This document shows, piece after piece, positions 1 through 64,000 of a stretch of DNA of 64,000 nt; within the stretch, counting starts at the first letter, position 1; each line of letters opens with the position of its first letter. The translations under genes were made by a program, and so were the position numbers. The stretch is from Alphaproteobacteria bacterium (GTDB taxonomy: Bacteria > Pseudomonadota > Alphaproteobacteria > UBA8366 > GCA-2717185): contig JBBDQU010000080.1 in assembly GCA_040905865.1 (NCBI GenBank), positions 1-64,000 of the forward strand, given 5' to 3'. Below the pieces are notes generated by a model, which was not told where the DNA came from, searched no databases, and saw only the letters and a program-made list of their open reading frames with translations.

Positions 1-169
1 GAATCACGCCAACGGAAACACGTAAACAGCGTTAACCTGAGTTCGGGGCCCTGCCCGCAGCCGCGTTGCTATTGTTTCCACCCCGTCCGGTCGTGTTAGT
101 TTACCCCATTCGGACTGCGATGCGAGGGCATTGCGCTGTTGCGTCCGGCTGGAAATCGGGAGGATATCC

Positions 170-1027
170 ATGACGGCTGACATTGAAATACGGCCCATCG
201 CGGGGGCGCTCGGGGCGGAACTGCACGGGGTCGACCTGGCGCGCGACCTGGACGATAACACCACCTTCGCCGCGATCCACCGGGCGCTTCTGGACCATTG
301 CGTCATCTTCTTCCGCGACCAGGACATCACGCCGGAACAGCAGCTCGGCTTTGCCCGCCGGTTCGGCGATATTCACCTGCATCCCTATATCGCCGGGATG
401 CCGGACTACCCCGAAATCATCGAAATCCTGAAGACCGAAACCGATACCTATAATTTCGGCAATGACTGGCACACGGACCAGATGTTCGCGCCGAAGCCGG
501 CCATGGCGACGATGCTCTACGCCAAGGAAGTGCCCGCCGCCGGCGGCGATACGATCTTCGCCAATATGTACAAGGCATATGATGCGCTGTCCGACGGCAT
601 GAAGGCGATGCTGGCCGGAATAAAGACCGTCGCGGCGGGGGATAGCGGCAAGAACAAGGCGGGCGGCCGCTCGCGCCGCGAACGCTATGCGGCCAACGGC
701 AATGTCGCGATGAAGGAACCGGTGGACCTGCCGGCGGAGGTCGAGCATCCGCTGATCCGCACGCATCCGGAAACGGGGCGCAAGTCGCTCTATATCGGCT
801 CCCATACCCAGCGTTTTGCCGGGATGAAGGACGAGGAAAGCGACGGCATGATCAAATACCTGCGGCGCCATGCGATCCGGCCGGAATTCACCTGCCGGTT
901 CCGCTGGGAGGTCGGATCGCTGGCGTTGTGGGATAACCGCTGTGTGCAGCATTACGCAATCAACGATTATCACGGCAAGCGGCGGCGCGCGCACCGGATC
1001 ACGATCCGGGGCGATACGCCGTTCTGA
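170..1027 (+). CDS. TauD/TfdA-family 2-oxoglutarate-dependent dioxygenase (copy 1)
   Basis: This 285-residue protein is a non-heme Fe(II)/2-oxoglutarate dioxygenase. The family hydroxylates small organic acids such as taurine or 2,4-D; the substrate here cannot be told. The iron facial triad is visible as H101-T-D103 (WHTDQMF) and a distal H261, and R276 near the end would bind 2-oxoglutarate. The motif RTHPETGRKS is typical of the TauD/TfdA fold. I chose the ATG at 170 because a GGGAGG ribosome site sits 6 nt upstream; a longer open frame begins at 131. The third dioxygenase in this window (45610) is clearly related. The next gene is hydantoinase B, 240 nt downstream. Confidence 0.88.
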   Translation: MTADIEIRPIAGALGAELHGVDLARDLDDNTTFAAIHRALLDHCVIFFRDQDITPEQQLGFARRFGDIHLHPYIAGMPDYPEIIEILKTETDTYNFGNDWHTDQMFAPKPAMATMLYAKEVPAAGGDTIFANMYKAYDALSDGMKAMLAGIKTVAAGDSGKNKAGGRSRRERYAANGNVAMKEPVDLPAEVEHPLIRTHPETGRKSLYIGSHTQRFAGMKDEESDGMIKYLRRHAIRPEFTCRFRWEVGSLALWDNRCVQHYAINDYHGKRRRAHRITIRGDTPF

Positions 1028-1267
1028 ACGCCGTCCTGTCAGCGTTACTTGTTGCAATTACTTCTGCGGCCGCCCGCGCCGCCTCGCCGTCTACGACCTG
1101 GGCGCCATCGAATATGAACCGGGGCGCTGCGGCACGGCGGACATGCTGCGCGACGCGGTCAGTTTCGGGAACTGAGCGGTCGGTCGGGCCTTGCCTGCCC
1201 CGTAGCGCCCCGGCGTGTCTTTCATATACCATGCGGCTATTCGGATCGGATTACGGGAGCAGCGGGA

Positions 1268-2932
1268 ATGACCGGCAGCCTTGAGCGCATCAATATGCAG
1301 ATCATGTGGAACCGACTGATTTCCGTGGTCGAGGAGCAGGCGCAGACGCTGATCCGCACGGCGTTCAGTTCCATGGTCCGCGAATGCGGCGATCTGTCGG
1401 CCGGGGTTTTCGCGCTGGACGGGCGGATGCTGGCGCAGGCGGTGACCGGCACGCCCGGCCATGTCAATTCCATGGCGGAATCGGTCAAGCATTTCCTCGA
1501 CAAATTCCCCGTCGAAACGATGCGCGAAGGCGATATCTACATCACCAACGACCCCTGGAAGGGAACCGGCCACCTGAACGATTTCGTCCTGACCACGCCG
1601 GCCTTTCACCACGGCAGGATGGTGGCGCTGTTTTCCTGCACCAGCCATCTGATCGATATCGGCGGCATCGGCTTCGGCCCCGACGCGACGGACGTCTATA
1701 TGGAAGGCATTTACATTCCGTTCCTCAAACTCGCGGACCGGGGTGAAATGAACGAAACGCTGCTGGCAATGGTCAGGGCCAACACGCGCCAGCCCGTGGA
1801 ATCCGAAGGCGATGTCTATTCGCTGGCCGCCTGCAACGATATCGGCTGCCAGCGGCTGACCCAGATGATGGACGAGTTCGGGCTCGACGATCTGGACGGG
1901 CTTGGGGCCTATATCATCGAACAGTCGCGCAACGCGGTGCTGGCGGAAATCGCCAATTTGCCGAAAGGCGCCTGGCGCAACACCATGCGGATCGACGGCT
2001 ACGACCATCCGCTCGACCTGTCCGCCACGATGACGATTTCCGATACCGGCATCCACATCGACTATGACGGCACCTCGCCGGTGTCGAAATTCGGCATCAA
2101 CGTGCCGCACGCCTATACGACCGCCTATACCTGTTTCGGGATTTCCTGCGCGGTCTCCCCGCGCATCCCCAACAATGCGGGGTCGCTGGAGCCCTTCACG
2201 GTTTCCGCCCCGCTGGGCTGCATACTCAACGCGCCGAAACCGGCGGCGGTATCCTCGCGCCATATCGTAGGGCAACTGCTGCCCGACGTGGTGTTCGGCT
2301 GCATGCGCCAGGCGGTGCCGGAACGCGTGCCGGCGGAAGGCACGTCGTGCCTGTGGAACCTCAACATGCGCGGGCAAAGCCTCGGCGCGAACGATGCGGG
2401 CGCGGGGTACGTGGTGACGGTCGTGACCAATGGCGGCACCGGCGCGAGGCCCGTGAAGGACGGGCTGTCGGCCACGGCCTATCCCAGCGGCGTGCGGGCC
2501 TCCGCCATCGAAGTGATGGAATCCATCGCCCCGCTGGTCTTCTGGAAGAAGGAATTGCGGGCGGATTCCGGCGGCGCCGGGCAGTTTCGCGGCGGCCATG
2601 GCCAGTCAATCGAAATTCAGAATACCCAGGGAGAAGACTTTGAAATATTGGCGTCTTTTGACCGCATCGATCACGCGCCGCGCGGCCGCGAGGGCGGCGC
2701 GGACGGCGCCAACGGCTATGTCGGGCTGGGCTCCGGCCGGAAGCTGAACGGCAAGGGTTTCCAGACCATCCCGGCGGGCGATACCTTCATCGTCGAAACA
2801 CCGGGCGGCGCGGGGATCGGCAGTCCGGCGCAGCGCGACATGGCGAAAGTGGCGGCGGACCTGCGCGACGGCGTCGTCAGCGCCGAGGCGGCCCGGCGCG
2901 ACTATGGCTACGCGGCGGCGGGCGACGATTAG
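1268..2932 (+). CDS. hyuB: Hydantoinase B / oxoprolinase family protein
   Basis: The 554-residue product matches the HyuB half of ATP-dependent hydantoinase/5-oxoprolinase enzymes (also acetone carboxylase-like subunits) over its full length. Recognisable blocks are the N-terminal stretch with FSSMVRECGD and GHVNSM, the ITNDPW motif near residue 95, and the C-terminal GGxGxxRGGxG region (GGAGQFRGGHG). These enzymes open cyclic amides and normally need a HyuA partner. No hyuA lies in the 1.2 kb upstream or directly downstream, so the partner must be elsewhere or absent. The 3' end overlaps the convergent M81 gene by 4 nt, the two stop codons interlocking. The exact substrate is unknown. Confidence 0.88.
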   Translation: MTGSLERINMQIMWNRLISVVEEQAQTLIRTAFSSMVRECGDLSAGVFALDGRMLAQAVTGTPGHVNSMAESVKHFLDKFPVETMREGDIYITNDPWKGTGHLNDFVLTTPAFHHGRMVALFSCTSHLIDIGGIGFGPDATDVYMEGIYIPFLKLADRGEMNETLLAMVRANTRQPVESEGDVYSLAACNDIGCQRLTQMMDEFGLDDLDGLGAYIIEQSRNAVLAEIANLPKGAWRNTMRIDGYDHPLDLSATMTISDTGIHIDYDGTSPVSKFGINVPHAYTTAYTCFGISCAVSPRIPNNAGSLEPFTVSAPLGCILNAPKPAAVSSRHIVGQLLPDVVFGCMRQAVPERVPAEGTSCLWNLNMRGQSLGANDAGAGYVVTVVTNGGTGARPVKDGLSATAYPSGVRASAIEVMESIAPLVFWKKELRADSGGAGQFRGGHGQSIEIQNTQGEDFEILASFDRIDHAPRGREGGADGANGYVGLGSGRKLNGKGFQTIPAGDTFIVETPGGAGIGSPAQRDMAKVAADLRDGVVSAEAARRDYGYAAAGDD

Positions 2933-4395
2933 ACAGTCACGGGAAACACGCCCGGCCTGACATGGCGATAGGGCAATGTCGTGAGGTCCGCCGGGCCCCA
3001 GTCCGGCGTGTCGATGATGATGATTTCCGCGGCGAATTCCTCGTAGACCGCGCGGAAATGGGTTTTCGACCGTAAAACGATAATGTCGAATTCCGCGGCA
3101 TCCAGCCCGAACTGGATGAACGGGTCGAGGTCGATGGCGGGCGTTGTGTGTTCGGTGAGGATCACTGTCACGCCATTGGCCTCAATCACGGCGGCAAGGC
3201 CGAGGTCGATGTCGCGGCCCTTGCGCATCGGGCCGGTGCCGATGAACCGTTTCGGCCCGGCGAACAGCACCTTTCCCTCCAGCCGCACCGGCCCGCCGGC
3301 GCGGTCGCTGGAATGCCCGCCGACGTCGATGGAGATATTATTGCCGGCGCCGGCTTCCACGGCGGCTTTCGCGGCCCGCGGGTCCCACAGATAGGGCACG
3401 GCGACACGCCGGGTTCCGCGTCGCAGCAGTTCCCGCAGGGTCCAGGTCGAATCGTTCATCCGGTCCGCGTGTTCCAGGATCACTACCGGCCGGTCCGCCT
3501 GCGCCGCGACGGCAAGGGCCCGGTCGACCCCGGCGTTCATCGCGAAGACGCGGTCCCTGTGCTGCAGGGCCTCGCGCGCGCCGTCGACTCGGGCGGCGAG
3601 TGTTTCGGCGGTGCGTCGGGCGAGGGCCGGGTCGTTGTCGGTGACGACGGCCACCGAAAAGCCGAGCTGCGGCACGTCCGCATACGCGAAGCCGCAGAAG
3701 ATCGAAATGTCGAGGATGCGCGGATCGGACCGTTCGGCGGCGAAGCCTTCCGCGACGATATCCTTCAGCGGCGAAACCGAGGTGGCGGTGAAGATGCTGG
3801 GCAGGGCGAGGGAAGGCTTCACCAGCGCCGTTGCCGGCCGGACCTCGCCGCGCAGGGTGCGTAGCAGACAATCCGCCGCGCGAGCGCCGGTTTCCGCCAT
3901 GTCAGTATGCGGCGAATAGTGAAAGCCGAACAGCGCGGTGGCCAGCGCGGTTGTCTCCGGCGCGAGGTTCGCATGCAGGTCCAGCGCCAGCATTACCGGC
4001 ATGTCCCCGCCGACGGCGGCGCGCACGGCCCGCAGGCATTCGAGGTCCGGGTTGGTGCGCGTCGGCGTCGTCATCGCGCCGTGCAGGAACAGCAGCACGC
4101 CGTCAATATCGTTCCGGATAGCGGCCAGCCCCGTGGCGATTTCATCGCGGAACGCCTCGAACGATTCGTCCGTGGCGGAACCGGCGGCGAACCCGTCCGT
4201 ATATACCAACGGGACGATCTCGGCGCCGGCGGCTTCCAGCGTATCGACGAAGCCGCCGCCGGGCGATTGTTCGCCGCGCAATCCTTCGATCATCGCCGGT
4301 CCGCGCAGGGCCCAGCGCTCGAAATCCGCCGTTCCGGTCAGATGCGGCAGGAAAGAAACCGATTCCAGGGCGAACCCGGCAATGGCGATACGCAT
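2929..4395 (-). CDS. M81 family metallopeptidase (MlrC/microcystinase C-like)
   Basis: The 488-residue protein belongs to the M81/MlrC family, named after the enzyme for the last step of microcystin breakdown but far more widespread. Putative zinc ligands are D139, H141 (LDLHAN) and H163 (SPHTDM). Their spacing of 2 and 22 is the same as Asp167/His169/His191 described for MlrC. GGHSSDRAGG lies in the C-terminal half. The start at 4395 (MRIAIAGF) has a GAGG site 8-9 nt upstream; a longer frame to 4458 is unlikely. M81 genes often sit beside hydantoinase and transporter genes, as here, so a role in hydrolysing a small amide or peptide is likely, but this is inference. Confidence 0.88.
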   Translation of the reverse strand: MRIAIAGFALESVSFLPHLTGTADFERWALRGPAMIEGLRGEQSPGGGFVDTLEAAGAEIVPLVYTDGFAAGSATDESFEAFRDEIATGLAAIRNDIDGVLLFLHGAMTTPTRTNPDLECLRAVRAAVGGDMPVMLALDLHANLAPETTALATALFGFHYSPHTDMAETGARAADCLLRTLRGEVRPATALVKPSLALPSIFTATSVSPLKDIVAEGFAAERSDPRILDISIFCGFAYADVPQLGFSVAVVTDNDPALARRTAETLAARVDGAREALQHRDRVFAMNAGVDRALAVAAQADRPVVILEHADRMNDSTWTLRELLRRGTRRVAVPYLWDPRAAKAAVEAGAGNNISIDVGGHSSDRAGGPVRLEGKVLFAGPKRFIGTGPMRKGRDIDLGLAAVIEANGVTVILTEHTTPAIDLDPFIQFGLDAAEFDIIVLRSKTHFRAVYEEFAAEIIIIDTPDWGPADLTTLPYRHVRPGVFPVTV

Positions 4396-4492
4396 GATGA
4401 ATCCTCGGTCATCTGGGGTTGCGTTGGGGGTACAGGATAGGGCACCTCTTCGCATCAATCGAGCGATGACAATGCCTGCGATGGAGGAAGAA

Positions 4493-4945
4493 ATGTCCGA
4501 CGATCAGCCGATGAGGGGATCCTGCCAGTGCGGCGGCGTTACCTATGAAATTACCGGAAAGCCGCTGGCAATGTTTGTCTGTCACTGCACCCAGTGCCAG
4601 AAGCTTTCCGCCAGCGCCTACAGCACGACCATGTTCGTGAAACTGGCGGACCTGCACGTCGCCGGCGAATTGAAGACCTGGGAGCGGACGTCCGATTCCG
4701 GACGCCGTAACGTGGCCTATTTCTGTCCCGGATGCGGCAACAGGATCTACCATCTGGACCCCGAGGCGCCGGCCTTCGCGCGCGTCAAGGCGGGCACTCT
4801 GGACAACACGAAAATGCCCGTGCCGGATGCGCATCTTTGGGTGAACAGCAAGCAGCCCTGGGATGAAATACCGGACAATATTCCGTCCTATCCGGGCAAT
4901 TTCCCGCCCGAAGAGGCAAAAAAATTGTTCGCCGGAAACAGTTGA
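4493..4945 (+). CDS. GFA family protein (glutathione-dependent formaldehyde-activating-like fold)
   Basis: A 150-residue protein with the zinc-binding pattern of the GFA/centromere protein V family: C11-x-C13, C30-x-C32-x2-C35, and C78-x2-C81. The family includes S-(hydroxymethyl)glutathione synthase, but most members are uncharacterised, so no reaction is assigned. The ATG at 4493 is chosen because GGAGG lies 5 nt upstream and the family fold starts with GSCQCG right after it; the open frame continues far upstream without family similarity. It is divergent from the M81 gene and is followed by an AT-richer gap before tctC. Confidence 0.88.
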   Translation: MSDDQPMRGSCQCGGVTYEITGKPLAMFVCHCTQCQKLSASAYSTTMFVKLADLHVAGELKTWERTSDSGRRNVAYFCPGCGNRIYHLDPEAPAFARVKAGTLDNTKMPVPDAHLWVNSKQPWDEIPDNIPSYPGNFPPEEAKKLFAGNS

Positions 4946-5097
4946 AAAGATGGAAAAAACGGCGAGACCGGCGTCCGCCCGCTACGCCCTGATTCTCGGC
5001 GCGAGTTGATCGCAGAAAATATAATGTGCATAATCATAATTCTGGCACGCAATGTTAACAGACCAGATTGAAAATAAAATTATCAGGGAGAACAGAA

Positions 5098-6090
5098 ATG
5101 ACATTTACGAAATTCAGTCGCCGTCGGCGACTCCTGCTTGGCGGCGCGGCGTTTGCCATGATGGCTTCCGTTGCCGGCGTTCCCGGCCAGTCCGCGATTG
5201 CGGCGGATTATCCGGACAAGACCGTTCTGGCCCTGGTGCCGTTCGGCGCCGGTGGCGGTACGGATCGCTGGGCCCGCGTCTTCGCATCGGTCGGTTTCGA
5301 TTATTTCGAACGTGGGTTGCGCGTGCAGAATCGGGGCGGCGCATCCGGCACGATCGGCTGGAAGAACATGCTCGACAAGGGGCCTGACGGCCATACGCTG
5401 ATGTTCGGTAGCCCGACCCCTGTCATGGCGGCGCTGATCGAAAAGAACCCGCCCTTCGACCCGGCCAAGGATGTCAGGGTCGTCGCCTATTATTCGGTCA
5501 TGAAGCCGACGCTGATCGCGCCGCGCGACAAGGACTTTTCGACCTGGGACGGTTTCCTGAAGCATATCAAGACCGCCGACAAGAAACTGACCATCGGCGG
5601 CACGATGACCCAGTTGATGGGGACGGCGAGCGCGCTCGACCAGCTTGGCCTGGTGGACAAGGTCATTCTGGTGACCTATCCCGGCACCGGCAAGACCATG
5701 AATGACTACCTGGGCGGCCATATCGACATGGCGGCGGTCACCACATCCACGGCGGTGACGGTGATGGACAAGCATGCCGTCGTGTTCAACGCGACCGATA
5801 CGGATTATCCGCCCGACGCGAAGGAAGTGATCGGCGACGTCCCGAACGCCAAGACCCTGGGCCTGAAGCCGTTCAACCCGCCGCGCTTTATCGGCATGCA
5901 TCCCGATACACCGGACGAGCAGGTTGCGATCATGTCCGCGAAACTGGGTGAAATGCTGGAATCAAAGCCGGTCGTCAACATGCTGAAAAAACTGGGTGAA
6001 GTGATCGTCTACGTACCGCATGACGAAGCCCAGAAGGCCTATTCCGAGATCCTGGAATCGTCCAAGAAAAACGTAGCGCTGTTCCAGTAA
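5098..6090 (+). CDS. tctC: Tripartite tricarboxylate transporter periplasmic binding protein (TctC family)
   Basis: The 330-residue protein is a Bug/TctC-type periplasmic solute receptor. It opens with a secretion signal containing a twin-arginine-like stretch (SRRRRLLLGG) and a likely cleavage site near AIAA-DYPDK. YPDKTV, VPFGAGGGTD and the KGPDGHTLM region are family landmarks. It would hand a carboxylate ligand to the TctB/TctA permease encoded next. The ATG at 5098 has GGGAG 7 nt upstream; an upstream in-frame start at 5068 is less likely. A perfect TATAAT at 5020-5025 could be a -10 element, but no good -35 was found. The ligand cannot be read from sequence; the family binds citrate, dicarboxylates, aromatic acids and amino acids. 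Confidence 0.92.
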   Translation: MTFTKFSRRRRLLLGGAAFAMMASVAGVPGQSAIAADYPDKTVLALVPFGAGGGTDRWARVFASVGFDYFERGLRVQNRGGASGTIGWKNMLDKGPDGHTLMFGSPTPVMAALIEKNPPFDPAKDVRVVAYYSVMKPTLIAPRDKDFSTWDGFLKHIKTADKKLTIGGTMTQLMGTASALDQLGLVDKVILVTYPGTGKTMNDYLGGHIDMAAVTTSTAVTVMDKHAVVFNATDTDYPPDAKEVIGDVPNAKTLGLKPFNPPRFIGMHPDTPDEQVAIMSAKLGEMLESKPVVNMLKKLGEVIVYVPHDEAQKAYSEILESSKKNVALFQ

Positions 6091-6235
6091 CCGTCACGAC
6101 CTGATCGCCGCCGGGGCCGGATAAATCCGGCTCCGGACGGGGATTGTCCGCGCGGCGGACAGGCGACGCCCACCCCGTGGAAGCCCGGTGACGGGCGCGC
6201 GGGCATGGATACGGGACAATCGGGGGGAAGAGGCC

Positions 6236-6733
6236 TTGGATAGCAATAACGCCGCTGGCGAAGCACGCGGCAACTGGCTCCGGACAAATCGCGGCGTGGG
6301 CGCATGCCTGGTCGGTATTGTCATCCTGTTGCTGATCTATCTGTCGACGGAAGACTGGATATACCAGGTCTTGCGTGATGGTTTCCGGCTCGGTTTTTTC
6401 TCGGTGATATCGGCGTTCACGATGCTGCTTTGTTCGGCTGCGCTGCTGTTCGACAGGCATCGCAATGTCGTCGAGGAGGATGTCGCAAAGGCCGGGCGGT
6501 TCAATTTCATTGTGCCCGTGGTGGCCGTGCTGGTCTGTTACGCCTATTTCGAACTGGCCTGGAATATCGACTTCCTGCTGATCACGCCGGTCTTCATGTT
6601 TGCCGCGACCTGGTTCCTTGGCGTGCGGCCAATGCGGAGCGCCGCGATTGCCGGGATCGTCATGACGCTTGTGATCTTCGGCCTGTTCTGGTCGATCAGC
6701 ATCTACCTTCCCACCAGCATCATATCGATCTAG
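6236..6733 (+). CDS. tctB: Tripartite tricarboxylate transporter small membrane subunit (TctB family)
   Basis: A small membrane protein of about 165 residues with four hydrophobic segments (VGIVILLLIYL, SVISAFTMLLCSAALLF, FIVPVVAVLVCYAYF, and the C-terminal AIAGIVMTLVIFGLFW). Position between tctC and tctA and size match TctB/DUF1468. I prefer the TTG at 6236 because a GGGGGGAAGAGG ribosome site precedes it; a GTG at 6188 in the same frame is the alternative. It probably forms the membrane complex with TctA, whose start lies 10 nt downstream. Confidence 0.85.
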   Translation: MDSNNAAGEARGNWLRTNRGVGACLVGIVILLLIYLSTEDWIYQVLRDGFRLGFFSVISAFTMLLCSAALLFDRHRNVVEEDVAKAGRFNFIVPVVAVLVCYAYFELAWNIDFLLITPVFMFAATWFLGVRPMRSAAIAGIVMTLVIFGLFWSISIYLPTSIISI

Positions 6734-6743
6734 GCGCAAAACC

Positions 6744-8285
6744 ATGTTCAATGTAGATGCATTCTATGAGGCGGTGCAACTCGTTTTCACCTTTGAAACC
6801 ATGCTGTGGCTGGCGGTCGGGGTTTTCATCGGCGTCGGGGTCGGCGCCATGCCGGGACTGTCCGCTTCCACCGGGGTGGCGCTGATGCTGCCCCTGACCT
6901 TCACGATGGGCCAGGCGCCGGCGCTCGGCCTGCTGATCGGGCTGTACAAGGGCGCGATCTATGGCGGCTCGATATCGGCGATCAGCTTCGCCACGCCCGG
7001 CACGTCCGAGGCGGCGGCGACCGTCTTCGACGGCCACAAGATGATGCAGCAGGGCAAGGGGCGCAAGGCGCTGCTGATGGCGCTCTACGCATCGGTGACC
7101 GCCGATTTCCTCAGCGACCTGATCACGGTGATGGTGGCGCCGCTGCTGGCGCTGGTGGCGCTTCAGTTCGGCCCCTCCGAACGCTTCTGGCTGATGGTGC
7201 TGGCGGTCTGCATGCTGGGCGCCCTCAGCGGCCCGCATCTGGCCAAGGGCATGCTCAGCGCGGCCATCGGGCTCTATGTCGGCACCATCGGCGTCGACCC
7301 GATCAGTTCTGTCTCGCGGAACACCTTCGACCTGTGGTGGCTGGCGGATGGCGTGCATCTGATTCCGGTTGTCATCGGCGTTTTCGCCATGGGCGCGATG
7401 ATCGAAAAATCGGTCGAGATCGTGCGGGAAAGCAAGCAGGCGCGTGAACTGGGCGATACGGTCAAGAGCATGCTTACGACCTCGGGGGAAGGCATAAGCT
7501 GGAAGGAATATTTCAGCTGCTGGCGTGAAATGGGCATCGGGCTGGGCGTCGGCACCTTCGTCGGCATGCTGCCGGGGCTCGGCTCCACCGTCGGCGCCTT
7601 CCTGTCCTATGGCATCGCCAAGCAGACATTCCCGGAAAAGAAGATCGGCACCGGCCGGCTGGAAGGGATCGCCGCGGCGGAGGCCGGCAACAACGCGACC
7701 GTCGGGCCGACGCTGGTCCCGCTGCTTGCCTTCGGCATTCCGGGCAGCGCGGTGGCGGCGCTGATCGGCGCCGCGCTGATGCTGCAGGGGGCGACGCCGG
7801 GGCCGCGCATGTTCGAGCTGTTTCCGACGATCATCTATTCGCTGTTCATCATCCTGCTGGTTGGCAACATCTTCAATCTGGGCATCGGCCGCATCTTCGC
7901 CTTCGTTTATGCGAAGCTGGGCGAACTGCCGGCGCCGCTGCTGGTGCCGGTCGTGATGCTGATGGCGGTGATCGGCTCCTACAGCTACGAGAACAACCCC
8001 TATGACGTTTTGGTCATGCTGTTCTTCGGTCTGCTGGGTTACTTCATGCGGGTGTTCAAAATCCCCGAAGCGCCGCTGATCATCACCTTCCTGCTGGCCC
8101 CGCAGGCGGAGGAGAACCTGCGCCGGGGACTGCTGATCAATGACGGCGACTGGCTGGCGGCCCTGTTCAACAGCCCGCTCGCCATCGGCCTGGCCATTGC
8201 CGTCGTCATCCTGACCTGGATTTCCTCTCGCGTGCGCATGAGCGAGCGGATGCAGGAGATCGCCGACCAGGAAAAAGGGAACTGA
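6744..8285 (+). CDS. tctA: Tripartite tricarboxylate transporter large permease (TctA family)
   Basis: The 513-residue polytopic protein matches TctA end to end, with the hallmark repeats GVGAMPGLSAST near the N-terminus and FVGMLPGLGSTVGAF in the middle, plus YGGSISAISFATPGT. It is the large channel-forming subunit of the transporter and moves a carboxylate into the cytoplasm using an ion gradient. It is the last gene of the tctCBA operon and its 3' end lies 20 nt from the convergent tRNA-Thr gene. A long antisense open frame covers it but has no family features. Confidence 0.95.
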   Translation: MFNVDAFYEAVQLVFTFETMLWLAVGVFIGVGVGAMPGLSASTGVALMLPLTFTMGQAPALGLLIGLYKGAIYGGSISAISFATPGTSEAAATVFDGHKMMQQGKGRKALLMALYASVTADFLSDLITVMVAPLLALVALQFGPSERFWLMVLAVCMLGALSGPHLAKGMLSAAIGLYVGTIGVDPISSVSRNTFDLWWLADGVHLIPVVIGVFAMGAMIEKSVEIVRESKQARELGDTVKSMLTTSGEGISWKEYFSCWREMGIGLGVGTFVGMLPGLGSTVGAFLSYGIAKQTFPEKKIGTGRLEGIAAAEAGNNATVGPTLVPLLAFGIPGSAVAALIGAALMLQGATPGPRMFELFPTIIYSLFIILLVGNIFNLGIGRIFAFVYAKLGELPAPLLVPVVMLMAVIGSYSYENNPYDVLVMLFFGLLGYFMRVFKIPEAPLIITFLLAPQAEENLRRGLLINDGDWLAALFNSPLAIGLAIAVVILTWISSRVRMSERMQEIADQEKGN

Positions 8286-8305
8286 GACGTTCCGGCGAGG
8301 AAAAA

Positions 8306-8380
8306 TGGTGCCGCCGCACAGAATTGAACTGTGGACCTCACCATTACCAATGGTGTGCTCTACCCCTGAGCTACGGCGGC
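8306..8380 (-). tRNA. tRNA-Thr (anticodon GGU)
   Basis: Read on the reverse strand, a 75-nt cloverleaf runs from 8380 to 8306 with an encoded CCA end. The acceptor arm pairs GCCGCCG with CGGCGGC. The D arm contains AGCTCAGGGGTAGAGC, the anticodon stem pairs CACCA with TGGTG around loop TTGGTAA (anticodon GGT), and the T arm has the TTCAATT loop. It reads ACC and ACU threonine codons. Confidence 0.96.
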
Positions 8381-8480
8381 CCGAAACGAGGGGTGCCTTA
8401 TGGCATATGTGGTCGGCGGCGGCAAGACGGCGTATGCTGAGGCGGCGAAGGAATCGGTCCGGGCGACTCGGTGGTGTAAA

Positions 8481-8660
8481 ATGACGGATGACAGGCTGGC
8501 GGGGGGAAAACCGCGAACCCAGGCGAACAAGGCGGGCGCGGGCGGGCGCCAGGACAAGCTGGCCGCGGCGCTGCGCGATAACCTGCTGAAACGAAAGCAA
8601 CAAAGCCGCGCCCGGTCCGGCGTGCCCGGTCCGGAGGATACGCCAGTTCGCGACAAATAG
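8481..8660 (+). CDS. Small conserved-looking protein upstream of murA
   Basis: A 59-residue basic protein starting at the ATG at 8481 (MTDDRLAGGK) and containing a predicted helix KLAAALRDNLLKRKQQSRAR. Short lysine/arginine-rich proteins with a LAAALRxNLxRRK pattern are common in front of murA in related alphaproteobacteria, which is why I call this real; that statement is from general knowledge, not a search. The frame is open back to 8400, but the upstream part overlaps the tRNA promoter region. No function is known. Confidence 0.6.
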   Translation: MTDDRLAGGKPRTQANKAGAGGRQDKLAAALRDNLLKRKQQSRARSGVPGPEDTPVRDK

Positions 8661-8828
8661 CGCGCCGGGCAGGGATGCCTTGTGATGGTCATATTCTTTT
8701 CGTAGAAAAAGCCGCTATCCACCTGCAATTCCCTGATAAGAAAGCATCCCATGTCGCCGCATGACCTGCTGAACGCCATCAAGCCCGCTGACGTTTTCGA
8801 GACCCCCGAATCACCGCCGAGGAGCGGC

Positions 8829-10106
8829 ATGGACCAGATAAGGATCAGCGGCGGCAACAGCCTGAACGGCCGGATCGCCATCGGCGGGGCGAAGAACGCG
8901 GCCCTGCCGCTGATGGTGGCCAGCCTGCTGACCGGCGATACGCTGGTCCTGTCGCGGGTGCCCCGGCTGGCCGATATCAGAACGCTGGCGGAATTGCTGC
9001 GGCAGCATGGCGCGGAAATCGACATGTATGCGGCGGGCGCGGGGCATGAGATGTCGCTGCGGACGCCGGTCATCACCAGCACAACCGCACCCTACGATAT
9101 CGTGCGCAAGATGCGGGCCAGCGCCCTGGTCCTGGGGCCGCTGGTGGCGCGTTGCGGAATGGCGCGGGTATCGCTGCCGGGCGGCTGCGCCATCGGAACG
9201 CGGCCGGTGGATCTGCATGTTCGCGGCCTGCAGCAGATGGGCGCGGAAATCGAGCTGGAGGGCGGCTATATTGAGGCCCGCGCCCGGAAAGGGCTGCACG
9301 GAGCGGAAATCGTTTTCCCCTTCGTCTCCGTCGGAGCGACGGAGAACCTGATGATGGCCGCCTGCCTGGCGAAGGGCGAAACCCGGCTGGTCAATGCGGC
9401 CCGTGAACCGGAAGTCGCCGATCTGGCGCAGTGCCTGGTGGCGATGGGCGCGGAGATCGATGGAATCGGCAGCGATACCCTCGTGATCCAGGGCCGCGAC
9501 AGCCTGCATGGCGCGCGCCATGAGATCATCGCCGACCGGATCGAGGCGGGGTCCTTCGCCATCGCCGCCGGCATGGCGGGGGGCTGCCTGGAACTTCAGG
9601 GCATCGAACTGGGACTGATCGGCGTGGCGGCCGATACGCTGCGCGCTGCCGGGCTGACGCTGGAACCGGTTGCGAACGGCATCCGCGTCTGCGCCGAACG
9701 GGGCGGGATCAATGGAACCGACGTGATGACGGAACCCTTTCCCGGCTTTCCGACCGACCTGCAGGCTCAGATGATGGCGCTGCTGTCGGTCGCGAATGGT
9801 GCTTCGATGGTGACGGAAACGATCTTCGAGAACCGCTTCATGCATGTGCCGGAACTGATGCGCATGGGCGCCAATATCAACCTGCACCACGCATCGGCCA
9901 TGATCCGCGGCGTGCCTCACCTGACCGGCGCGCCGGTCATGGCGACGGACCTGCGGGCCTCGATGTGCCTCGTGCTGGCCGGGCTCGCGGCGCAGGGCGA
10001 AACCGTCATCAGCCGGGTCTATCACCTGGACCGGGGCTACGAACAACTGGAGGAAAAACTGGCGGGCTGCGGCGCCGATATCGAGCGGATCCGGGAAGGC
10101 GGCTGA
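8829..10106 (+). CDS. murA: UDP-N-acetylglucosamine 1-carboxyvinyltransferase
   Basis: MurA transfers enolpyruvate from PEP to UDP-GlcNAc, the first committed step of peptidoglycan synthesis. The 425-residue product fits the family (E. coli 419). K22-N23 lie in GGAKNAALP, and the catalytic cysteine is C120 in [14 protein letters not shown], so it is the fosfomycin-targeted Cys form. The ATG at 8829 ([10 protein letters not shown]) is preferred: GAGGAG lies 4 nt upstream and the family motif starts there; an in-frame ATG at 8751 would add 26 residues. DUF2948 follows after 3 nt, the usual alphaproteobacterial arrangement. Confidence 0.96.
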
Positions 10107-10109
10107 CCG

Positions 10110-10544
10110 ATGGCCGGATACGCCCCGCTGAAATTGCGTGCGCGCGATGCCGAAGACCTGGTCGTCATTTCATCTGTACTGCAGGACGCGCTGACACCGC
10201 TGGGCGACATCGCCTATCTGGAGGACGAAAACAGCCTGTACATGGTGATGAACCGGTTCCGCTGGGAAACCGGCGCCGGCGGCCCGGCGGAGCGGGTCCA
10301 TAGCGGGCTGCGCTTCGACGCCGTGCGCAATGTGGGCTACCGCAATATCGACCGGCGCAACCGCGGCCGGTTCCTGTCCTTCCTCGCCCTGTTTTACGAA
10401 GGCGATGCGGATGGCGGCACGGTGACAATTCAGTTCGCCGGCGATGCGGCCATCCGGCTGGAGGTCGGGGGGCTGTACTGCATACTGTCCGATTTCGGTG
10501 AACCCTGGCCCGCCATGCGGACGCCGGAACACGATGTGGGATAG
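10110..10544 (+). CDS. DUF2948 family protein
   Basis: A 144-residue protein of unknown function that matches DUF2948, a family confined largely to alphaproteobacteria and usually encoded right after murA. It starts 3 nt after the murA stop, so the two are almost certainly co-transcribed. Visible features are LKLRARDAEDL at the N-terminus, NRFRWE near residue 48 and the C-terminal LRLEVGG-like stretch. In many relatives hisD follows; here a dioxygenase gene follows instead. Confidence 0.85.
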   Translation: MAGYAPLKLRARDAEDLVVISSVLQDALTPLGDIAYLEDENSLYMVMNRFRWETGAGGPAERVHSGLRFDAVRNVGYRNIDRRNRGRFLSFLALFYEGDADGGTVTIQFAGDAAIRLEVGGLYCILSDFGEPWPAMRTPEHDVG

Positions 10545-10577
10545 AAACCCGTCCGCTTTCCGCGCTAAAGTGACGCC

Positions 10578-11555
10578 ATGATCGAATCGCCGCCCGCTAT
10601 CCTGCCTGATTTCACCGGCCCCAACGTCTGGCGGCGCGACACGCTGGGCCCGGAGGACGGGCTGCTGCGCCTGCCGCCGGAATGCTGTGCCGAACTGGAC
10701 CGGGTTGTGGCCGAATTGCGGGCCAATCCGCTGCCGGTCGAGATCCTGTCGCCGGACCATTTCGACATGCCTGCGTGCCGCGCGCTGATGGGGCGGGCGA
10801 AGGCGGAGATTGCCGAAGGGCTCGGCTTCCTGATCCTCGACCGCTTGCCGATGGATCGCTACAGCCGCGAGGAAGCGGTGGCGATATACTGGCTGCTGGC
10901 GTCGGTGATGGCCCGGCCGGTGGCGCAGAACTGGCGCGGCTGGATGGTCTATGACGTCCAGGATACCGGTCTCAAGCCGGGCAACGGCGTGCGGCCGGAC
11001 GTCACCAATGTCGAACAGAATTTCCATACCGACAACAGCTACAACCTTTGCCCGCCGCATATCCTGGGGCTGCTCTGCCTGCAGACGGCGAAATCGGGCG
11101 GGATCAGCCGGGTCATCAGCTTCACCGCCGCGCATAACGAAATGAAGCGGCGCCATCCGGACCTGCTGCGGCGGCTTTACCGGCCGTTCCATTTCGACCG
11201 CCAGCGCGAACACGCGCCGGGCGACGCGATGACCACATGGCACCCGCTGTTCGCGTTCGACGGCGAGGCGCTGGTCGCGCGGCTATCGCGCTTCCAGGTC
11301 ATGAACGGCTACCGGCTGGCGGGCGAGGAACTCGACCCCGAAGGGGCGGCGGCGCTGGACGCGTTCGAGGCGGTCCTCGATGACCCGGCGATGTGGAAGG
11401 ATTTTTACTTCGAGCCGGGCCAGATGCAGTTCCTCGACAACCGCCGCTGCGGCCACAAGCGCACCGGCTTCGAGGATTACCCCGAACCGGAACGCAAGCG
11501 CCGGCTTGTGCGGCTGTGGCTGCGCAATACCGGGCGGCCCTTCTATAACGGGTAG
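10578..11555 (+). CDS. TauD/TfdA-family 2-oxoglutarate-dependent dioxygenase (copy 2)
   Basis: The 325-residue protein carries the iron motif H150-T-D152 (NFHTDNSYN), a distal H293 (NRRCGHKR) and arginines at 309/312 for 2-oxoglutarate. It is longer and only distantly similar to the other two dioxygenases in the window, with an extra N-terminal region of about 60 residues; this layout resembles gamma-butyrobetaine hydroxylase/TauD-like enzymes of unknown substrate. It starts 33 nt after the DUF2948 gene and could be read from the murA transcript. Just after the stop, the 9-mer TATAACGGG is repeated at about 17 nt spacing. Confidence 0.86.
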   Translation: MIESPPAILPDFTGPNVWRRDTLGPEDGLLRLPPECCAELDRVVAELRANPLPVEILSPDHFDMPACRALMGRAKAEIAEGLGFLILDRLPMDRYSREEAVAIYWLLASVMARPVAQNWRGWMVYDVQDTGLKPGNGVRPDVTNVEQNFHTDNSYNLCPPHILGLLCLQTAKSGGISRVISFTAAHNEMKRRHPDLLRRLYRPFHFDRQREHAPGDAMTTWHPLFAFDGEALVARLSRFQVMNGYRLAGEELDPEGAAALDAFEAVLDDPAMWKDFYFEPGQMQFLDNRRCGHKRTGFEDYPEPERKRRLVRLWLRNTGRPFYNG

Positions 11556-11694
11556 AGGCCTATAACGGGTGGGCGAGGCCGTTTGCGCCGGCACTTCCGT
11601 CAGGACCCGGCCCGGTTGGGGAACCCGGCGCCGCGCGACGCGTTGTTATGCCAAATCACGATTTTCCGCATCTCATCCGTTACGGAACATGGTC

Positions 11695-11853
11695 ATGGAC
11701 GTACTCCGCATCATTTTTTCGGTCCTCATCCCGCCCCTGGGCGTCTTCCTTCAGGTCGGGATCGGCGGTCATTTCTGGCTGAACATCATCCTGACGCTGC
11801 TGGGCTACATTCCGGGCCTCGTCCATGCAATCTGGGTGATCGCGAAGAAATGA
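11695..11853 (+). CDS. YqaE/Pmp3 family small membrane protein
   Basis: A 52-residue proteolipid with two membrane helices (IIFSVLIPPLGVFLQVG and FWLNIILTLLGYIPGLVHAIW), matching the Pmp3/YqaE/UPF0057 family almost perfectly. Members are linked to membrane potential and salt or cold stress. The start may be the ATG at 11689 (MVMDVL) or 11695 (MDVLRI); the second matches the family better. Its stop overlaps the next start (ATGA), so it is translationally coupled to the DUF4112 gene. Confidence 0.9.
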   Translation: MDVLRIIFSVLIPPLGVFLQVGIGGHFWLNIILTLLGYIPGLVHAIWVIAKK

Positions 11854-12278
11854 ATAATCCGCGCACGCGCGATTCCGGTCGCGATCCCGGGCGTGATACG
11901 TTGTCGCAGATGCGGACCGTTGCCTGGTGGCTGGACAGCCGGTTTCGCATTCCAGGCACCGGTATCCGGATCGGGCTGGATGGCCTGCTGGGGTTGCTGC
12001 CGGGGATCGGCGACTCGGTTACGGCGCTCAGTGGCGTCTATTTCATCGGCCAGGCGCATGCGCTGGGCGTCCCCTTGCCGGTGAAGGCGCGGATGGCGGC
12101 GAATGTGCTGGGCGACATGATTGTCGGCTCAATTCCGTTGATCGGCGATATTTTCGATATCGGATTCAAGGCGAATTTGCGCAACCTCGCGCTGATCGAG
12201 GAACATCTCGCGCGGAGGGGACATCCGGCTGACGGCAACGGGCCGCCGCGCGCCCGCGACTGGCGAGCGGGCGGTTGA
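11850..12278 (+). CDS. DUF4112 domain membrane protein
   Basis: A 142-residue protein with the DUF4112 signature: WWLDSRFRIPGTGIRIGLD followed by LLGLLPGIGDSVTA and later VGSIPLIGDIFDIGFKAN. It probably has two membrane segments. Function is unknown. It begins in a 4-nt overlap with the Pmp3 gene, suggesting the two small membrane proteins are made together, perhaps in an envelope stress response (inference). The last 20 residues are poorly conserved-looking and proline/arginine rich. Confidence 0.85.
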   Translation: MNNPRTRDSGRDPGRDTLSQMRTVAWWLDSRFRIPGTGIRIGLDGLLGLLPGIGDSVTALSGVYFIGQAHALGVPLPVKARMAANVLGDMIVGSIPLIGDIFDIGFKANLRNLALIEEHLARRGHPADGNGPPRARDWRAGG

Positions 12279-12570
12279 GCCGGGTTTCCATGTCGGTGAC
12301 CGACGCCTTCGACCCCAGCGACCGCCAGGGACCGACCTCCTCGGCAACGGCGGCGCGGAGACGCGCCGCCGACCGGCACTTGCCAATAATTGCCATCGAA
12401 TAACAATTTAAGCCGATAAATGTATCGGTATGAATTTGCGACGGGGTCGGCGGCTTCGGTTGCTTCCTCACCCAGACGCGAGGGGGTATCATTCATTCCG
12501 GCGCTGCCGTGGCGGCATAGCGGCCCCGGAATGAGTGATACCAACCAAATCTTTACGGGGAGACACGGAC
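12279..12570. other. Intergenic region with a large cruciform
   Basis: This 292-nt gap has no convincing gene. Its main content is a strong inverted repeat at 12485-12542 (separate entry). The part from 12360 to 12440 is AT-richer than the flanks and may hold the promoter of the downstream dehydrogenase. Confidence 0.6.
12485..12542. repeat. Long imperfect inverted repeat (cruciform) upstream of the 3-HIBADH-like gene
   Basis: Arms GGTATCATTCATTCCGG (12485-12501) and its complement at 12526-12542 pair over 17 positions with one mismatch. The interior also folds (CGCTGCCG against CGGCATAGCG around a TGG loop), so nearly the whole 58 nt can form one hairpin. It ends 28 nt before the start codon at 12571. 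No T-run follows, so it is not a simple terminator. It may be an operator, a 5' UTR hairpin or a small interspersed repeat. Confidence 0.7.
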
Positions 12571-13476
12571 ATGACGGCGATCGGATTCATCGGGCTGGGC
12601 AATATGGGCGGGCCGATGCTCGCCAATCTGGTGAAAGCGGGGCATGACGTGAAGGCCTTCGACCTGTCGGCGGATGCGCTGGCGCGGGCGGTGGCGGCCG
12701 GGGCCACGGCGGCGGCGGATGCGGGCGATGCCTGCCGCGACGTGGACGTGGTCGTTACCATGCTGCCGGCCGGGCCGCAGGTGCGCAGCGTGTATACCGA
12801 ATCCGTCTTCGACAATGTCCGTGAAGGCGCGCTGCTGCTGGATTGCTCCACCATCGATGTGGCGACGGCGCGCGAGGTGGCGCGGATGGCCGCCGACCGC
12901 AAGCTGGAGATGCTCGACGCCCCGGTTTCGGGCGGAACGGTTGGCGCGGCGGGCGGTACGCTGACCTTCATGGTCGGCGGTTCGCCGAACGGCTTCGGCA
13001 GCGCCAGGCCGATCCTGGAGGAAATGGGCAGAACCATCATCCACGCCGGCGGCGTCGGCAATGGTCAGGTCGCCAAGCTGTGCAACAACATGATCCTGGG
13101 CGCCACCATGATTGCCGTGTCCGAGGGTTTCGTGATGGCGGAGAAGCTGGGGCTCGACCAGCAGACCCTGTGGGATATCTGTTCGACGGCGACCAGTTCC
13201 TGCTGGGCGATGAACAATTACTGCCCGATGCCGGGGCCGGTGCCGGCGGCGCCGTCGAACCGGGGCTACCCGGCAGGGTTCACCGCCGCGATGATGCTGA
13301 AGGACCTGAAACTGGCGCAGGGCGCGGCGCAGGGCGCGGGGGCGGCCACGCCGATGGGCGCGGCGGCGGCGGCAATGTATGCTCTGTTCTGCCAGTCCGG
13401 TGATGAATCTCTCGATTTTTCGGCAATAATCGGCTTGATTCGCGGGGAATTGCCAAAAAGTGAGGCAAAATTTTAG
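12571..13476 (+). CDS. mmsB: NAD(P)-dependent beta-hydroxyacid dehydrogenase (3-hydroxyisobutyrate dehydrogenase-like)
   Basis: A 301-residue 6-phosphogluconate-dehydrogenase-like enzyme. It has the Rossmann motif GLGNMGGP (8-15), the substrate-binding DAPVSGG (117-122) and the catalytic lysine K169 in GNGQVAKLCNNM. The overall pattern, including the C-terminal KDLKLA, fits 3-hydroxyisobutyrate dehydrogenase of valine breakdown; tartronate semialdehyde reductase is the alternative, so the symbol is tentative. The start at 12571 has GGGGAG 8 nt upstream. No other valine catabolic gene lies nearby. Confidence 0.85.
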   Translation: MTAIGFIGLGNMGGPMLANLVKAGHDVKAFDLSADALARAVAAGATAAADAGDACRDVDVVVTMLPAGPQVRSVYTESVFDNVREGALLLDCSTIDVATAREVARMAADRKLEMLDAPVSGGTVGAAGGTLTFMVGGSPNGFGSARPILEEMGRTIIHAGGVGNGQVAKLCNNMILGATMIAVSEGFVMAEKLGLDQQTLWDICSTATSSCWAMNNYCPMPGPVPAAPSNRGYPAGFTAAMMLKDLKLAQGAAQGAGAATPMGAAAAAMYALFCQSGDESLDFSAIIGLIRGELPKSEAKF

Positions 13477-13526
13477 TAAATAGGTAATAATTGGATGCGA
13501 AGTTCAATCAGGATTAACCAATTCGG

Positions 13527-14003
13527 ATGACTCCTATGGCAGTGAAGAGCGATTACCTGCAATCCATCCATCTTATCGAGCGGTTGCACCGGCAATTCCT
13601 CGAAGTCGTGAAGAACGAACTTGACCGGCATGGCATGCAGGATATCAACAATATCCAGGCAGTCATTCTGTACAATATCGGCGAGGACGAACTGACCGTC
13701 GGCGAGTTGACGAACCGTGGCTATTACCTGGGTTCCAACGTCTCCTACAATGTGCGCAAGATGGTGGAGAACGGCTACCTGATCCAGGAGCGTTCGGCGC
13801 ATGACCGCCGCTCGATCCGGGTCCGCCTGTCGCAAAAGGGGATCGATCTGCGCAATGTCGTCGATGCGATGTTCGGTCGCCATTCCGACCGCCTCGGCAC
13901 CGATACGGTGCCGGTGGAGGAACTCAACCACGCCAATACGATCCTGCTGCGCCTCGAACGGTTCTGGAGCGGCGGCATGGGGTTCGGGACCGGCGGGCTA
14001 TAA
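13527..14003 (+). CDS. MarR-type winged-helix regulator, LdtR-like
   Basis: The 158-residue protein is a winged-helix regulator. The block NNIQAVILYNIG...TVGELTNRGYYLGSNVSYNVRK and the wing DRRSIRVRLS closely follow LdtR, the alphaproteobacterial MarR protein that controls L,D-transpeptidases and osmotic tolerance. It would bind DNA as a dimer. The ATG at 13527 opens MTPMAVKSDYL; a second ATG at 13536 is possible. It stands alone and is followed by a short hairpin with a T-run. Confidence 0.85.
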   Translation: MTPMAVKSDYLQSIHLIERLHRQFLEVVKNELDRHGMQDINNIQAVILYNIGEDELTVGELTNRGYYLGSNVSYNVRKMVENGYLIQERSAHDRRSIRVRLSQKGIDLRNVVDAMFGRHSDRLGTDTVPVEELNHANTILLRLERFWSGGMGFGTGGL

Positions 14004-14016
14004 GGCGCGAGGCTGG

Positions 14017-14034
14017 CGGGGCGACCCCGTTTTT
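14017..14034 (+). terminator. Rho-independent terminator after the LdtR-like gene
   Basis: The stem CGGGG/CCCCG with a CGA loop (14017-14029) is followed directly by five T. The stem is short but GC-only, and it sits 13 nt after the stop codon. Confidence 0.6.
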
Positions 14035-14117
14035 CAGGGTTTGACCGCTCCGCGATTCTGCTATCCTGCCGCGTATTCCGGTTGCTCATCGGGACGGTAA
14101 GCGGATTTCGTGGCACC

Positions 14118-14336
14118 ATGCGCGGCAAGAACGAACACGGCATCATCTTCGAATTCATTTTGATCGGCAGCTATGTGAAGGTATCCGCCATCGATACCCG
14201 CACCGGCACGGAAGTGTCCATCGTGGGGGATCCGAAGCGGGGTGAACAGGCGCTGCGGATGACGGCGCGGCGCAAGCTTGAAATGGTCATGGCGAAGGCG
14301 GTGAAACCGCCGCGTCGCGGGGGGCTGACCGTTTGA
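14118..14336 (+). CDS. Small conserved alphaproteobacterial protein (DUF6898-like)
   Basis: A 72-residue protein starting MRGKNEHGIIFEF. The core FILIGSYVKVSAIDTRTGTEVSIVG followed by LRMTARRKLEMVMAK matches a small family found across alphaproteobacteria, sometimes wrongly named serine hydroxymethyltransferase; I believe it is now DUF6898. It looks like a compact beta-strand domain with a C-terminal basic helix. Function unknown. The ATG at 14118 is chosen because the family begins there; the frame is open to 14082. Confidence 0.75.
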   Translation: MRGKNEHGIIFEFILIGSYVKVSAIDTRTGTEVSIVGDPKRGEQALRMTARRKLEMVMAKAVKPPRRGGLTV

Positions 14337-14387
14337 CCGTCTGAGGGGGCGGGTTGACGTATGGCGCCGAAATGCGCGGCCGGCGGG

Positions 14388-14846
14388 TCAGCGGGTGGCG
14401 GAGGAGGCGTTGCCGCTCCTGCCGCGGCCGAGCCCGATGCGCTTGGCGAAGCTGGAACGCTGCGCGGAATAATTCGGGGCGACCATGGGATAATCCGCTT
14501 CGAGACCCCATTTCGTCCGGTATTCCTCTGGCGTCATGCTGTAGGTGGTACGCAGGTGACGCTTCAGCATCTTCAGCTTCTTGCCGTCCTCCAGGCAGAC
14601 GAGGAAGTCGGGCGTGATGGATTTACGGATCGGCACGGCGGGTTTCGGCCGGTCGCCGTTCATATGGCTACCGCCGCTGTCGAGCGTCCGCAGGGTGCCG
14701 AACACGGAGTTGATGACTTCCGGAATCTTCGCCGGCGGCAGGGTATTGTTGCCGACATAGGCGGAAACGACCTCCGTCGTCATCCGCAGTACGTCGCCCT
14801 GCGACAGTTCCGTGCCCGGCGTGTTGTCTTCCGACTTGTCGCTCAT
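14388..14846 (-). CDS. mucR: Ros/MucR family transcriptional regulator
   Basis: A 152-residue zinc-finger-type regulator of the MucR/Ros family, which represses exopolysaccharide, motility and virulence genes by binding AT-rich DNA. The DNA-binding core is present: C84-LEDGKKLKMLKRH97 followed by MTPEEYRTKWGL and DYPMVAPNYSAQRS. The second zinc histidine seen in rhizobial MucR (THY) is T101 here (TTYS). The start at 14846 (MSDKSED) matches the family; the in-frame extension to 14864 is less likely. A 400-nt AT-rich region lies upstream, which suits the known autoregulation. Confidence 0.9.
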   Translation of the reverse strand: MSDKSEDNTPGTELSQGDVLRMTTEVVSAYVGNNTLPPAKIPEVINSVFGTLRTLDSGGSHMNGDRPKPAVPIRKSITPDFLVCLEDGKKLKMLKRHLRTTYSMTPEEYRTKWGLEADYPMVAPNYSAQRSSFAKRIGLGRGRSGNASSATR

Positions 14847-15261
14847 TGCCTCGCCACCCATCAATAAAAGCCGAGTTAGTTGCTATTTTTTGCACAAAGG
14901 GTTGTTGTTGTCAATTATTCGAACCAATAGTTTAAATATTCGCTTGCACTGGAAATTTTCATTTAGTTTACACAATTACAAAAGCTGTTTTGCCGCACTA
15001 GATATATGAATGGGTTACTTATCGATACCTAGATACGGTGGTTGGAGTTGTGGGAATTGCCTGTCGCCGACATGGTATTTTCTTGTCCGGTATTCCGCCG
15101 GACGGTTATTCAAGCCGGAATAACGCTGAAACTTCGGTCCAGGTTGCCACTCCTTGTAGGAAGGCTGGCGCGGGCATGCGACATATGGTAACTCAAAATC
15201 ACTGGATTTGGCGGGAGGTGCCGCTTAGGTCCGATAACTCTGAAAAAGGGGCCGGTAGGAC
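14847..15261. other. AT-rich intergenic region between mucR and rpiB
   Basis: No gene is supported in this 415-nt gap. The half next to mucR (about 14865-15035) is strikingly AT-rich with many TA steps, as expected for MucR-type autoregulation. The half next to rpiB is GC-richer and holds small hairpins: GTTATTC/GAATAAC at 15104-15123 and TCCGG/CCGGA at 15085-15101. The second half may be a structured 5' leader of the rpiB-glyA transcript; I do not recognise a known riboswitch class. Confidence 0.5.
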
Positions 15262-15720
15262 GTGAATGCAGGCACAGGATCAGTAAAAGCCATCGCAATT
15301 GCATCGGATCATGCGGGTTATGTCTTGAAGGCCGACATCGCCGGTTTCCTCACGGAGCAGGGGTATTCGGTCGTTGACCTTGGAACGGACGGTCCGGATT
15401 CCGTGGATTATCCAGATTTCGCCGATGCGCTGGTTCAGGCGCTGGCGGATGACCGGGCCGGGCGTGGTATCCTGATCTGCGGCACGGGGATCGGCATTTC
15501 GATCGCGGCGAACCGCTACCGGCATATCCGGGCGGCGCATTGCCATGACACGACCGATGCCCGGCTGTCGCGCCAGCATAATGACGCGAATGTCATTGCG
15601 CTGGGCGCGCGGACCCTGGGCCCGGAGCTCGCGCGCGACTGCGTAACGGTGTTCCTGGCGACGGCATTCGAAGGGGACAGCAATCCCCGCCATGCCCGGC
15701 GCATCGTCAAAATGTCCTAG
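15262..15720 (+). CDS. rpiB: Ribose 5-phosphate isomerase B
   Basis: The 152-residue protein interconverts ribose 5-phosphate and ribulose 5-phosphate. It has the LacAB/RpiB pattern: ASDHAGYVLK near the N-terminus, DLGTDGPDSVDYPDFA, and CGTGIGISIAANR with the catalytic cysteine. The GTG at 15262 is the only good start in the frame; GGGG lies about 10 nt upstream. It precedes glyA by some 60 nt, an arrangement common in alphaproteobacteria. Confidence 0.93.
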   Translation: MNAGTGSVKAIAIASDHAGYVLKADIAGFLTEQGYSVVDLGTDGPDSVDYPDFADALVQALADDRAGRGILICGTGIGISIAANRYRHIRAAHCHDTTDARLSRQHNDANVIALGARTLGPELARDCVTVFLATAFEGDSNPRHARRIVKMS

Positions 15721-15778
15721 GGCCTTGCAACGACGATACGGATCGACTCGAAAAGAACGGATGTAACAGGTGAATAAC

Positions 15779-17074
15779 GTGCTACAGATGACAGAAAACA
15801 AAACATTTTTTACCGCCGCATTGACGGATACGGATCCGGAAGTGCATGCGAGCCTGGTGGCGGAATGCGGTCGCCAGCAGGACCAGATCGAACTGATTGC
15901 ATCGGAGAATATCGTCAGCCGCGCTGTGCTGCAGGCCGCCGGTTCGGTGCTGACGAACAAGTATGCCGAAGGCTATCCCGGGCGCCGGTATTACGGCGGC
16001 TGCGAATTCGTCGACGTGGCGGAGCGGCTGGCGATCGACCGCGCCAAAGAACTGTTCGGCTGCGGCTTCGCCAATGTGCAGCCCCATGCGGGCGCCCAGG
16101 CGAATGAAGCGGTGTTCCTGGCGCTGGTCAAACCCGGCGAAACGATCCTGGGCATGTCGCTGGCGGCGGGCGGTCACCTGACCCATGGCGCACGGCCCAA
16201 CGTATCGGGCAAATGGTTTAACGCGGTGCAGTATGGCGTCCGCCGCCAGGACGACCTGATCGATTTCGATGAGGTTGAGCAACTGGCGAAGGAACACCAG
16301 CCGAAGCTGATCATTGCCGGCGGTTCCGCCTATCCGAGAGTGATCGATTTCGCCCGGTTTCGCGCCATTGCGGATTCCGTCGGCGCTTATCTGATGGTCG
16401 ATATGGCGCATTTCGCCGGCCTGGTCGCCGGCGGTGTGCACCCGAGCCCGATCGGCCATGCCCATGTGGTCACTTCCACCACGCACAAGACCCTGCGCGG
16501 GCCGCGGGGTGGGCTGATCATGACCAATGACGAGGCGCTGGCGCGCAAGATCGACAGCGCCGTGTTCCCCGGCCTGCAGGGCGGGCCGCTGATGCATATT
16601 GTCGCGGCCAAGGCCGTGGCGTTCGGCGAGGCGCTGCAGCCGTCCTTCCGGCAATACGCGCAGGCAGTGACGGGTAACGCCCGCGTGCTTGCGGAGACGC
16701 TGGTAAAGGGCGGGTTGAACATCGTTTCCGGTGGAACCGATACGCATCTGATGCTGGTCGACCTGCGACCGATGGGGCTGACCGGCAATATCGCGGAAGC
16801 CAGCCTCGAACGGGCGGGGCTGACCTGCAACAAGAACGGTATTCCTTTCGATCCGGAAAAACCCGGCGTTACGTCCGGGGTCCGGCTCGGCAGTCCGGCG
16901 GCGACGTCGCGTGGTTTCGGCCAGGCGGAATTCATCCATGTCGGCGACCTGATCGTGGAGGTGCTTCGCGGCCTTGCCAAAAACCGCGACGACAATGCGG
17001 CGACCGAAACAGGCGTCCGCGCGCGGGTATCGGAAATGTGCAAGCGATTTCCAATTTATGCGGACTTTCATTAG
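15779..17074 (+). CDS. glyA: Serine hydroxymethyltransferase
   Basis: GlyA converts serine and tetrahydrofolate to glycine and methylene-tetrahydrofolate using PLP. The roughly 431-residue protein is full length. It shows [10 protein letters not shown], the [15 protein letters not shown] block, VDMAHFAGL with the cofactor-binding aspartate, and the PLP lysine in [14 protein letters not shown]. The start is ambiguous: GTG 15770, GTG 15779 and ATG 15788 are in frame; AGGTGA sits 5 nt before 15779, so I use that one. nrdR follows after 24 nt. Confidence 0.95.
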
Positions 17075-17098
17075 TCCATTGACCGGGGAGGTCTGAAC

Positions 17099-17560
17099 AT
17101 GCGCTGTCCATTTTGCGCCCATGGGGATACACAGGTTAAGGATTCGCGGCCGACCGAGGATAACTCGGCTATCCGCCGTCGCCGGTACTGCCCGAACTGC
17201 GGCGCACGGTTCACGACGTTCGAGCGCGTCCAGTTGCGCGAACTCACCGTGCTGAAGAAGGGTGGCCAGCGCGAACCGTTCGACCGGGAAAAGCTGCTGC
17301 GGTCCATGCGGATTTCGCTGCGCAAACGGCCGGTCGAGGAAGACCGTGTGGACCGGGTGGTCAACGGGATCGTCCGCCGGCTGGAGAGTTCCGGCGAGGC
17401 CGAGATCAACGCGGACCAGATCGGCGAACTGGTCATGGAAGCGCTGCTGACGCTGGACAAGGTCGCCTATGTCCGATTTGCTTCGGTCTACCGGAATTTC
17501 CGTGAAGCCAAGGATTTCGAAGATTTCATCATCGGCGAACTCGGTGTCGACGGGGACTGA
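17099..17560 (+). CDS. nrdR: Transcriptional repressor NrdR
   Basis: The 153-residue zinc-ribbon/ATP-cone repressor controls ribonucleotide reductase genes in response to ATP and dATP. Zinc cysteines C3, C6, C31 and C34 are present, with the basic SAIRRRRYC stretch that contacts NrdR boxes. The ATP-cone spans about 49-139 ([16 protein letters not shown] onwards). It lies between glyA and ribD, a standard alphaproteobacterial position, and its end overlaps the likely ribD start. Confidence 0.96.
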
Positions 17561-18668
17561 CCCGGGCGACGAATATTACATGCGTGCGGCGCTGTCTCTG
17601 GCGCGACGCGGACTGGGCGCCGTTTGGCCCAATCCGGCGGTGGGATGCGTCATCGTCGCCGATGGCCGTGTCGTGGGCCGGGGCTGGACCCAGCCGGGCG
17701 GACGCCCGCATGCGGAAACCGAGGCGCTGGCGCGGGCCGGCGCGAAGGCGGCCGGCGCCTGCGCCTATGTCACGCTGGAGCCGTGCAACCATCATGGCAG
17801 GACGCCGCCCTGCAGCGAGGCATTGCTGCAGGCCGGTATCCGGCGGGTCGTGACGGCGCTGGAGGATCCGGATCCCCGGGTCTCGGGCGGCGGCCACGAG
17901 AAACTCCAGGCCGGCGGCGTGACAGTCATCCGCGACGTGCTGCGCGCCGAAGCGGAATTCGTGAATGCGGGGTTCCTGCGGCGTATAAGCGACGGACGGC
18001 CGCTGGTAACCCTTAAGGCGGCAACGACGCTGGATGGCAGGATCGCCGCCGGGGGCGGGGCCAGCAGATGGATCACCGGCCCGGAAGCGCGCGCACGGGG
18101 TCATCTCCTGCGGGCGAGTTATGACGCCATCATGATCGGCGCCGGCACGGCCTGTACGGACGATCCGTCGCTGACCTGCCGGCTGGCGGGGCTGGGGGAC
18201 CGTTCACCGGTCCGTATTGTCCTGGACGGGCGGTTGCGCCTGCCGGTCAACTCGCAGCTTGTGCGCACGGCACGGGAAACGCCGACATGGATTGTCACGC
18301 TGCCGGACGCGGGAAATGCGGACGACTACCGCGGCCGGGGAGTGGAGATTATCGCGGTGGCTGCGGATGCGGCGGGGCGGCCGGACATCCATGCCGCGAT
18401 GCAGGCGGTCGCGGCACGGGGCATCACCCGGCTGCTTGTCGAAGGCGGCGGAACGCTGTCCGGCGCGGTCATAGCCGCCGGGCTTGTCGATCGCATAGTC
18501 TGGTTCCGCACCGCGGGGATCATGGGTGGCGACGGTATTCCGGCAGTGGCTGCCTATGGAATCTCCAGCCCTACCGACATGGCGCGGTTCGCGCGGGTTG
18601 AGGTCATTCCCGTGGGGGCGGATGTGATGGAATTGTTTGAGCGGCGGGACATGCCGCGGAACGGCTGA
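17544..18668 (+). CDS. ribD: Bifunctional diaminohydroxyphosphoribosylaminopyrimidine deaminase / 5-amino-6-(5-phosphoribosylamino)uracil reductase
   Basis: RibD carries out steps two and three of riboflavin synthesis. The N-terminal deaminase has the zinc set H56-A-E58 and C81...C90 ([11 protein letters not shown]). The C-terminal reductase begins around [14 protein letters not shown] and contains the [11 protein letters not shown] motif. I chose the GTG at 17544, inside the end of nrdR, because it gives a normal N-terminus ahead of [10 protein letters not shown]; the ATG at 17580 would trim 12 residues. Length 374 is typical. The sequence [10 protein letters not shown] replaces the more usual GRGxxxL loop. 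Confidence 0.94.
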
Positions 18669-18680
18669 TAAAGTAGCGGC

Positions 18681-19277
18681 ATGTTTACAGGACTGATCAT
18701 GGATGTCGGCGCGTTGCGCGCGGCGGACGGCGACAGGGACCGTCGCTTCGTGATCGGCACGGCGTTCGATATGGAAAAGGTCGAAATCGGGGCGTCGATA
18801 GCGTGTTCCGGCGCGTGCCTGACTGTCGTCGAAAAGGGTGGAGACTGGTTTTCCGTCGATGTCTCCGCCGAGACCCTGGCCTGCACCACGCTGGGCAGCT
18901 GGCTTGAGGGGCGCCACATCAACCTGGAACCGTCGCTGCGCCTGGGAGCGGAACTGGGCGGACATCTGGTCCAGGGGCATGTGGACGGCGTGGCGCGGGT
19001 CACGGAGCGCCGGCCCGACGGCGATAGCCTGCGGTTCGAATTCGAGGCGCCGCCCGCGTTTTCCCGCTATATCGCGCGCAAGGGTTCGGTCGCGCTCGAT
19101 GGGGTGTCGCTTACCGTGAACGAGGTGGACGGCAGCCGCTTCGGCGTGAACATCATCCCCCATACCGCGGAAAAAACGACATTCGGGACGCTTCGGACGG
19201 GCGACAACGTTAATCTTGAGGTAGACCTCCTCGCCCGATATGTTGCGCGGCTTCATTCGGATATGACTGAAGCGTGA
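18681..19277 (+). CDS. ribE: Riboflavin synthase alpha subunit
   Basis: The 198-residue protein dismutates two 6,7-dimethyl-8-ribityllumazines to riboflavin. It shows the internal duplication of the family: MFTGLI at the N-terminus, ACSGACLTVV in the first barrel, GGHLVQGHVDGV between them, and SVALDGVSLTVNEV in the second. It starts 12 nt after ribD and is followed by ribBA in the same operon. Confidence 0.95.
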   Translation: MFTGLIMDVGALRAADGDRDRRFVIGTAFDMEKVEIGASIACSGACLTVVEKGGDWFSVDVSAETLACTTLGSWLEGRHINLEPSLRLGAELGGHLVQGHVDGVARVTERRPDGDSLRFEFEAPPAFSRYIARKGSVALDGVSLTVNEVDGSRFGVNIIPHTAEKTTFGTLRTGDNVNLEVDLLARYVARLHSDMTEA

Positions 19278-19322
19278 TGACGCTGTCCGGCAAACGATGG
19301 CACTGGCGAGGCGAGTAATAAA

Positions 19323-20462
19323 GTGGCTTTCAGCGACTACAAGCATTCCATTGACGAACTGATCGAGGACGCGCGCAACGGCCGGATGTTCATCCTGGTC
19401 GATGACGAGGATCGCGAAAATGAAGGCGATCTGGTCATTCCGGCGCAGATGGCGACCCCGGACGTCATCAATTTCATGGCCAAACACGGCCGCGGGCTGA
19501 TCTGCCTCGCGATGACACGGGAACGCATCGCGCAGCTTGGCCTGCCGCTCCTGCCGCAGCAGAATTCGAGCCGTCTGGAAACCGCCTTCACCGTTTCGAT
19601 TGAGGCGCGGGAAGGGGTTACGACCGGCATTTCGGCCCCGGACCGGGCGCGTACCATCGCGGTCGCCATCGACCCGACCAAGGGCGGCGCGGATATCGCG
19701 ACGCCGGGACACGTGTTTCCGCTGATGGCCCGCGACGGCGGCGTGCTGGTGCGGATCGGGCATACGGAGGCGTCGGTCGATATCGCCCGTCTCGCCGGAC
19801 TGAACCCCTCAGGCGTGATCTGCGAGATCATGAACGATGACGGCACCATGGCACGCCGCGAAGACCTCGTGAAGTTCGCGCAGTTCCACGGACTGAAAAT
19901 AGGCACTATCGCGGATCTGATCGCCTATCGTCGCCGTCACGACCGCACGATAGAACGGGTTGCCGAAACGACGCTGAAGAGCCGGCATGGCGGCGACTGG
20001 AACCTCTATGTCTATGCGAACAAGGTCACCTATTCGGAACATGTCGTCCTGGTGAAAGGGGACCTGGCCGGCGATGAGCCGCCGCTGGTGCGGATGCATG
20101 CGGTCAATCTGTTCCAGGACGCGCTGGGCGAAATCGCCAATGGCGAGACCGGCCCCCTGCATGGCGCAATGAAGCTGATCGGCGAGGTGGGGCGCGGCGT
20201 GGTCGTGGTCCTGCGGGAGTGGTATCCCACACTCATTTCCGATACGGTCCATGCGGCGAACGGCGAGTCCGCAAAAGCGGTTGTCCAGCATCCCGCGGAA
20301 TTGCGTGATTATGGCATCGGGGCGCAGATCCTCCTGGATCTGGGCGTTCACAACATGATCCTGCTGTCGAACTCGCGGAAGAAAATTATCGGTATCGAAG
20401 GGTATGACCTGAACGTGGTCAGCCAGCGCTCCATTCCCGTTGCACTATCGGATGATCAATAA
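19323..20462 (+). CDS. ribB: 3,4-dihydroxy-2-butanone 4-phosphate synthase with degenerate GTP cyclohydrolase II-like domain
   Basis: The 379-residue protein has two parts. Residues 1 to about 205 are a complete RibB: DDEDRENEGD for metal and substrate, HGRGLICLAM, and GHTEASVDIARLAGL. It makes the four-carbon precursor of riboflavin. The rest aligns with GTP cyclohydrolase II, but where active enzymes have RVHSECLTGD and CDC zinc cysteines this one reads RMHAVNLFQDALG, so the zinc site is gone. The C-terminal half is therefore probably not a cyclohydrolase, as in other RibB proteins with an inactive RibA-like tail. GTG start; its stop shares one base with the ribH start. Confidence 0.92.
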   Translation: MAFSDYKHSIDELIEDARNGRMFILVDDEDRENEGDLVIPAQMATPDVINFMAKHGRGLICLAMTRERIAQLGLPLLPQQNSSRLETAFTVSIEAREGVTTGISAPDRARTIAVAIDPTKGGADIATPGHVFPLMARDGGVLVRIGHTEASVDIARLAGLNPSGVICEIMNDDGTMARREDLVKFAQFHGLKIGTIADLIAYRRRHDRTIERVAETTLKSRHGGDWNLYVYANKVTYSEHVVLVKGDLAGDEPPLVRMHAVNLFQDALGEIANGETGPLHGAMKLIGEVGRGVVVVLREWYPTLISDTVHAANGESAKAVVQHPAELRDYGIGAQILLDLGVHNMILLSNSRKKIIGIEGYDLNVVSQRSIPVALSDDQ

Positions 20463-20923
20463 TGACTGACGCCGCCCCGCATATCATGATCGTCGAAGCC
20501 CGGTTCTACGATGACCTGGCCGATGAAATGGCGCTTGGCGCGATTGCCGCGCTGGAGGCCGCGGGGGCGACGCATGAACGTTTTGCCGTGCCCGGCGCAT
20601 TCGAAATCCCCGCCACGATCCGCTTCGCGATGGCGGCCAGCGGCTCGGCGGAAGGGGGGCGGAAATTTGACGGGTATGTCGCCCTTGGCTGCGTCATCCG
20701 CGGCGAGACGACGCATTATGATTATGTTTGCCAGGAAAGCGCACGGGCGCTGCAGAATCTGGCGACGGAACGGCTTGCGGCCATCGGTTACGGTATCCTG
20801 ACCTGCGAGACAGGCGAGCAGGCTTGGGCGCGGGCCGCCCGGGACCGGGGAAACAAGGGGGCCGCGGCGGTGGAGGCCTGTCTGGCGATGGTCGCGTTGC
20901 GCAGCCGCTTTCAATTGACATGA
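20462..20923 (+). CDS. ribH: 6,7-dimethyl-8-ribityllumazine synthase
   Basis: The 153-residue protein condenses the RibB and RibD products to lumazine. Landmarks are EARFYDDL at the N-terminus, VPGAFEIP, GCVIRGETTHYDYVC and the C-terminal GNKGAAAVEACLAM. It starts in a TAATG overlap with ribB and ends in an ATGA overlap with nusB, so it is in the middle of a tightly coupled operon. The first strand is shorter than in many relatives. Confidence 0.95.
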   Translation: MTDAAPHIMIVEARFYDDLADEMALGAIAALEAAGATHERFAVPGAFEIPATIRFAMAASGSAEGGRKFDGYVALGCVIRGETTHYDYVCQESARALQNLATERLAAIGYGILTCETGEQAWARAARDRGNKGAAAVEACLAMVALRSRFQLT

Positions 20924-21426
20924 CGCGAAAACCGACCGTTTCCAAGGGCAAGCGGCGCAGCGCCGCGCGCCTTGCGGCCGTACAGGCACTGTATCAGCTC
21001 GAACTGGCCGGTGGGGTGGCGGAAACCGTTGTCGGCGAGTTCAACCGCTACCGCTTCGGCGGCGAACTGGATGGCCAGCAGCTCGTGGAGGCCGATCCCG
21101 CGCTGTTCGGCGAACTGGTGCTGGGCGTGATGCAGCGCCGCGACGAAATCGACGAGCGGTTGAAATCGGTCCTGCAGGGGGACTGGGATTTTTCCAGCCT
21201 GGAACTGCTGATACGGGAAATCCTGCGCGCCGGCGCTTTTGAAATCCTGATGCGGCCGGATATCGACCCGCCATTGTCGATCAGCGAATATGTCGATGTC
21301 GCCAAGGCCTTTTTCGAAAAAAGGGAACCGGCGCTGATCAATGGCATTCTCGACCGCCTTGCCCGCGAGACGCGGTCCGGCGAAATGGGAGGCCGGTCGC
21401 GTGACCGAACGACCGAAGCGCAATGA
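20920..21426 (+). CDS. nusB: Transcription antitermination factor NusB
   Basis: NusB binds boxA RNA with NusE and supports rRNA antitermination. The 168-residue protein has the helical RRSAARLAAVQALYQLE N-terminus and the C-terminal block ILRAGAFEILMRPDIDPPLSISEYVDVAKAF followed by INGILDRLAR. It overlaps ribH by 4 nt and thiL by about 26 nt. The gene order ribH-nusB-thiL is widely conserved. Confidence 0.95.
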   Translation: MTRKPTVSKGKRRSAARLAAVQALYQLELAGGVAETVVGEFNRYRFGGELDGQQLVEADPALFGELVLGVMQRRDEIDERLKSVLQGDWDFSSLELLIREILRAGAFEILMRPDIDPPLSISEYVDVAKAFFEKREPALINGILDRLARETRSGEMGGRSRDRTTEAQ

Positions 21427-22390
21427 ATTCGACCGGATCGCAACGTATTTCGCGCCGCTGGCGGCGGGCTTCCCGGGCGCATACGGGCTGACGGACGATG
21501 CGGCGGTCATCGCGCCGGCCATCGGAACGGAGCTTGTCGTCACCACTGATACCATTGTCGCCGGGATTCACTATATCGGCGACGAGGCGCCCGGCCTGGT
21601 CGCTGCCAAGTTGCTGCGGGTCAATCTGTCCGATCTGGCGGCGAAGGGAGCAACGCCGCTCGCCTATACTCTCAATGTCGCGTTCCCGCCGTCGCTGGAC
21701 GATGATTGGGTCGCGGATTTCACGGCCGGTCTGGCGGTGGAGCAGGCTGAATTCGGCATCGCGCTGATCGGCGGCGATTCGGTGTCGACAACGGGTCCGG
21801 TCACGCTGACCCTGACGGCGTTCGGCACGGTTCCCGCCGGCGGCGCAATCCTGCGCAATGGCGCGCGGCCGGGCGATACGGTGTTCGTCAGCGGTTCCAT
21901 CGGCGATGGCGCCCTGGGCCTGAAGGCGCTACAGGACCGCCTTCCCGAACTTTTGCCGGAATACAGGGGCTGCCTGGTCGGGCGATACCAGCGGCCGCAG
22001 CCGCGCTGCATCCTGGGGCCCCGACTTCGGGGCCTCGCGCATGCCGCGGCGGATATCTCTGACGGATTGGTCGCAGATCTGGAGAATATTACCGATGCGT
22101 CCGGCGTTGCCGCCCGAATTTTCGCCGAACGCGTTCCCTTATCGGAGGCGGCGGCCGCTGTATTGCAGGACGATCCGTCATTGCTGGCAAATGTGCTGAC
22201 CGGAGGCGACGACTACGAACTGGTCTTTGCGGCGCCGGATTCGGCGCTGGCGGCGCTGAACGACCTGGCACGGGAAATCGGCGTGCCGGTCACCGCGATC
22301 GGACGCATTGAGGACGGCGATGGCGTGACGGTGCTGGATTCGGCCGGATTGCCGATGGCGCTGACCCGGCTTGGATACACCCATGAATAA
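21401..22390 (+). CDS. thiL: Thiamine-monophosphate kinase
   Basis: ThiL phosphorylates thiamine monophosphate to the active diphosphate. The 329-residue protein contains the ATP/Mg motifs GLTDDAAVI, TTDTIVAGIHY, KLLRVNLSDLAAKGATP and later AADISDGLVADL and TGGDDYELVF. The GTG at 21401 is chosen because a GGGAGG site lies 8 nt upstream, inside the end of nusB. It is the last gene of the riboflavin/nusB run. Confidence 0.94.
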   Translation: MTERPKRNEFDRIATYFAPLAAGFPGAYGLTDDAAVIAPAIGTELVVTTDTIVAGIHYIGDEAPGLVAAKLLRVNLSDLAAKGATPLAYTLNVAFPPSLDDDWVADFTAGLAVEQAEFGIALIGGDSVSTTGPVTLTLTAFGTVPAGGAILRNGARPGDTVFVSGSIGDGALGLKALQDRLPELLPEYRGCLVGRYQRPQPRCILGPRLRGLAHAAADISDGLVADLENITDASGVAARIFAERVPLSEAAAAVLQDDPSLLANVLTGGDDYELVFAAPDSALAALNDLAREIGVPVTAIGRIEDGDGVTVLDSAGLPMALTRLGYTHE

Positions 22391-22470
22391 CGCCCTGTTA
22401 ACCATTCGTATTTTATCCTCGCCATGCTTTTCGTCCATCGAAACAGCCGGCAGGAAAAGGCGCTAACGGC

Positions 22471-22911
22471 ATGAAACTGATCATCGTCATAGTGGTCGTC
22501 GTTCTGGCGCTCGGTGGCGGCGCCGCGTGGTATTTCCTGTTCCGCGATGTCGATGCAAAGGTCGAGGAAACGGTGGTCATGCCGGCCGATCCCCTGTTCG
22601 TCGTGATGGAACCGCTGAGCATGCATGTCATCCGCGGCGGCGGCGTGCAGAAATATATCGTGCTGAATATTACCCTTGAAATGCGCGATGCTGAATCGAA
22701 GGCGCTGGCGGAAAACAAGATGCCGAAGCTGCGCGATGTTTTCATCGACTCGATGACCCGGTATTACGCCAACCTGCCGTCACTGGATGACGGCGTCAAC
22801 GTCAAGGCTGTGAAGAGCCGGTTGATCGAGGCCAGCGGCAGCGCCATCGGCAAGGAGCGGATCATCGACGTGCTGATCCAGAGCGTGTTTGAGCGCCGCG
22901 GCACAAATTAA
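22471..22911 (+). CDS. FliL-like flagellar basal body-associated protein
   Basis: A 146-residue bitopic membrane protein: one N-terminal helix (LIIVIVVVVLALGGGAAWYF) and a periplasmic domain containing YIVLNITLEM and the C-terminal KERIIDVLIQSVFERRG, a pattern of the FliL family. FliL surrounds the flagellar stator. No other flagellar gene is in the window, and in several alphaproteobacteria a FliL-like orphan sits between thiL and hppA, so a non-flagellar role is possible. Confidence 0.75.
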   Translation: MKLIIVIVVVVLALGGGAAWYFLFRDVDAKVEETVVMPADPLFVVMEPLSMHVIRGGGVQKYIVLNITLEMRDAESKALAENKMPKLRDVFIDSMTRYYANLPSLDDGVNVKAVKSRLIEASGSAIGKERIIDVLIQSVFERRGTN

Positions 22912-23041
22912 TACCGGACAACCGCTGTTTGATCCGTATTCGGTTCCCGTGATATGACATCGAAATCTGACCATTGCGGCGCCACAATGCCGCGATGACT
23001 GTATTTTTCTGCATTATCGACCGTCTTCTCATAAATTCCGG

Positions 23042-24250
23042 ATGACCGAATTGGCCGCTCTCCGCCGCGATCCGACCCGTCGAAACGTTCTGCTTCTCGC
23101 CCTGTGCCAGGCGCTGGCGATGAGCGGTTCCTCACTCGTGGCGACGGTTGCGGCGCTGGTGGGCTTCATGCTGGCCGAGGACAAGAGCCTGGCGACCCTG
23201 CCTGTCGCGTGCCAGTTCCTTGCAACCATGATCGGCACCGTCCCCGCGTCGCTGCTGATGCGTCGCGTCGGGCGGCGCGCCGGCTTCACGACCGGGCAGT
23301 GTATCGGATTCGCCGGCACTACCGCCGCGGCGCTGGCGGTGTATTACGAAAGTTTCACGGGATTCGTCTGCGCATCCGCCGTGCTCGGCGTGCATAATGC
23401 GTTCTGGCAGTATTATCGGTTTGCCGCCGCGGATACGGCGACGGTGGCCTATCGCAGCCGGGCCATTTCCTATGTCCTGGCAGGCGGCGTCATCGCCGCG
23501 ATCGTCGGTCCCGAACTGGCGAAGGCGAGCATCGGATTATTCGATCCGGTCCGCTATGCGGGAAACTACGCCTGCGTTGCCGTGTTGATCCTGTGCGCGA
23601 TTTTCGTATTGCAGTTCCTTGACATTCCGCCATTGACAGCGTCCGAGCGGCAGGAGGCCGGGCGGCCGCTGAAACAGATTGCCGCCCAACCCGCCTTTAT
23701 CGTTGCCGCGATGTCCGCCATGTTCGGATACGCCATCATGGTGCTGGCGATGACCGCGACGCCACTGGCGATGATGCATGACGGGCTCAGCTTTGCTGAT
23801 ACCGCTTTCGTGATCGAGTGGCACATTCTGGGCATGTTCGTTCCGAGCTTCTTTACCGGGCACCTGATCAGCCGGTTCGGTGTACTGAATATCATCACCG
23901 TGGGAATTGTTTTAATGTCGGCGGCGGTCCTGGTCAGTATGACGGGCAGCGGGCTGCTGCAGTTCTGGGCGGGGCTGGTGCTGATCGGGCTGGGCTGGAA
24001 CTGCATGTTCGTCGGCGGGTCGACGTTGCTGACTGAATGCTATACGCCCGCGGAGCGTGGCAAGGTGCAGGCGCTCAACGATTTTCTCGTCTTCTCCGCT
24101 GTTGCGGGCGCCAGTTTTTCCTCCGGACAGATTCTCTATTATTCGGGATGGGCGTGGATAAATTTCGCCATGCTGGGCCCGATGGCGCTTGTGCTGCTTG
24201 CGACAATCTGGTTACGGGTTTGGCAAGGCCGCACCCGGATTGCCGCCTGA
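23042..24250 (+). CDS. MFS transporter
   Basis: A 402-residue protein with about twelve hydrophobic segments and the MFS loop motif LLMRRVGRRAGFTTGQ between helices 2 and 3. It ends with a basic tail (WLRVWQGRTRIAA). It looks like a drug/metabolite exporter of the type annotated as MFS transporter near hppA, but the substrate is unknown. It is flanked by fliL-like and hppA genes on the same strand with gaps above 100 nt on both sides, so it may have its own promoter. Confidence 0.88.
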   Translation: MTELAALRRDPTRRNVLLLALCQALAMSGSSLVATVAALVGFMLAEDKSLATLPVACQFLATMIGTVPASLLMRRVGRRAGFTTGQCIGFAGTTAAALAVYYESFTGFVCASAVLGVHNAFWQYYRFAAADTATVAYRSRAISYVLAGGVIAAIVGPELAKASIGLFDPVRYAGNYACVAVLILCAIFVLQFLDIPPLTASERQEAGRPLKQIAAQPAFIVAAMSAMFGYAIMVLAMTATPLAMMHDGLSFADTAFVIEWHILGMFVPSFFTGHLISRFGVLNIITVGIVLMSAAVLVSMTGSGLLQFWAGLVLIGLGWNCMFVGGSTLLTECYTPAERGKVQALNDFLVFSAVAGASFSSGQILYYSGWAWINFAMLGPMALVLLATIWLRVWQGRTRIAA

Positions 24251-24439
24251 CGGGTCGGGAGCCGCGGGACTGCCCGGATTTCGGGCAATTCTCCGATTTC
24301 GTATCGCCAGTTGCCTTTCAAAGGCCGTTCTGGCATGTTCCGCCCGGTTTTTTGGGCCGGCGCTGATTCGGGACTGCGGTTCCTGATCGTTTCCGGTGGG
24401 TGTGCATCATCTTCAAACAAGAATAAGGAATGGGACGAT

Positions 24440-26536
24440 ATGCTCTGGATCGTCATCGGTTGCGGCGTATTCGCGCTGCTCTATGGGGCCTACGCAGGTA
24501 ATGCGGTGCTCAACGCCAGTGCGGGTAACGCCCGTATGCAGGAAATTGCCGCGGCAATTCAGGAAGGCGCCGCTGCCTACCTGAACCGGCAGTACACGAC
24601 AATCGCGTTTGTTGGCGTCATAATCGCTGTCCTGGTCTGGCTGTTGCTGGGCCTGCATTCGGCAATCGGCTTCGTTATCGGTTCCGTACTGTCCGGCGCC
24701 GCCGGGTATATCGGCATGCATATATCGGTGCGCGCCAATGTGCGCACGGCGGAAGGCGCGAGGCAGGGGCTGGCGACGGGACTCGATCTCGCGTTCAAGT
24801 CGGGTGCGGTCACGGGCATGCTGGTGGCCGGTCTGGCGCTGCTGGGTATCGCCTGTTTCTACAAACTTCTGCTGACCCTCGGCGTCGGCGGGCGTGACCT
24901 CGTCGGTCCGCTGGTCGCGCTGGGCTTCGGCGCCTCGCTGATTTCGATCTTTGCCCGTCTTGGCGGCGGTATCTTCACCAAGGGTGCGGATGTCGGCGCC
25001 GACCTTGTCGGTAAGGTCGAAGCGGGCATTCCCGAAGACGATCCGCGGAACCCCGCGGTGATTGCCGATAACGTCGGCGATAATGTCGGCGACTGCGCGG
25101 GCATGGCGGCCGACCTGTTCGAAACCTATGTCGTTTCGATGGTGGCCACGATGGTTCTGGGGTTGCTCTTTTTCGTCGGCGAGCAACAGGAAGCGTTCCT
25201 GCTGTATCCGCTGATGATCGGCGGCGTGTGCATCGTGACCTCGGTAATTTCGACGTTCTTCGTGAAGCTGGGCGCCAGCCAGAACATCATGGGCGCGTTG
25301 TACAAGGGCTTCATCGTCTGCGCGGTTCTTTCCGCGATTGCCCTGTACCCGGTAACCAGCTTTGTGCTGGGCATGGACACGGCGTTTGACGTCCTTGGCG
25401 CCTCGTTCACCGGCATGAACCTGTTTATCTGCGGGCTGACCGGCCTGATTGTGACGGGGTTGATCATCTGGGTCACCGAATATTATACCTCGACCGACTA
25501 CCGCCCCGTGCGGGCAATCGCCAAAGCGTCTGAAACCGGTCACGGCACGAACGTCATTCAGGGGCTGGCCATTTCCATGGAGGCGACGGCTGTTCCGGCA
25601 CTGATTATCTGTGCGGCAATCATCGTCACCTACCTGCAGGCGGGACTTGTCGGGATCGCCATCGCGGTGACGGCAATGCTTGCGCTTGCCGGCATGGTCG
25701 TGGCGCTGGATGCCTACGGTCCGGTGACGGACAATGCCGGCGGCATCGCCGAAATGGCGGAGATGGAAGAGGACGTCCGCAAGACGACCGATGCCCTGGA
25801 CGCCGTTGGCAATACCACCAAGGCAGTGACCAAGGGATACGCGATCGGTTCCGCCGGCCTGGGTGCGCTGGTTCTGTTCGCGGCGTATACGCAGGACCTG
25901 CAGTACTTCATCGCCAATGCGGCCGAGTTTCCGTATTTCGCGGGCGTCGTGCTGGACTTCTCGCTGTCTAATCCCTTCGTGGTTGTCGGCCTCTTCGTTG
26001 GCGGCATGCTGCCCTATCTTTTCGGGGCGATGGGCATGATGGCTGTCGGTCGTGCGGCCGGTTCGGTCGTGATCGAAGTGCGCCGGCAGTTCCGGGAAAT
26101 TCCCGGGATCATGGAAGGCACGGGCAAGCCGGAATACGGCACCTGCGTCGACCTGCTGACCAAGGCGGCGATCAAGGAAATGATCGTTCCGTCGCTGTTG
26201 CCGGTTCTGGCGCCGATTGTGGTGTTCGGTGTCGTCCTGTTGATTGCCGGAAAATCCGCCGCGTTCTCGTCATTGGGCGCGATGCTGCTGGGCGTCATTG
26301 TCACGGGCCTGTTCCTGGCCATTTCCATGACCGCCGGTGGCGGCGCCTGGGACAACGCCAAGAAGTATATCGAGGATGGCAATCACGGCGGCAAGGGCTC
26401 CGATGCCCACCATGCCGCGGTAACGGGCGATACGGTCGGCGATCCCTACAAGGATACGGCCGGTCCCGCGGTGAACCCGATGATCAAGATCACAAATATC
26501 GTCGCGTTGCTGCTGCTCTCCATGCTTGCGCACTGA
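24440..26536 (+). CDS. hppA: Membrane-bound proton-translocating pyrophosphatase, K+-independent type
   Basis: The 698-residue polytopic enzyme couples pyrophosphate hydrolysis to proton pumping. The substrate motif [26 protein letters not shown]-type block starts at about residue 181, followed by [21 protein letters not shown]. Residues K461 and T464 in [10 protein letters not shown] are those of K+-independent H+-pumping enzymes such as that of Rhodospirillum rubrum. The ATG at 24440 is supported by AAGGAA upstream; the longer frame to 24311 lacks family similarity. A GC-rich hairpin follows the stop. Confidence 0.95.
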
Positions 26537-26549
26537 AGACCATGAAACA

Positions 26550-26576
26550 GGCGGGGCCGCCGGAAGCGGTCCCGCC
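26550..26576 (+). terminator. Terminator-like hairpin after hppA
   Basis: GGCGGGGCCGC (26550-26560) pairs with GCGGTCCCGCC (26566-26576) with one G-U pair and a 5-nt loop. It lies 13 nt after the hppA stop and 11 nt before the end of the convergent bamE gene. There is no T-run, so intrinsic termination is uncertain. Confidence 0.45.
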
Positions 26577-26587
26577 GTTGCACCGGA

Positions 26588-27046
26588 CTACTGGGACGGC
26601 GGGGTTCTGCCGAATCGGCCGATATTACCGAGGAATTGTTCGATTATCGAAAGTTCATTGCCGGATGTCGGCGTTTCCCGCTCGACCATATCAATTTCGC
26701 GCAAATCGTCCCTGTCATACTGCTGGATCGCCTGAACGGTATTTTGATCGTCGAAGTAAATCGCGACTACCTGCTGGTCGACGACTTCTTCATCGAAAAA
26801 GGCAAGTTTCTCCGTCTTCCGGCTGATGTAATACCATATTTTGTCATCAAAGACCCCAAGTGTGGACGGTGAGCCCAGGATTTCGAGGACATCCTCACGC
26901 GTTTGCTCGCCGACAACGATTTTTTCAAGTTGCTCCGCACGGGGCAGGTTGCCCCGAACGGCGACACGCGGCGCGCAGGCAGACAGGGCCGTGGCGACGA
27001 GAACCAGGGCGATGAGGGCTTTGACTCCGGCTTTACGGATAACCAT
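26588..27046 (-). CDS. bamE: Outer membrane protein assembly factor BamE
   Basis: A 152-residue lipoprotein with a signal peptide and lipobox LSAC (C24) and a SmpA/OmlA domain: IVVGEQTREDVLEILGSPSTLGVFDDKIWYYISR. BamE is a subunit of the BAM complex that inserts outer membrane beta-barrels. The 40-residue C-terminal tail after ERETPTSG contains a conserved-looking IIEQFLGNIGRF, typical of alphaproteobacterial versions. It is divergent from the cytochrome bc1 chaperone gene. Confidence 0.92.
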   Translation of the reverse strand: MVIRKAGVKALIALVLVATALSACAPRVAVRGNLPRAEQLEKIVVGEQTREDVLEILGSPSTLGVFDDKIWYYISRKTEKLAFFDEEVVDQQVVAIYFDDQNTVQAIQQYDRDDLREIDMVERETPTSGNELSIIEQFLGNIGRFGRTPPSQ

Positions 27047-27150
27047 GTTTTACAGGCCTGGTAAAATTCTGCGGATGGGAAACGGTGTCAAAATTGCACC
27101 GGGCCCGGAAAGTGTCAACGCATTGCGGCGGCTCGGGGTATAGTCATTCG

Positions 27151-27702
27151 ATGGATTTGTCGTTCTCAAAGCTGTTCCGTGTTTCGGACCTCGACATGGC
27201 ATCCTATCGCCTGTACCAGGCGACGGTGGATCAGGCGCGGAAAGCCGTGTTCTATGAGGCTTGGGGCGTACCCGATACGCCCGTGGGGCGCTTCGATTCA
27301 ATCGTCCTGCATTGCTTTCTTGTCCTGAACAGGCTGAAGCAGGACGCGGCAGCGACCTCATTTGCCCGGAAGTACAGCGGCGCGATTTTCGACGACATGG
27401 ACCGAAACCTTCGGGAAATGGGCGTCGGGGACCTGAGCGTCGGCAAGAAGGTAAGAAAACTGGCGGAAGGCTTTTACGGCCGTTCAGCCGCCTACGCCAA
27501 AGCCCTTGAGGCCGGTGAACCGCATGTTGCCGAGACGCTGAATCGCAACCTTTATGGCGACAACGGCGCTTGCCCTGATACGGCCGTAATAAACGCCGTG
27601 GCGGCCTATGTAACGGCGTCGGTACAGGCGCTTGACGCGCAGGCGCTGGACGCCCTCATGGCTGGCCGCGTTAGATTCGCCCTGCTACCCGGAGAAAACT
27701 AG
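27151..27702 (+). CDS. Ubiquinol-cytochrome c chaperone family protein
   Basis: The 183-residue protein matches the CBP3/UQCC1 family that helps cytochrome b assembly into the bc1 complex. Visible features are LYQATVDQARKAVFYEAWGVPDTPVGRFD followed by FDDMDRNLREMGVGDLSVGKKVRKLAEGFYGR. The ATG at 27151 gives the normal N-terminus. It is immediately followed by the DUF177 gene (stop and start touching), as in many alphaproteobacteria. Confidence 0.92.
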   Translation: MDLSFSKLFRVSDLDMASYRLYQATVDQARKAVFYEAWGVPDTPVGRFDSIVLHCFLVLNRLKQDAAATSFARKYSGAIFDDMDRNLREMGVGDLSVGKKVRKLAEGFYGRSAAYAKALEAGEPHVAETLNRNLYGDNGACPDTAVINAVAAYVTASVQALDAQALDALMAGRVRFALLPGEN

Positions 27703-28248
27703 ATGACGCCGCAAGAGGAGCCGACGCAGGAGTATAGCTATCTGCTGCCGCTTGACACGGTCGGGGTTGCGGAAAAGCACCTGGAACTGACCGTGGGGGA
27801 AGCGCCGCGGGCAGCGCTGGCGCGCCGGTTCGATCTGGTGTCGATCGACAGTTTGACTGCCGATCTTGTGGTGCGCCGTATCCATGGATCGCCGTTGTTG
27901 CAGGTAAATGGCGTCTTTGCCGCGGATATCGTGCAGAATTGCGTGGTAACCGATGAACCGGTGCCGGCGCATATCGAGGAAGCGGTGGCGGTCAAATTCG
28001 GGCCGGAAGAGAAACTTGATAAGGAAGTTGAATTCGACCCCAATGCGGAAGACCCGCCCGAGCCGTTTCACGGCAATGCCATCGAACTCGGCGAATGGCT
28101 GGCCCAATGCCTGGGCGTCGCCATTGATCCCTACCCAAGAGCGCCCGGTGTTGTGCTAGAGTGCGGTACGGACGAAAGCGACGATGCCGGAACGGCGACC
28201 CATCGGCCTTTTGAGGCCTTGTTGTCACGCCGGAAAGATCAGACTTAG
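27703..28248 (+). CDS. DUF177 (YceD) family protein
   Basis: A 181-residue YceD-like protein. The core runs from LTADLVVRRIHGSPLLQVNG to CVVTDEPVPAHIEE and ends with an acidic stretch before LAQCLGVAIDPYPRAPG. In E. coli the homologue lies next to rpmF, as here, and plant/bacterial relatives act in 23S rRNA processing; its role in this organism is inferred. GGAGAA lies 6 nt before the ATG, which directly follows the previous stop. Confidence 0.88.
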   Translation: MTPQEEPTQEYSYLLPLDTVGVAEKHLELTVGEAPRAALARRFDLVSIDSLTADLVVRRIHGSPLLQVNGVFAADIVQNCVVTDEPVPAHIEEAVAVKFGPEEKLDKEVEFDPNAEDPPEPFHGNAIELGEWLAQCLGVAIDPYPRAPGVVLECGTDESDDAGTATHRPFEALLSRRKDQT

Positions 28249-28326
28249 TGCAGGCTTGCTGTAAGGGGTAATTCTGTTTATGTATCCGGGCAATTTTAGC
28301 CCCACTGGTATTGAAAGAGTAGAGTC

Positions 28327-28509
28327 ATGGCCGTTCCAAAGAGTAAAGTATCCAAGTCGCGCCGAAACATGCGTCGCTCGCATGATGCGCTGAAAACGTC
28401 GGTTTCGGTGGAATGCGGCAATTGCGGTGAACTAAAGCGACCGCATCACGTTTGTTCTGCATGCGGTTACTATGGCGAAAAAGAGGTTGTCGAAGCTTCT
28501 TCCTACTGA
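28327..28509 (+). CDS. rpmF: 50S ribosomal protein L32
   Basis: The 60-residue protein begins [20 protein letters not shown] as in almost all L32 proteins and keeps the zinc-ribbon cysteines C30, C33, C43 and C46. It is the zinc-binding form. It lies between DUF177 and plsX, the near-universal order. AAAGAGTAGAGTC precedes the ATG without a strong ribosome site. Confidence 0.97.
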
Positions 28510-28542
28510 TGCTGCAGGTCTGATCGAAGGGGGCTCTGGATT

Positions 28543-29595
28543 TTGACGTCGCAATTGGTTATCGCGCTCGACGCAATGGGGGGAGATCGTGCCCCGCAAA
28601 TTGTGGTGCGCGGAGCCGAAATCGCACGGGAACGTCATTCGAATGTCCGGTTTCTGATGTTCGGCGATGAGGCGCAGATCGCCCCGTTGCTGGCGCGCTA
28701 TCCCGAATTGTCGAAGGTAACGACCCTGCGGCATACGGAAGGCGTTATCCGCAACGGTGACAAACCGTCCGCTGCCCTGCGCAGCGGGCGCGATTCGAGC
28801 ATGTGGATGGCGATTGACGCCGTAAGCAACGGCGAAGCCAATGCGCTGATTTCCGCGGGCAACACCGGCGCGCTGATGGTGATTGCCCGATTCGTCCTGA
28901 AAATGTTGCCGGGAATCGATCGGCCGGCGATCTGCGGCTTTTTTCCGACGGCGCGCGGCGTGACGGCGATGCTGGATCTTGGCGCGAATGTCCGGTGCAA
29001 TGCGGCGAACCTTTCGCAGTTTGCGGTGATGGGTGAAGTCTTCGCCCGCACGGTCATGGGGCTGGAGCGTCCCACGATCGGGCTGGTCAATGTCGGCGTC
29101 GAAGACCTGAAGGGGGTTGAGGAAGTTCGTGAAGCGGCGGCAATCCTGCGCGCGACCGATCTTCCGATAGAGTTCAAGGGCTTTATAGAGGGCACCGATA
29201 TCGCGGCCGGCACGGTGGATGTTGTCGTGACGGACGGATTTACCGGGAATGTGGCATTGAAGACCGCGGAAGGGATTGTGAAACTGTATGCAGGCTTCCT
29301 GCGCGAGGCCTTCCGGGAGAACCTGTTCTCGAAGATCGGATATTTTTTTGTGCGCCGCTCGATTGCGAAACTGCGTGAACGGATTGATCCGCGTGAATAC
29401 AATGGAGCCATGCTGCTGGGCCTGAACGGCATCGTCGTAAAGAGCCATGGCGGAACGGATGCGCTTGGCTTCGCCAACGCGATCGGCGTCGGCATCGACA
29501 TGGCGTTGCACGGTTTCATCGAGAAGATGAAACATGACTTTGCGAGTCTGGAAAAAGTTGAGACCTCGCAACCGCGGGAGGCGGCGAACTTATAG
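28543..29595 (+). CDS. plsX: Phosphate acyltransferase PlsX
   Basis: PlsX makes acyl-phosphate from acyl-ACP for phospholipid synthesis. The 350-residue protein shows ALDAMGGDRAPQIVV, RSGRDSSMWMAIDAV, SAGNTGALM and DVVVTDGFTGNVALKT. It uses a TTG start at 28543 with AAGGGGG about 8 nt upstream; the DAMGGD motif lies 10 codons in, which fits the family. fabH follows after 73 nt. Confidence 0.95.
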   Translation: MTSQLVIALDAMGGDRAPQIVVRGAEIARERHSNVRFLMFGDEAQIAPLLARYPELSKVTTLRHTEGVIRNGDKPSAALRSGRDSSMWMAIDAVSNGEANALISAGNTGALMVIARFVLKMLPGIDRPAICGFFPTARGVTAMLDLGANVRCNAANLSQFAVMGEVFARTVMGLERPTIGLVNVGVEDLKGVEEVREAAAILRATDLPIEFKGFIEGTDIAAGTVDVVVTDGFTGNVALKTAEGIVKLYAGFLREAFRENLFSKIGYFFVRRSIAKLRERIDPREYNGAMLLGLNGIVVKSHGGTDALGFANAIGVGIDMALHGFIEKMKHDFASLEKVETSQPREAANL

Positions 29596-29668
29596 AAACT
29601 CCTGATGTTATTTCCGGCGACCGGAGCCGTTTCGCCCTGCGCCATTTTCCGACGGTTACAGCACCTCT

Positions 29669-30655
29669 ATGAGCGCTTCGCATAGCTTACAACGGGCCGT
29701 GGTGCTCGGCTGCGGTGCCTATTTGCCCGAAAAAATCGTGACCAATGACGATCTTTCGGCGCGGATCGACACCTCCGATGAATGGATCCAAAAGCGCACT
29801 GGTATTCGCCAGCGGCACATCGCCGCCGACGGCGAACTCGCGTCCGATCTAGCGCTGGCGGCCAGCCGGCAGGCACTGGCCCGGGCAGGGGTATCGGCCG
29901 ACGAGGTCGACCTGATCATCCTGGCCACAACAACGCCTGACAATACGTTTCCGGCGACGGCGACAAGAGTCCAGGCGGCGCTTGGGATCGCCAAAGGGAT
30001 GGCCTTCGACATCCAGGCGGTTTGTTCCGGCTTCATTTATGCGCTTTCCGTGGCGGATAATATGCTCAGGCTGGGGCAGGCGACGACGGCGCTTGTTATC
30101 GGGGCCGAAGTGTTCAGCCGCATTCTCGATTGGGACGACCGGAGTACCTGTGTGCTGTTTGGCGACGGCGCCGGCGCCATGGTCCTGCGGGCCGCCCCGC
30201 CGGAGGCGGGCCCTGCGCGCGGCGTATTGTCGACCCATCTGTATTCCGATGGCGCGCATTACAAGGCATTGTATGTCGATGGCGGTGCGGGGCGGAACGG
30301 GCTCGCCGGTCATGTCAGGATGGATGGCAAGGAAGTTTACCGGCACGCCGTGAACCTGATGGCATCCGCGGTCGAAACCGCGGCGGCGGCGAATGACATG
30401 ACCCTGGACGAAATAGACTGGCTGGTGCCCCATCAGGCCAACATCCGTATAATTGACAGCATACGCCGCCGCCTTGGCGTGGATGAGCGCCGCGTGGTTG
30501 TAACCGTGCAGTCCCAGGCGAACACCTCTGCGGCGACCATTCCGCTCGCGCTTGCCGCGGCACAGGACGATAACCGGCTGAGGCCCGGCAACATTGTGGC
30601 GCTTACGGCCCTTGGTGGCGGCTTTACCTGGGGCGCCGCGCTGATCCGCTGGTGA
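29669..30655 (+). CDS. fabH: Beta-ketoacyl-ACP synthase III
   Basis: FabH starts fatty acid synthesis by joining acetyl-CoA to malonyl-ACP. The 328-residue protein carries the full catalytic triad: C119 in AVCSGFIY, H255 in VPHQANIRI and N285 in ANTSAATIP. The N-terminus [16 protein letters not shown] and TSDEWI(Q)KRTGI are family signatures. It lies between plsX and ihfA, with a 105-nt gap to the latter. Confidence 0.96.
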
Positions 30656-30700
30656 CAGCGGTATAACACGTCGATTGGTGCGGTTTTGCCATTGTTTCGA

Positions 30701-30730
30701 ATTGACGATACCGTCAATGAACGGTACCGT
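30701..30730. promoter_or_regulatory. Cluster of overlapping palindromes upstream of ihfA
   Basis: Three overlapping dyads lie 31-60 nt before the ihfA start. ATTGACG-ATAC-CGTCAAT is an 18-bp inverted repeat (30701-30718). TACCGT-CAATGA-ACGGTA forms a second (30709-30726). ACGGTACCGT (30721-30730) is a perfect 10-bp palindrome, followed by eight A. TACCGT is thus repeated directly 16 bp apart. This may be an operator or alternative 5' UTR hairpins; which one is not known. Confidence 0.45.
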
Positions 30731-30760
30731 AAAAAAAACGAGCAAGAACAGGGGGATAAT

Positions 30761-31078
30761 ATGACGGGTAATACGGTGACGCGGGCGCAGTTGACAGAGG
30801 CGGTGTATCAGGAAGTTGGGCTTTCCCGTAATGAGTCGGCGGATCTGGTGGAATCGATACTGGGGGAAGTATCAAATGCTCTCGCAAAAGGGGAAATGGT
30901 GAAGATTTCCTCATTCGGCAGCTTTGCGGTGCGTCAGAAAGGGCGTCGGATTGGGCGGAATCCGAAAACCGGCGAAGAGGTGCCTATTCTGCCACGAAAG
31001 GTGCTGGTATTCCGGCCCAGCCACGTGTTGAAGAACCGTATTAATGTGAACGCCGGCAATGGATATGACGGCAACTGA
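30761..31078 (+). CDS. ihfA: Integration host factor alpha subunit
   Basis: The 105-residue DNA-bending protein forms a heterodimer with Ihf[27 protein letters not shown] is the dimerisation helix pair, [14 protein letters not shown] and [12 protein letters not shown] the DNA-intercalating arm, ending [12 protein letters not shown]. The ATG at 30761 has GGGGGAT about 5 nt upstream. A MerR-family gene follows after 2 nt, the usual order. Confidence 0.96.
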
Positions 31079-31080
31079 AT

Positions 31081-31527
31081 ATGGATTCAGGCGGAACGGA
31101 ACGGGACAGCCAGAAATCTAGCGCGAAGTCAGCGGCCGCTTTCCGGACGATTAGCGAGGTGGGACGCGATCTGGACGTTCCGCAACATGTCCTGCGTTTC
31201 TGGGAATCCAAATTTTCGCAGATCAAGCCGCTGAAGCGCGGTGGCGGCCGGCGGTATTACAGGCCCGAGGATGTTGCTGTATTGCGGCGAATCCGCGAAC
31301 TGCTCTATTCCGACGGCTATACGATCAAGGGTGTCCAGAAACTGTTTCGGGAAGCCGGTCTGAAATCGGTCCTGGAAGGAAGCGATTCGGATAACACCGG
31401 TCAGGATGCGGCCATCGTGTCGGCTGAGATTGGCGCCGGCGGCAACCTGTCCGCCGCGGCACGTGCGGAGCTCGAAGGTATCCTTGCCGAACTCGTCGAT
31501 TTGCGGCGCATTCTGAACTCGAACTAA
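31081..31527 (+). CDS. MerR family transcriptional regulator
   Basis: A 148-residue MerR-like protein with the helix-turn-helix near residues 23-60 ([25 protein letters not shown]) and the wing [11 protein letters not shown]. It follows ihfA by 2 nt, as in most alpha- and gammaproteobacteria, where this short MerR protein is of unknown effector. The C-terminal part is a predicted helix without metal-binding cysteines, so metal sensing is unlikely. Confidence 0.92.
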
Positions 31528-31577
31528 AACCAAACACGATCTGCTCTATCGCTTTAAATTAAAAGCAAATTCACGTG

Positions 31578-31609
31578 TTAATCGGCATCACCCGGGTGAT
31601 GCCGATTAA
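31578..31609. repeat. Perfect 32-bp palindrome
   Basis: The arm TTAATCGGCATCACCC (31578-31593) is followed at once by its exact complement (31594-31609). Flanks continue the symmetry imperfectly: AAAGCAAAT occurs at 31561-31569 and its complement ATTTGCTTT at 31615-31623, so the whole structure spans about 65 nt. It lies between the merR stop and tRNA-Pro. It could act as a bidirectional terminator or be an interspersed repeat. Confidence 0.75.
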
Positions 31610-31706
31610 TCACGATTTGCTTTAGTCACGATATGCCGATGCCGCAATTTCTGGACAGTGGCCGGGTGCCGCTGTAAGGTGCCGCCTGATCGGAACTATC
31701 GTTTTA

Positions 31707-31783
31707 CGGAGCGTAGCGCAGCCTGGTAGCGCACTTCACTGGGGGTGAAGGGGTCGGAGGTTCGAATCCTCTCGCTCCGACCA
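31707..31783 (+). tRNA. tRNA-Pro (anticodon GGG)
   Basis: A 77-nt cloverleaf with encoded CCA. The acceptor arm pairs CGGAGCG with CGCTCCG, the D arm contains GCGCAGCCTGGTAGCGC, the anticodon stem CTTCA/TGAAG encloses CTGGGGG (anticodon GGG), and the T loop is TTCGAAT. It reads CCC and CCU. A terminator follows at 31817. Confidence 0.97.
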
Positions 31784-31816
31784 AAACTGAAAATCCGGGA
31801 CCGAACGACACACGTC

Positions 31817-31843
31817 AAAGCCACCGGTTTGCGGTGGCTTTTT
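31817..31843 (+). terminator. Rho-independent terminator of tRNA-Pro
   Basis: AAAGCCACC and GGTGGCTTT pair around a 7-nt loop, followed by a run of five T. It is 33 nt after the tRNA end. Confidence 0.85.
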
Positions 31844-31993
31844 CATGGGCATCCTGCCGCGGATTTAATCCGAATTGTATACATGGCAGTTGGGTGCAAC
31901 TGCGCAATGATCGCGAATAAGTTCACTCGCCGCGTGAAAGCGATTTTACAATTATTTTTGTTACTTCTTTCACGAGAATTGGAAGAAGTATAA

Positions 31994-32281
31994 CTATTTT
32001 TCGTTTTTGGAAACGATAAAGCCTGAAGCACCTTTGCCCCTGGCGCGCCGGACAGTATAACCTTGGTTACCGAGACGGAATGTTTCGTCATTTACCAGTC
32101 CGGCAAGTGCGGCTTCAATCTTCTCGGCAACTGGATCCGGTTTGTCCTCGGTTGAAACGGATTTATGTCGCTTCAGCCACTTGGCGAAAACATCATCCGC
32201 AAGTTCTTCACCAAGAGATTTTCGAAGTGCTGTCAGCTTTACACGCTGTCCTTTGCTCAATTCTTCTTCATTTATAGCCAC
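31994..32281 (-). CDS. Hypothetical protein (orphan)
   Basis: A 95-residue protein with no family I recognise. It starts with GTG at 32281, preceded by GAGGAG 9 nt upstream, which makes it a likely real gene. The N-terminal half is highly charged and helical (KGQRVKLTALRKSLGEEL, FAKWLKRHK). The C-terminal part turns basic (YTVRRARGKGASGF), as in a small nucleic-acid-binding domain, but that is only a guess. Base composition is lower in GC than the neighbours and it sits beside a tRNA gene, so acquisition by transfer is possible. Confidence 0.6.
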   Translation of the reverse strand: MAINEEELSKGQRVKLTALRKSLGEELADDVFAKWLKRHKSVSTEDKPDPVAEKIEAALAGLVNDETFRLGNQGYTVRRARGKGASGFIVSKNEK

Positions 32282-32732
32282 GGAAGGGATCTCCTCAAAT
32301 CATTACACAATCAATAGAGAAACATCTTTTAAAGCACTTATACCCCAAAAGAAAAGCTGCAATTTAAAAAATCGTGCCCAGAGGTTCCTGCGTTGTCCAG
32401 TAGTTGCCAAGATGACTGGCAAGAAACAGGCGTTATTCTCATCGCAGCGCGCCATCTTTCCCGAAGCGGCAGTCTTGGATGCCGGTAAAACGCCAGGATA
32501 CTGACAAAGTTTCGCAAAATCCTACACTATTCCGATAATACCGCCTTGTTGCGATGACGCGGGCGCCAAGCTGCGGGTTCGGCTGGTATTCCCGAATGGT
32601 CCAATCTGCCGCCTGCAGGGATGCCCGGTATCTTTACATTTCACCGGCGACACGGGATTGTCAGGCTGACAGATATTGCGCACACAGGTCCAATGACATG
32701 AAAATGCGGAAAATCCGTGGGAGGATAACGCG
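32282..32732. other. Intergenic region with no gene seen
   Basis: This 451-nt gap separates the divergent orphan gene and the metallo-beta-lactamase-fold gene. The first 100 nt are AT-rich. Short open frames exist but none has a ribosome site or protein-like composition. A GGGAGG site at its end belongs to the next gene. Confidence 0.55.
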
Positions 32733-33611
32733 ATGACGCAGCGGCAGTTGGGTGAATTGGTGATCGGCAGAATTCTGGAAATGAATTCCCCGGATTTCGA
32801 CCCTTACGGGTTCTTTCCCGAAACCAGACCGGAAGACTGGGCACCGCACCTGCACTGGCTGAAACCCGATGCAATGGATCCGGTCAGCGGGAACCTGTTC
32901 TTCCCCATGCAGAGTTATGTCATACGTACCCGGCACCACAATATTCTGGTGGATGGTTGTGTCGGCAATGACAAGGAACGACCGCTTCGACCTTCCTGGC
33001 ATTTAAAGACCGACAGCACCTATATGAATGCACTGGCGGCGGCCGGCCTGCGGCCGGAGGATATCGACTTTGTGATGTGCACCCATCTTCATCCGGATCA
33101 TGTCGGTTGGAACACGCGCTTGCTGGATGGCCGCTGGGTGCCGACATTCCCGAACGCGAAATACCTGTTTACGCAAAAGGAATTCGACTACTGGAAGGAC
33201 ATGAACGAGAAGACGCCGCTGGGCCACATTATAGATAGTGTCCTGCCCATCGAGGAGGCGGGCTGCGCCGTCTTTATCGGGAACGATCATTCGCTGGACG
33301 ATTCGGTATGGCTGGAATCGACGCCCGGCCATACGCCGGATCATTGTTCGCTTCGCCTGTCATCCGGCGGGCAGGAAATGGTGATGAGCGGAGACCTGAT
33401 GCACAGTCCGATTCAGTGCCGCCACCCCGAATGGGCGGCGCGCCCCGACTATGACGTGGAAACGGCGCGCCGGACCCGCCGCGGCTTTCTGGAGCGTTAT
33501 TGCGAGACGGATGTGACCGTCTGCACGGCGCATTTTCCGCTGCCGTCTTCGGGCCATATTGTCCGGGCCGGCGACGGTTTTCGTTTCGAATATGACGGTG
33601 TCGACTGGTAA
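32733..33611 (+). CDS. Metallo-beta-lactamase fold hydrolase
   Basis: The 292-residue protein has the binuclear zinc motif THLHPDHVGWN at about residues 111-121, then later histidine in TPGHTPDH, the bridging aspartate in SGDLMHSP and a final histidine in TAHFPLPSSGH. This set fits the lactonase/alkylsulfatase-like branch of the fold (AHL lactonases share HxHxDH and the TPGHTPGH form). The substrate is unknown. GGGAGG lies just upstream of the ATG at 32733. It stands alone. Confidence 0.9.
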   Translation: MTQRQLGELVIGRILEMNSPDFDPYGFFPETRPEDWAPHLHWLKPDAMDPVSGNLFFPMQSYVIRTRHHNILVDGCVGNDKERPLRPSWHLKTDSTYMNALAAAGLRPEDIDFVMCTHLHPDHVGWNTRLLDGRWVPTFPNAKYLFTQKEFDYWKDMNEKTPLGHIIDSVLPIEEAGCAVFIGNDHSLDDSVWLESTPGHTPDHCSLRLSSGGQEMVMSGDLMHSPIQCRHPEWAARPDYDVETARRTRRGFLERYCETDVTVCTAHFPLPSSGHIVRAGDGFRFEYDGVDW

Positions 33612-34115
33612 AATTCCCCGCAGGATGGCGCCGGGTCGTACAGACACAATTTTTCAGGCTCGTTAACGATATCGAATACCGGATTCCAGGATTCCGCGGT
33701 GGTTTTCGCCGGTTCCAGAAGTTTTCCGGTCGCCTTTTTTTGCCACCCGTGCTATACACTTTGCCGATACAGTCGGATTCCCTGGAGACGGGGAAGCCGT
33801 GCGACGTTGCTGTGAAATTTCGTGAAGTTCATCGCAACCGTTTGAAAAAAAACAATAAGAATATCCGTTGATGAGTGAGTGGACGCGATACGCAAATTCT
33901 AAAGTACGTGTCACAAATCCACAAACAAGTCCGGATAGGATCTGTATCGAAACGTCGGAACGTTACGTCGCTGGTTGGCAAAGGCAAAAAATAATTTTGT
34001 TGTAGCCCATTTGGATGACGAAGTTTCGTTAAAATTGACATTAAATGCTGTTCATCGGATGAAGCGGCGCAGCGTGACAGATGGTCACGCGGTCGGAAGC
34101 AAAGAGGAAGAGTTC
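33612..34115. other. Intergenic region with no gene seen
   Basis: A 504-nt gap, AT-rich from about 33830 to 34060. A TTGACA hexamer at 34035-34040 could be a -35 element for the small gene at 34116, but no convincing -10 follows. An in-frame upward extension of that small gene to 33975 lacks a ribosome site. Confidence 0.5.
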
Positions 34116-34226
34116 ATGGATTACTGGTTGATTTGGAGTTTAGCCCCCCTCGTACTTCTGCTGTCCTGCTATCTGGGCCGGCGCAGGGAACAGTCGCTTG
34201 ATACAGCGCAGGAAGCTGAATCCTGA
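34116..34226 (+). CDS. Small single-pass membrane protein
   Basis: A 36-residue peptide: MDYWLIWSLAPLVLLLSCYLGRRREQ followed by an acidic tail. The N-terminal 20 residues form one membrane helix and the RRR stretch would stay in the cytoplasm. GAGGAAG lies 6 nt before the ATG and a strong terminator follows 66 nt after the stop, so the unit looks like a short complete gene. Function unknown; I do not recognise the family. Confidence 0.5.
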   Translation: MDYWLIWSLAPLVLLLSCYLGRRREQSLDTAQEAES

Positions 34227-34291
34227 ACCGGGTTTTCTGACCGGCGCCGTTCGATGGCGCCATACCTGAGAAACCATTTTCAGGATTTTCG

Positions 34292-34315
34292 GGCCCCGTT
34301 CATCGGGGCCTTTTT
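34292..34315 (+). terminator. Rho-independent terminator
   Basis: GGCCCCG (34292-34298) pairs with CGGGGCC (34304-34310) around TTCAT, followed by five T. It probably ends the transcript of the small membrane protein gene. Confidence 0.88.
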
Positions 34316-34439
34316 CATGCGCGAGGCGCTATACGCCCGGCCGCAGGAGCGCCTGCGATGTTTCATGATATTCTGATCGGTATCGTTGCCCTCGCCGGCG
34401 CCTCTGGAAGCCACCGCCTGGACTGGCGGGCTGATGACC

Positions 34440-34500
34440 AGAGCACATCAGGATTGAATAGAACCACAACTGGTTCCATTCAATCCTGTGAAGTTGCTCT
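34440..34500. repeat. Long hairpin repeat between the small gene and the NIPSNAP gene
   Basis: CAGGATTGAATAGAACCA (34449-34466) pairs with 34471-34488 over 18 positions with one mismatch and a CAAC loop. An outer pair AGAGCA/TGCTCT (34440-34445 and 34495-34500) extends it. About 65 nt further lies CACGATCTGATTTAG (34565-34579), very similar to CACGATTTGCTTTAG (31611-31625) beside the other palindrome of this window. It resembles a dispersed intergenic repeat rather than a terminator. Confidence 0.65.
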
Positions 34501-34574
34501 GTTTTCAACAGGATAAATCGGACTCGCGTGATCGTTGGATCGCCGTGTGCGATTCCGACAAACCACGATCTGAT

Positions 34575-34901
34575 TTAGTTCTTGGGTTCGGGATAGAAAC
34601 CGACCGGGATCATCAGCTTGTTTTCCTGATTGACCAGCGCGCCGAGTTCGGCGCTGGCCTGGGTATAGGCAACCCATTCCGGGTCCGCCTGCATGGCTGC
34701 GCGTTTGGTGGCGCGGTCCGCCGCGTCCTTGTAGGCCCAGATATGGACGTATTGATTCACATTGCCGGTTTCGGTCGTCATATAGGCGACCGGCTGGCCG
34801 AGATGGCGGCTCTGCGGTTTTTTTCCAAGTTTTTCATATAGTTCCAGGTGTTTCTTGATCGTTCCGGGCCGAAGCGTGTAGGTGCGGTGGTCGAGCAGCA
34901 T
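34575..34901 (-). CDS. NIPSNAP family protein
   Basis: A 108-residue dimeric alpha/beta-barrel protein. MLLDHRTYTLRPGTIKKHLELYEK and the VNQYVHIWAYKDAADR block match the NIPSNAP family, small proteins often found with catabolic genes and of uncertain role. It lies downstream of nothing on its strand and is 132 nt from the sthA 3' end, so it is probably its own transcription unit. Confidence 0.85.
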   Translation of the reverse strand: MLLDHRTYTLRPGTIKKHLELYEKLGKKPQSRHLGQPVAYMTTETGNVNQYVHIWAYKDAADRATKRAAMQADPEWVAYTQASAELGALVNQENKLMIPVGFYPEPKN

Positions 34902-35033
34902 GGCTTTCCCCTCTCAGGATTCGTGAAGCAGTAATTGTCAAGTCGGAGGACCGCAACGGCATGCGGTATCCCTGATACCATTTTCACCGGGCGCAGGCTT
35001 GCTGACAAGCCTGGAAGCACGGTCGGAAAGGGG

Positions 35034-36437
35034 TCAATTCAAACGGTTGATTCCGTCGAAAGCCGCTGTTTTGTAACATTCGGCCAGTGTCGGATAGTTG
35101 AAGACCGTATCGACGAAATAGTCGATTTTCCCGCCGAGGGAAAGGACTGCCTGGCCGATATGGATCAGTTCACACGCGCCTTCGCCGAGAATGGCGACAC
35201 CCAGAAGTTCGCGCGTTTCAAGATGGAAAATCAGTTTCAGGATACCGATGGAATCGCCCAGGATCTGGCCGCGGGAAATCTCCTTGTACTGCGCCTTGCC
35301 GACCTCATAGGGAATGCCGGCCTGGGTCAGGTCCTCCTCGCTCTGGCCCACGATGGAAATTTCCGGGATCGTATAGATTCCGTAGGGCAGGGTATTCCGG
35401 ACACTTACCGCCGGGGCGCCAAACGCGTGGCATGAGGCGAGGCGGCCCTGCTCCATGGAGGTCGATGCAAGGCTGGGGAAGCCGATGACGTCGCCAACCG
35501 CATAAATATGCGGCACGTCCGTCTGGTATTTCTCATTTACCTTGATCAGCCGGCGCTCACCCATCGAAACACCGATAGCCTCCAGGTTGAGGTTTTTCGT
35601 CGCGCCGGTTCGCCCGATGCTGTACAGCGCGCTTTCCGCCTGGACCTGCTTGCCGCTTGCGAGGGTGACCCGCACGCGTTCGCCCTGTTCGTCGCGGAAC
35701 TTCTCGATGCCGCTGACTTCCTCGCCCAGACGCAGGGTGATCCGGTTCTGCCGCATTTGATAAACCAGGGTATCGACTATTTCCTGATCCACGAAGGACA
35801 GCAGGCGCGGCCGCTTGTCGACCAGGGTCACCCGCACCCCGAGCGCCGAAAAAATCGTCGCGTATTCCAGGCCGATGACTCCGGCGCCGATAACGACGAG
35901 TGAGCGCGGCAGCTTTTCCTGGGTCAGCATGTCGTCGCTGGTGAATATGCGTTGCCCGTCGAACTCGACATGGGCGTCGCGGGTTGTTTGGGTGCCGACG
36001 GCAATCACGATATTGTCGGCGGTTACGTCCCAGTGGCCGTGCCCGTCCAGGCCCGCAAGCCGCAATGTATGCGGATCGATGAAACTGCCCTCCGCCTGCA
36101 GCAACTCGACCCGGTTGCGTTGCAACTGATGGCGGATGACGTCCAGTTCGGTGGCGATGACGCTGTCGGTGCGGACGAACAGGTCCGACATCGAAATATC
36201 CTTTTTTACCCTGTAGGACGCGCCATACAGGCTGCGTTCCCGATAGCCGGAAAGGTGCAGGACGGCTTCGCGCAACGTCTTGCTCGGTATTGTGCCGGTA
36301 TTGATACAGGCGCCGCCGACGGCAGCCATATGTTCGACGACAGCCGCGCGCTTGCCGAGTTTTGCTGCCTGTATGGCGGCGCGGTGGCCTGCCGGCCCGG
36401 AACCCAGGACCAGCATGTCGTAGTCACGGTCGGACAT
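35034..36437 (-). CDS. sthA: Si-specific NAD(P)(+) transhydrogenase (soluble)
   Basis: The 467-residue FAD protein of the dihydrolipoamide dehydrogenase superfamily has GSGPAGHRAA for FAD and GAGVIGLEYATIFSALG for NAD(P). The disulfide motif is incomplete: GGACINTGTIPSKTLRE keeps C44 but has T49 where disulfide reductases carry the second Cys. This is the hallmark of SthA, which balances NADPH and NADH. The C-terminal dimer domain ends in NYPTLAECYKTAAFDGINRL. GGAG lies 11 nt before the start. Confidence 0.92.
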   Translation of the reverse strand: MSDRDYDMLVLGSGPAGHRAAIQAAKLGKRAAVVEHMAAVGGACINTGTIPSKTLREAVLHLSGYRERSLYGASYRVKKDISMSDLFVRTDSVIATELDVIRHQLQRNRVELLQAEGSFIDPHTLRLAGLDGHGHWDVTADNIVIAVGTQTTRDAHVEFDGQRIFTSDDMLTQEKLPRSLVVIGAGVIGLEYATIFSALGVRVTLVDKRPRLLSFVDQEIVDTLVYQMRQNRITLRLGEEVSGIEKFRDEQGERVRVTLASGKQVQAESALYSIGRTGATKNLNLEAIGVSMGERRLIKVNEKYQTDVPHIYAVGDVIGFPSLASTSMEQGRLASCHAFGAPAVSVRNTLPYGIYTIPEISIVGQSEEDLTQAGIPYEVGKAQYKEISRGQILGDSIGILKLIFHLETRELLGVAILGEGACELIHIGQAVLSLGGKIDYFVDTVFNYPTLAECYKTAAFDGINRLN

Positions 36438-36614
36438 ACTTAATTAACTCCGTGGAAAAGTTCCATTTTCAGCGGAAATATCCCGATTATTCGAAAGAAG
36501 ATGAAAGCATTGTTACAGTAGATAAGAAAATAGTTAACAATTATCCCTGACGATACCCGCATTTTGCAATGATGCGATCTATCCGTTTACCATATCCATT
36601 AAGGATACGCCGCT

Positions 36615-37403
36615 TTGCCCCCAGAATTCATTCCGTTTGCCGGAATACCGTTATGGGCCGTGTTTTGCGTGTTCGCGGCGCATTTCATCGGCTTTTTCAT
36701 TCGGGGCGCCTTCGGCTTCGGCTCGAACATGCCGATCATCCTGATGACAACCTGGCTCCTCGGGCCGCATCACGCGGTCGTGCTTGTGGTCGTTACCGCC
36801 AGCGCGTCCCAGATCCACCTTCTGCCGCAGGGCGTGAAAACCGCAGACTGGGATGTGACCCGTCCGCTGCTGGCGGGGATGGTGGTCGGCGTCACCTTCG
36901 GCACCTGGGTGTTCACGAAACTGGAGGCGGACTGGCTGACGCTGCTGATGGGGGGAATGATCACGGGCATTGTCGTCATGGACAGGTTGCGCCTGCTGGA
37001 ACGCCTGACGCACGTGATCGACCTGCGCGAACGTTTCGTTTCCATGACCCTGGCGCTTGTATCCGGCCTTGTGGGGACAATCAGCGGCGGCGGCGGGCTG
37101 TATTTCCTGATCGTCTATCTGAAACTGGTCTGCAGGACCGTCGCCGGGCTGCGCGGCACGAACTTGATCCTGTCCGGCCTGTTCATTCTGGTCCGCGTCG
37201 TGCTGCTGATCTGGGCGGGCTTTGTCAGCTGGTCGGTGGGGGTGGAGGCATTACTGCTGCTGCCGGTGGTCCTGCTGGGGACCTGGTCGGGAACGCGCAG
37301 TTTTCATGCCATCGATTCAAAAAAATTCTATGACGCGCTGCAGATAGTTCTGCTGACAATGGCCGTCGCGCTGGCCGTAAAGGGCGCATTCAGGCTGTTG
37401 TGA
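36615..37403 (+). CDS. TSUP family transporter (TauE/SafE, DUF81)
   Basis: The 262-residue membrane protein has 7-8 hydrophobic segments and the duplicated family core: FFIRGAFGFGSNMPIILM in the first half and GLVGTISGGGGLYFLIVY in the second. TSUP proteins export or import sulfite, sulfoacetate and other organosulfur or small anions. TTG start at 36615 with AAGGAT 8 nt upstream. It is divergent from sthA across an AT-rich 177-nt region that probably holds both promoters. Confidence 0.88.
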   Translation: MPPEFIPFAGIPLWAVFCVFAAHFIGFFIRGAFGFGSNMPIILMTTWLLGPHHAVVLVVVTASASQIHLLPQGVKTADWDVTRPLLAGMVVGVTFGTWVFTKLEADWLTLLMGGMITGIVVMDRLRLLERLTHVIDLRERFVSMTLALVSGLVGTISGGGGLYFLIVYLKLVCRTVAGLRGTNLILSGLFILVRVVLLIWAGFVSWSVGVEALLLLPVVLLGTWSGTRSFHAIDSKKFYDALQIVLLTMAVALAVKGAFRLL

Positions 37404-37411
37404 GGTTTGCG

Positions 37412-38419
37412 TCAGTTTTCGGGGTTGTCCGCTGGCTGCTGCCTTTGCCGGTTTATTCGTCTCCATTTCGCAACATTGCGGTTGTGTTCCCGCAATGTCC
37501 TGGCGAAGGCGTGGCCCCCCGTACCGTCGGCGACGAAATAGAGCTCATCGGTCGCTGCCGGTTGCAGTACGGCCGCAATGGCGGCGGCCCCCGGATTGGC
37601 GATCGGGCCAGGCGGCAGGCCGGACACCTTATAGGTATTGTAGGGGCTGTCGATTTTGAGATCGTCAAATGTCAGGGGACGGCCCAGCGGGCCGGCGCCG
37701 GCGGTGAGGGCGTAAACAACGGTCGGGTCGGACTGCAGCCGCATGCCGCGGCGCAGCCGGTTGATGAACACGCCGGCGATCCGGGGCCGCTCGGCGGCGA
37801 CAGCCGTCTCTTTCTCGACGATAGAGGCAAGGACAAGCGCTTCCTCCGGGCTGGAAAAGGGCAGGCCTTCGGCGCGGTCCCGCCACAGCGCGGCAAGTTT
37901 CGCGGCATGCGCCGCCGCCATGCGACGGACAAGGTCGGAGCTGCGGTCGCCCCGGATAAAATCATAGGTTTCCGGCAGCAACGTCCCTTCAGCGGGAATA
38001 TTTTCAAGGTCGTGTGTCAGCCCTTCGGTGCCGGAGAGGAGCCGCGCGACCTGGGCGCCGGTCAGGCCTTCCGGGATGGTGACATGATGGACGACCACGC
38101 GGCCTTCCCGTAATTGCGCCAGGGCTTCCGCGGGGCTGACGCCCGGCGCAAAAGCGTATTCGCCGGCTTTCAGGTCAAGATGCTGCTGCTTCAGCCGTGC
38201 GGCGGCGATAAAGACAAGCGGTTGATCGATGACGCCGGCCTCCGCCAGCAGCGCGGCAATCCGTTGCAGGCCCGTGCCGCGTGGTACGATCACGTTCGCT
38301 TCCTTTTCAAGCGCGCCCGGCTGATGGAATGTCTGGTGTCCCCAAATCAAAATGCCGCTCACGGCAAGTGTGGCGGCAATCGAAAGCAGAATGAGAAGAC
38401 GGCTTGCGCGCCGCATCAC
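37412..38419 (-). CDS. mltG: Endolytic murein transglycosylase MltG
   Basis: MltG cuts nascent glycan strands and sets their length. The 335-residue protein has an N-terminal membrane anchor, a LysM-like region ([16 protein letters not shown]) and the YceG catalytic domain: [27 protein letters not shown] with the catalytic glutamate, [23 protein letters not shown] and [20 protein letters not shown]. Its start overlaps the fabF stop by 4 nt, so it ends the fatty-acid operon. Confidence 0.95.
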
Positions 38420-39684
38420 CTGTCCGGCGCGGCCACGAAAATCAGGCTCGCATTGGTGCCGCCGAAGCCGAAGGAATTTGACATGACGCTCCTGATCCTT
38501 CGTTCCTTGGCATGATTGGGCACCAGATCGATATCGCAGCCTTCAGAGGGATTTGTCAGGTTGATGGTGGGCGGCGCGACGCCGTGCTGCAGCGCCTTGA
38601 TGGAGAAGATAGCCTCGACGCTGCCGGCGGCGCCAAGCAGATGGCCGATGGCGGATTTTGTCGATGACATGGACAAACTGTGGGCATGGTCCCCGAACAG
38701 ACGTTTGACGGCGGCCAGCTCGATTTCATCGCCCAGCGGCGTGGAGGTGCCGTGCGCATTGATATAGTCGATATCTGTGGTGTTCTGCTTTGCGTTCCGC
38801 AGGGCCGCCTTCATGGCGCGGTAGGCGCCGTTGCCGTCCGGCGTCGGGGCGGTCAGGTGATAGGCATCGCCGGACATGCCGTATCCGGCGATTTCCGCAT
38901 AAATTTTCGCGCCGCGCTTTTTGGCCTGTTCGTATTCTTCAAGGATAACCATACCGGCGCCTTCGCCCATGACGAACCCGTCCCGGTCGCGGTCCCAGGG
39001 GCGCGACGCTTCGGTCGGCCGGTCATTGAATCCGGTCGACAGCGCCCGTGCGGCTGCGAAACCGGCCACGCCCAGTCGACACAAAGCCGATTCGGCGCCG
39101 CCGGCCACCATGACATCGGCGTCGTCGAGCATAATCATGCGCGCCGCGTCGCCAATCGCATGGGCGCCGCTGGCGCACGCCGTGACAACCGCGTGGTTCG
39201 GCCCGCGAAAACCGTACTCGATCGACACATGGCCGGAACACAGGTTTATCAGATTGGCCGGAATGAAGAACGGACTGATACGGCGCGGGCCGCGGGTTTC
39301 CAGCAGGACAGCGGCTTCGGCGATACCGGGAAGGCCGCCCGTACCGGATCCTATCATGACGCCTGTCCGTTCCTGCTGTTCCTCGGTTTCCGCGACCCAG
39401 CCGGAATCCGTTACCGCCTGCTTGGCGGCGGCGATGGCGCAGACGATGAAGCGGTCCATCTTGCGCCGGTCTTTGGACGAAACCCAGTCATCTTCGTTAA
39501 AATTGCCGTCTTTGGTGTCACCGGGCGGCAGGGAACCGCCGATCTTGCAGGGAAGATCGGAAACATCAAATGACTGGATCGGGGAAATGCCCGATTCACC
39601 CGCCAAAAGACGTTTCCATATATGATCGACACCAACACCCAGGGGCGTTACCGCGCCAAGACCGGTGACAACTACACGTCTCAT
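38416..39684 (-). CDS. fabF: Beta-ketoacyl-ACP synthase II
   Basis: The 422-residue condensing enzyme elongates acyl chains with malonyl-ACP. The nucleophile is C170 in [12 protein letters not shown], and the two histidines lie in [11 protein letters not shown] and in the [12 protein letters not shown] region. It begins [16 protein letters not shown]. The gene lies between acpP and mltG on the reverse strand. Confidence 0.97.
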
Positions 39685-39729
39685 CCCGTCGTTTTCTTCA
39701 TTTTTGTGACGATGACCGGCGACACGCGC

Positions 39730-39969
39730 TCAGGAATCGGCGTGTTCGGACAAAAAGGTGATCGCATCCTGGACTGTCTGGATCTTTTCCGCGGCGTCGT
39801 CAGGAATTTCGCACCCGAACTCTTCTTCAAAAGCCATCACCAGTTCAACGGTATCCAGGCTGTCCGCGCCGAGATCGTCAATAAAACTGGCATTATCGGT
39901 TACCTTCGCCTCGTCCACGCCGAGATGCTCGATAACGATTTTCTTAACCCGCTCCGCAACGTCGCTCAT
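39730..39969 (-). CDS. acpP: Acyl carrier protein
   Basis: A 79-residue acidic carrier protein. The phosphopantetheine site is S37 in [19 protein letters not shown], and the C-terminus has the usual [17 protein letters not shown] helix. It is 45 nt upstream of fabF in the same operon and 126 nt after fabG, a gap large enough for an extra promoter. Confidence 0.97.
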
Positions 39970-40095
39970 CTGTCTTTATCCTTCAGCTTTGCTTGGAATT
40001 TTCCCCTGATCCCAGCCATTCCGGACGGGAGGGGCGCCTAGTAACACAATTAATTCACAATGGCCAGCGCCCGAAAACCGCCGCCGGATCCCCGT

Positions 40096-40833
40096 TCATA
40101 TCATCGCCATCCCGCCATTGATATGTAATGTCTGGCCAGTGACATAGGCGGCTTCCTCGCTGGCCAGATAAACCGTTCCGGCCGCGATGTCCGCGACGGC
40201 GCCGAAGCGTCCGGCCGGGATTGTCCCGGCCAGCGATTCGCGCTGCTGCCCGCTCAGCGCCCCGGTCATGGCGGTCTCGATAAAGCCCGGGGCGATGCAG
40301 TTCACCGTAATCCCGCGGCTGGCGACTTCCTGCGCCAGCGATTTGGACATGCCGATCAGACCGGCCTTGGAGGCGGCGTAATTGGCCTGCCCGGCGTTGC
40401 CCGTTACCCCGACAATCGAGGTAATGCCGATAATCCGGCCCCACCGGTTGCGCATCATGCCGCGCAAAACCGCGCGGCTCAGCCGGAATGCCGCGCTCAG
40501 GTTGACATCCAGTACGGTCTGCCAGTCCTCATCCTTCATGCGCATGGCCAGCCCGTCCCGGGTCAGGCCGGCATTATTGACCAGAATGTCGATCTGACCC
40601 AGCGCCGCCTCGGCGTCTTTTACCAGCTGACCGGCGCCATCGCTGTCGCTCAGATCGGCCGGCGTTACGAAGGCGCGTTCGCCCAGTTCGCCGGCAAGCG
40701 ATTCCAGTGCGTCGCGACGGGTCCCGGAGAGGGCGACGTCGGCGCCGGCGGCGTGCAACGCGCGGGCGATCTCACCGCCGATACCGCCGGATGCACCTGT
40801 GACCAGCGCCTTCTTTCCCGTCAGATCGAACAT
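40096..40833 (-). CDS. fabG: 3-oxoacyl-ACP reductase
   Basis: The 245-residue short-chain dehydrogenase reduces 3-ketoacyl-ACP with NADPH. The cofactor motif TGASGGIGG (12-20) and the catalytic set S139, Y152 and K156 (NYAASKAG) are present, with NNAG at 86-89 and the C-terminal GGMAMI. It lies 28 nt after fabD. Confidence 0.96.
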   Translation of the reverse strand: MFDLTGKKALVTGASGGIGGEIARALHAAGADVALSGTRRDALESLAGELGERAFVTPADLSDSDGAGQLVKDAEAALGQIDILVNNAGLTRDGLAMRMKDEDWQTVLDVNLSAAFRLSRAVLRGMMRNRWGRIIGITSIVGVTGNAGQANYAASKAGLIGMSKSLAQEVASRGITVNCIAPGFIETAMTGALSGQQRESLAGTIPAGRFGAVADIAAGTVYLASEEAAYVTGQTLHINGGMAMI

Positions 40834-40861
40834 CTATGCCATTTCCTCCAATTCCCGGGTG

Positions 40862-41803
40862 CTACAGGTCTTTCAGCAGGGCTTCGATATCGGCCGGTCC
40901 CTCGACCGAGCGGCCCGTCAGATCGCGGTCGATCCGCTTCGTGAGGCCGGTCAGCACCTTGCCGGCGCCCAGTTCGATCAGGGTATCGACCCCCTGCGCC
41001 TTCATGTAAAGCACGCTTTCGCGCCAGCGCACCATGCCCGTCACCTGTTCGACGAGCAGGCGGCGAATCACCGGCGGATCGTTCACGGCGCTCGCGGTGA
41101 CATTGGCGACGACGGAAACCACGGGAGTCTCGATCGCCGTGCCCTCCAGCGCCTCGGCCATGGCTTCGGCGGCCGGCGCCATCATGGCGCAATGGAACGG
41201 CGCGCTGACCGGCAGGGGCAGGGCGCGCCGGGCGCCCATCTCCGGCGCCAGTTTCATGGCGCGTTCGATGGCGGCGGTTGCGCCGCTGAGCACGACCTGT
41301 CCCGGCGCATTGTCGTTCGCCGGATCGCAGACTTCGCCTTCGGCCGCGGCTTTGGCCACGGCAATGGCCGATTCGAGATCGAGGCCGAGCAACGCCGTCA
41401 TGGCGCCTTCGCCGACGGGCACCGCCTTCTGCATCGCCTGGCCGCGGAGTTTCAGCAATCGGGCGGCATCGACCAGCCCGAGCGATCCGGCCGCGGCTAG
41501 CGCCGTATATTCGCCCAGGGAATGGCCCGCGACGAAGGATGCCTTGTCGCCGACGGTGACCTTTCCGTCCTGGCTGAGGACCCGCAGCACAGCCATGCTG
41601 ACGGCCATCAGCGCCGGCTGGGCATTTTCGGTCAGGCGCAATTCGTCGTCCGGTCCTTCGAACATGATACGCGAGAGATTCTGGCCCAAGGCGTCGTTGA
41701 CTTCCTCGAACACCAGCCTGGCGGATTCGAAAGCTTCCGACAGCGCCAGACCCATCCCGACAGCTTGCGAGCCCTGGCCCGGAAAAATGAATGCTTTTGT
41801 CAT
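40862..41803 (-). CDS. fabD: ACP S-malonyltransferase
   Basis: FabD loads malonyl groups onto ACP. The 313-residue protein has FPGQGSQAVGMG (7-18), the nucleophile S95 in GHSLGEY and H204 in SAPFHCAMM. The start at 41803 (MTKAFIFPGQ) is the family start; the frame is open to 41848. Unusually, the stop codon of a catabolic SDR gene lies only 25 nt upstream on the same strand, so fabD has no room for a normal promoter of its own in the gap. Confidence 0.96.
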   Translation of the reverse strand: MTKAFIFPGQGSQAVGMGLALSEAFESARLVFEEVNDALGQNLSRIMFEGPDDELRLTENAQPALMAVSMAVLRVLSQDGKVTVGDKASFVAGHSLGEYTALAAAGSLGLVDAARLLKLRGQAMQKAVPVGEGAMTALLGLDLESAIAVAKAAAEGEVCDPANDNAPGQVVLSGATAAIERAMKLAPEMGARRALPLPVSAPFHCAMMAPAAEAMAEALEGTAIETPVVSVVANVTASAVNDPPVIRRLLVEQVTGMVRWRESVLYMKAQGVDTLIELGAGKVLTGLTKRIDRDLTGRSVEGPADIEALLKDL

Positions 41804-41828
41804 GGTTGTATCAATTTCTTTATGCGAA

Positions 41829-44362
<2,534 letters not shown>

Positions 44363-44590
44363 GACCGTCCTCTTTCATGTTTTCGCGTCGAGATATCGCG
44401 CCAGAAGGTGGAGTGCTGCCGGATTATCGTTACCGGCGCCTAACCGTCAACCATAGGCTAAGCGGCGCCTCTCGGCCGGTTCGAATTGCCGGAAGGCGCA
44501 GGATATGCGCCGCAGCACGTCGTTTTCTATAAACATGCTTGCATCCGGGCGGCCGGGTCTGAATGATCGGGTTGGCAACAAGGATGGATC

Positions 44591-45595
44591 ATGCCGAAAA
44601 AACTGCATCTGCATCTTGAGAGCCTTTCGGCGAAATCGTCGCATATGCACCTCACCCCGGAAGTCTGGGAGAGTGCCGCCGCGCGGCATCCGGAACTGGC
44701 GGCGAAGCTGGATGTGACATTCGGCTGGGACGGCAAGGACTTTGCGAAACATGCAGGAAGCGCTGATATCCTGTTCGGATCCGATTTCCCGCGCGAGAGG
44801 CTGAGCGACGTCGCGCCGAAGCTGAAATGGATCAATGTGCCGGCGGCGGGCACGGAGAACTTCATGCCCTTCGACTGGCTGCCCGAAGGGATCGCCTTCA
44901 CGAACAACAGCGGCAATCACCATCAGCGCGCCATCGAATTCGGCGCCATGGCGCTGATGGCGCTGCATAACCGGCTGCCGGAGGTTGTCACCAACCAGCG
45001 CAATCGCGACTGGAACCGTATCTTCAGTACCGTGGCGTCGGACAAGGTCGTTGTTATCCTGGGATTCGGCAGCCTGGGTTCCGGCGTCGGCAAGGCGGCG
45101 AAGATGTTCGGCATGCATGTCATTGGCGTCACCCGCAGCGGCCGGCCCAGTGAATTTGCCGATGAAATGTACCGGACAGCGGCGTTGCGGGACCATCTGC
45201 CCCGTGCCGATTTCCTGGTCGTCGCCTCGCCGGTCACGCCGGAAACGCGCGGACTTATCGGGGCGGCGGAACTCGACCTGATGAAGCCGGGGGCGGGGGT
45301 CGTCAATATCGGGCGGGCGCCGATCATGGATTACGGGGCGCTGCGCGAACGGCTGGAATCTGGCCATATCGGCGGCGCCATACTGGACGTGTTCGATCCC
45401 GAACCGCTGGCGGTGGACTCGCCGCTGTGGACAACGCCGAACCTGATCGTCACGCCGCATAATTCGACCGACGACGTGGAACAGTATATTCCCCGGACCA
45501 TCGACATGTTCTTCGCCAATCTGGCGCGGTTTATCGACGGAAAACCGCTGGAAAACCAGGTTGACCGGGAACTCGGATACTGGGTCAGGGAATAG
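44591..45595 (+). CDS. D-2-hydroxyacid dehydrogenase
   Basis: A 334-residue NAD-dependent dehydrogenase of the D-isomer-specific 2-hydroxyacid family. The cofactor motif is GFGSLGSGVG around 155-164. The catalytic triad can be placed as R in VNIGRAPIMDYGAL, E in DVFDPEPL and H in VTPHNSTDD; the usual GRG is GRA here. It is divergent from the dehydratase and its product would act on glyoxylate, hydroxypyruvate or similar. A dioxygenase gene follows after 14 nt in the same direction. Confidence 0.88.
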   Translation: MPKKLHLHLESLSAKSSHMHLTPEVWESAAARHPELAAKLDVTFGWDGKDFAKHAGSADILFGSDFPRERLSDVAPKLKWINVPAAGTENFMPFDWLPEGIAFTNNSGNHHQRAIEFGAMALMALHNRLPEVVTNQRNRDWNRIFSTVASDKVVVILGFGSLGSGVGKAAKMFGMHVIGVTRSGRPSEFADEMYRTAALRDHLPRADFLVVASPVTPETRGLIGAAELDLMKPGAGVVNIGRAPIMDYGALRERLESGHIGGAILDVFDPEPLAVDSPLWTTPNLIVTPHNSTDDVEQYIPRTIDMFFANLARFIDGKPLENQVDRELGYWVRE

Positions 45596-45609
45596 GGAAG
45601 GGGGCATTC

Positions 45610-46458
45610 ATGGCGCTGGAAATCAATCGGCTCTCGGACATTCTCGGGGCGGAAATCATTGGCGCGGATCTGCGACGCTGGGATGACGACGCGCAGTTTC
45701 ACGCCATTCACCGGGCATTGCTGGATCACGGGATCGTCGTGCTGCGCGATCAGGATATCGAACCGGCGGATCAGGTGGCGTTCAGCCGAAGATTCGGACC
45801 GCTGATCCGCCATGACATGGAACAGTACTGCCTGCCGGATTTTCCGGAAATTTTCCTGGTATCCAACCGGCGTAATGCGGATGACGAATATATCGGCATG
45901 CCGGATGCCGGGCGGGACTGGCATTCGGACATGATGTTCAAGGAAAAGCCGAGCATGGGCTCGCTGCTGCGCGCGCTGGAAATTCCGCCGGAGGGCGGCG
46001 ATACCCTGTTCGCGAACCTGACCGCCGCCCATGAGGCGCTGGATGACGGCATGAAGGCGCGGATCGCCGGATTGAAGGCATGGCACCGATACAAGCGCAG
46101 CACCGAGACGGCGAAGCAGGAATTCGCCGTCTCCCTGAATGCGGAGCAGCGGGCGCGGTCGCAAGGCGTGCTGCATCCGATTGTCCGGACGCATCCGGAA
46201 ACCGGGCGAAAATCGATCTATATCAGTGTCCGTTCGATCACCGGGATCGAGGGGATGGATCAATCAGAAAGCATGCCGCTGCTGGCGGCCCTCAATGAAC
46301 ATTGCGCGCGGCCGGAATTTGTCTACCGGCACAAATGGCGCCTGCACGACATTGTCTTCTGGGACAACCGCTGCACCAACCATCTGGCGGAACCCTACGA
46401 CCAGCGGTTTTCCCGGCACATGCACCGGACCACGGTGGAGGGCGACCGGCCGGTGTGA
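45610..46458 (+). CDS. TauD/TfdA-family 2-oxoglutarate-dependent dioxygenase (copy 3)
   Basis: A 282-residue paralogue of the first gene of the window, sharing IHRALLDH, RDQDI, GGDTLFANL and RTHPETGRKS. The iron ligands are H105-S-D107 and H258, with R273 for 2-oxoglutarate. It starts 14 nt after the D-2-hydroxyacid dehydrogenase gene and the two are surely co-transcribed. The pair may oxidise a small hydroxy- or ether acid, which is inference. Confidence 0.88.
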   Translation: MALEINRLSDILGAEIIGADLRRWDDDAQFHAIHRALLDHGIVVLRDQDIEPADQVAFSRRFGPLIRHDMEQYCLPDFPEIFLVSNRRNADDEYIGMPDAGRDWHSDMMFKEKPSMGSLLRALEIPPEGGDTLFANLTAAHEALDDGMKARIAGLKAWHRYKRSTETAKQEFAVSLNAEQRARSQGVLHPIVRTHPETGRKSIYISVRSITGIEGMDQSESMPLLAALNEHCARPEFVYRHKWRLHDIVFWDNRCTNHLAEPYDQRFSRHMHRTTVEGDRPV

Positions 46459-46514
46459 CGAACCGGATATCAGATGTTGAAGCGGACGGTAAATCAGGGC
46501 CGGCGTCCTGGACA

Positions 46515-48878
46515 CTACTTGACGGCGTTTCTCAGCAGATCTGCGGCCTGATGCGGCGTCACGAACTGACCGCCCAGTTCTTCCTGAAAATACTTTAAAA
46601 ACTGTTCAATTCGGCGAAGAAGAACTTCCAGGTCGTGCTTGGTTTGCACATAAGGTGTACTTCCAGGAAGCAGTGACGCACTATGATACGAGAAACAGAA
46701 AAGCTTTCGGCCGTCTTTGAGCAAATTAGTCATCAATCTTCTGTGGGCATTATGGTCGATCCCCTCGGGTGTAAGGGTGATGCGCTCCAGAAGAGTTCCG
46801 CGCGCGAAAAAACCAGGTATCTTGCGTGTCAGCACATTTTGAGCATCAATGTAAGCGGATATGTGCCGGGCAGATGCAGTCGTTCTTAACAGCCCAGAAT
46901 AACCCCTGGTTAAGGGAAGCTCCAGAAAATTCTTCTCATCATCCAGCCAAAATGAAGAGTCAGGATATCGTGTAAAGTCGGGGCCGCCTTCCCTAGCATA
47001 GGATGTATGAGGAACGACGCTGGTGTCTACTTCATAGCCAAATTTTCTGATTAATCCAAAACATTCTTTATTTATTCCATATCGGCCAGCCTTGAAAACA
47101 GTTGGAAAATATTGGAATCCATCGGCAAATTTATCCGTAATTATTTCGATTTTTTTTGTAATGAGTTCGGGGGAAAGATTGCACAAAAAGGAATTTTTTA
47201 CGTTCAGTTCTTCCTCGAACGGAGGATTCGTCCAGGGATGAATCTGTACACCAATTTCACATTGGTTTTCGTCCTTCAAATGTTTCAGATACTGAACGGC
47301 TTCTGCATTGTCGAGTACTGGAAAATCTGCCAGATACGTAGGCTTTACTCCATACCTTGAAAAAATATCTTGCGCTAGGTATTGATTTTTTATGGAGTTT
47401 ACGCCGTGTTCATGCCTGCTGAATGGAGCATTCCAATTGAATTCCTCTTCAGTATCCACAATAACGCAGAGCGTCGGCTTTTTTAGAAATTCTTCATTCG
47501 TAGGAATGTTGTACGGAACCGACGGCGGCGTGGTATGGCTTTTCTGATGAATTGAAACGTTGTTAGCCGTCGGTTTCAAGGCTGGCGTCGCAACCTTTTG
47601 TAGGGTATCGCGCAGGGCGTCAAACTGCTGATCCCGGGAAAATCCCCGATGAACCGATTCAGGCAGATTCGGAATAAAACCTGAATTTTTCTTTATAGAT
47701 ACCCATTCAGATAGTTGTTGTGCAATTTCTCCAGGGTCATTGGAAAACAACCCGGCAGATCTCTCTCTGATAATTCGCGCGGGAACGCCGTCGTTCAGTC
47801 CTATTCCCAATATGGGACGCCGAACGGCGAGGTATTCGAATAATTTGGCCGGAACATTGCCTTGCTCGCGAATATTATTCCATTGCAGGAGCAGAAGGAT
47901 ATCGGCCGCTTTTTGTATTTCGAGAGATTCTTCATATCCAACGCGACCCATGATGTCGATAAAATCGGAAACACCGTATTTTTCGGCAATTGGCGCCATA
48001 CTTTCGATATTCGTTCCAAAGAAAACAACTCGAACCTGATCAGGTGTCAGTTGAGACTGGGCAATAGCTTGAAAAAGTGGCGATGGATCACGTTTTCCAG
48101 AATATATGGAGCCCATGTGCAGAATACGTAGCGGCTCTTCCGGTTTAGGAAGGGGAGTCGGTATCGTACCTATTTGCGCCGGGTCGAAACCGTTCATTGC
48201 AAGTGTAACGGGCAGGTTGAATTTCTTTTCAAAAAAAGTAACCCAGGGCTCTGAAACGCTGACGATTGCCGCTGCGCTTTTCAGTACTCTGGTTTCCAAC
48301 CAGTTATCGGTGATATGGCGCCAATCGGGTAATTCGCGATAGGGATCGTCCACCCAACGATCCCGATATTCGGCGACCCATGGAATCCCGTGTTTCCGGC
48401 TCAGATAAAAGGCGAGTAAAAATGCCGAAAATGGCGGTCCACTGACATAAATAAGATTCGGCTTCCATTGGCGAAGCAGATCGTTCGACGGCTTCACGGC
48501 CTTCGGAATCCAGCCGATAAACCTGTCCGGAAAAAAGAAAAAATTATTATAGTTTGCTGCTATAGTTTTGCGGAGTGCCTTGATTCCGCTATTCATGCCT
48601 TGAGGAGAGTTCGACGTCTGGATGTTGTTACTATTCAGAATGCGTCCATGGGTTTTTGACAAAGGATGGATATACCGGTCAATATCGATCCATCCCGTAT
48701 TGAGAATTTTTTCTTGAGGTATTTCAATAGTTTGTGTGCGGTCCGGGTCGCCTATGCCGGACGTAATGACACGTATGTCGTATCCGTTCCGATGTAAATA
48801 CCTTGCAAATTTTCCCGTTCGTACGGCGGCGATAGTATTGATGGGTGGGAAATGCCATGTAATAAAAGCAACCTTCAT
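46515..48878 (-). CDS. Glycosyltransferase fused to a polysaccharide deacetylase-like (WalW-type) domain
   Basis: A 787-residue protein with two domains. Residues 1 to about 410 are a GT4-like glycosyltransferase: AFITWHFPPINTIAAVRTGKFARYL at the N-terminus, VSVSEPW, LRILHMGSIYSGKRDP and the C-terminal KLFEYLAVRRPILG donor-site region. From about 465 on, a NodB/WalW-like fold begins LCVIVDTEEEFNW and continues with GVKPTYLADFPV, FKAGRYGINKE and CFSYHSASLLPG. It would build and/or trim a cell-surface glycan. The block is clearly AT-richer than its neighbours, suggesting transfer. Start ATG 48878; a TTG at 48887 is possible. No glycan genes are adjacent. Confidence 0.85.
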   Translation of the reverse strand: MKVAFITWHFPPINTIAAVRTGKFARYLHRNGYDIRVITSGIGDPDRTQTIEIPQEKILNTGWIDIDRYIHPLSKTHGRILNSNNIQTSNSPQGMNSGIKALRKTIAANYNNFFFFPDRFIGWIPKAVKPSNDLLRQWKPNLIYVSGPPFSAFLLAFYLSRKHGIPWVAEYRDRWVDDPYRELPDWRHITDNWLETRVLKSAAAIVSVSEPWVTFFEKKFNLPVTLAMNGFDPAQIGTIPTPLPKPEEPLRILHMGSIYSGKRDPSPLFQAIAQSQLTPDQVRVVFFGTNIESMAPIAEKYGVSDFIDIMGRVGYEESLEIQKAADILLLLQWNNIREQGNVPAKLFEYLAVRRPILGIGLNDGVPARIIRERSAGLFSNDPGEIAQQLSEWVSIKKNSGFIPNLPESVHRGFSRDQQFDALRDTLQKVATPALKPTANNVSIHQKSHTTPPSVPYNIPTNEEFLKKPTLCVIVDTEEEFNWNAPFSRHEHGVNSIKNQYLAQDIFSRYGVKPTYLADFPVLDNAEAVQYLKHLKDENQCEIGVQIHPWTNPPFEEELNVKNSFLCNLSPELITKKIEIITDKFADGFQYFPTVFKAGRYGINKECFGLIRKFGYEVDTSVVPHTSYAREGGPDFTRYPDSSFWLDDEKNFLELPLTRGYSGLLRTTASARHISAYIDAQNVLTRKIPGFFARGTLLERITLTPEGIDHNAHRRLMTNLLKDGRKLFCFSYHSASLLPGSTPYVQTKHDLEVLLRRIEQFLKYFQEELGGQFVTPHQAADLLRNAVK

Positions 48879-48887
48879 TTCGTTCAA

Positions 48888-49043
48888 AACTTTTTCATCT
48901 TGTTGTGCTCCATTAGGATTGAACGTAGGAATAAATATTCGACCAGTAAAGCCAGCATAAAATGAATTCTGGCAATCTGCCTGTTCTGAGGCTCGATTGA
49001 TTTAAGGTTAATTTATTGAACTGTCCTCATACTGACTTTGTCT
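48888..49043. other. AT-rich intergenic region
   Basis: This gap between the glycosyltransferase fusion and the gltA terminator holds no gene. It is AT-rich and probably carries the promoter of the fusion gene. Confidence 0.5.
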
Positions 49044-49082
49044 AAAAAAAGAACGGATAATAAAACATTTATTATCCGTTCT
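49044..49082 (-). terminator. Rho-independent terminator of gltA
   Basis: On the reverse strand, AGAACGGATAATAA and its perfect complement form a 14-bp stem with a 5-nt loop (49050-49082), followed by seven T (49044-49050). It lies 22 nt after the gltA stop. Confidence 0.9.
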
Positions 49083-49103
49083 ATTCTTAGATTCGGACTG
49101 ACG

Positions 49104-50423
49104 CTAGCGCTTCCCGATCGGTACGAACTTGCGATCGGTGTGGCCCGTGTAGAGTTGCCGCGGCCGCGAGATCTTCTGGGACGGGTCCTCGATCATTTCC
49201 TTCCACTGGGCAATCCAGCCCACTGTCCGCGCCACGGCGAACAGCACGGTGAACATCGATGTCGGGAATCCCAGCGCCTTCAGGATGATGCCGGAATAAA
49301 AATCCACGTTCGGGAACAGCTTGCGCTTGATGAAATAATCGTCCTCCAGGGCGATCCGTTCCAGTTCCATGGCGATGTCGAGCAGCGGTTCGTCCTTGAT
49401 GCCCAGTTCGTCCAGCACGTCATGCGCGGATTTCATCAGCACCCGGGCGCGCGGGTCGTGGTTCTTGTAGACCCGGTGGCCGAAGCCCATGAGCTTGAAA
49501 TTGTCGTCCGGATCCTTCACGCGCTTAATGACCGAGCCGACGTTATCCTTGCTGCCGATCTCGTTGAGCATGATCAGAACGGCCTCGTTGGCGCCGCCAT
49601 GCGCCGGACCCCACAACGATGCGATGCCCGCTGCGATGCAGGCGAACGGATTGGCGCCGGAGGAGCCTGCGGTGCGCACCGTGGAGGTTGACGCATTCTG
49701 TTCGTGATCCGCGTGCAGGATCAGGATTTTTTCCATGGCGTCGGAGACGGTCGGGCTGACCTTGTATTCCTCCGCCGGGACCGCGAACATCATGTGCAGG
49801 AAGTTCTCGGCATATCCCATGTCGTTGCGCGGATACACGAAGGGCTGGCCGATGGAATACTTGTAGGCCATGGCCGCGATGGTCGGCATCTTGGCGATCA
49901 GCCGGTGGGTGGCGATCATGCGCTGGTGCGGGTCGTTGATGTCGGTGGAGTCGTGGTAGAAGGCGGATAAGGCGCCGGCGACGCCGCACAGGACGGCCAT
50001 GGGGTGCGCATCGCGCCGGAACCCGCGATAGAAGTTGTGGAGTTGTTCATGCACCATCGTGTGGTTGGTGATGGTCATGTCGAAGCTCTTTTTTTCTGCG
50101 GCGTTCGGCAGTTCGCCGTTGAGCAGGAGGTAACAGACTTCCAGGAAATCGCAATTCGCCGCCAGGTCCTCGATCGCGTAACCGCGATGCATCAGGATGC
50201 CTACGTCGCCGTCGATGTAGGTGATCTTCGACTCGCAGGCGCCGGTGGAGGTGAATCCCGGATCATAGGTGAAGTGTCCGGTCTGGCCGTACAGCGGGCG
50301 TACGTCGATCACTTTCGGTCCCACGGTACCGGGCATCAACGGAAAGTCGTATGTTTCACCCGTACTGTGGTCTGTCAGTGTCACATACTCGTTTCCGAGT
50401 GCACCCTTCGCTTTATCGCTCAT
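49104..50423 (-). CDS. gltA: Citrate synthase (type II)
   Basis: The 439-residue enzyme condenses oxaloacetate with acetyl-CoA. It has the bacterial type II N-terminal extension ([21 protein letters not shown]), [16 protein letters not shown], the [11 protein letters not shown] histidine motif and [13 protein letters not shown]. The length and N-terminus suggest the NADH-regulated hexameric form of Gram-negative bacteria. It follows gltX on the same strand after a 114-nt gap and ends at a strong terminator. Confidence 0.97.
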
Positions 50424-50537
50424 TGCAGACCTTTCTGTATTTTCAAATGTTTAATCGACAAGTTAAGCATGTTCGCGCGGGAAATTGCGCGATGCAGCAT
50501 GCAGCTCTGACCTGTCTCTCCCTCGCGTTGCACTGCA

Positions 50538-51989
50538 TTATAATGCGCTATTTGCCGACGGGCAAACTGACTCCGGCGGGCGATCGATCCCGGGAACCTG
50601 ACCCAGGCGCGACAGGGTCTCGTCCCTTCCCAGGATACGCATGACCTCGAAGATGCCGGGTGACGCATTCGACCCGGTCAGCGCGGCGCGCATGGGCTGC
50701 GCCAGTGCGCCGAGGCCGACATTCAGTTCGGCCGCGGTTTGACGGCCGGCTTCTTCCAGGGCTTCATCGGTCCAGGCTTCGATGCCGGCAAGGACCCGGC
50801 AAAACCGTGCAAGGATAGCGATACCGGCCGGGTCCAGCTGCTTCGCGGCCTTTGCGTTGGCGAGTGGATATTGCGGCGCTGCCACATAAATACCGGCGTT
50901 TTCAACGAGTTCGTTCAGGGATTTGACGCGCTGCGCAAGGCCGGGGAGGCCCTGCAGCAGCCTTTCGCGGATGATGTCCCGTTGCTCGCCGGAAATCGTT
51001 CCGCCCATTTTTTCCATGACCATCTGCGCCAGCGCCGCCGGGTCGGCCGTGCGCAGATAGTGGCCGTTGATGCTGTCCAGCTTGGCAAAATCGAACCGGG
51101 CGGCCGCCTTGCCGACGCTGCCCAGGTCAAACCACTCGATTGCCTGGCCGGTTTCGATAATCTCGTCATCGCCATGGCTCCAGCCGAGTCGCAGCAGGTA
51201 ATTTCGCAGCGCCGCCGGCAGGTATCCCATGTCGCGATAGGCATCGACACCCAGCGCGCCGTGGCGCTTGGACAGCTTCTGACCGTCGACGCCGTGGATC
51301 AGGGGAATATGCGCAAAGGCGGGCACATCCCAGCCACAGGCCTGGAACAGGTGCTTTTGCCGCGCCGCATTGGTCAGATGGTCGTCGCCCCGGATGACAT
51401 GCGTTATGCCCATGTCGTGATCGTCCACGACAACGGACAGCATGTAGGTCGGCGTCCCGTCGCTCCGCAGCAGGATCATGTCGTCTAGCTGGCTGTTCGC
51501 GACCCGTACGGCGCCCTGGACGAGATCGTCGACGACCGTTTCACCGTCCTGCGGCGCCTTCAGGCGTATGGCGGGGCTGACCCCGGCAGGCGCTTCCGAC
51601 GGGTCCCTGTCCCGCCATCTTCCGTCATAGCGTATAGACCGGCCTGCCTTTTTGGCGGCTTCGCGCATTTCGGCAAGCTCTTCGGGGCTGCAATAGCAGC
51701 GATAGGCATTGCCGGAGGCCAGCAGATCGTTCACGACCGCGACATGGCGGTCCAGATGCTGCGACTGGAAATAGGTTTCGCCGTCCCAGTGCAGTTCCAG
51801 CCATTTCAGGCCTTCCAGAATGGCCTCGACCGCTTCCGGCGTGGAGCGTTTGCGGTCCGTATCCTCGATGCGCAGCATGAATTCGCCGCCATGATGGCGG
51901 GCGAAGAGCCAGTTGAACAACGCCGTCCGCGCACCGCCAATATGCAGGAAACCGGTTGGCGAGGGTGCAAATCGCGTTACGACGGTCAT
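50538..51989 (-). CDS. gltX: Glutamate--tRNA ligase
   Basis: A 483-residue class I aminoacyl-tRNA synthetase. [17 protein letters not shown] gives the HIGH motif (H16-IGG) and QKLSKRHG (238-242) the KMSKS motif. The C-terminal anticodon-binding half is full length. Many alphaproteobacteria have two gltX genes, one acting on tRNA-Gln for the amidotransferase route; which one this is cannot be told. It is divergent from comEC. Confidence 0.96.
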
Positions 51990-52123
51990 ATCGGGCCTTT
52001 CGCTGCAAAAAAGGAGCAGGCGCGGTTTAGCACGCTGCCGGTCAACGAGAAATATTAATCGAAACGCGGATTGCCATAGCGCGCCCGCTTCGGATTCTGC
52101 GATAACCCGGTTAGAGGCGAATC

Positions 52124-54259
52124 ATGACTCTAACGGATGCAATAAATCTTAAAACAACCGCAAGAGGCGCGTTTGCGGGTCTGGGGTCGCAGTTTCACGC
52201 CGAGCGGGAACGCTGGCCGCTCTGGGCGCCCGTATTCTTCGCCATGGGGATTGCGGCATATTTCTCGATGTCTTTCGAGCCCTCTGTCTGGGCGGGGGTA
52301 TGCGCGGCGGTGTTCGCCGTGGCGATACTTCTTCTGCGCAGGAATGCGGGAAATGCGTTTCTGCCGCTGGCCGTATTGGCAATCGCGGGGCTGGGATTTG
52401 CGGCGGCGCAATACCGGACGGCTTCGGTCGCCGCGCCTGTCCTCAAAAAAGCCTACGGGCCGGCGGTTATCGCGGGCAGGGTCGTGCATATCGAGTCCTT
52501 TCCGGCGTATGCCAGAATTTGGATCGACCGGCTCGAGATTCCCGGGTTGTCCCCGGACGAGACACCGAAACAAGTTCGTGTCCGGCTTTACCGTGCCGAA
52601 ATGTTATCGCCGGGAATGCGGGTTACAGTGTTTGCGAAACTGTCGCCGCCGTCAGGCCCCGCCGCGCCCGGCGAATACGATTTTCGCCGCAGGGCGTGGT
52701 TCGAACAACTCGGCGGGGTCGGTTTCGCCCTGGGGGCGCCGCGGCCTGTTGTCGCGAAAGGGGACGCTGCGGCAGGGAGTATCCGGATATGGATATCGGA
52801 TATTCGCCGCAGCATTGGCGAACGGATACGAACAGTGCTGCCCGGTGCGTCCGGAGGGGTCGCGGTCGCTCTGATCACCGGTGACCGCAGCGGCATTCCC
52901 GCCGATGTCATCGATGCGATGCGGGATTCCGGACTGGCGCATCTGCTGGCCATCTCAGGCCTGCACATGGGGCTGGTTGCGGGATTCATCTTCTTCGGAC
53001 TGAGGACCCTTCTGGCGCTCAGCGAAACGCTGGCCCTGAACTACCCCATCAAGAAATGGGCCGCCGTGGCCGCGCTGCTGGGCAGTGCCGGTTACCTCGC
53101 ACTGGCTGGGGCGACGGTGCCCACGCAGCGTGCCTTCCTGATGACCGGGCTGGTCCTGATGGCGGTTCTGTTCGACCGGACCGCCATCTCGCTGCGCCTC
53201 GTGGCCTGGGCGGCGGCTTTCATTCTCATCGTCGCGCCGGAAAGCCTGCTGGGCGCAAGCTTCCAGATGTCGTTCGCCGCCGTTGTCGCGCTGGTTTCGG
53301 TATATGAGCAGGGTATGCCGTTCGTGCGGCGGCGGCCGGGTCGGGGCTGGGGCGGGCGCATGCCGCGATATATCGGCGGCGTTGCGCTGACGACCCTGAT
53401 TGCGGGGGCGGCAACGGGCCTGATCGCGCTGTACCATTTCGGCCGCATCGCACATTTCGGTCTTGCGGCGAATATTGTCGCTGTACCGGTCACGGCGCTG
53501 TGGATCATGCCCTGGGCGGTCGTGTCGGTCGCCCTGATGCCCTTCGGTCTCGAAGGGCTGGCGCTTGTTCCGATGGAATGGGGGGTTGCCCTGGTCATTC
53601 ATGTGGCGCGGGGCGTCGCGGACTGGCCCGGCGCGGTCAGCCTTGTGCCGGCCATGCCCGTATGGGGGCTGGCATGCATCGCGCTGGGCGGGTTATGGCT
53701 GTGCCTCTGGCGGCGGCGATGGCGATATTTCGGAATCGCGGGAATTGCCGCGGGGCTGGCGTCCATACCAGCGCATCGGGCGCCCGACATTCTGGTTTCC
53801 GACGACGGGGGCGTGATGGCCGTCAGGGACGCGGAGGGCGAACTGATTGTGAACAATGTCCGCCGTGGCAGGCGCACCGCACGAAGCTGGCTGGAAAACG
53901 CAGGCCAGCTGGATGTCCGATCCGCCAGGGACCCGGCGCTGGAAGACCGGATCGCCTGTGATGCGCTGGGCTGTATCGCCCATCTGCGGGGGAAAACGGT
54001 GGCCCTGGTCGAAGATCCCCGCGCATTGTCCGACGACTGCCGTCGCGCCGAAATCGTCGTGAGCGCGGTCCCGGTACGGGGGCGCTGCGCGTCCGCCCGG
54101 ATCGTCGTGGACCGCTTCGACCTCTGGCGCCATGGCGCCCACGCCATTCGGATAGGCCCGGAGGGGGAGATTTCCGTTGAAACGGTGGCCGATTATTCGG
54201 GCAATCGGCCCTGGACGCCGGAACGGCCCGACTGGCGCCGCAAGAGGCGCGATCAGTAG
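52124..54259 (+). CDS. comEC: ComEC/Rec2 family competence protein
   Basis: The 711-residue membrane protein is the likely channel for single-stranded DNA during uptake. It has a DUF4131-like N-terminal part with two helices, the ComEC core ([20 protein letters not shown] around 265-285) and several membrane segments to about 545. The C-terminal 150 residues are a soluble beta-rich region resembling a metallo-beta-lactamase fold without an HxHxDH motif. Whether the organism is competent is unknown; many alphaproteobacteria keep the gene. Its 3' end overlaps the convergent lexA end by 7 nt. Confidence 0.92.
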
Positions 54260-54954
54260 CGGCGCATCAGCCCCGCCAGCCGGCCCTGAACCTTGACCCG
54301 ATCCGGCCCGAAAATGCGCGTCTCGTAAGCCTTGTTCGCCGGTTCGAGCGCAATGGAATCGCCCTTTTTGCGAATGCGCTTGAGGGTTACTTCATTGTCG
54401 TCGATCAGGGCGACGACGATGGTGCCGGTCTCCGCCGTGTCGCAACGCTGGATGATAACCGTATCGCCATCGAGAATACCCGCATCGATCATCGAGTCGC
54501 CTTCGACCTCCAGGGCATAATGTTCGCCGCCGCCCAGCATGCTGACCGGAATGCTGACCGGCGTCGACTGATCGCGCAGCGCCTCGATCGGGGTTCCCGC
54601 CGCGATCCTGCCATATAGCGGCAAGGGGATGCTTTCGACGCCGCCATCGGCAACATTACCGGCGGGCGGTGTATATTCCTCGTTGCTGATGATGGTCGGC
54701 GAAAACCCGGCCCGGGACCCGAGCCCGGCGCTTTCCGCGTTCTCCGGTAATTTCAGAACTTCGAGGGCGCGCGCCCGGTGCGGCAGGCGGCGGATGAATT
54801 CGCGTTCCTCCAGGCCGGTAATCAGCCGGTGAATACCTGATTTCGACTTGAGGCTGAGCGCTTTCTTCATTTCCTCGAATGACGGCGAAACCCCGGTTTC
54901 CAACAGTTTTTCCTGAATGAACATCAGGAGTTCGTACTGCTTGCGCGTCAACAT
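54253..54954 (-). CDS. lexA: LexA repressor
   Basis: The 233-residue SOS repressor has the winged helix ([17 protein letters not shown] ... [11 protein letters not shown]) and the S24 protease domain. Self-cleavage would occur at A119-G120 (GRIAAGTP); the catalytic pair is S154 (EGDSMIDAG) and K192 (VTLKR). The start at 54954 is the conserved N-terminus. An alphaproteobacterial SOS box lies upstream at 55029, so the gene should be autoregulated. Confidence 0.97.
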
Positions 54955-55028
54955 GATGAATTCTCCCAAATCCGATATCCTGCGAAGTTTTCCACAAGAT
55001 ATGGAACAAAACCAAAACATCTATACAT

Positions 55029-55043
55029 GTTCTAGTTTGGTTC
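55029..55043. promoter_or_regulatory. LexA-binding SOS box (GTTC-N7-GTTC)
   Basis: Two GTTC half sites are separated by exactly seven bases (TAGTTTG), the alphaproteobacterial LexA box. It is 75 nt upstream of the lexA start, in the promoter region of that reverse-strand gene. A weaker GAAC-type half site lies at about 55001-55004. Confidence 0.85.
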
Positions 55044-55100
55044 GCGTTTTGGTTCAAGGGGAAAATTGCGTGCGGGCAAATTAATGCGTGCGCTGGTCTT

Positions 55101-56315
55101 TCAGATGCGAAGCATACCGGAAGGTAACGGCAAGTATTCGACAGTATCGCCGGCCCTGGCGGGGGCGGCGTGCGGCGCCCTTACGACAAGGCAGTCCGCA
55201 TGGGCGAGGCGCGAGAACATCGAACTGTCCTGCCTGGAAAAGGGGGTGACAAGCGGTGCGCCTGCCGCGGAATACGACAGCTTGGCGCGCAGATAATCTT
55301 CCCGGCGGTCATTCTCCTCCAGGTCGACCGTCAACTGCGCCCTGTAGCCCGGATGCTCCGGCGCAACGACGCCCTGCATGCGGTCCAGCGCCGGCAGCAT
55401 GAAGATGACCGCGCATACCAGCGAGGAAACCGGATTGCCTGGAAGGCCCAGGACCGGGGTGCCGTGAACATGGCCGAACATCAACGGTTTGCCCGGACGC
55501 ATGGCAATCTGCCAGAAATCGAGATCGAGCCCCGCTTCGCCGAGCACGCTCTGTACCAGGTCATGTTCGCCGACCGAAACGCCGCCGGTTGTCAGCAGGA
55601 GGTCGGCGCCGCGCGCGTCTGCCGCCATGGCGGCCAGGGTTTCGCGGTTATCCGGTGCGATGCCGAGCGAAATGGGGATGCCGCCGCGCGCCCGGACGGC
55701 CGCGGCGAGCGACAGCCCGTTCGAACTGACGATCTGATTGGGCCCGACGGGATCGCCCGGCATGACGACTTCGTCGCCCGTCGACAGGATCGCCACGCGC
55801 GGCTGGCGGCGGACCATCAGCCAGGGGCGGTTCATCGCCGCGGCGAGACCGATATCCCGCGCCGTCACCGTGTCGCCCGTCTTCAGCAGGATGTCGCCTT
55901 CGCTGAAATCCAGCCCCGCGGGGCGGATATAATGGCCGACCGGTACGGATACCTTTACCGAAATCAACCTGCCTTCGGCGACGGTGTCTTCCTGGATCAC
56001 GATGGCGTCGGCGCCGGCGGGTACCGGCCCGCCGGTAAAAATGCGCACGCATTGGCCGGGTGCGACCTCGCCCTGATGCGCGCCGCCGGCCGGTGCCGCG
56101 CCGACGACTTCCAGCACTGCCGGGATATTCGCCGTATCCGCCGCACGGACCGCATAGCCGTCCATGGCGGAAACGGCCTTTGGCGGCTGGGTTCGCCGGG
56201 AGGCGACGTCCTCGGCGAGGACCCGGCCGAGCGCATCGCTGAGCCCGACCTGTTCGGGCGGCAGGGGCGCAAACGCATTAAGGATCCTCTGGCGGGCTTC
56301 GGCGACAGCGAGCAT
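55101..56315 (-). CDS. moeA: Molybdopterin molybdenumtransferase
   Basis: MoeA inserts molybdate into adenylated molybdopterin. The 404-residue protein has SAMDGYAVRAAD, IFTGGPVPAGADAIVIQED, the ILSTGDEV motif and TTGGVSVGEHD, then the PGKPLMFG and LPGNPVSS loops. The start at 56315 shares one base with the moaC stop (TGATG), so translation is coupled. Confidence 0.95.
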   Translation of the reverse strand: MLAVAEARQRILNAFAPLPPEQVGLSDALGRVLAEDVASRRTQPPKAVSAMDGYAVRAADTANIPAVLEVVGAAPAGGAHQGEVAPGQCVRIFTGGPVPAGADAIVIQEDTVAEGRLISVKVSVPVGHYIRPAGLDFSEGDILLKTGDTVTARDIGLAAAMNRPWLMVRRQPRVAILSTGDEVVMPGDPVGPNQIVSSNGLSLAAAVRARGGIPISLGIAPDNRETLAAMAADARGADLLLTTGGVSVGEHDLVQSVLGEAGLDLDFWQIAMRPGKPLMFGHVHGTPVLGLPGNPVSSLVCAVIFMLPALDRMQGVVAPEHPGYRAQLTVDLEENDRREDYLRAKLSYSAAGAPLVTPFSRQDSSMFSRLAHADCLVVRAPHAAPARAGDTVEYLPLPSGMLRI

Positions 56316-56791
56316 CAGGCACCCTCATAGACGCCGGACTTTCCGCCGGCTTTGTGAATCAGGCGGATATCGGTGATTTTCATGCTCCGGTCGACCGCCT
56401 TGCACATGTCGTAGACCGTGAGCGCCGCGACCGACACCGCCGTCAGGGCTTCCATTTCCACACCGGTGCGGCCTTTCAGCTTGCAGGTGGCGGTGATATC
56501 GATGGCGTTGCGATCCGTATCAAGGGCGAGTTCCACTTTCACCGAACTGAGCGCCAGCGGATGACAGAGCGGTATCAGCTCCGGGGTCCGCTTCGCGCCC
56601 ATGATGCCGGCCAGTTGCGCGACCGCCATGACATCGCCCTTCCTGACGCCGCCCTGCAGAATCATCCGCGCGGTTTCCGGCTGCATCACGATGGTTCCGG
56701 CGGCCGTGGCGGTACGTTCGGTTTCAGCCTTGCCCCCGACATCGACCATGACCGCGTTGCCGTCCGCATCGAAATGGGTGAATCCGGACAT
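56315..56791 (-). CDS. moaC: Cyclic pyranopterin monophosphate synthase
   Basis: The 158-residue protein completes cPMP formation with MoaA at the start of molybdenum cofactor synthesis. Signatures are [30 protein letters not shown] and [25 protein letters not shown](R). It lies 8 nt after trpC and is coupled to moeA, the classic alphaproteobacterial order. Confidence 0.96.
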
Positions 56792-56799
56792 GGGGAGCC

Positions 56800-57606
56800 T
56801 CAGGCCGGGATCGCGACAGGTTGGGCCAGTATGGCCCGCGTGGCAGCCGCGACGTCATCCTGCCGCATCAGGGATTCGCCGATCAGGAAACAGCGGACAC
56901 CGACGGCGGCGCAGCGGGCCAGGTCGGCAGGCGACCGAAGGCCGCTTTCGCCGACGGCAATGCGGTTGGCCGGTATTGCCGCCGCCATGCGTTCGGTCGT
57001 CGCGAGATCGACGGCGAGTGTCTTCAGGTTCCGGTTATTGACGCCGAGCAGCCGTGAATTCAGGTTCAGCGCGCGTTCGAGTTCGGACTCGTCATGGACC
57101 TCGATCAGGACATCCATGCCGATCTCGAATGCCAGCGATTCGAGGTCGGCCGCCTGACTGTCCTCGAGCGCGGCCATGATCAGCAGGATGCAGTCCGCGC
57201 CGATCGCCCGCGCCTCATGCACCTGATAGGGGTCGAGCATGAAATCCTTGCGCAGGACCGGCAGGTCCACGGCATTCCGTGCGGCGGTCAGGTAATCGTT
57301 GCTGCCCTGGAAATAGGGCGTGTCCGTCAGGACCGAAAGGCAGGCCGCGCCGCCGGCCTCATAGGCTGCCGCCAGGTCCGGGGATGAGAAATCGGCGCGG
57401 ATCAGCCCCTTGCTGGGCGACGCCTTTTTCAGTTCCGCAATCAACCCGTACCCCGTTGCGGACGCGGCGGCGAGACTGTCGGCGAAGGGCCGGACTGGCG
57501 GTGCGCTGGCCGCGCGCGCCTTCATTTCCGGCAATGGCGTTGCCGCTTTCAACGTCGCGACATGGTCGCGCTTGTCGCGGCAGATGCGGTCCAGTACGTC
57601 GCTCAT
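56800..57606 (-). CDS. trpC: Indole-3-glycerol phosphate synthase
   Basis: The 268-residue TIM-barrel enzyme closes the indole ring in tryptophan synthesis. [41 protein letters not shown] and [15 protein letters not shown] are the substrate and catalytic motifs. Its start overlaps trpD by 4 nt. Confidence 0.96.
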
Positions 57607-58637
57607 GCGCGGCCCTCATTGGTAATGGCGACAAGGCCTTCCAGGGCGCGCCTGGCGCCGCCATCGGCAATGGCCTGCGCCGCAATGTCCACGCCGTCTC
57701 GCAGATTATCGGTGCGGCCCGCGACCTGCAGCGCCGCCGCCGCGCCGAACAGCACGATATCCCGGTAAGCGCCGCTCTTGCCGGCGAGTACGTCGCGGAT
57801 GGCGGCGGCGTTGTATTCCGCGTCGCCGCCTTTCAGCTCCGCGGCATTGCCAGGCGGCAGTCCCGCGTCGGCCGGCGACAGTTCGAAGCGGCGAAGCGTG
57901 CCGTTGTAATACTCGCAGATGGTGGACGGACCGGTCGTCGTCAGTTCGTCCAGCCCGTCCGAACCATGCACGACCCAGGCGCGTTCGGCGCCCAGCGCGC
58001 CGAGCGTTTCGGCCATCGGTTCGACCCATTTTTCCAGATAGGTTCCGACCAGCAGCAGTTTCACGTCGGCCGGGTTCGACAGGGGACCGAGGATGTTGAA
58101 AATCGTCGGCGTGCCGAGTTCGATCCGGGTCGGCATGACGTTGCGCATCGCGCCGTGATGGCGCTGGGCCATCATGAAGCAGATGCCGGCCTCGTTCAGC
58201 GCCTTTTCCAGCAGGGGAAAATCAGCGTCGAGATTGACACCAAGGGCGCTCAGGACGTCCGCCGCGCCGGATTTCGATGTTGCCGCCCGGTTGCCGTGCT
58301 TGGCGACCGGTACGCCGCAGCCCGCGACGACCAGGGCCGTGCAGGTCGAAATATTGTAGGTGCCCGAACGGTCGCCCCCCGTACCGACGACATCCATGGC
58401 GCCTGCCGGCGCGCGGATATGGGCCGCCCTGGCGCGCATCGTCGTGGCCGCGCCGGTAATTTCCTCGACGGTTTCGCCCCGGGTCCGCAGCGCCATCAGC
58501 AACCCGCCCATCTGGGCTGGGGTGGCGTCGCCGGACATCATGATGTCGAAGGCCTGCCGGGCTTCGTCCGCGGCAAGGGTTTCGCCGCCGGCAACCTTGC
58601 CCAGCAGGGCCTTGAACCGCTCTGACGGACCGGTCAT
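57603..58637 (-). CDS. trpD: Anthranilate phosphoribosyltransferase
   Basis: The 344-residue enzyme transfers phosphoribose to anthranilate. The PRPP motif [14 protein letters not shown] and the [21 protein letters not shown] block are complete. It overlaps trpC and trpG by 4 nt each, so the three genes are translationally coupled. Confidence 0.96.
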
Positions 58638-59221
58638 GCCGCGTCCCTGTACTGTCGCGTCATGTCCAGGAAATTGCCGAGCAACTGGTGGCCATGTTGG
58701 GAAGCGATGCTTTCGGGGTGGAACTGGACGCCGTACAGGGGCAGTTCGCGATGCGCGACCCCCATGATGACCCCGTCATCGGCTTCGGCGGTGATTTCCA
58801 GGCATTCGGGCAGGGATTCCCGCTCGACGACCAGCGAATGGTATCGCGTTGCCGTGAAGGGGCTGGGCAGCCCCTTGAAGACATCGGTGCCCTGATGGCG
58901 GATTTCGCTTTTCTTGCCGTGCATGCAGGCCGGGGCGCGGACGATCCGGCCGCCCATCGCCTGTCCGATCGCCTGGTGGCCAAGGCAGACGCCCAGCAAC
59001 GGAATTTTCCCGGCGGCGGCCCGGACGAGGTCGAGGCAGATTCCGGCACGATCAGGATCGCAGGGGCCGGGCGACAGCACGATCCCTTCGGGCTGCATGG
59101 CCATCGCTTCCGCGACAGACAGCGCATCGTTGCGCCGCACCTCGAAGACCGTTCCCAGTTCGCCCAGAAAATGCCAGAGGTTGTATGTGAAGCTGTCGTA
59201 GTTATCGATTAGAAGATACAT
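58634..59221 (-). CDS. trpG: Anthranilate synthase component II (glutamine amidotransferase)
   Basis: The 195-residue class I amidotransferase feeds ammonia to TrpE. The triad is C79 ([10 protein letters not shown]), H168 and E170 (QFHPESI). In some organisms the same protein also serves PabB. trpE is not upstream; a 113-nt gap and a crotonase gene follow instead, so the large subunit must be elsewhere. Confidence 0.95.
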
Positions 59222-59334
59222 ATCAATACGTTCTAACGTCTTGTTCAGACGATTACCCGTTGCGGTTCGGTATCTTATAGCAGGAAGCAGGGGGCGACGG
59301 AAGAAACCTGGCGCGGCTCTTTACTTCCGCTAAA

Positions 59335-60087
59335 TCAGCGGCCCTTGAAAACCGGTTTACGCTTTTCCCTGAAGGCCCTGCCGCCTTCCTTCTGATCCTC
59401 GCTGCGGGAAATGGCGAGGAGGTCGCGCCGGGCCAGTGCGGCCTGCTCGGACGGTCCCCGGGCGATGACTTCGTTGCGTACGAAGCGCTTGAGCGCCCCC
59501 ATGACCAGCGGAGCGCTGTCCCGGAAGATTTCGGCATACTCCATCGCGCCGGCGATGTGCTCTCCCTTCGGCACGACCTTGTTGACCATGCCCACTTCAT
59601 AGGCGCGCCGGGCGCTGAAATGTTTGCCGGACAGCATGAATTCCATCGCGATCTTGTAGGGCAGGCGCGATGCGCAGCCGGCGATCAGCCCGCCGCAGAA
59701 CCCGACCTGCGCTTCGGGATAGAAGAAATCGGCGGTTTCATCGGCGACGGCGATGTCGCAGAACTGCACCAGCACATAGGCGCCGCCGACGCAGTAGCCG
59801 GACACGGCGGCGATGAGAGGTTTGTCCACATCGACACCGACGCCGGGCATGCACTCCCACAATTCGGGATTGACGGGTGGATCGGTCAGGTCGGCGCCGA
59901 CGGAGAAAGCGCGGTTGCCCGCGCCGGTAACGATGGCGCAGCGGTCGTCGCTTTCGTTGAAGCGGAAGAAGATATCGCGCAGTTCCGCGACGATGCCGTT
60001 CGTCAGGGCATTGAGTTTTTCCGGCCGGTTGATCGTTATCGTGCCGATTCCGTCGGCGGACCGATAGGTGACGAGGTTGCTGCTCAT
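59335..60087 (-). CDS. Enoyl-CoA hydratase/isomerase (crotonase) family protein
   Basis: A 250-residue crotonase. The two oxyanion-hole regions are NRAFSVGADLT and GYCVGGAYVLV. Of the two catalytic glutamates of enoyl-CoA hydratase, the first is replaced by a hydrophobic residue (GGAYVL in place of GGGCEL), while the second is kept (FYPEAQVG). So it may be an isomerase or another acyl-CoA enzyme rather than a true hydratase. Start at 60087 (MSSNLVTYRS). It is divergent from the thiamine-diphosphate enzyme. Confidence 0.87.
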   Translation of the reverse strand: MSSNLVTYRSADGIGTITINRPEKLNALTNGIVAELRDIFFRFNESDDRCAIVTGAGNRAFSVGADLTDPPVNPELWECMPGVGVDVDKPLIAAVSGYCVGGAYVLVQFCDIAVADETADFFYPEAQVGFCGGLIAGCASRLPYKIAMEFMLSGKHFSARRAYEVGMVNKVVPKGEHIAGAMEYAEIFRDSAPLVMGALKRFVRNEVIARGPSEQAALARRDLLAISRSEDQKEGGRAFREKRKPVFKGR

Positions 60088-60259
60088 GACTGGTTCCCGC
60101 AAAAGCGAATGAAAAAAAGACCGGCGGAATTGCACCACAAGGCATGCCGGGACGCAAATTTTAGCGCGCGATCCTTAGCGCCGGCCTGCACTTTCGCCTG
60201 TCGATAACGGCGCCGGATAGGGGTGGGTCGACATGGGGGCGTCGAAAATTGCAGTATCC

Positions 60260-60317
60260 GTTTCAGACCGGATTCTGAAACATCATCGAGCGCGCCAGCC
60301 GGATTGTCCTGCTGGCG
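60260..60317. promoter_or_regulatory. Two inverted repeats in the shared promoter region of the crotonase and ThDP genes
   Basis: GTTTCAGA-CCGGAT-TCTGAAAC (60260-60281) is a perfect 8-bp dyad, the size of a typical dimer operator. CGCCAGC/GCTGGCG (60293-60299 and 60311-60317) is a second dyad 11 nt further. Both lie 29-86 nt before the ThDP gene start, in the 258-nt divergent region. Confidence 0.5.
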
Positions 60318-60345
60318 TGGCTGTCTTAACGGAGGAAAAAGAAAT

Positions 60346-61995
60346 ATGGCCTTGAACGGATCGCAGATTATCGCCCGCGCATTGAAGCAGCATGGGGTCG
60401 ATAATTTTTTCTACATCATGGGCGGCCCCATGATGGCGGCGGAAAGCGAAACCATGGGGCAGGGTATCCGTGGCGTCGATGTGCGCCATGAACAGGCGGC
60501 TGCCCTGATGGCGCATGCCTATGCCCGGCTGCGCAATCGCCCCGGTATCTGCATGGCGGCTTCGGGCCCGGGCGTCACCAATCTCGTCACGGGCATCGCC
60601 CATGCCTGGGCCGACTGCACGCCCGTTATCGCCCTGGGCGGTTCGTCGCCCTATGGCATGTCGGGGCAGGGCGGTTTCCAGGAAATCGATCAGGTCACGA
60701 TGATGTCGCCCTGCACCAAATGGTCCGAGCGGGTCTACGATCCGGCGCGCATTCCCGAATACATCAACAAGGCGTTCCAGACGGCGATGTCCGGCAAACC
60801 GGGCCCGGTCTATCTCGATTTTCCGGGCGATGTGCTGTACCGCAACGTCGAGGAAGACACGATCAAATGGCCGGAACCCTGGGATCCCGCAAAACGGGCG
60901 CGGCCGCAGGCCAGCCAGGCGGATGTGGACAGCGTCATTGCGATGCTGCAGGCGGCCGAACGGCCGGTGATCGTTTCGGGCAGCGGCATCCAGTGGTCCG
61001 GGGCCGAGGCCGCGATGCAGGATTTTGTCGAAACGGTGGGAATTCCGTTCTACACGACGCCACAAAGTCGCGGCGTTATTCCGGAAGACCATGAATACTG
61101 CTACCTGACGGCGCGGTCCGCCGCGTTCCGGGAAGCGGACCTGATCTTCGTGCTGGGAACCCGCATGAATTATGTCATTGGGAACGCCGCGCCGCCGCGC
61201 TTTAACGCGGATGCAAAGATCGTGCGGGTCGAGGTCGATCCCATCGAACTGGAAAGCAGCCCGCGCAAGCTCGACCTCGGCATCGTCGGCGACGCCAGGG
61301 CCGTGCTGGAACAGCTGACGGCCGCCGCGAAGGGCAAGCTGTCGCCGTCCAATTACCAGAGCTGGCGGGAACGCCTCGGCGGCAGCAATGCCAGCAAGGT
61401 GGCGGAGCAGGAGAAGGTCCTGTCCAACAGCGCCGAACCGATCCATCCGCTGCGGCTCTGCAAGGAAATCCGTGACTTCCTCGACCGGGATTCGATCCTG
61501 GTTGTCGACGGACAGGAAATCCTGAATTTCGGCCGTCAGTCCATTCCGACCTTTGCGCCGCGGCACCGTATGAATTCCGGCTGTTTCGGGACGATGGGCG
61601 TCGGCCTGCCCATGGGGCTGGGCGCGAAAATCGCCTCGCCGGACAAGCAGGTCCTGGTCCTGCATGGCGACGGTTCCTTTGGCATGAACGCCATGGAGAT
61701 TGACACGGCGGCCCGTCACGGTATCGCCGTTACCTGCGTCATCAGCATGAATGGCGGCTGGACCGCCGACCCGGAGAAAAAGAAGCCGGGCCGGGACCTG
61801 GGCTACAAGCGCTATGACCAGATGGCGGAAGCGCTGGGCGCACATGGGGAATACGTCGAATCGCCCGACGATATCCGCGGCGCGCTGGAACGGGCAAAGG
61901 CCGCGAACGCCGCCGGGAAGCCGGCACTGGTCAATGTCGTGACCGACAGCAATGCCGGTGCGACAACCACTGCGTTCACCCGCTACGCGACCTGA
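60346..61995 (+). CDS. Thiamine-diphosphate-binding enzyme (acetolactate synthase / 2-hydroxyacyl-CoA lyase-like)
   Basis: The 549-residue protein has the three domains of the POX/ALS family. The ThDP-activating glutamate lies in VDVRHEQAAALMAHAYAR near residue 50, ASGPGVTNLVTG follows, and the C-terminal cofactor motif runs from GDGSFGMNAMEID to MNGGW. No FAD- or acetolactate-specific motif stands out, and oxalyl-CoA decarboxylase or 2-hydroxyacyl-CoA lyase activity is equally possible. GGAGG lies 11 nt before the ATG at 60346. Its divergence from a crotonase suggests acyl-CoA metabolism (inference). Confidence 0.85.
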   Translation: MALNGSQIIARALKQHGVDNFFYIMGGPMMAAESETMGQGIRGVDVRHEQAAALMAHAYARLRNRPGICMAASGPGVTNLVTGIAHAWADCTPVIALGGSSPYGMSGQGGFQEIDQVTMMSPCTKWSERVYDPARIPEYINKAFQTAMSGKPGPVYLDFPGDVLYRNVEEDTIKWPEPWDPAKRARPQASQADVDSVIAMLQAAERPVIVSGSGIQWSGAEAAMQDFVETVGIPFYTTPQSRGVIPEDHEYCYLTARSAAFREADLIFVLGTRMNYVIGNAAPPRFNADAKIVRVEVDPIELESSPRKLDLGIVGDARAVLEQLTAAAKGKLSPSNYQSWRERLGGSNASKVAEQEKVLSNSAEPIHPLRLCKEIRDFLDRDSILVVDGQEILNFGRQSIPTFAPRHRMNSGCFGTMGVGLPMGLGAKIASPDKQVLVLHGDGSFGMNAMEIDTAARHGIAVTCVISMNGGWTADPEKKKPGRDLGYKRYDQMAEALGAHGEYVESPDDIRGALERAKAANAAGKPALVNVVTDSNAGATTTAFTRYAT

Positions 61996-62015
61996 TATTC
62001 AAACCTGCGAAGGTG

Positions 62016-62672
62016 CTATAGTCGCGCCAGAATATCGAATGCGCCGCCGATGCCGGTTTTGGGGATGACCTCGAAACCGGCATCGGCAAGCGCGAGAGCC
62101 GTTTCGCGGTCGCGGCTTCCGTGTCCCGTCAGGACATGGATGCCGCCCGCGAGGCCGGCGGCTTTGCCCGCTTCCAGATCACTTGCCGAATCGCCGACAA
62201 TCCAGGAACGGTCGAGGTCCAGATTGAGTGTCCGGGCCGCGGCCCGCAGCATGCCGGGCCGGGGTTTGCGCCAGTCGTGGTTCGCGACATCGAGTGGCGG
62301 CCGGCCTGCTTCGTGATAGGCGCAGGCCAGGACCATGTCGAACCGCCCACCGGCTTTGGCCAGACGGCGGCAAATTTCATTCTGGACGGCGGCGAATTGT
62401 GCCCAGTCGTAACAACCGCGCCCGACGCCGGACTGGTTGGTAGCCAGCACGACGGGGATGCCCGCCTGGTTGCAGGCGCCCATGACTTTGGCGGCTTCAG
62501 GAAGAATTTCGATATCGTCGATACGGTGCAGGTAATTGACCTCCTCGACGATCACGCCATCCCGGTCCAGGAATAGCGCCGGTAACGGTTCGTCCGGTCG
62601 CGCGCTATCCGTCAGGACCTGCCGCCACAGACCCGGGTCAGTCGATACCGGTTCCAGATCCGGCGAGGTCAC
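62016..62672 (-). CDS. HAD-IIIA phosphatase, GmhB-like
   Basis: A 218-residue HAD phosphatase. D36 and D38 (FLDRDGVI) are the nucleophile and acid/base, TNQSG gives motif II, and VGDSASDLEAGKAAG motif IV. The layout follows D-glycero-D-manno-heptose 1,7-bisphosphate phosphatase, but the zinc loop is incomplete: ACAYH is kept while the later CxC before RKPRPGML reads NHDW. The GTG start at 62672 overlaps the stop of the upstream glycosyltransferase gene (GTGA), a clear coupling to surface-sugar synthesis. Confidence 0.82.
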   Translation of the reverse strand: MTSPDLEPVSTDPGLWRQVLTDSARPDEPLPALFLDRDGVIVEEVNYLHRIDDIEILPEAAKVMGACNQAGIPVVLATNQSGVGRGCYDWAQFAAVQNEICRRLAKAGGRFDMVLACAYHEAGRPPLDVANHDWRKPRPGMLRAAARTLNLDLDRSWIVGDSASDLEAGKAAGLAGGIHVLTGHGSRDRETALALADAGFEVIPKTGIGGAFDILARL

Positions 62673-64000
62673 AACGAATCGCCGGTTTGCATTCGGGCGA
62701 TATCCGGATTCTTGCGCAGGGGTTCGGTTCGCGTTGCCGTGAACTTGTCCGGCCACACGTCCCGCAACAGCCCGGTCAGCGTCATGTCGGAATTGTCTTT
62801 GGATATTGCCGGCGTCGTTCCCGGATATGACAGGTTCTCCAGCGGCCATTGCAGCGATCCGGCGCGCTGGACCAGATCATGGGGGCCGCCATATGCACCG
62901 GCATGATAAGCGCTCTCGTCGAGCCCGCCGGCCATGATGGCCGCCTGGCGTCGCAGCAGTACCGTGTGGATCGAGCGACTGTCCGCAGGGCCGGCATGCC
63001 GGTTGACGAAGACGGTTTGGCAATTGCCAGCGGCACCGATCTGGCCGAGCCAGTCGTGCAACGCCGTTTCCGGCAGGTCGGCATCGCCGTTGAAAAAAAT
63101 GACATGCCGTCCGCGCGCCTGCGCGAGCGCGGTATTGAAGCCGACGTTGCGATTGTAGAGATATTCGCTCTGGCCGAAGACCAGCACGGTATCGGCGCCG
63201 GCGATCATATGCGGCGTGCTCCGGTCGAATACGTCGCAGCAGATGATCTCGAATGCCGTGCGATCCAGCGTCTGCCGGGCGAGACCTGCCATCAATCCGG
63301 CGTAGCGCGACCCGTTGGTATCCGCGAGCAGGATCGAAAGCTGCGGATGACCCGGCGTGTCCGGCGATTTGCGGATTTCATACCCGGTATTGCGGGCAAG
63401 CGCGAGGCGCTGCGCGCGGAAATAACGGCCGTACCGAATCGCGAGATAAGCCTCGTCGATGAGCGTGCGCCGTTCCATGCGATCGACCAGCCGATGCAGC
63501 GAAGCCTCGGCGGGAATATCCAGGCTGTGCTCTGCTTTCAGCGACTGCAGAAGAGACCATGCCTCGGGCGTGAACAGGATTTCGCGGACGACGTCGGTCA
63601 GGATCGGAATCGCGGCTTTGGCGGAGTCCGCATCGCCGCGCCGATCCAGTTCCTTCGCCTGCCACAGGCGGTAGGCTGGAAAATCCCGGTCCAGCGCCAC
63701 GGCCCTGTCGAAATGTCCCTGCTCCCCCGACATCCGGCCGTAATAGTAATGCAGGCTGGCGCGGATCAGCGCCTTGAGTTCGTTCTGCCGGTTGGTCCTG
63801 TCCCGCAGGGACTCGGTGGTAATTTGCAGATAGGTCCGGTAATTGAAGAAATCCGGGCAGTAATCCCATGTCAGAATATCGTCGAGCGGGTTCAGCGCCA
63901 GTGCGCCCGGTGGGACGTTCAGGGTACCCTTGAGAATGCCGAGCGCCTGTTCGATATCGGAATTGCTGCCGAAATGAAATGCCGCACGGATAAAATTGAA
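62669..64000 (-). CDS. Glycosyltransferase with GT-A-like domain (partial, 5' end beyond the window)
   Basis: The frame is open from its stop at 62669 through the window edge at 64000, so 443 residues are visible and the N-terminus is missing. The visible N-terminal part is a helical, tetratricopeptide-like region. From about residue 220 a glycosyltransferase family 2-like domain follows: LSILLADTNGSRYAGLMAGLARQ, then RNVGFNTALAQARGRHVIFFNGDADLP, with DAD as the nucleotide-sugar metal site. It is coupled to the HAD phosphatase downstream. The glycan is unknown. An ATG at 63733 is internal, not the start. Confidence 0.82.
   Translation of the reverse strand, partial: FNFIRAAFHFGSNSDIEQALGILKGTLNVPPGALALNPLDDILTWDYCPDFFNYRTYLQITTESLRDRTNRQNELKALIRASLHYYYGRMSGEQGHFDRAVALDRDFPAYRLWQAKELDRRGDADSAKAAIPILTDVVREILFTPEAWSLLQSLKAEHSLDIPAEASLHRLVDRMERRTLIDEAYLAIRYGRYFRAQRLALARNTGYEIRKSPDTPGHPQLSILLADTNGSRYAGLMAGLARQTLDRTAFEIICCDVFDRSTPHMIAGADTVLVFGQSEYLYNRNVGFNTALAQARGRHVIFFNGDADLPETALHDWLGQIGAAGNCQTVFVNRHAGPADSRSIHTVLLRRQAAIMAGGLDESAYHAGAYGGPHDLVQRAGSLQWPLENLSYPGTTPAISKDNSDMTLTGLLRDVWPDKFTATRTEPLRKNPDIARMQTGDSL

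Follow-up and report, generated by a model that had tools for sequence, protein, structure and literature searches.

The glycan chemistry of the XrtA/PEP-CTERM system seems to be little known. Its accessory genes (TIGR03097, TIGR03006, TIGR03087/TIGR04063) provide the first comparison for the gene described here, a fusion of a GT4-like glycosyltransferase and a WalW-like NodB-fold domain found in a window of 64,000 nucleotides, the whole stretch of DNA that was analysed. Such clusters contain or adjoin several relatives of the halves, and the host genome has an exosortase A together with TIGR03006, TIGR03087 and TIGR03097 members, but the window's protein is under every NCBIfam cut-off, is fused and is encoded on another contig. 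ArnC, a GT2-type membrane enzyme, and ArnD offer a second comparison, drawn by analogy, in which a NodB-fold deacylase takes over from a glycosyltransferase on a lipid-linked sugar; ArnD also matches the window's domain in fold (Z 18.3). These two, however, are separate proteins with another substrate and gene context. The PuuE allantoinase group (NodB1.2) shares the fold (Z 20.6) and the Trp that replaces the second motif-2 His, whereas the window's motif 1 keeps Asp and Glu and the context of its family is glycan synthesis. WalW-like NodB-fold proteins align with the window's domain over its length (83 sequences), but most of the relatives examined are stand-alone proteins some 340-370 aa long. 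The gene walW is listed among core LPS genes in the available portions of PMC7877592 and PMC9794015. No work pairing WalW with polysaccharide deacetylase was found in the open-licence literature, and that on exosortase/PEP-CTERM, glycosyltransferases and deacetylases held no recognisable account of this fusion.

The fusion gene and its two domains

The original prediction described a 787-residue protein joining a GT4-like glycosyltransferase to a WalW/NodB-like domain, encoded between a dioxygenase gene and gltA with no other glycan gene nearby. The open-reading frame was recovered, with Pfam GT4 matches in one half and a NodB/CE4-type model for the other, and is flanked by a TauD-type dioxygenase gene on one side and gltA on the other; the lack of glycan genes nearby agrees with our reading of the ORFs, only some of which were profiled. 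The features of the locus are as follows.

46515..48878, minus strand: GT4-like/WalW-like fusion gene, 787 aa (ORF, start ATG at 48878)
47589..48878, minus strand: GT4-like glycosyltransferase half, residues 1-430, GT-B fold (Pfam, fold match, conservation)
47520..47579, minus strand: predicted disordered linker, residues 434-453 (pLDDT <50 in the AlphaFold2 full-length model)
46518..47492, minus strand: WalW-like NodB-fold half, residues 463-787 (AlphaFold2 model, fold matches)
49041..49091, minus strand: terminator-like hairpin 3′ of gltA, between gltA and the fusion gene
49104..50423, minus strand: gltA, at the edge of the region colinear with congener G003

The frame is intact, with no internal stops across the 787 aa, and an alternative in-frame TTG start at 48887 would give 790 aa. 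A short frame seen by eye (MEHNKMKKF-stop, window 48884-48913, minus strand) ends 5 bases before the fusion ATG and is possibly a leader, or chance. The AlphaFold2 model of the full-length protein has two confident domains joined by the disordered linker, and its pTM of 0.58 leaves the domain arrangement unsettled. No membrane-spanning stretch was found in the protein (maximum Kyte-Doolittle 1.44 in 19-residue windows). The neighbouring TauD-like dioxygenase is among 42 matches of its kind in the same genome at E 1e-40 or better. Beyond the window, the same contig has a GHMP-kinase gene at 70975-71991. A sugar-biosynthesis cluster with E1-dehydrogenase and GHMP-kinase genes lies about 17-24 kb from the fusion (66-73 kb of the contig, L065), and the G003 stretch colinear with it additionally has DegT aminotransferase, epimerase and nucleotidyltransferase genes.

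The glycosyltransferase half exceeds the Pfam cut-offs of PF13439 (50.6 vs 28.5 bits), PF13579 (46.1 vs 29.7) and PF13692 (27.2 vs 27.0), with PF00534 below its own (25.1, cut-off 26.4). Its predicted model has the GT-B fold, matching PimA at Z 29.6 over 344 residues, BshA at 29.4 and WaaG at 26.2; no match to solved-structure sequences was obtained at 0.01. R172, D173, K345, F347 and E348 are invariant in 10 of the 14 aligned rows, four distant rows being set aside for this count. EX7E is a motif of GT4 glycosyltransferases, and it is incomplete here, with E348 kept and its partner, the first Glu, replaced by G340; this half is therefore labelled 'GT4-like'.

Searches of Pfam and NCBIfam up to E 1 gave no match touching residues 430-787. 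AlphaFold2 modelled the WalW-like half at pLDDT 93 with a NodB/CE4-type fold, matching HP0310 (Z 22.2), 3rxz (21.9), PuuE allantoinase (20.6), a GH57 enzyme (18.6) and ArnD (18.3). Its profile gave 10 matches among solved-structure sequences up to E 10, with chance-level pyruvate oxidases on top and 3rxz, at E 0.24, as the single polysaccharide deacetylase. For the whole protein, which reaches the cut-off of no NCBIfam family, TIGR04063 (stp3) scored 22.4 bits against a curated 442, and TIGR03006 (XrtA deacetylase) was not one of its two NCBIfam matches up to E 1. The family's tie to the name WalW is weak, resting on the label in the original prediction and on a single plasmid match annotated 'WalW protein' (24% identity over 39% of the query). 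As aligned here, the family is defined by whole-domain homology and by an invariant set of residues (E, W, W, P, N, L, K, R, G, S, G, E, H), to which the window's half conforms.

Relatives of the halves and exosortase clusters

Matches to the protein were found in 14 of 59 relatives, 9 of 43 genomes of the order, 43 of 385 of the class, 72 of 398 of the phylum and 9 of 82 of the order of G387, sets that overlap, differ in E limits and, except for the last, contain the window's own genome. An end-to-end match was reported only in the window's genome and in G017, of the same order; the class and phylum searches scored at most two candidates per genome and may under-count fusions or second halves. 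A scan of genome contigs gave 18 loci, every one matching the WalW half. As separate genes, the halves are adjacent on one strand in G043, neighbours on opposite strands in G374, 4.9-8.3 kb apart (start to start, one strand) in all five genomes of the G387 genus, about 32 kb apart in G093 and on different contigs in G099. WalW-like domains are also fused to GT2 at four loci (L097, L105, L107, L146) and to another GT4 at one (L150). A single origin of the seven glycosyltransferase fusions was rejected (p-AU 0.008), with long branches present and with the tested clade, like the genus clade below, named after the tree was seen. Further fusion partners of WalW-like domains were an MBL-like region some 500 aa long (L112:1429-3966, L116:1432-3933; MBL 17.0 and 17.3 bits, below Pfam cut-offs) and a protein whose N-terminal domain is PcRGLX-like (L151:5728-9372). 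Long upstream frames at L076, L086, L115, L144, L147, L148 and L149 were judged by eye to be non-coding read-through and were not counted as fusions.

Carriers of the WalW half tend to carry an exosortase. Among 384 class genomes (own genome excluded; 51 with an exosortase match), 29 of 38 WalW carriers had one, against 5.0 expected, and the same held for 7 of 10 carriers of the glycosyltransferase half, against 1.3 expected; counted by family, which is the only handling of kinship, co-occurrence was 18 of 22. These counts take the WalW-half and exosortase draws, 385 class genomes each, as the same genomes. No exosortase was detected in 9 of the 38. When the own genome is included, 30 WalW carriers have an exosortase; in 14 of them the two share a contig, and in 11 they lie no more than 40 kb apart. 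Exosortase-associated polysaccharide clusters contain, or are close to, several relatives of the halves, and the G017 fusion follows a UDP-ManNAc-dehydrogenase gene, with PrsK, O-ligase and exosortase within 23 kb. The window's own genome has an exosortase A at C23:23030-23779 (195 bits; TIGR03109 241 vs 208 bits), TIGR03006 and TIGR03087 members also on C23 and a TIGR03097 O-ligase on C74. The fusion gene itself, on C80, is outside the exosortase cluster.

Direct observation thus gives the fusion, the predicted folds, a family-wide active site without His-x3-His (below), partner genes and clusters in relatives, and an XrtA cluster elsewhere in the genome. The most likely reading is a rare GT4-like/WalW-like fusion with a role in an XrtA-associated polysaccharide pathway, acting by transfer and then trimming. 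On sequence, models and analogy, we propose with moderate confidence that the protein is a soluble enzyme with two domains, belonging to the exopolysaccharide pathway linked to XrtA (exosortase), and that it would carry out transfer and then N-acyl hydrolysis. The GT4-like half would add a sugar to a lipid-linked precursor at the cytoplasmic face of the inner membrane, and the tethered WalW-like half would then hydrolyse an N-acyl group (acetyl or formyl) or a similar amide on the same or a neighbouring sugar. This putative order is modelled on the separate ArnC and ArnD acting on undecaprenyl phosphate, whose steps are set out in the available part of PMC12748117.

Base composition, the gltA slot and the history of the gene

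The gene had originally been read as a single-gene glycan-modifying unit acquired by transfer. A recent transfer of such a self-contained gene from an AT-richer donor is an account that we consider rather unlikely as a whole. Its premise, that the gene is AT-richer than its neighbours and uses codons unlike theirs, was confirmed. The gene has a GC of 0.457 and a GC3 of 0.451, compared to 0.614 (sd 0.033) and 0.745 (sd 0.052) for 70 reference ORFs, a deficit of 0.157 and 0.29, where the reference is an uncurated set picked from 98 ORFs by GC3>GC1>GC2 and includes an O-ligase. Among these 98 ORFs of at least 200 aa on 159 kb of the genome, a set that includes spurious ORFs, it is second lowest in a CAI-like measure. 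The AT-rich block, from about 46.6 to 49.1 kb, is confined to the gene and its upstream region, which favours transfer. Rank 1 in the CAI-like measure is a methyltransferase-domain singleton with a GC of 0.396 in GC-rich surroundings (C74:46979-47698; L170:16980-17699), about 3 kb from the XrtA-type O-ligase, and that O-ligase (C74:50263, GC 0.516) is third. Since both of these genes carry the same bias, it is not unique to the fusion gene, which counts against transfer. In GC the fusion gene trails its surroundings by 16 points; the G017 fusion, in contrast, equals its 20-kb stretch (0.578). The WalW-like genes of G003 and G006, in the family of the window's genome, fall short of the GC of their stretches by 7-8 points, which those of G014, G043 and G374 do not.

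From gltA rightwards, 49.1-72.8 kb of the contig is colinear with contig C28 of G003; leftwards no match to C28 was found. The G003 gltA is 93% identical to the window's and its WalW-like domain 42%, a disparity that speaks for transfer, but the latter lies in the same slot beside gltA, which speaks against it. The G003 gene is on the opposite strand and begins with motif 1, directly following an IS21-like element (terminal repeats L019 6851-6877 and 9283-9309); a search of that contig gave no trace of the glycosyltransferase half (best E 2.7). Past the element are a truncated monooxygenase-like gene, a CoA-transferase-like gene and an O-ligase, which lie together on C74 in the window's genome; the join across the element may be IS-mediated or an assembly error. 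IS21-like copies or fragments of istAB type are present in G003 at L019 289-2603, L019 6888-9160 and L059 1157-3582, and one copy joins regions lying on separate contigs in the window's genome. The G001 contig stops 89 bases beyond gltA, and G005 has lpxB-like genes beside gltA, by reading of translations; the IS21, monooxygenase, CoA-transferase and lpxB genes, as well as the Prs-type genes of C23, were all named from translations, without profiles.

A search with the left flank (40.0-46.46 kb) matched 40.0-42.6 kb in G001, 40.0-42.96 kb in G003 (C17) and 40.0-42.1 kb in G002. No block made up of the 42.6-46.5 kb genes was found in G001-G003, which would suit a transfer, though all three left-flank matches end at or near contig ends; just the hydroxyacid dehydrogenase gene was found, at high identity and in other surroundings, on C49 of G003. 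The segment of 42.6-49.1 kb is likely variable.

Other marks of transfer were not seen. The two tRNA genes of the window lie at 8.3 and 31.7 kb, the gene has short repeats nearby but no long flanking one, and inspection of the 42-53 kb ORFs by eye revealed no integrase. Of the plasmid records, 13 matched at 1e-15, each over one half only, so that none holds both, and phage records gave no match at E 1e-5.

Trees were built from 83 rows covering at least 260 query residues for the WalW half, also the alignment used throughout, and from 14 rows covering at least 330 for the glycosyltransferase half; they omit shorter and near-identical matches, and the loci used are fewer than all matches. The window groups with G017 in both the glycosyltransferase tree (89/98, not starred) and the WalW tree (99/88, starred), where G003 comes next (84/75). 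A tree constrained to unite window and G003 scored 4.06 log units above the free search (p-AU 0.613), so more than one branching order of window, G017 and G003 would fit, and inheritance of the WalW-like domain within the genus is not rejected. The fusion is rare, an end-to-end match being reported in one other genome, G017. WalW-like genes of G006/G008 and G005/G009, of the same family, sit in other clades, so within the family the gene's history is more complex than plain vertical descent. Already before the split from G003 a WalW-type gene could well have lain 3′ of gltA, and a single fusion event with loss of the glycosyltransferase half to the IS in G003 would fit. Of the original claim of a single-gene unit acquired by transfer, a transfer at some time is possible, given the composition, the 42% against 93% identity and the other clades, and it may have been a recent single-gene one; a free-standing unit is unlikely, because an XrtA cluster is present on another contig of the same genome and G003 has a WalW-like gene in the same slot.

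An atypical active site in the WalW-like half

The deacetylase half was also predicted to have possibly lost activity, as the classic NodB His-x3-His was not seen. The positions concerned are as follows.

47448..47456, minus strand: motif 1, D475-T-E477 (D in 82/83, E in 83/83 aligned sequences)
47232..47246, minus strand: motif 2, Q545-I-H547-P-W549 (Trp in 83/83, aligned at the second metal His of canonical CE4)
47082..47084, minus strand: R599 of the AGRYG motif (83/83)
46683..46685, minus strand: H732, motif 5 (83/83)

The observation was correct, but it is a trait of all the aligned sequences: His-x3-His at motif 2 is present in 0 of 83, the window reading QIHPW. Invariant in all 83, window included, are E477, W482, W549, P553, N567, L568, K576, R599, G601, S620, G632, E705 and H732, with H547 present in 78. 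Position 545 is His in 55 sequences and Gln in 28, and all five rows without His at 547 have it at 545. In a profile alignment to three TIGR03006-type deacetylases (probability 74.6), position 545 falls at the first metal His and Trp549 at the second. Because the Asp-His-His triad with His-x3-His is missing, the WalW-like half is not filed as CE4, and N-deacylation by it is not assured. The suggested loss of activity was not upheld, as the whole family lacks His-x3-His and keeps its other active-site positions. On these alignments, WalW-like domains look like a non-canonical family with an atypical active site rather than dead copies.

In our judgement the WalW-like half is unlikely to be a glycan-binding pseudoenzyme that serves only to anchor or position the glycosyltransferase. 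Such a role would agree with the missing canonical D-H-H metal triad, and CE4-fold pseudoenzymes exist (structure titles 7bkf, 6hpa), but the conservation of E477, R599, S620, E705 and H732 in 83 of 83 sequences and of D475 in 82 goes beyond what a scaffold would be expected to require. PuuE allantoinase also argues against it: according to the available portion of PMC10967932, this enzyme works without metal and has the same His-to-Trp change at motif 2, yet it also lacks both motif-1 Asp residues. An orphan remnant of an older polysaccharide locus, now out of use, is very doubtful, since the lone position on a contig other than the exosortase's and the G003 copy truncated by an IS21-like element would suit it but the intact frame, conserved motifs and confident predicted fold do not.

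Implications for WalW-like domains and the XrtA pathway

Beyond the preferred reading of a transfer-then-trim enzyme, we tentatively suggest a broader one, which we think less probable: WalW-like domains could form an unrecognised class of NodB-fold hydrolases that carry Trp in motif 2 and either act without metal or bind it through unusual ligands. They would follow immediately on a glycosyltransferase, their targets being the lipid-linked precursors of exosortase-associated polysaccharides. On this view the window's gene would encode a transfer-then-trim enzyme in a single chain, and the class would supply a modification step that is missing from the XrtA pathway. The absence of His-x3-His is a poor ground for calling such domains inactive. 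Through the fusion, a NodB-fold family for which no assigned function was found is linked to a glycosyltransferase, and co-occurrence connects it with the XrtA/PEP-CTERM polysaccharide system; the product of the fused transferase indicates the substrate class in which to look for WalW-like activity.
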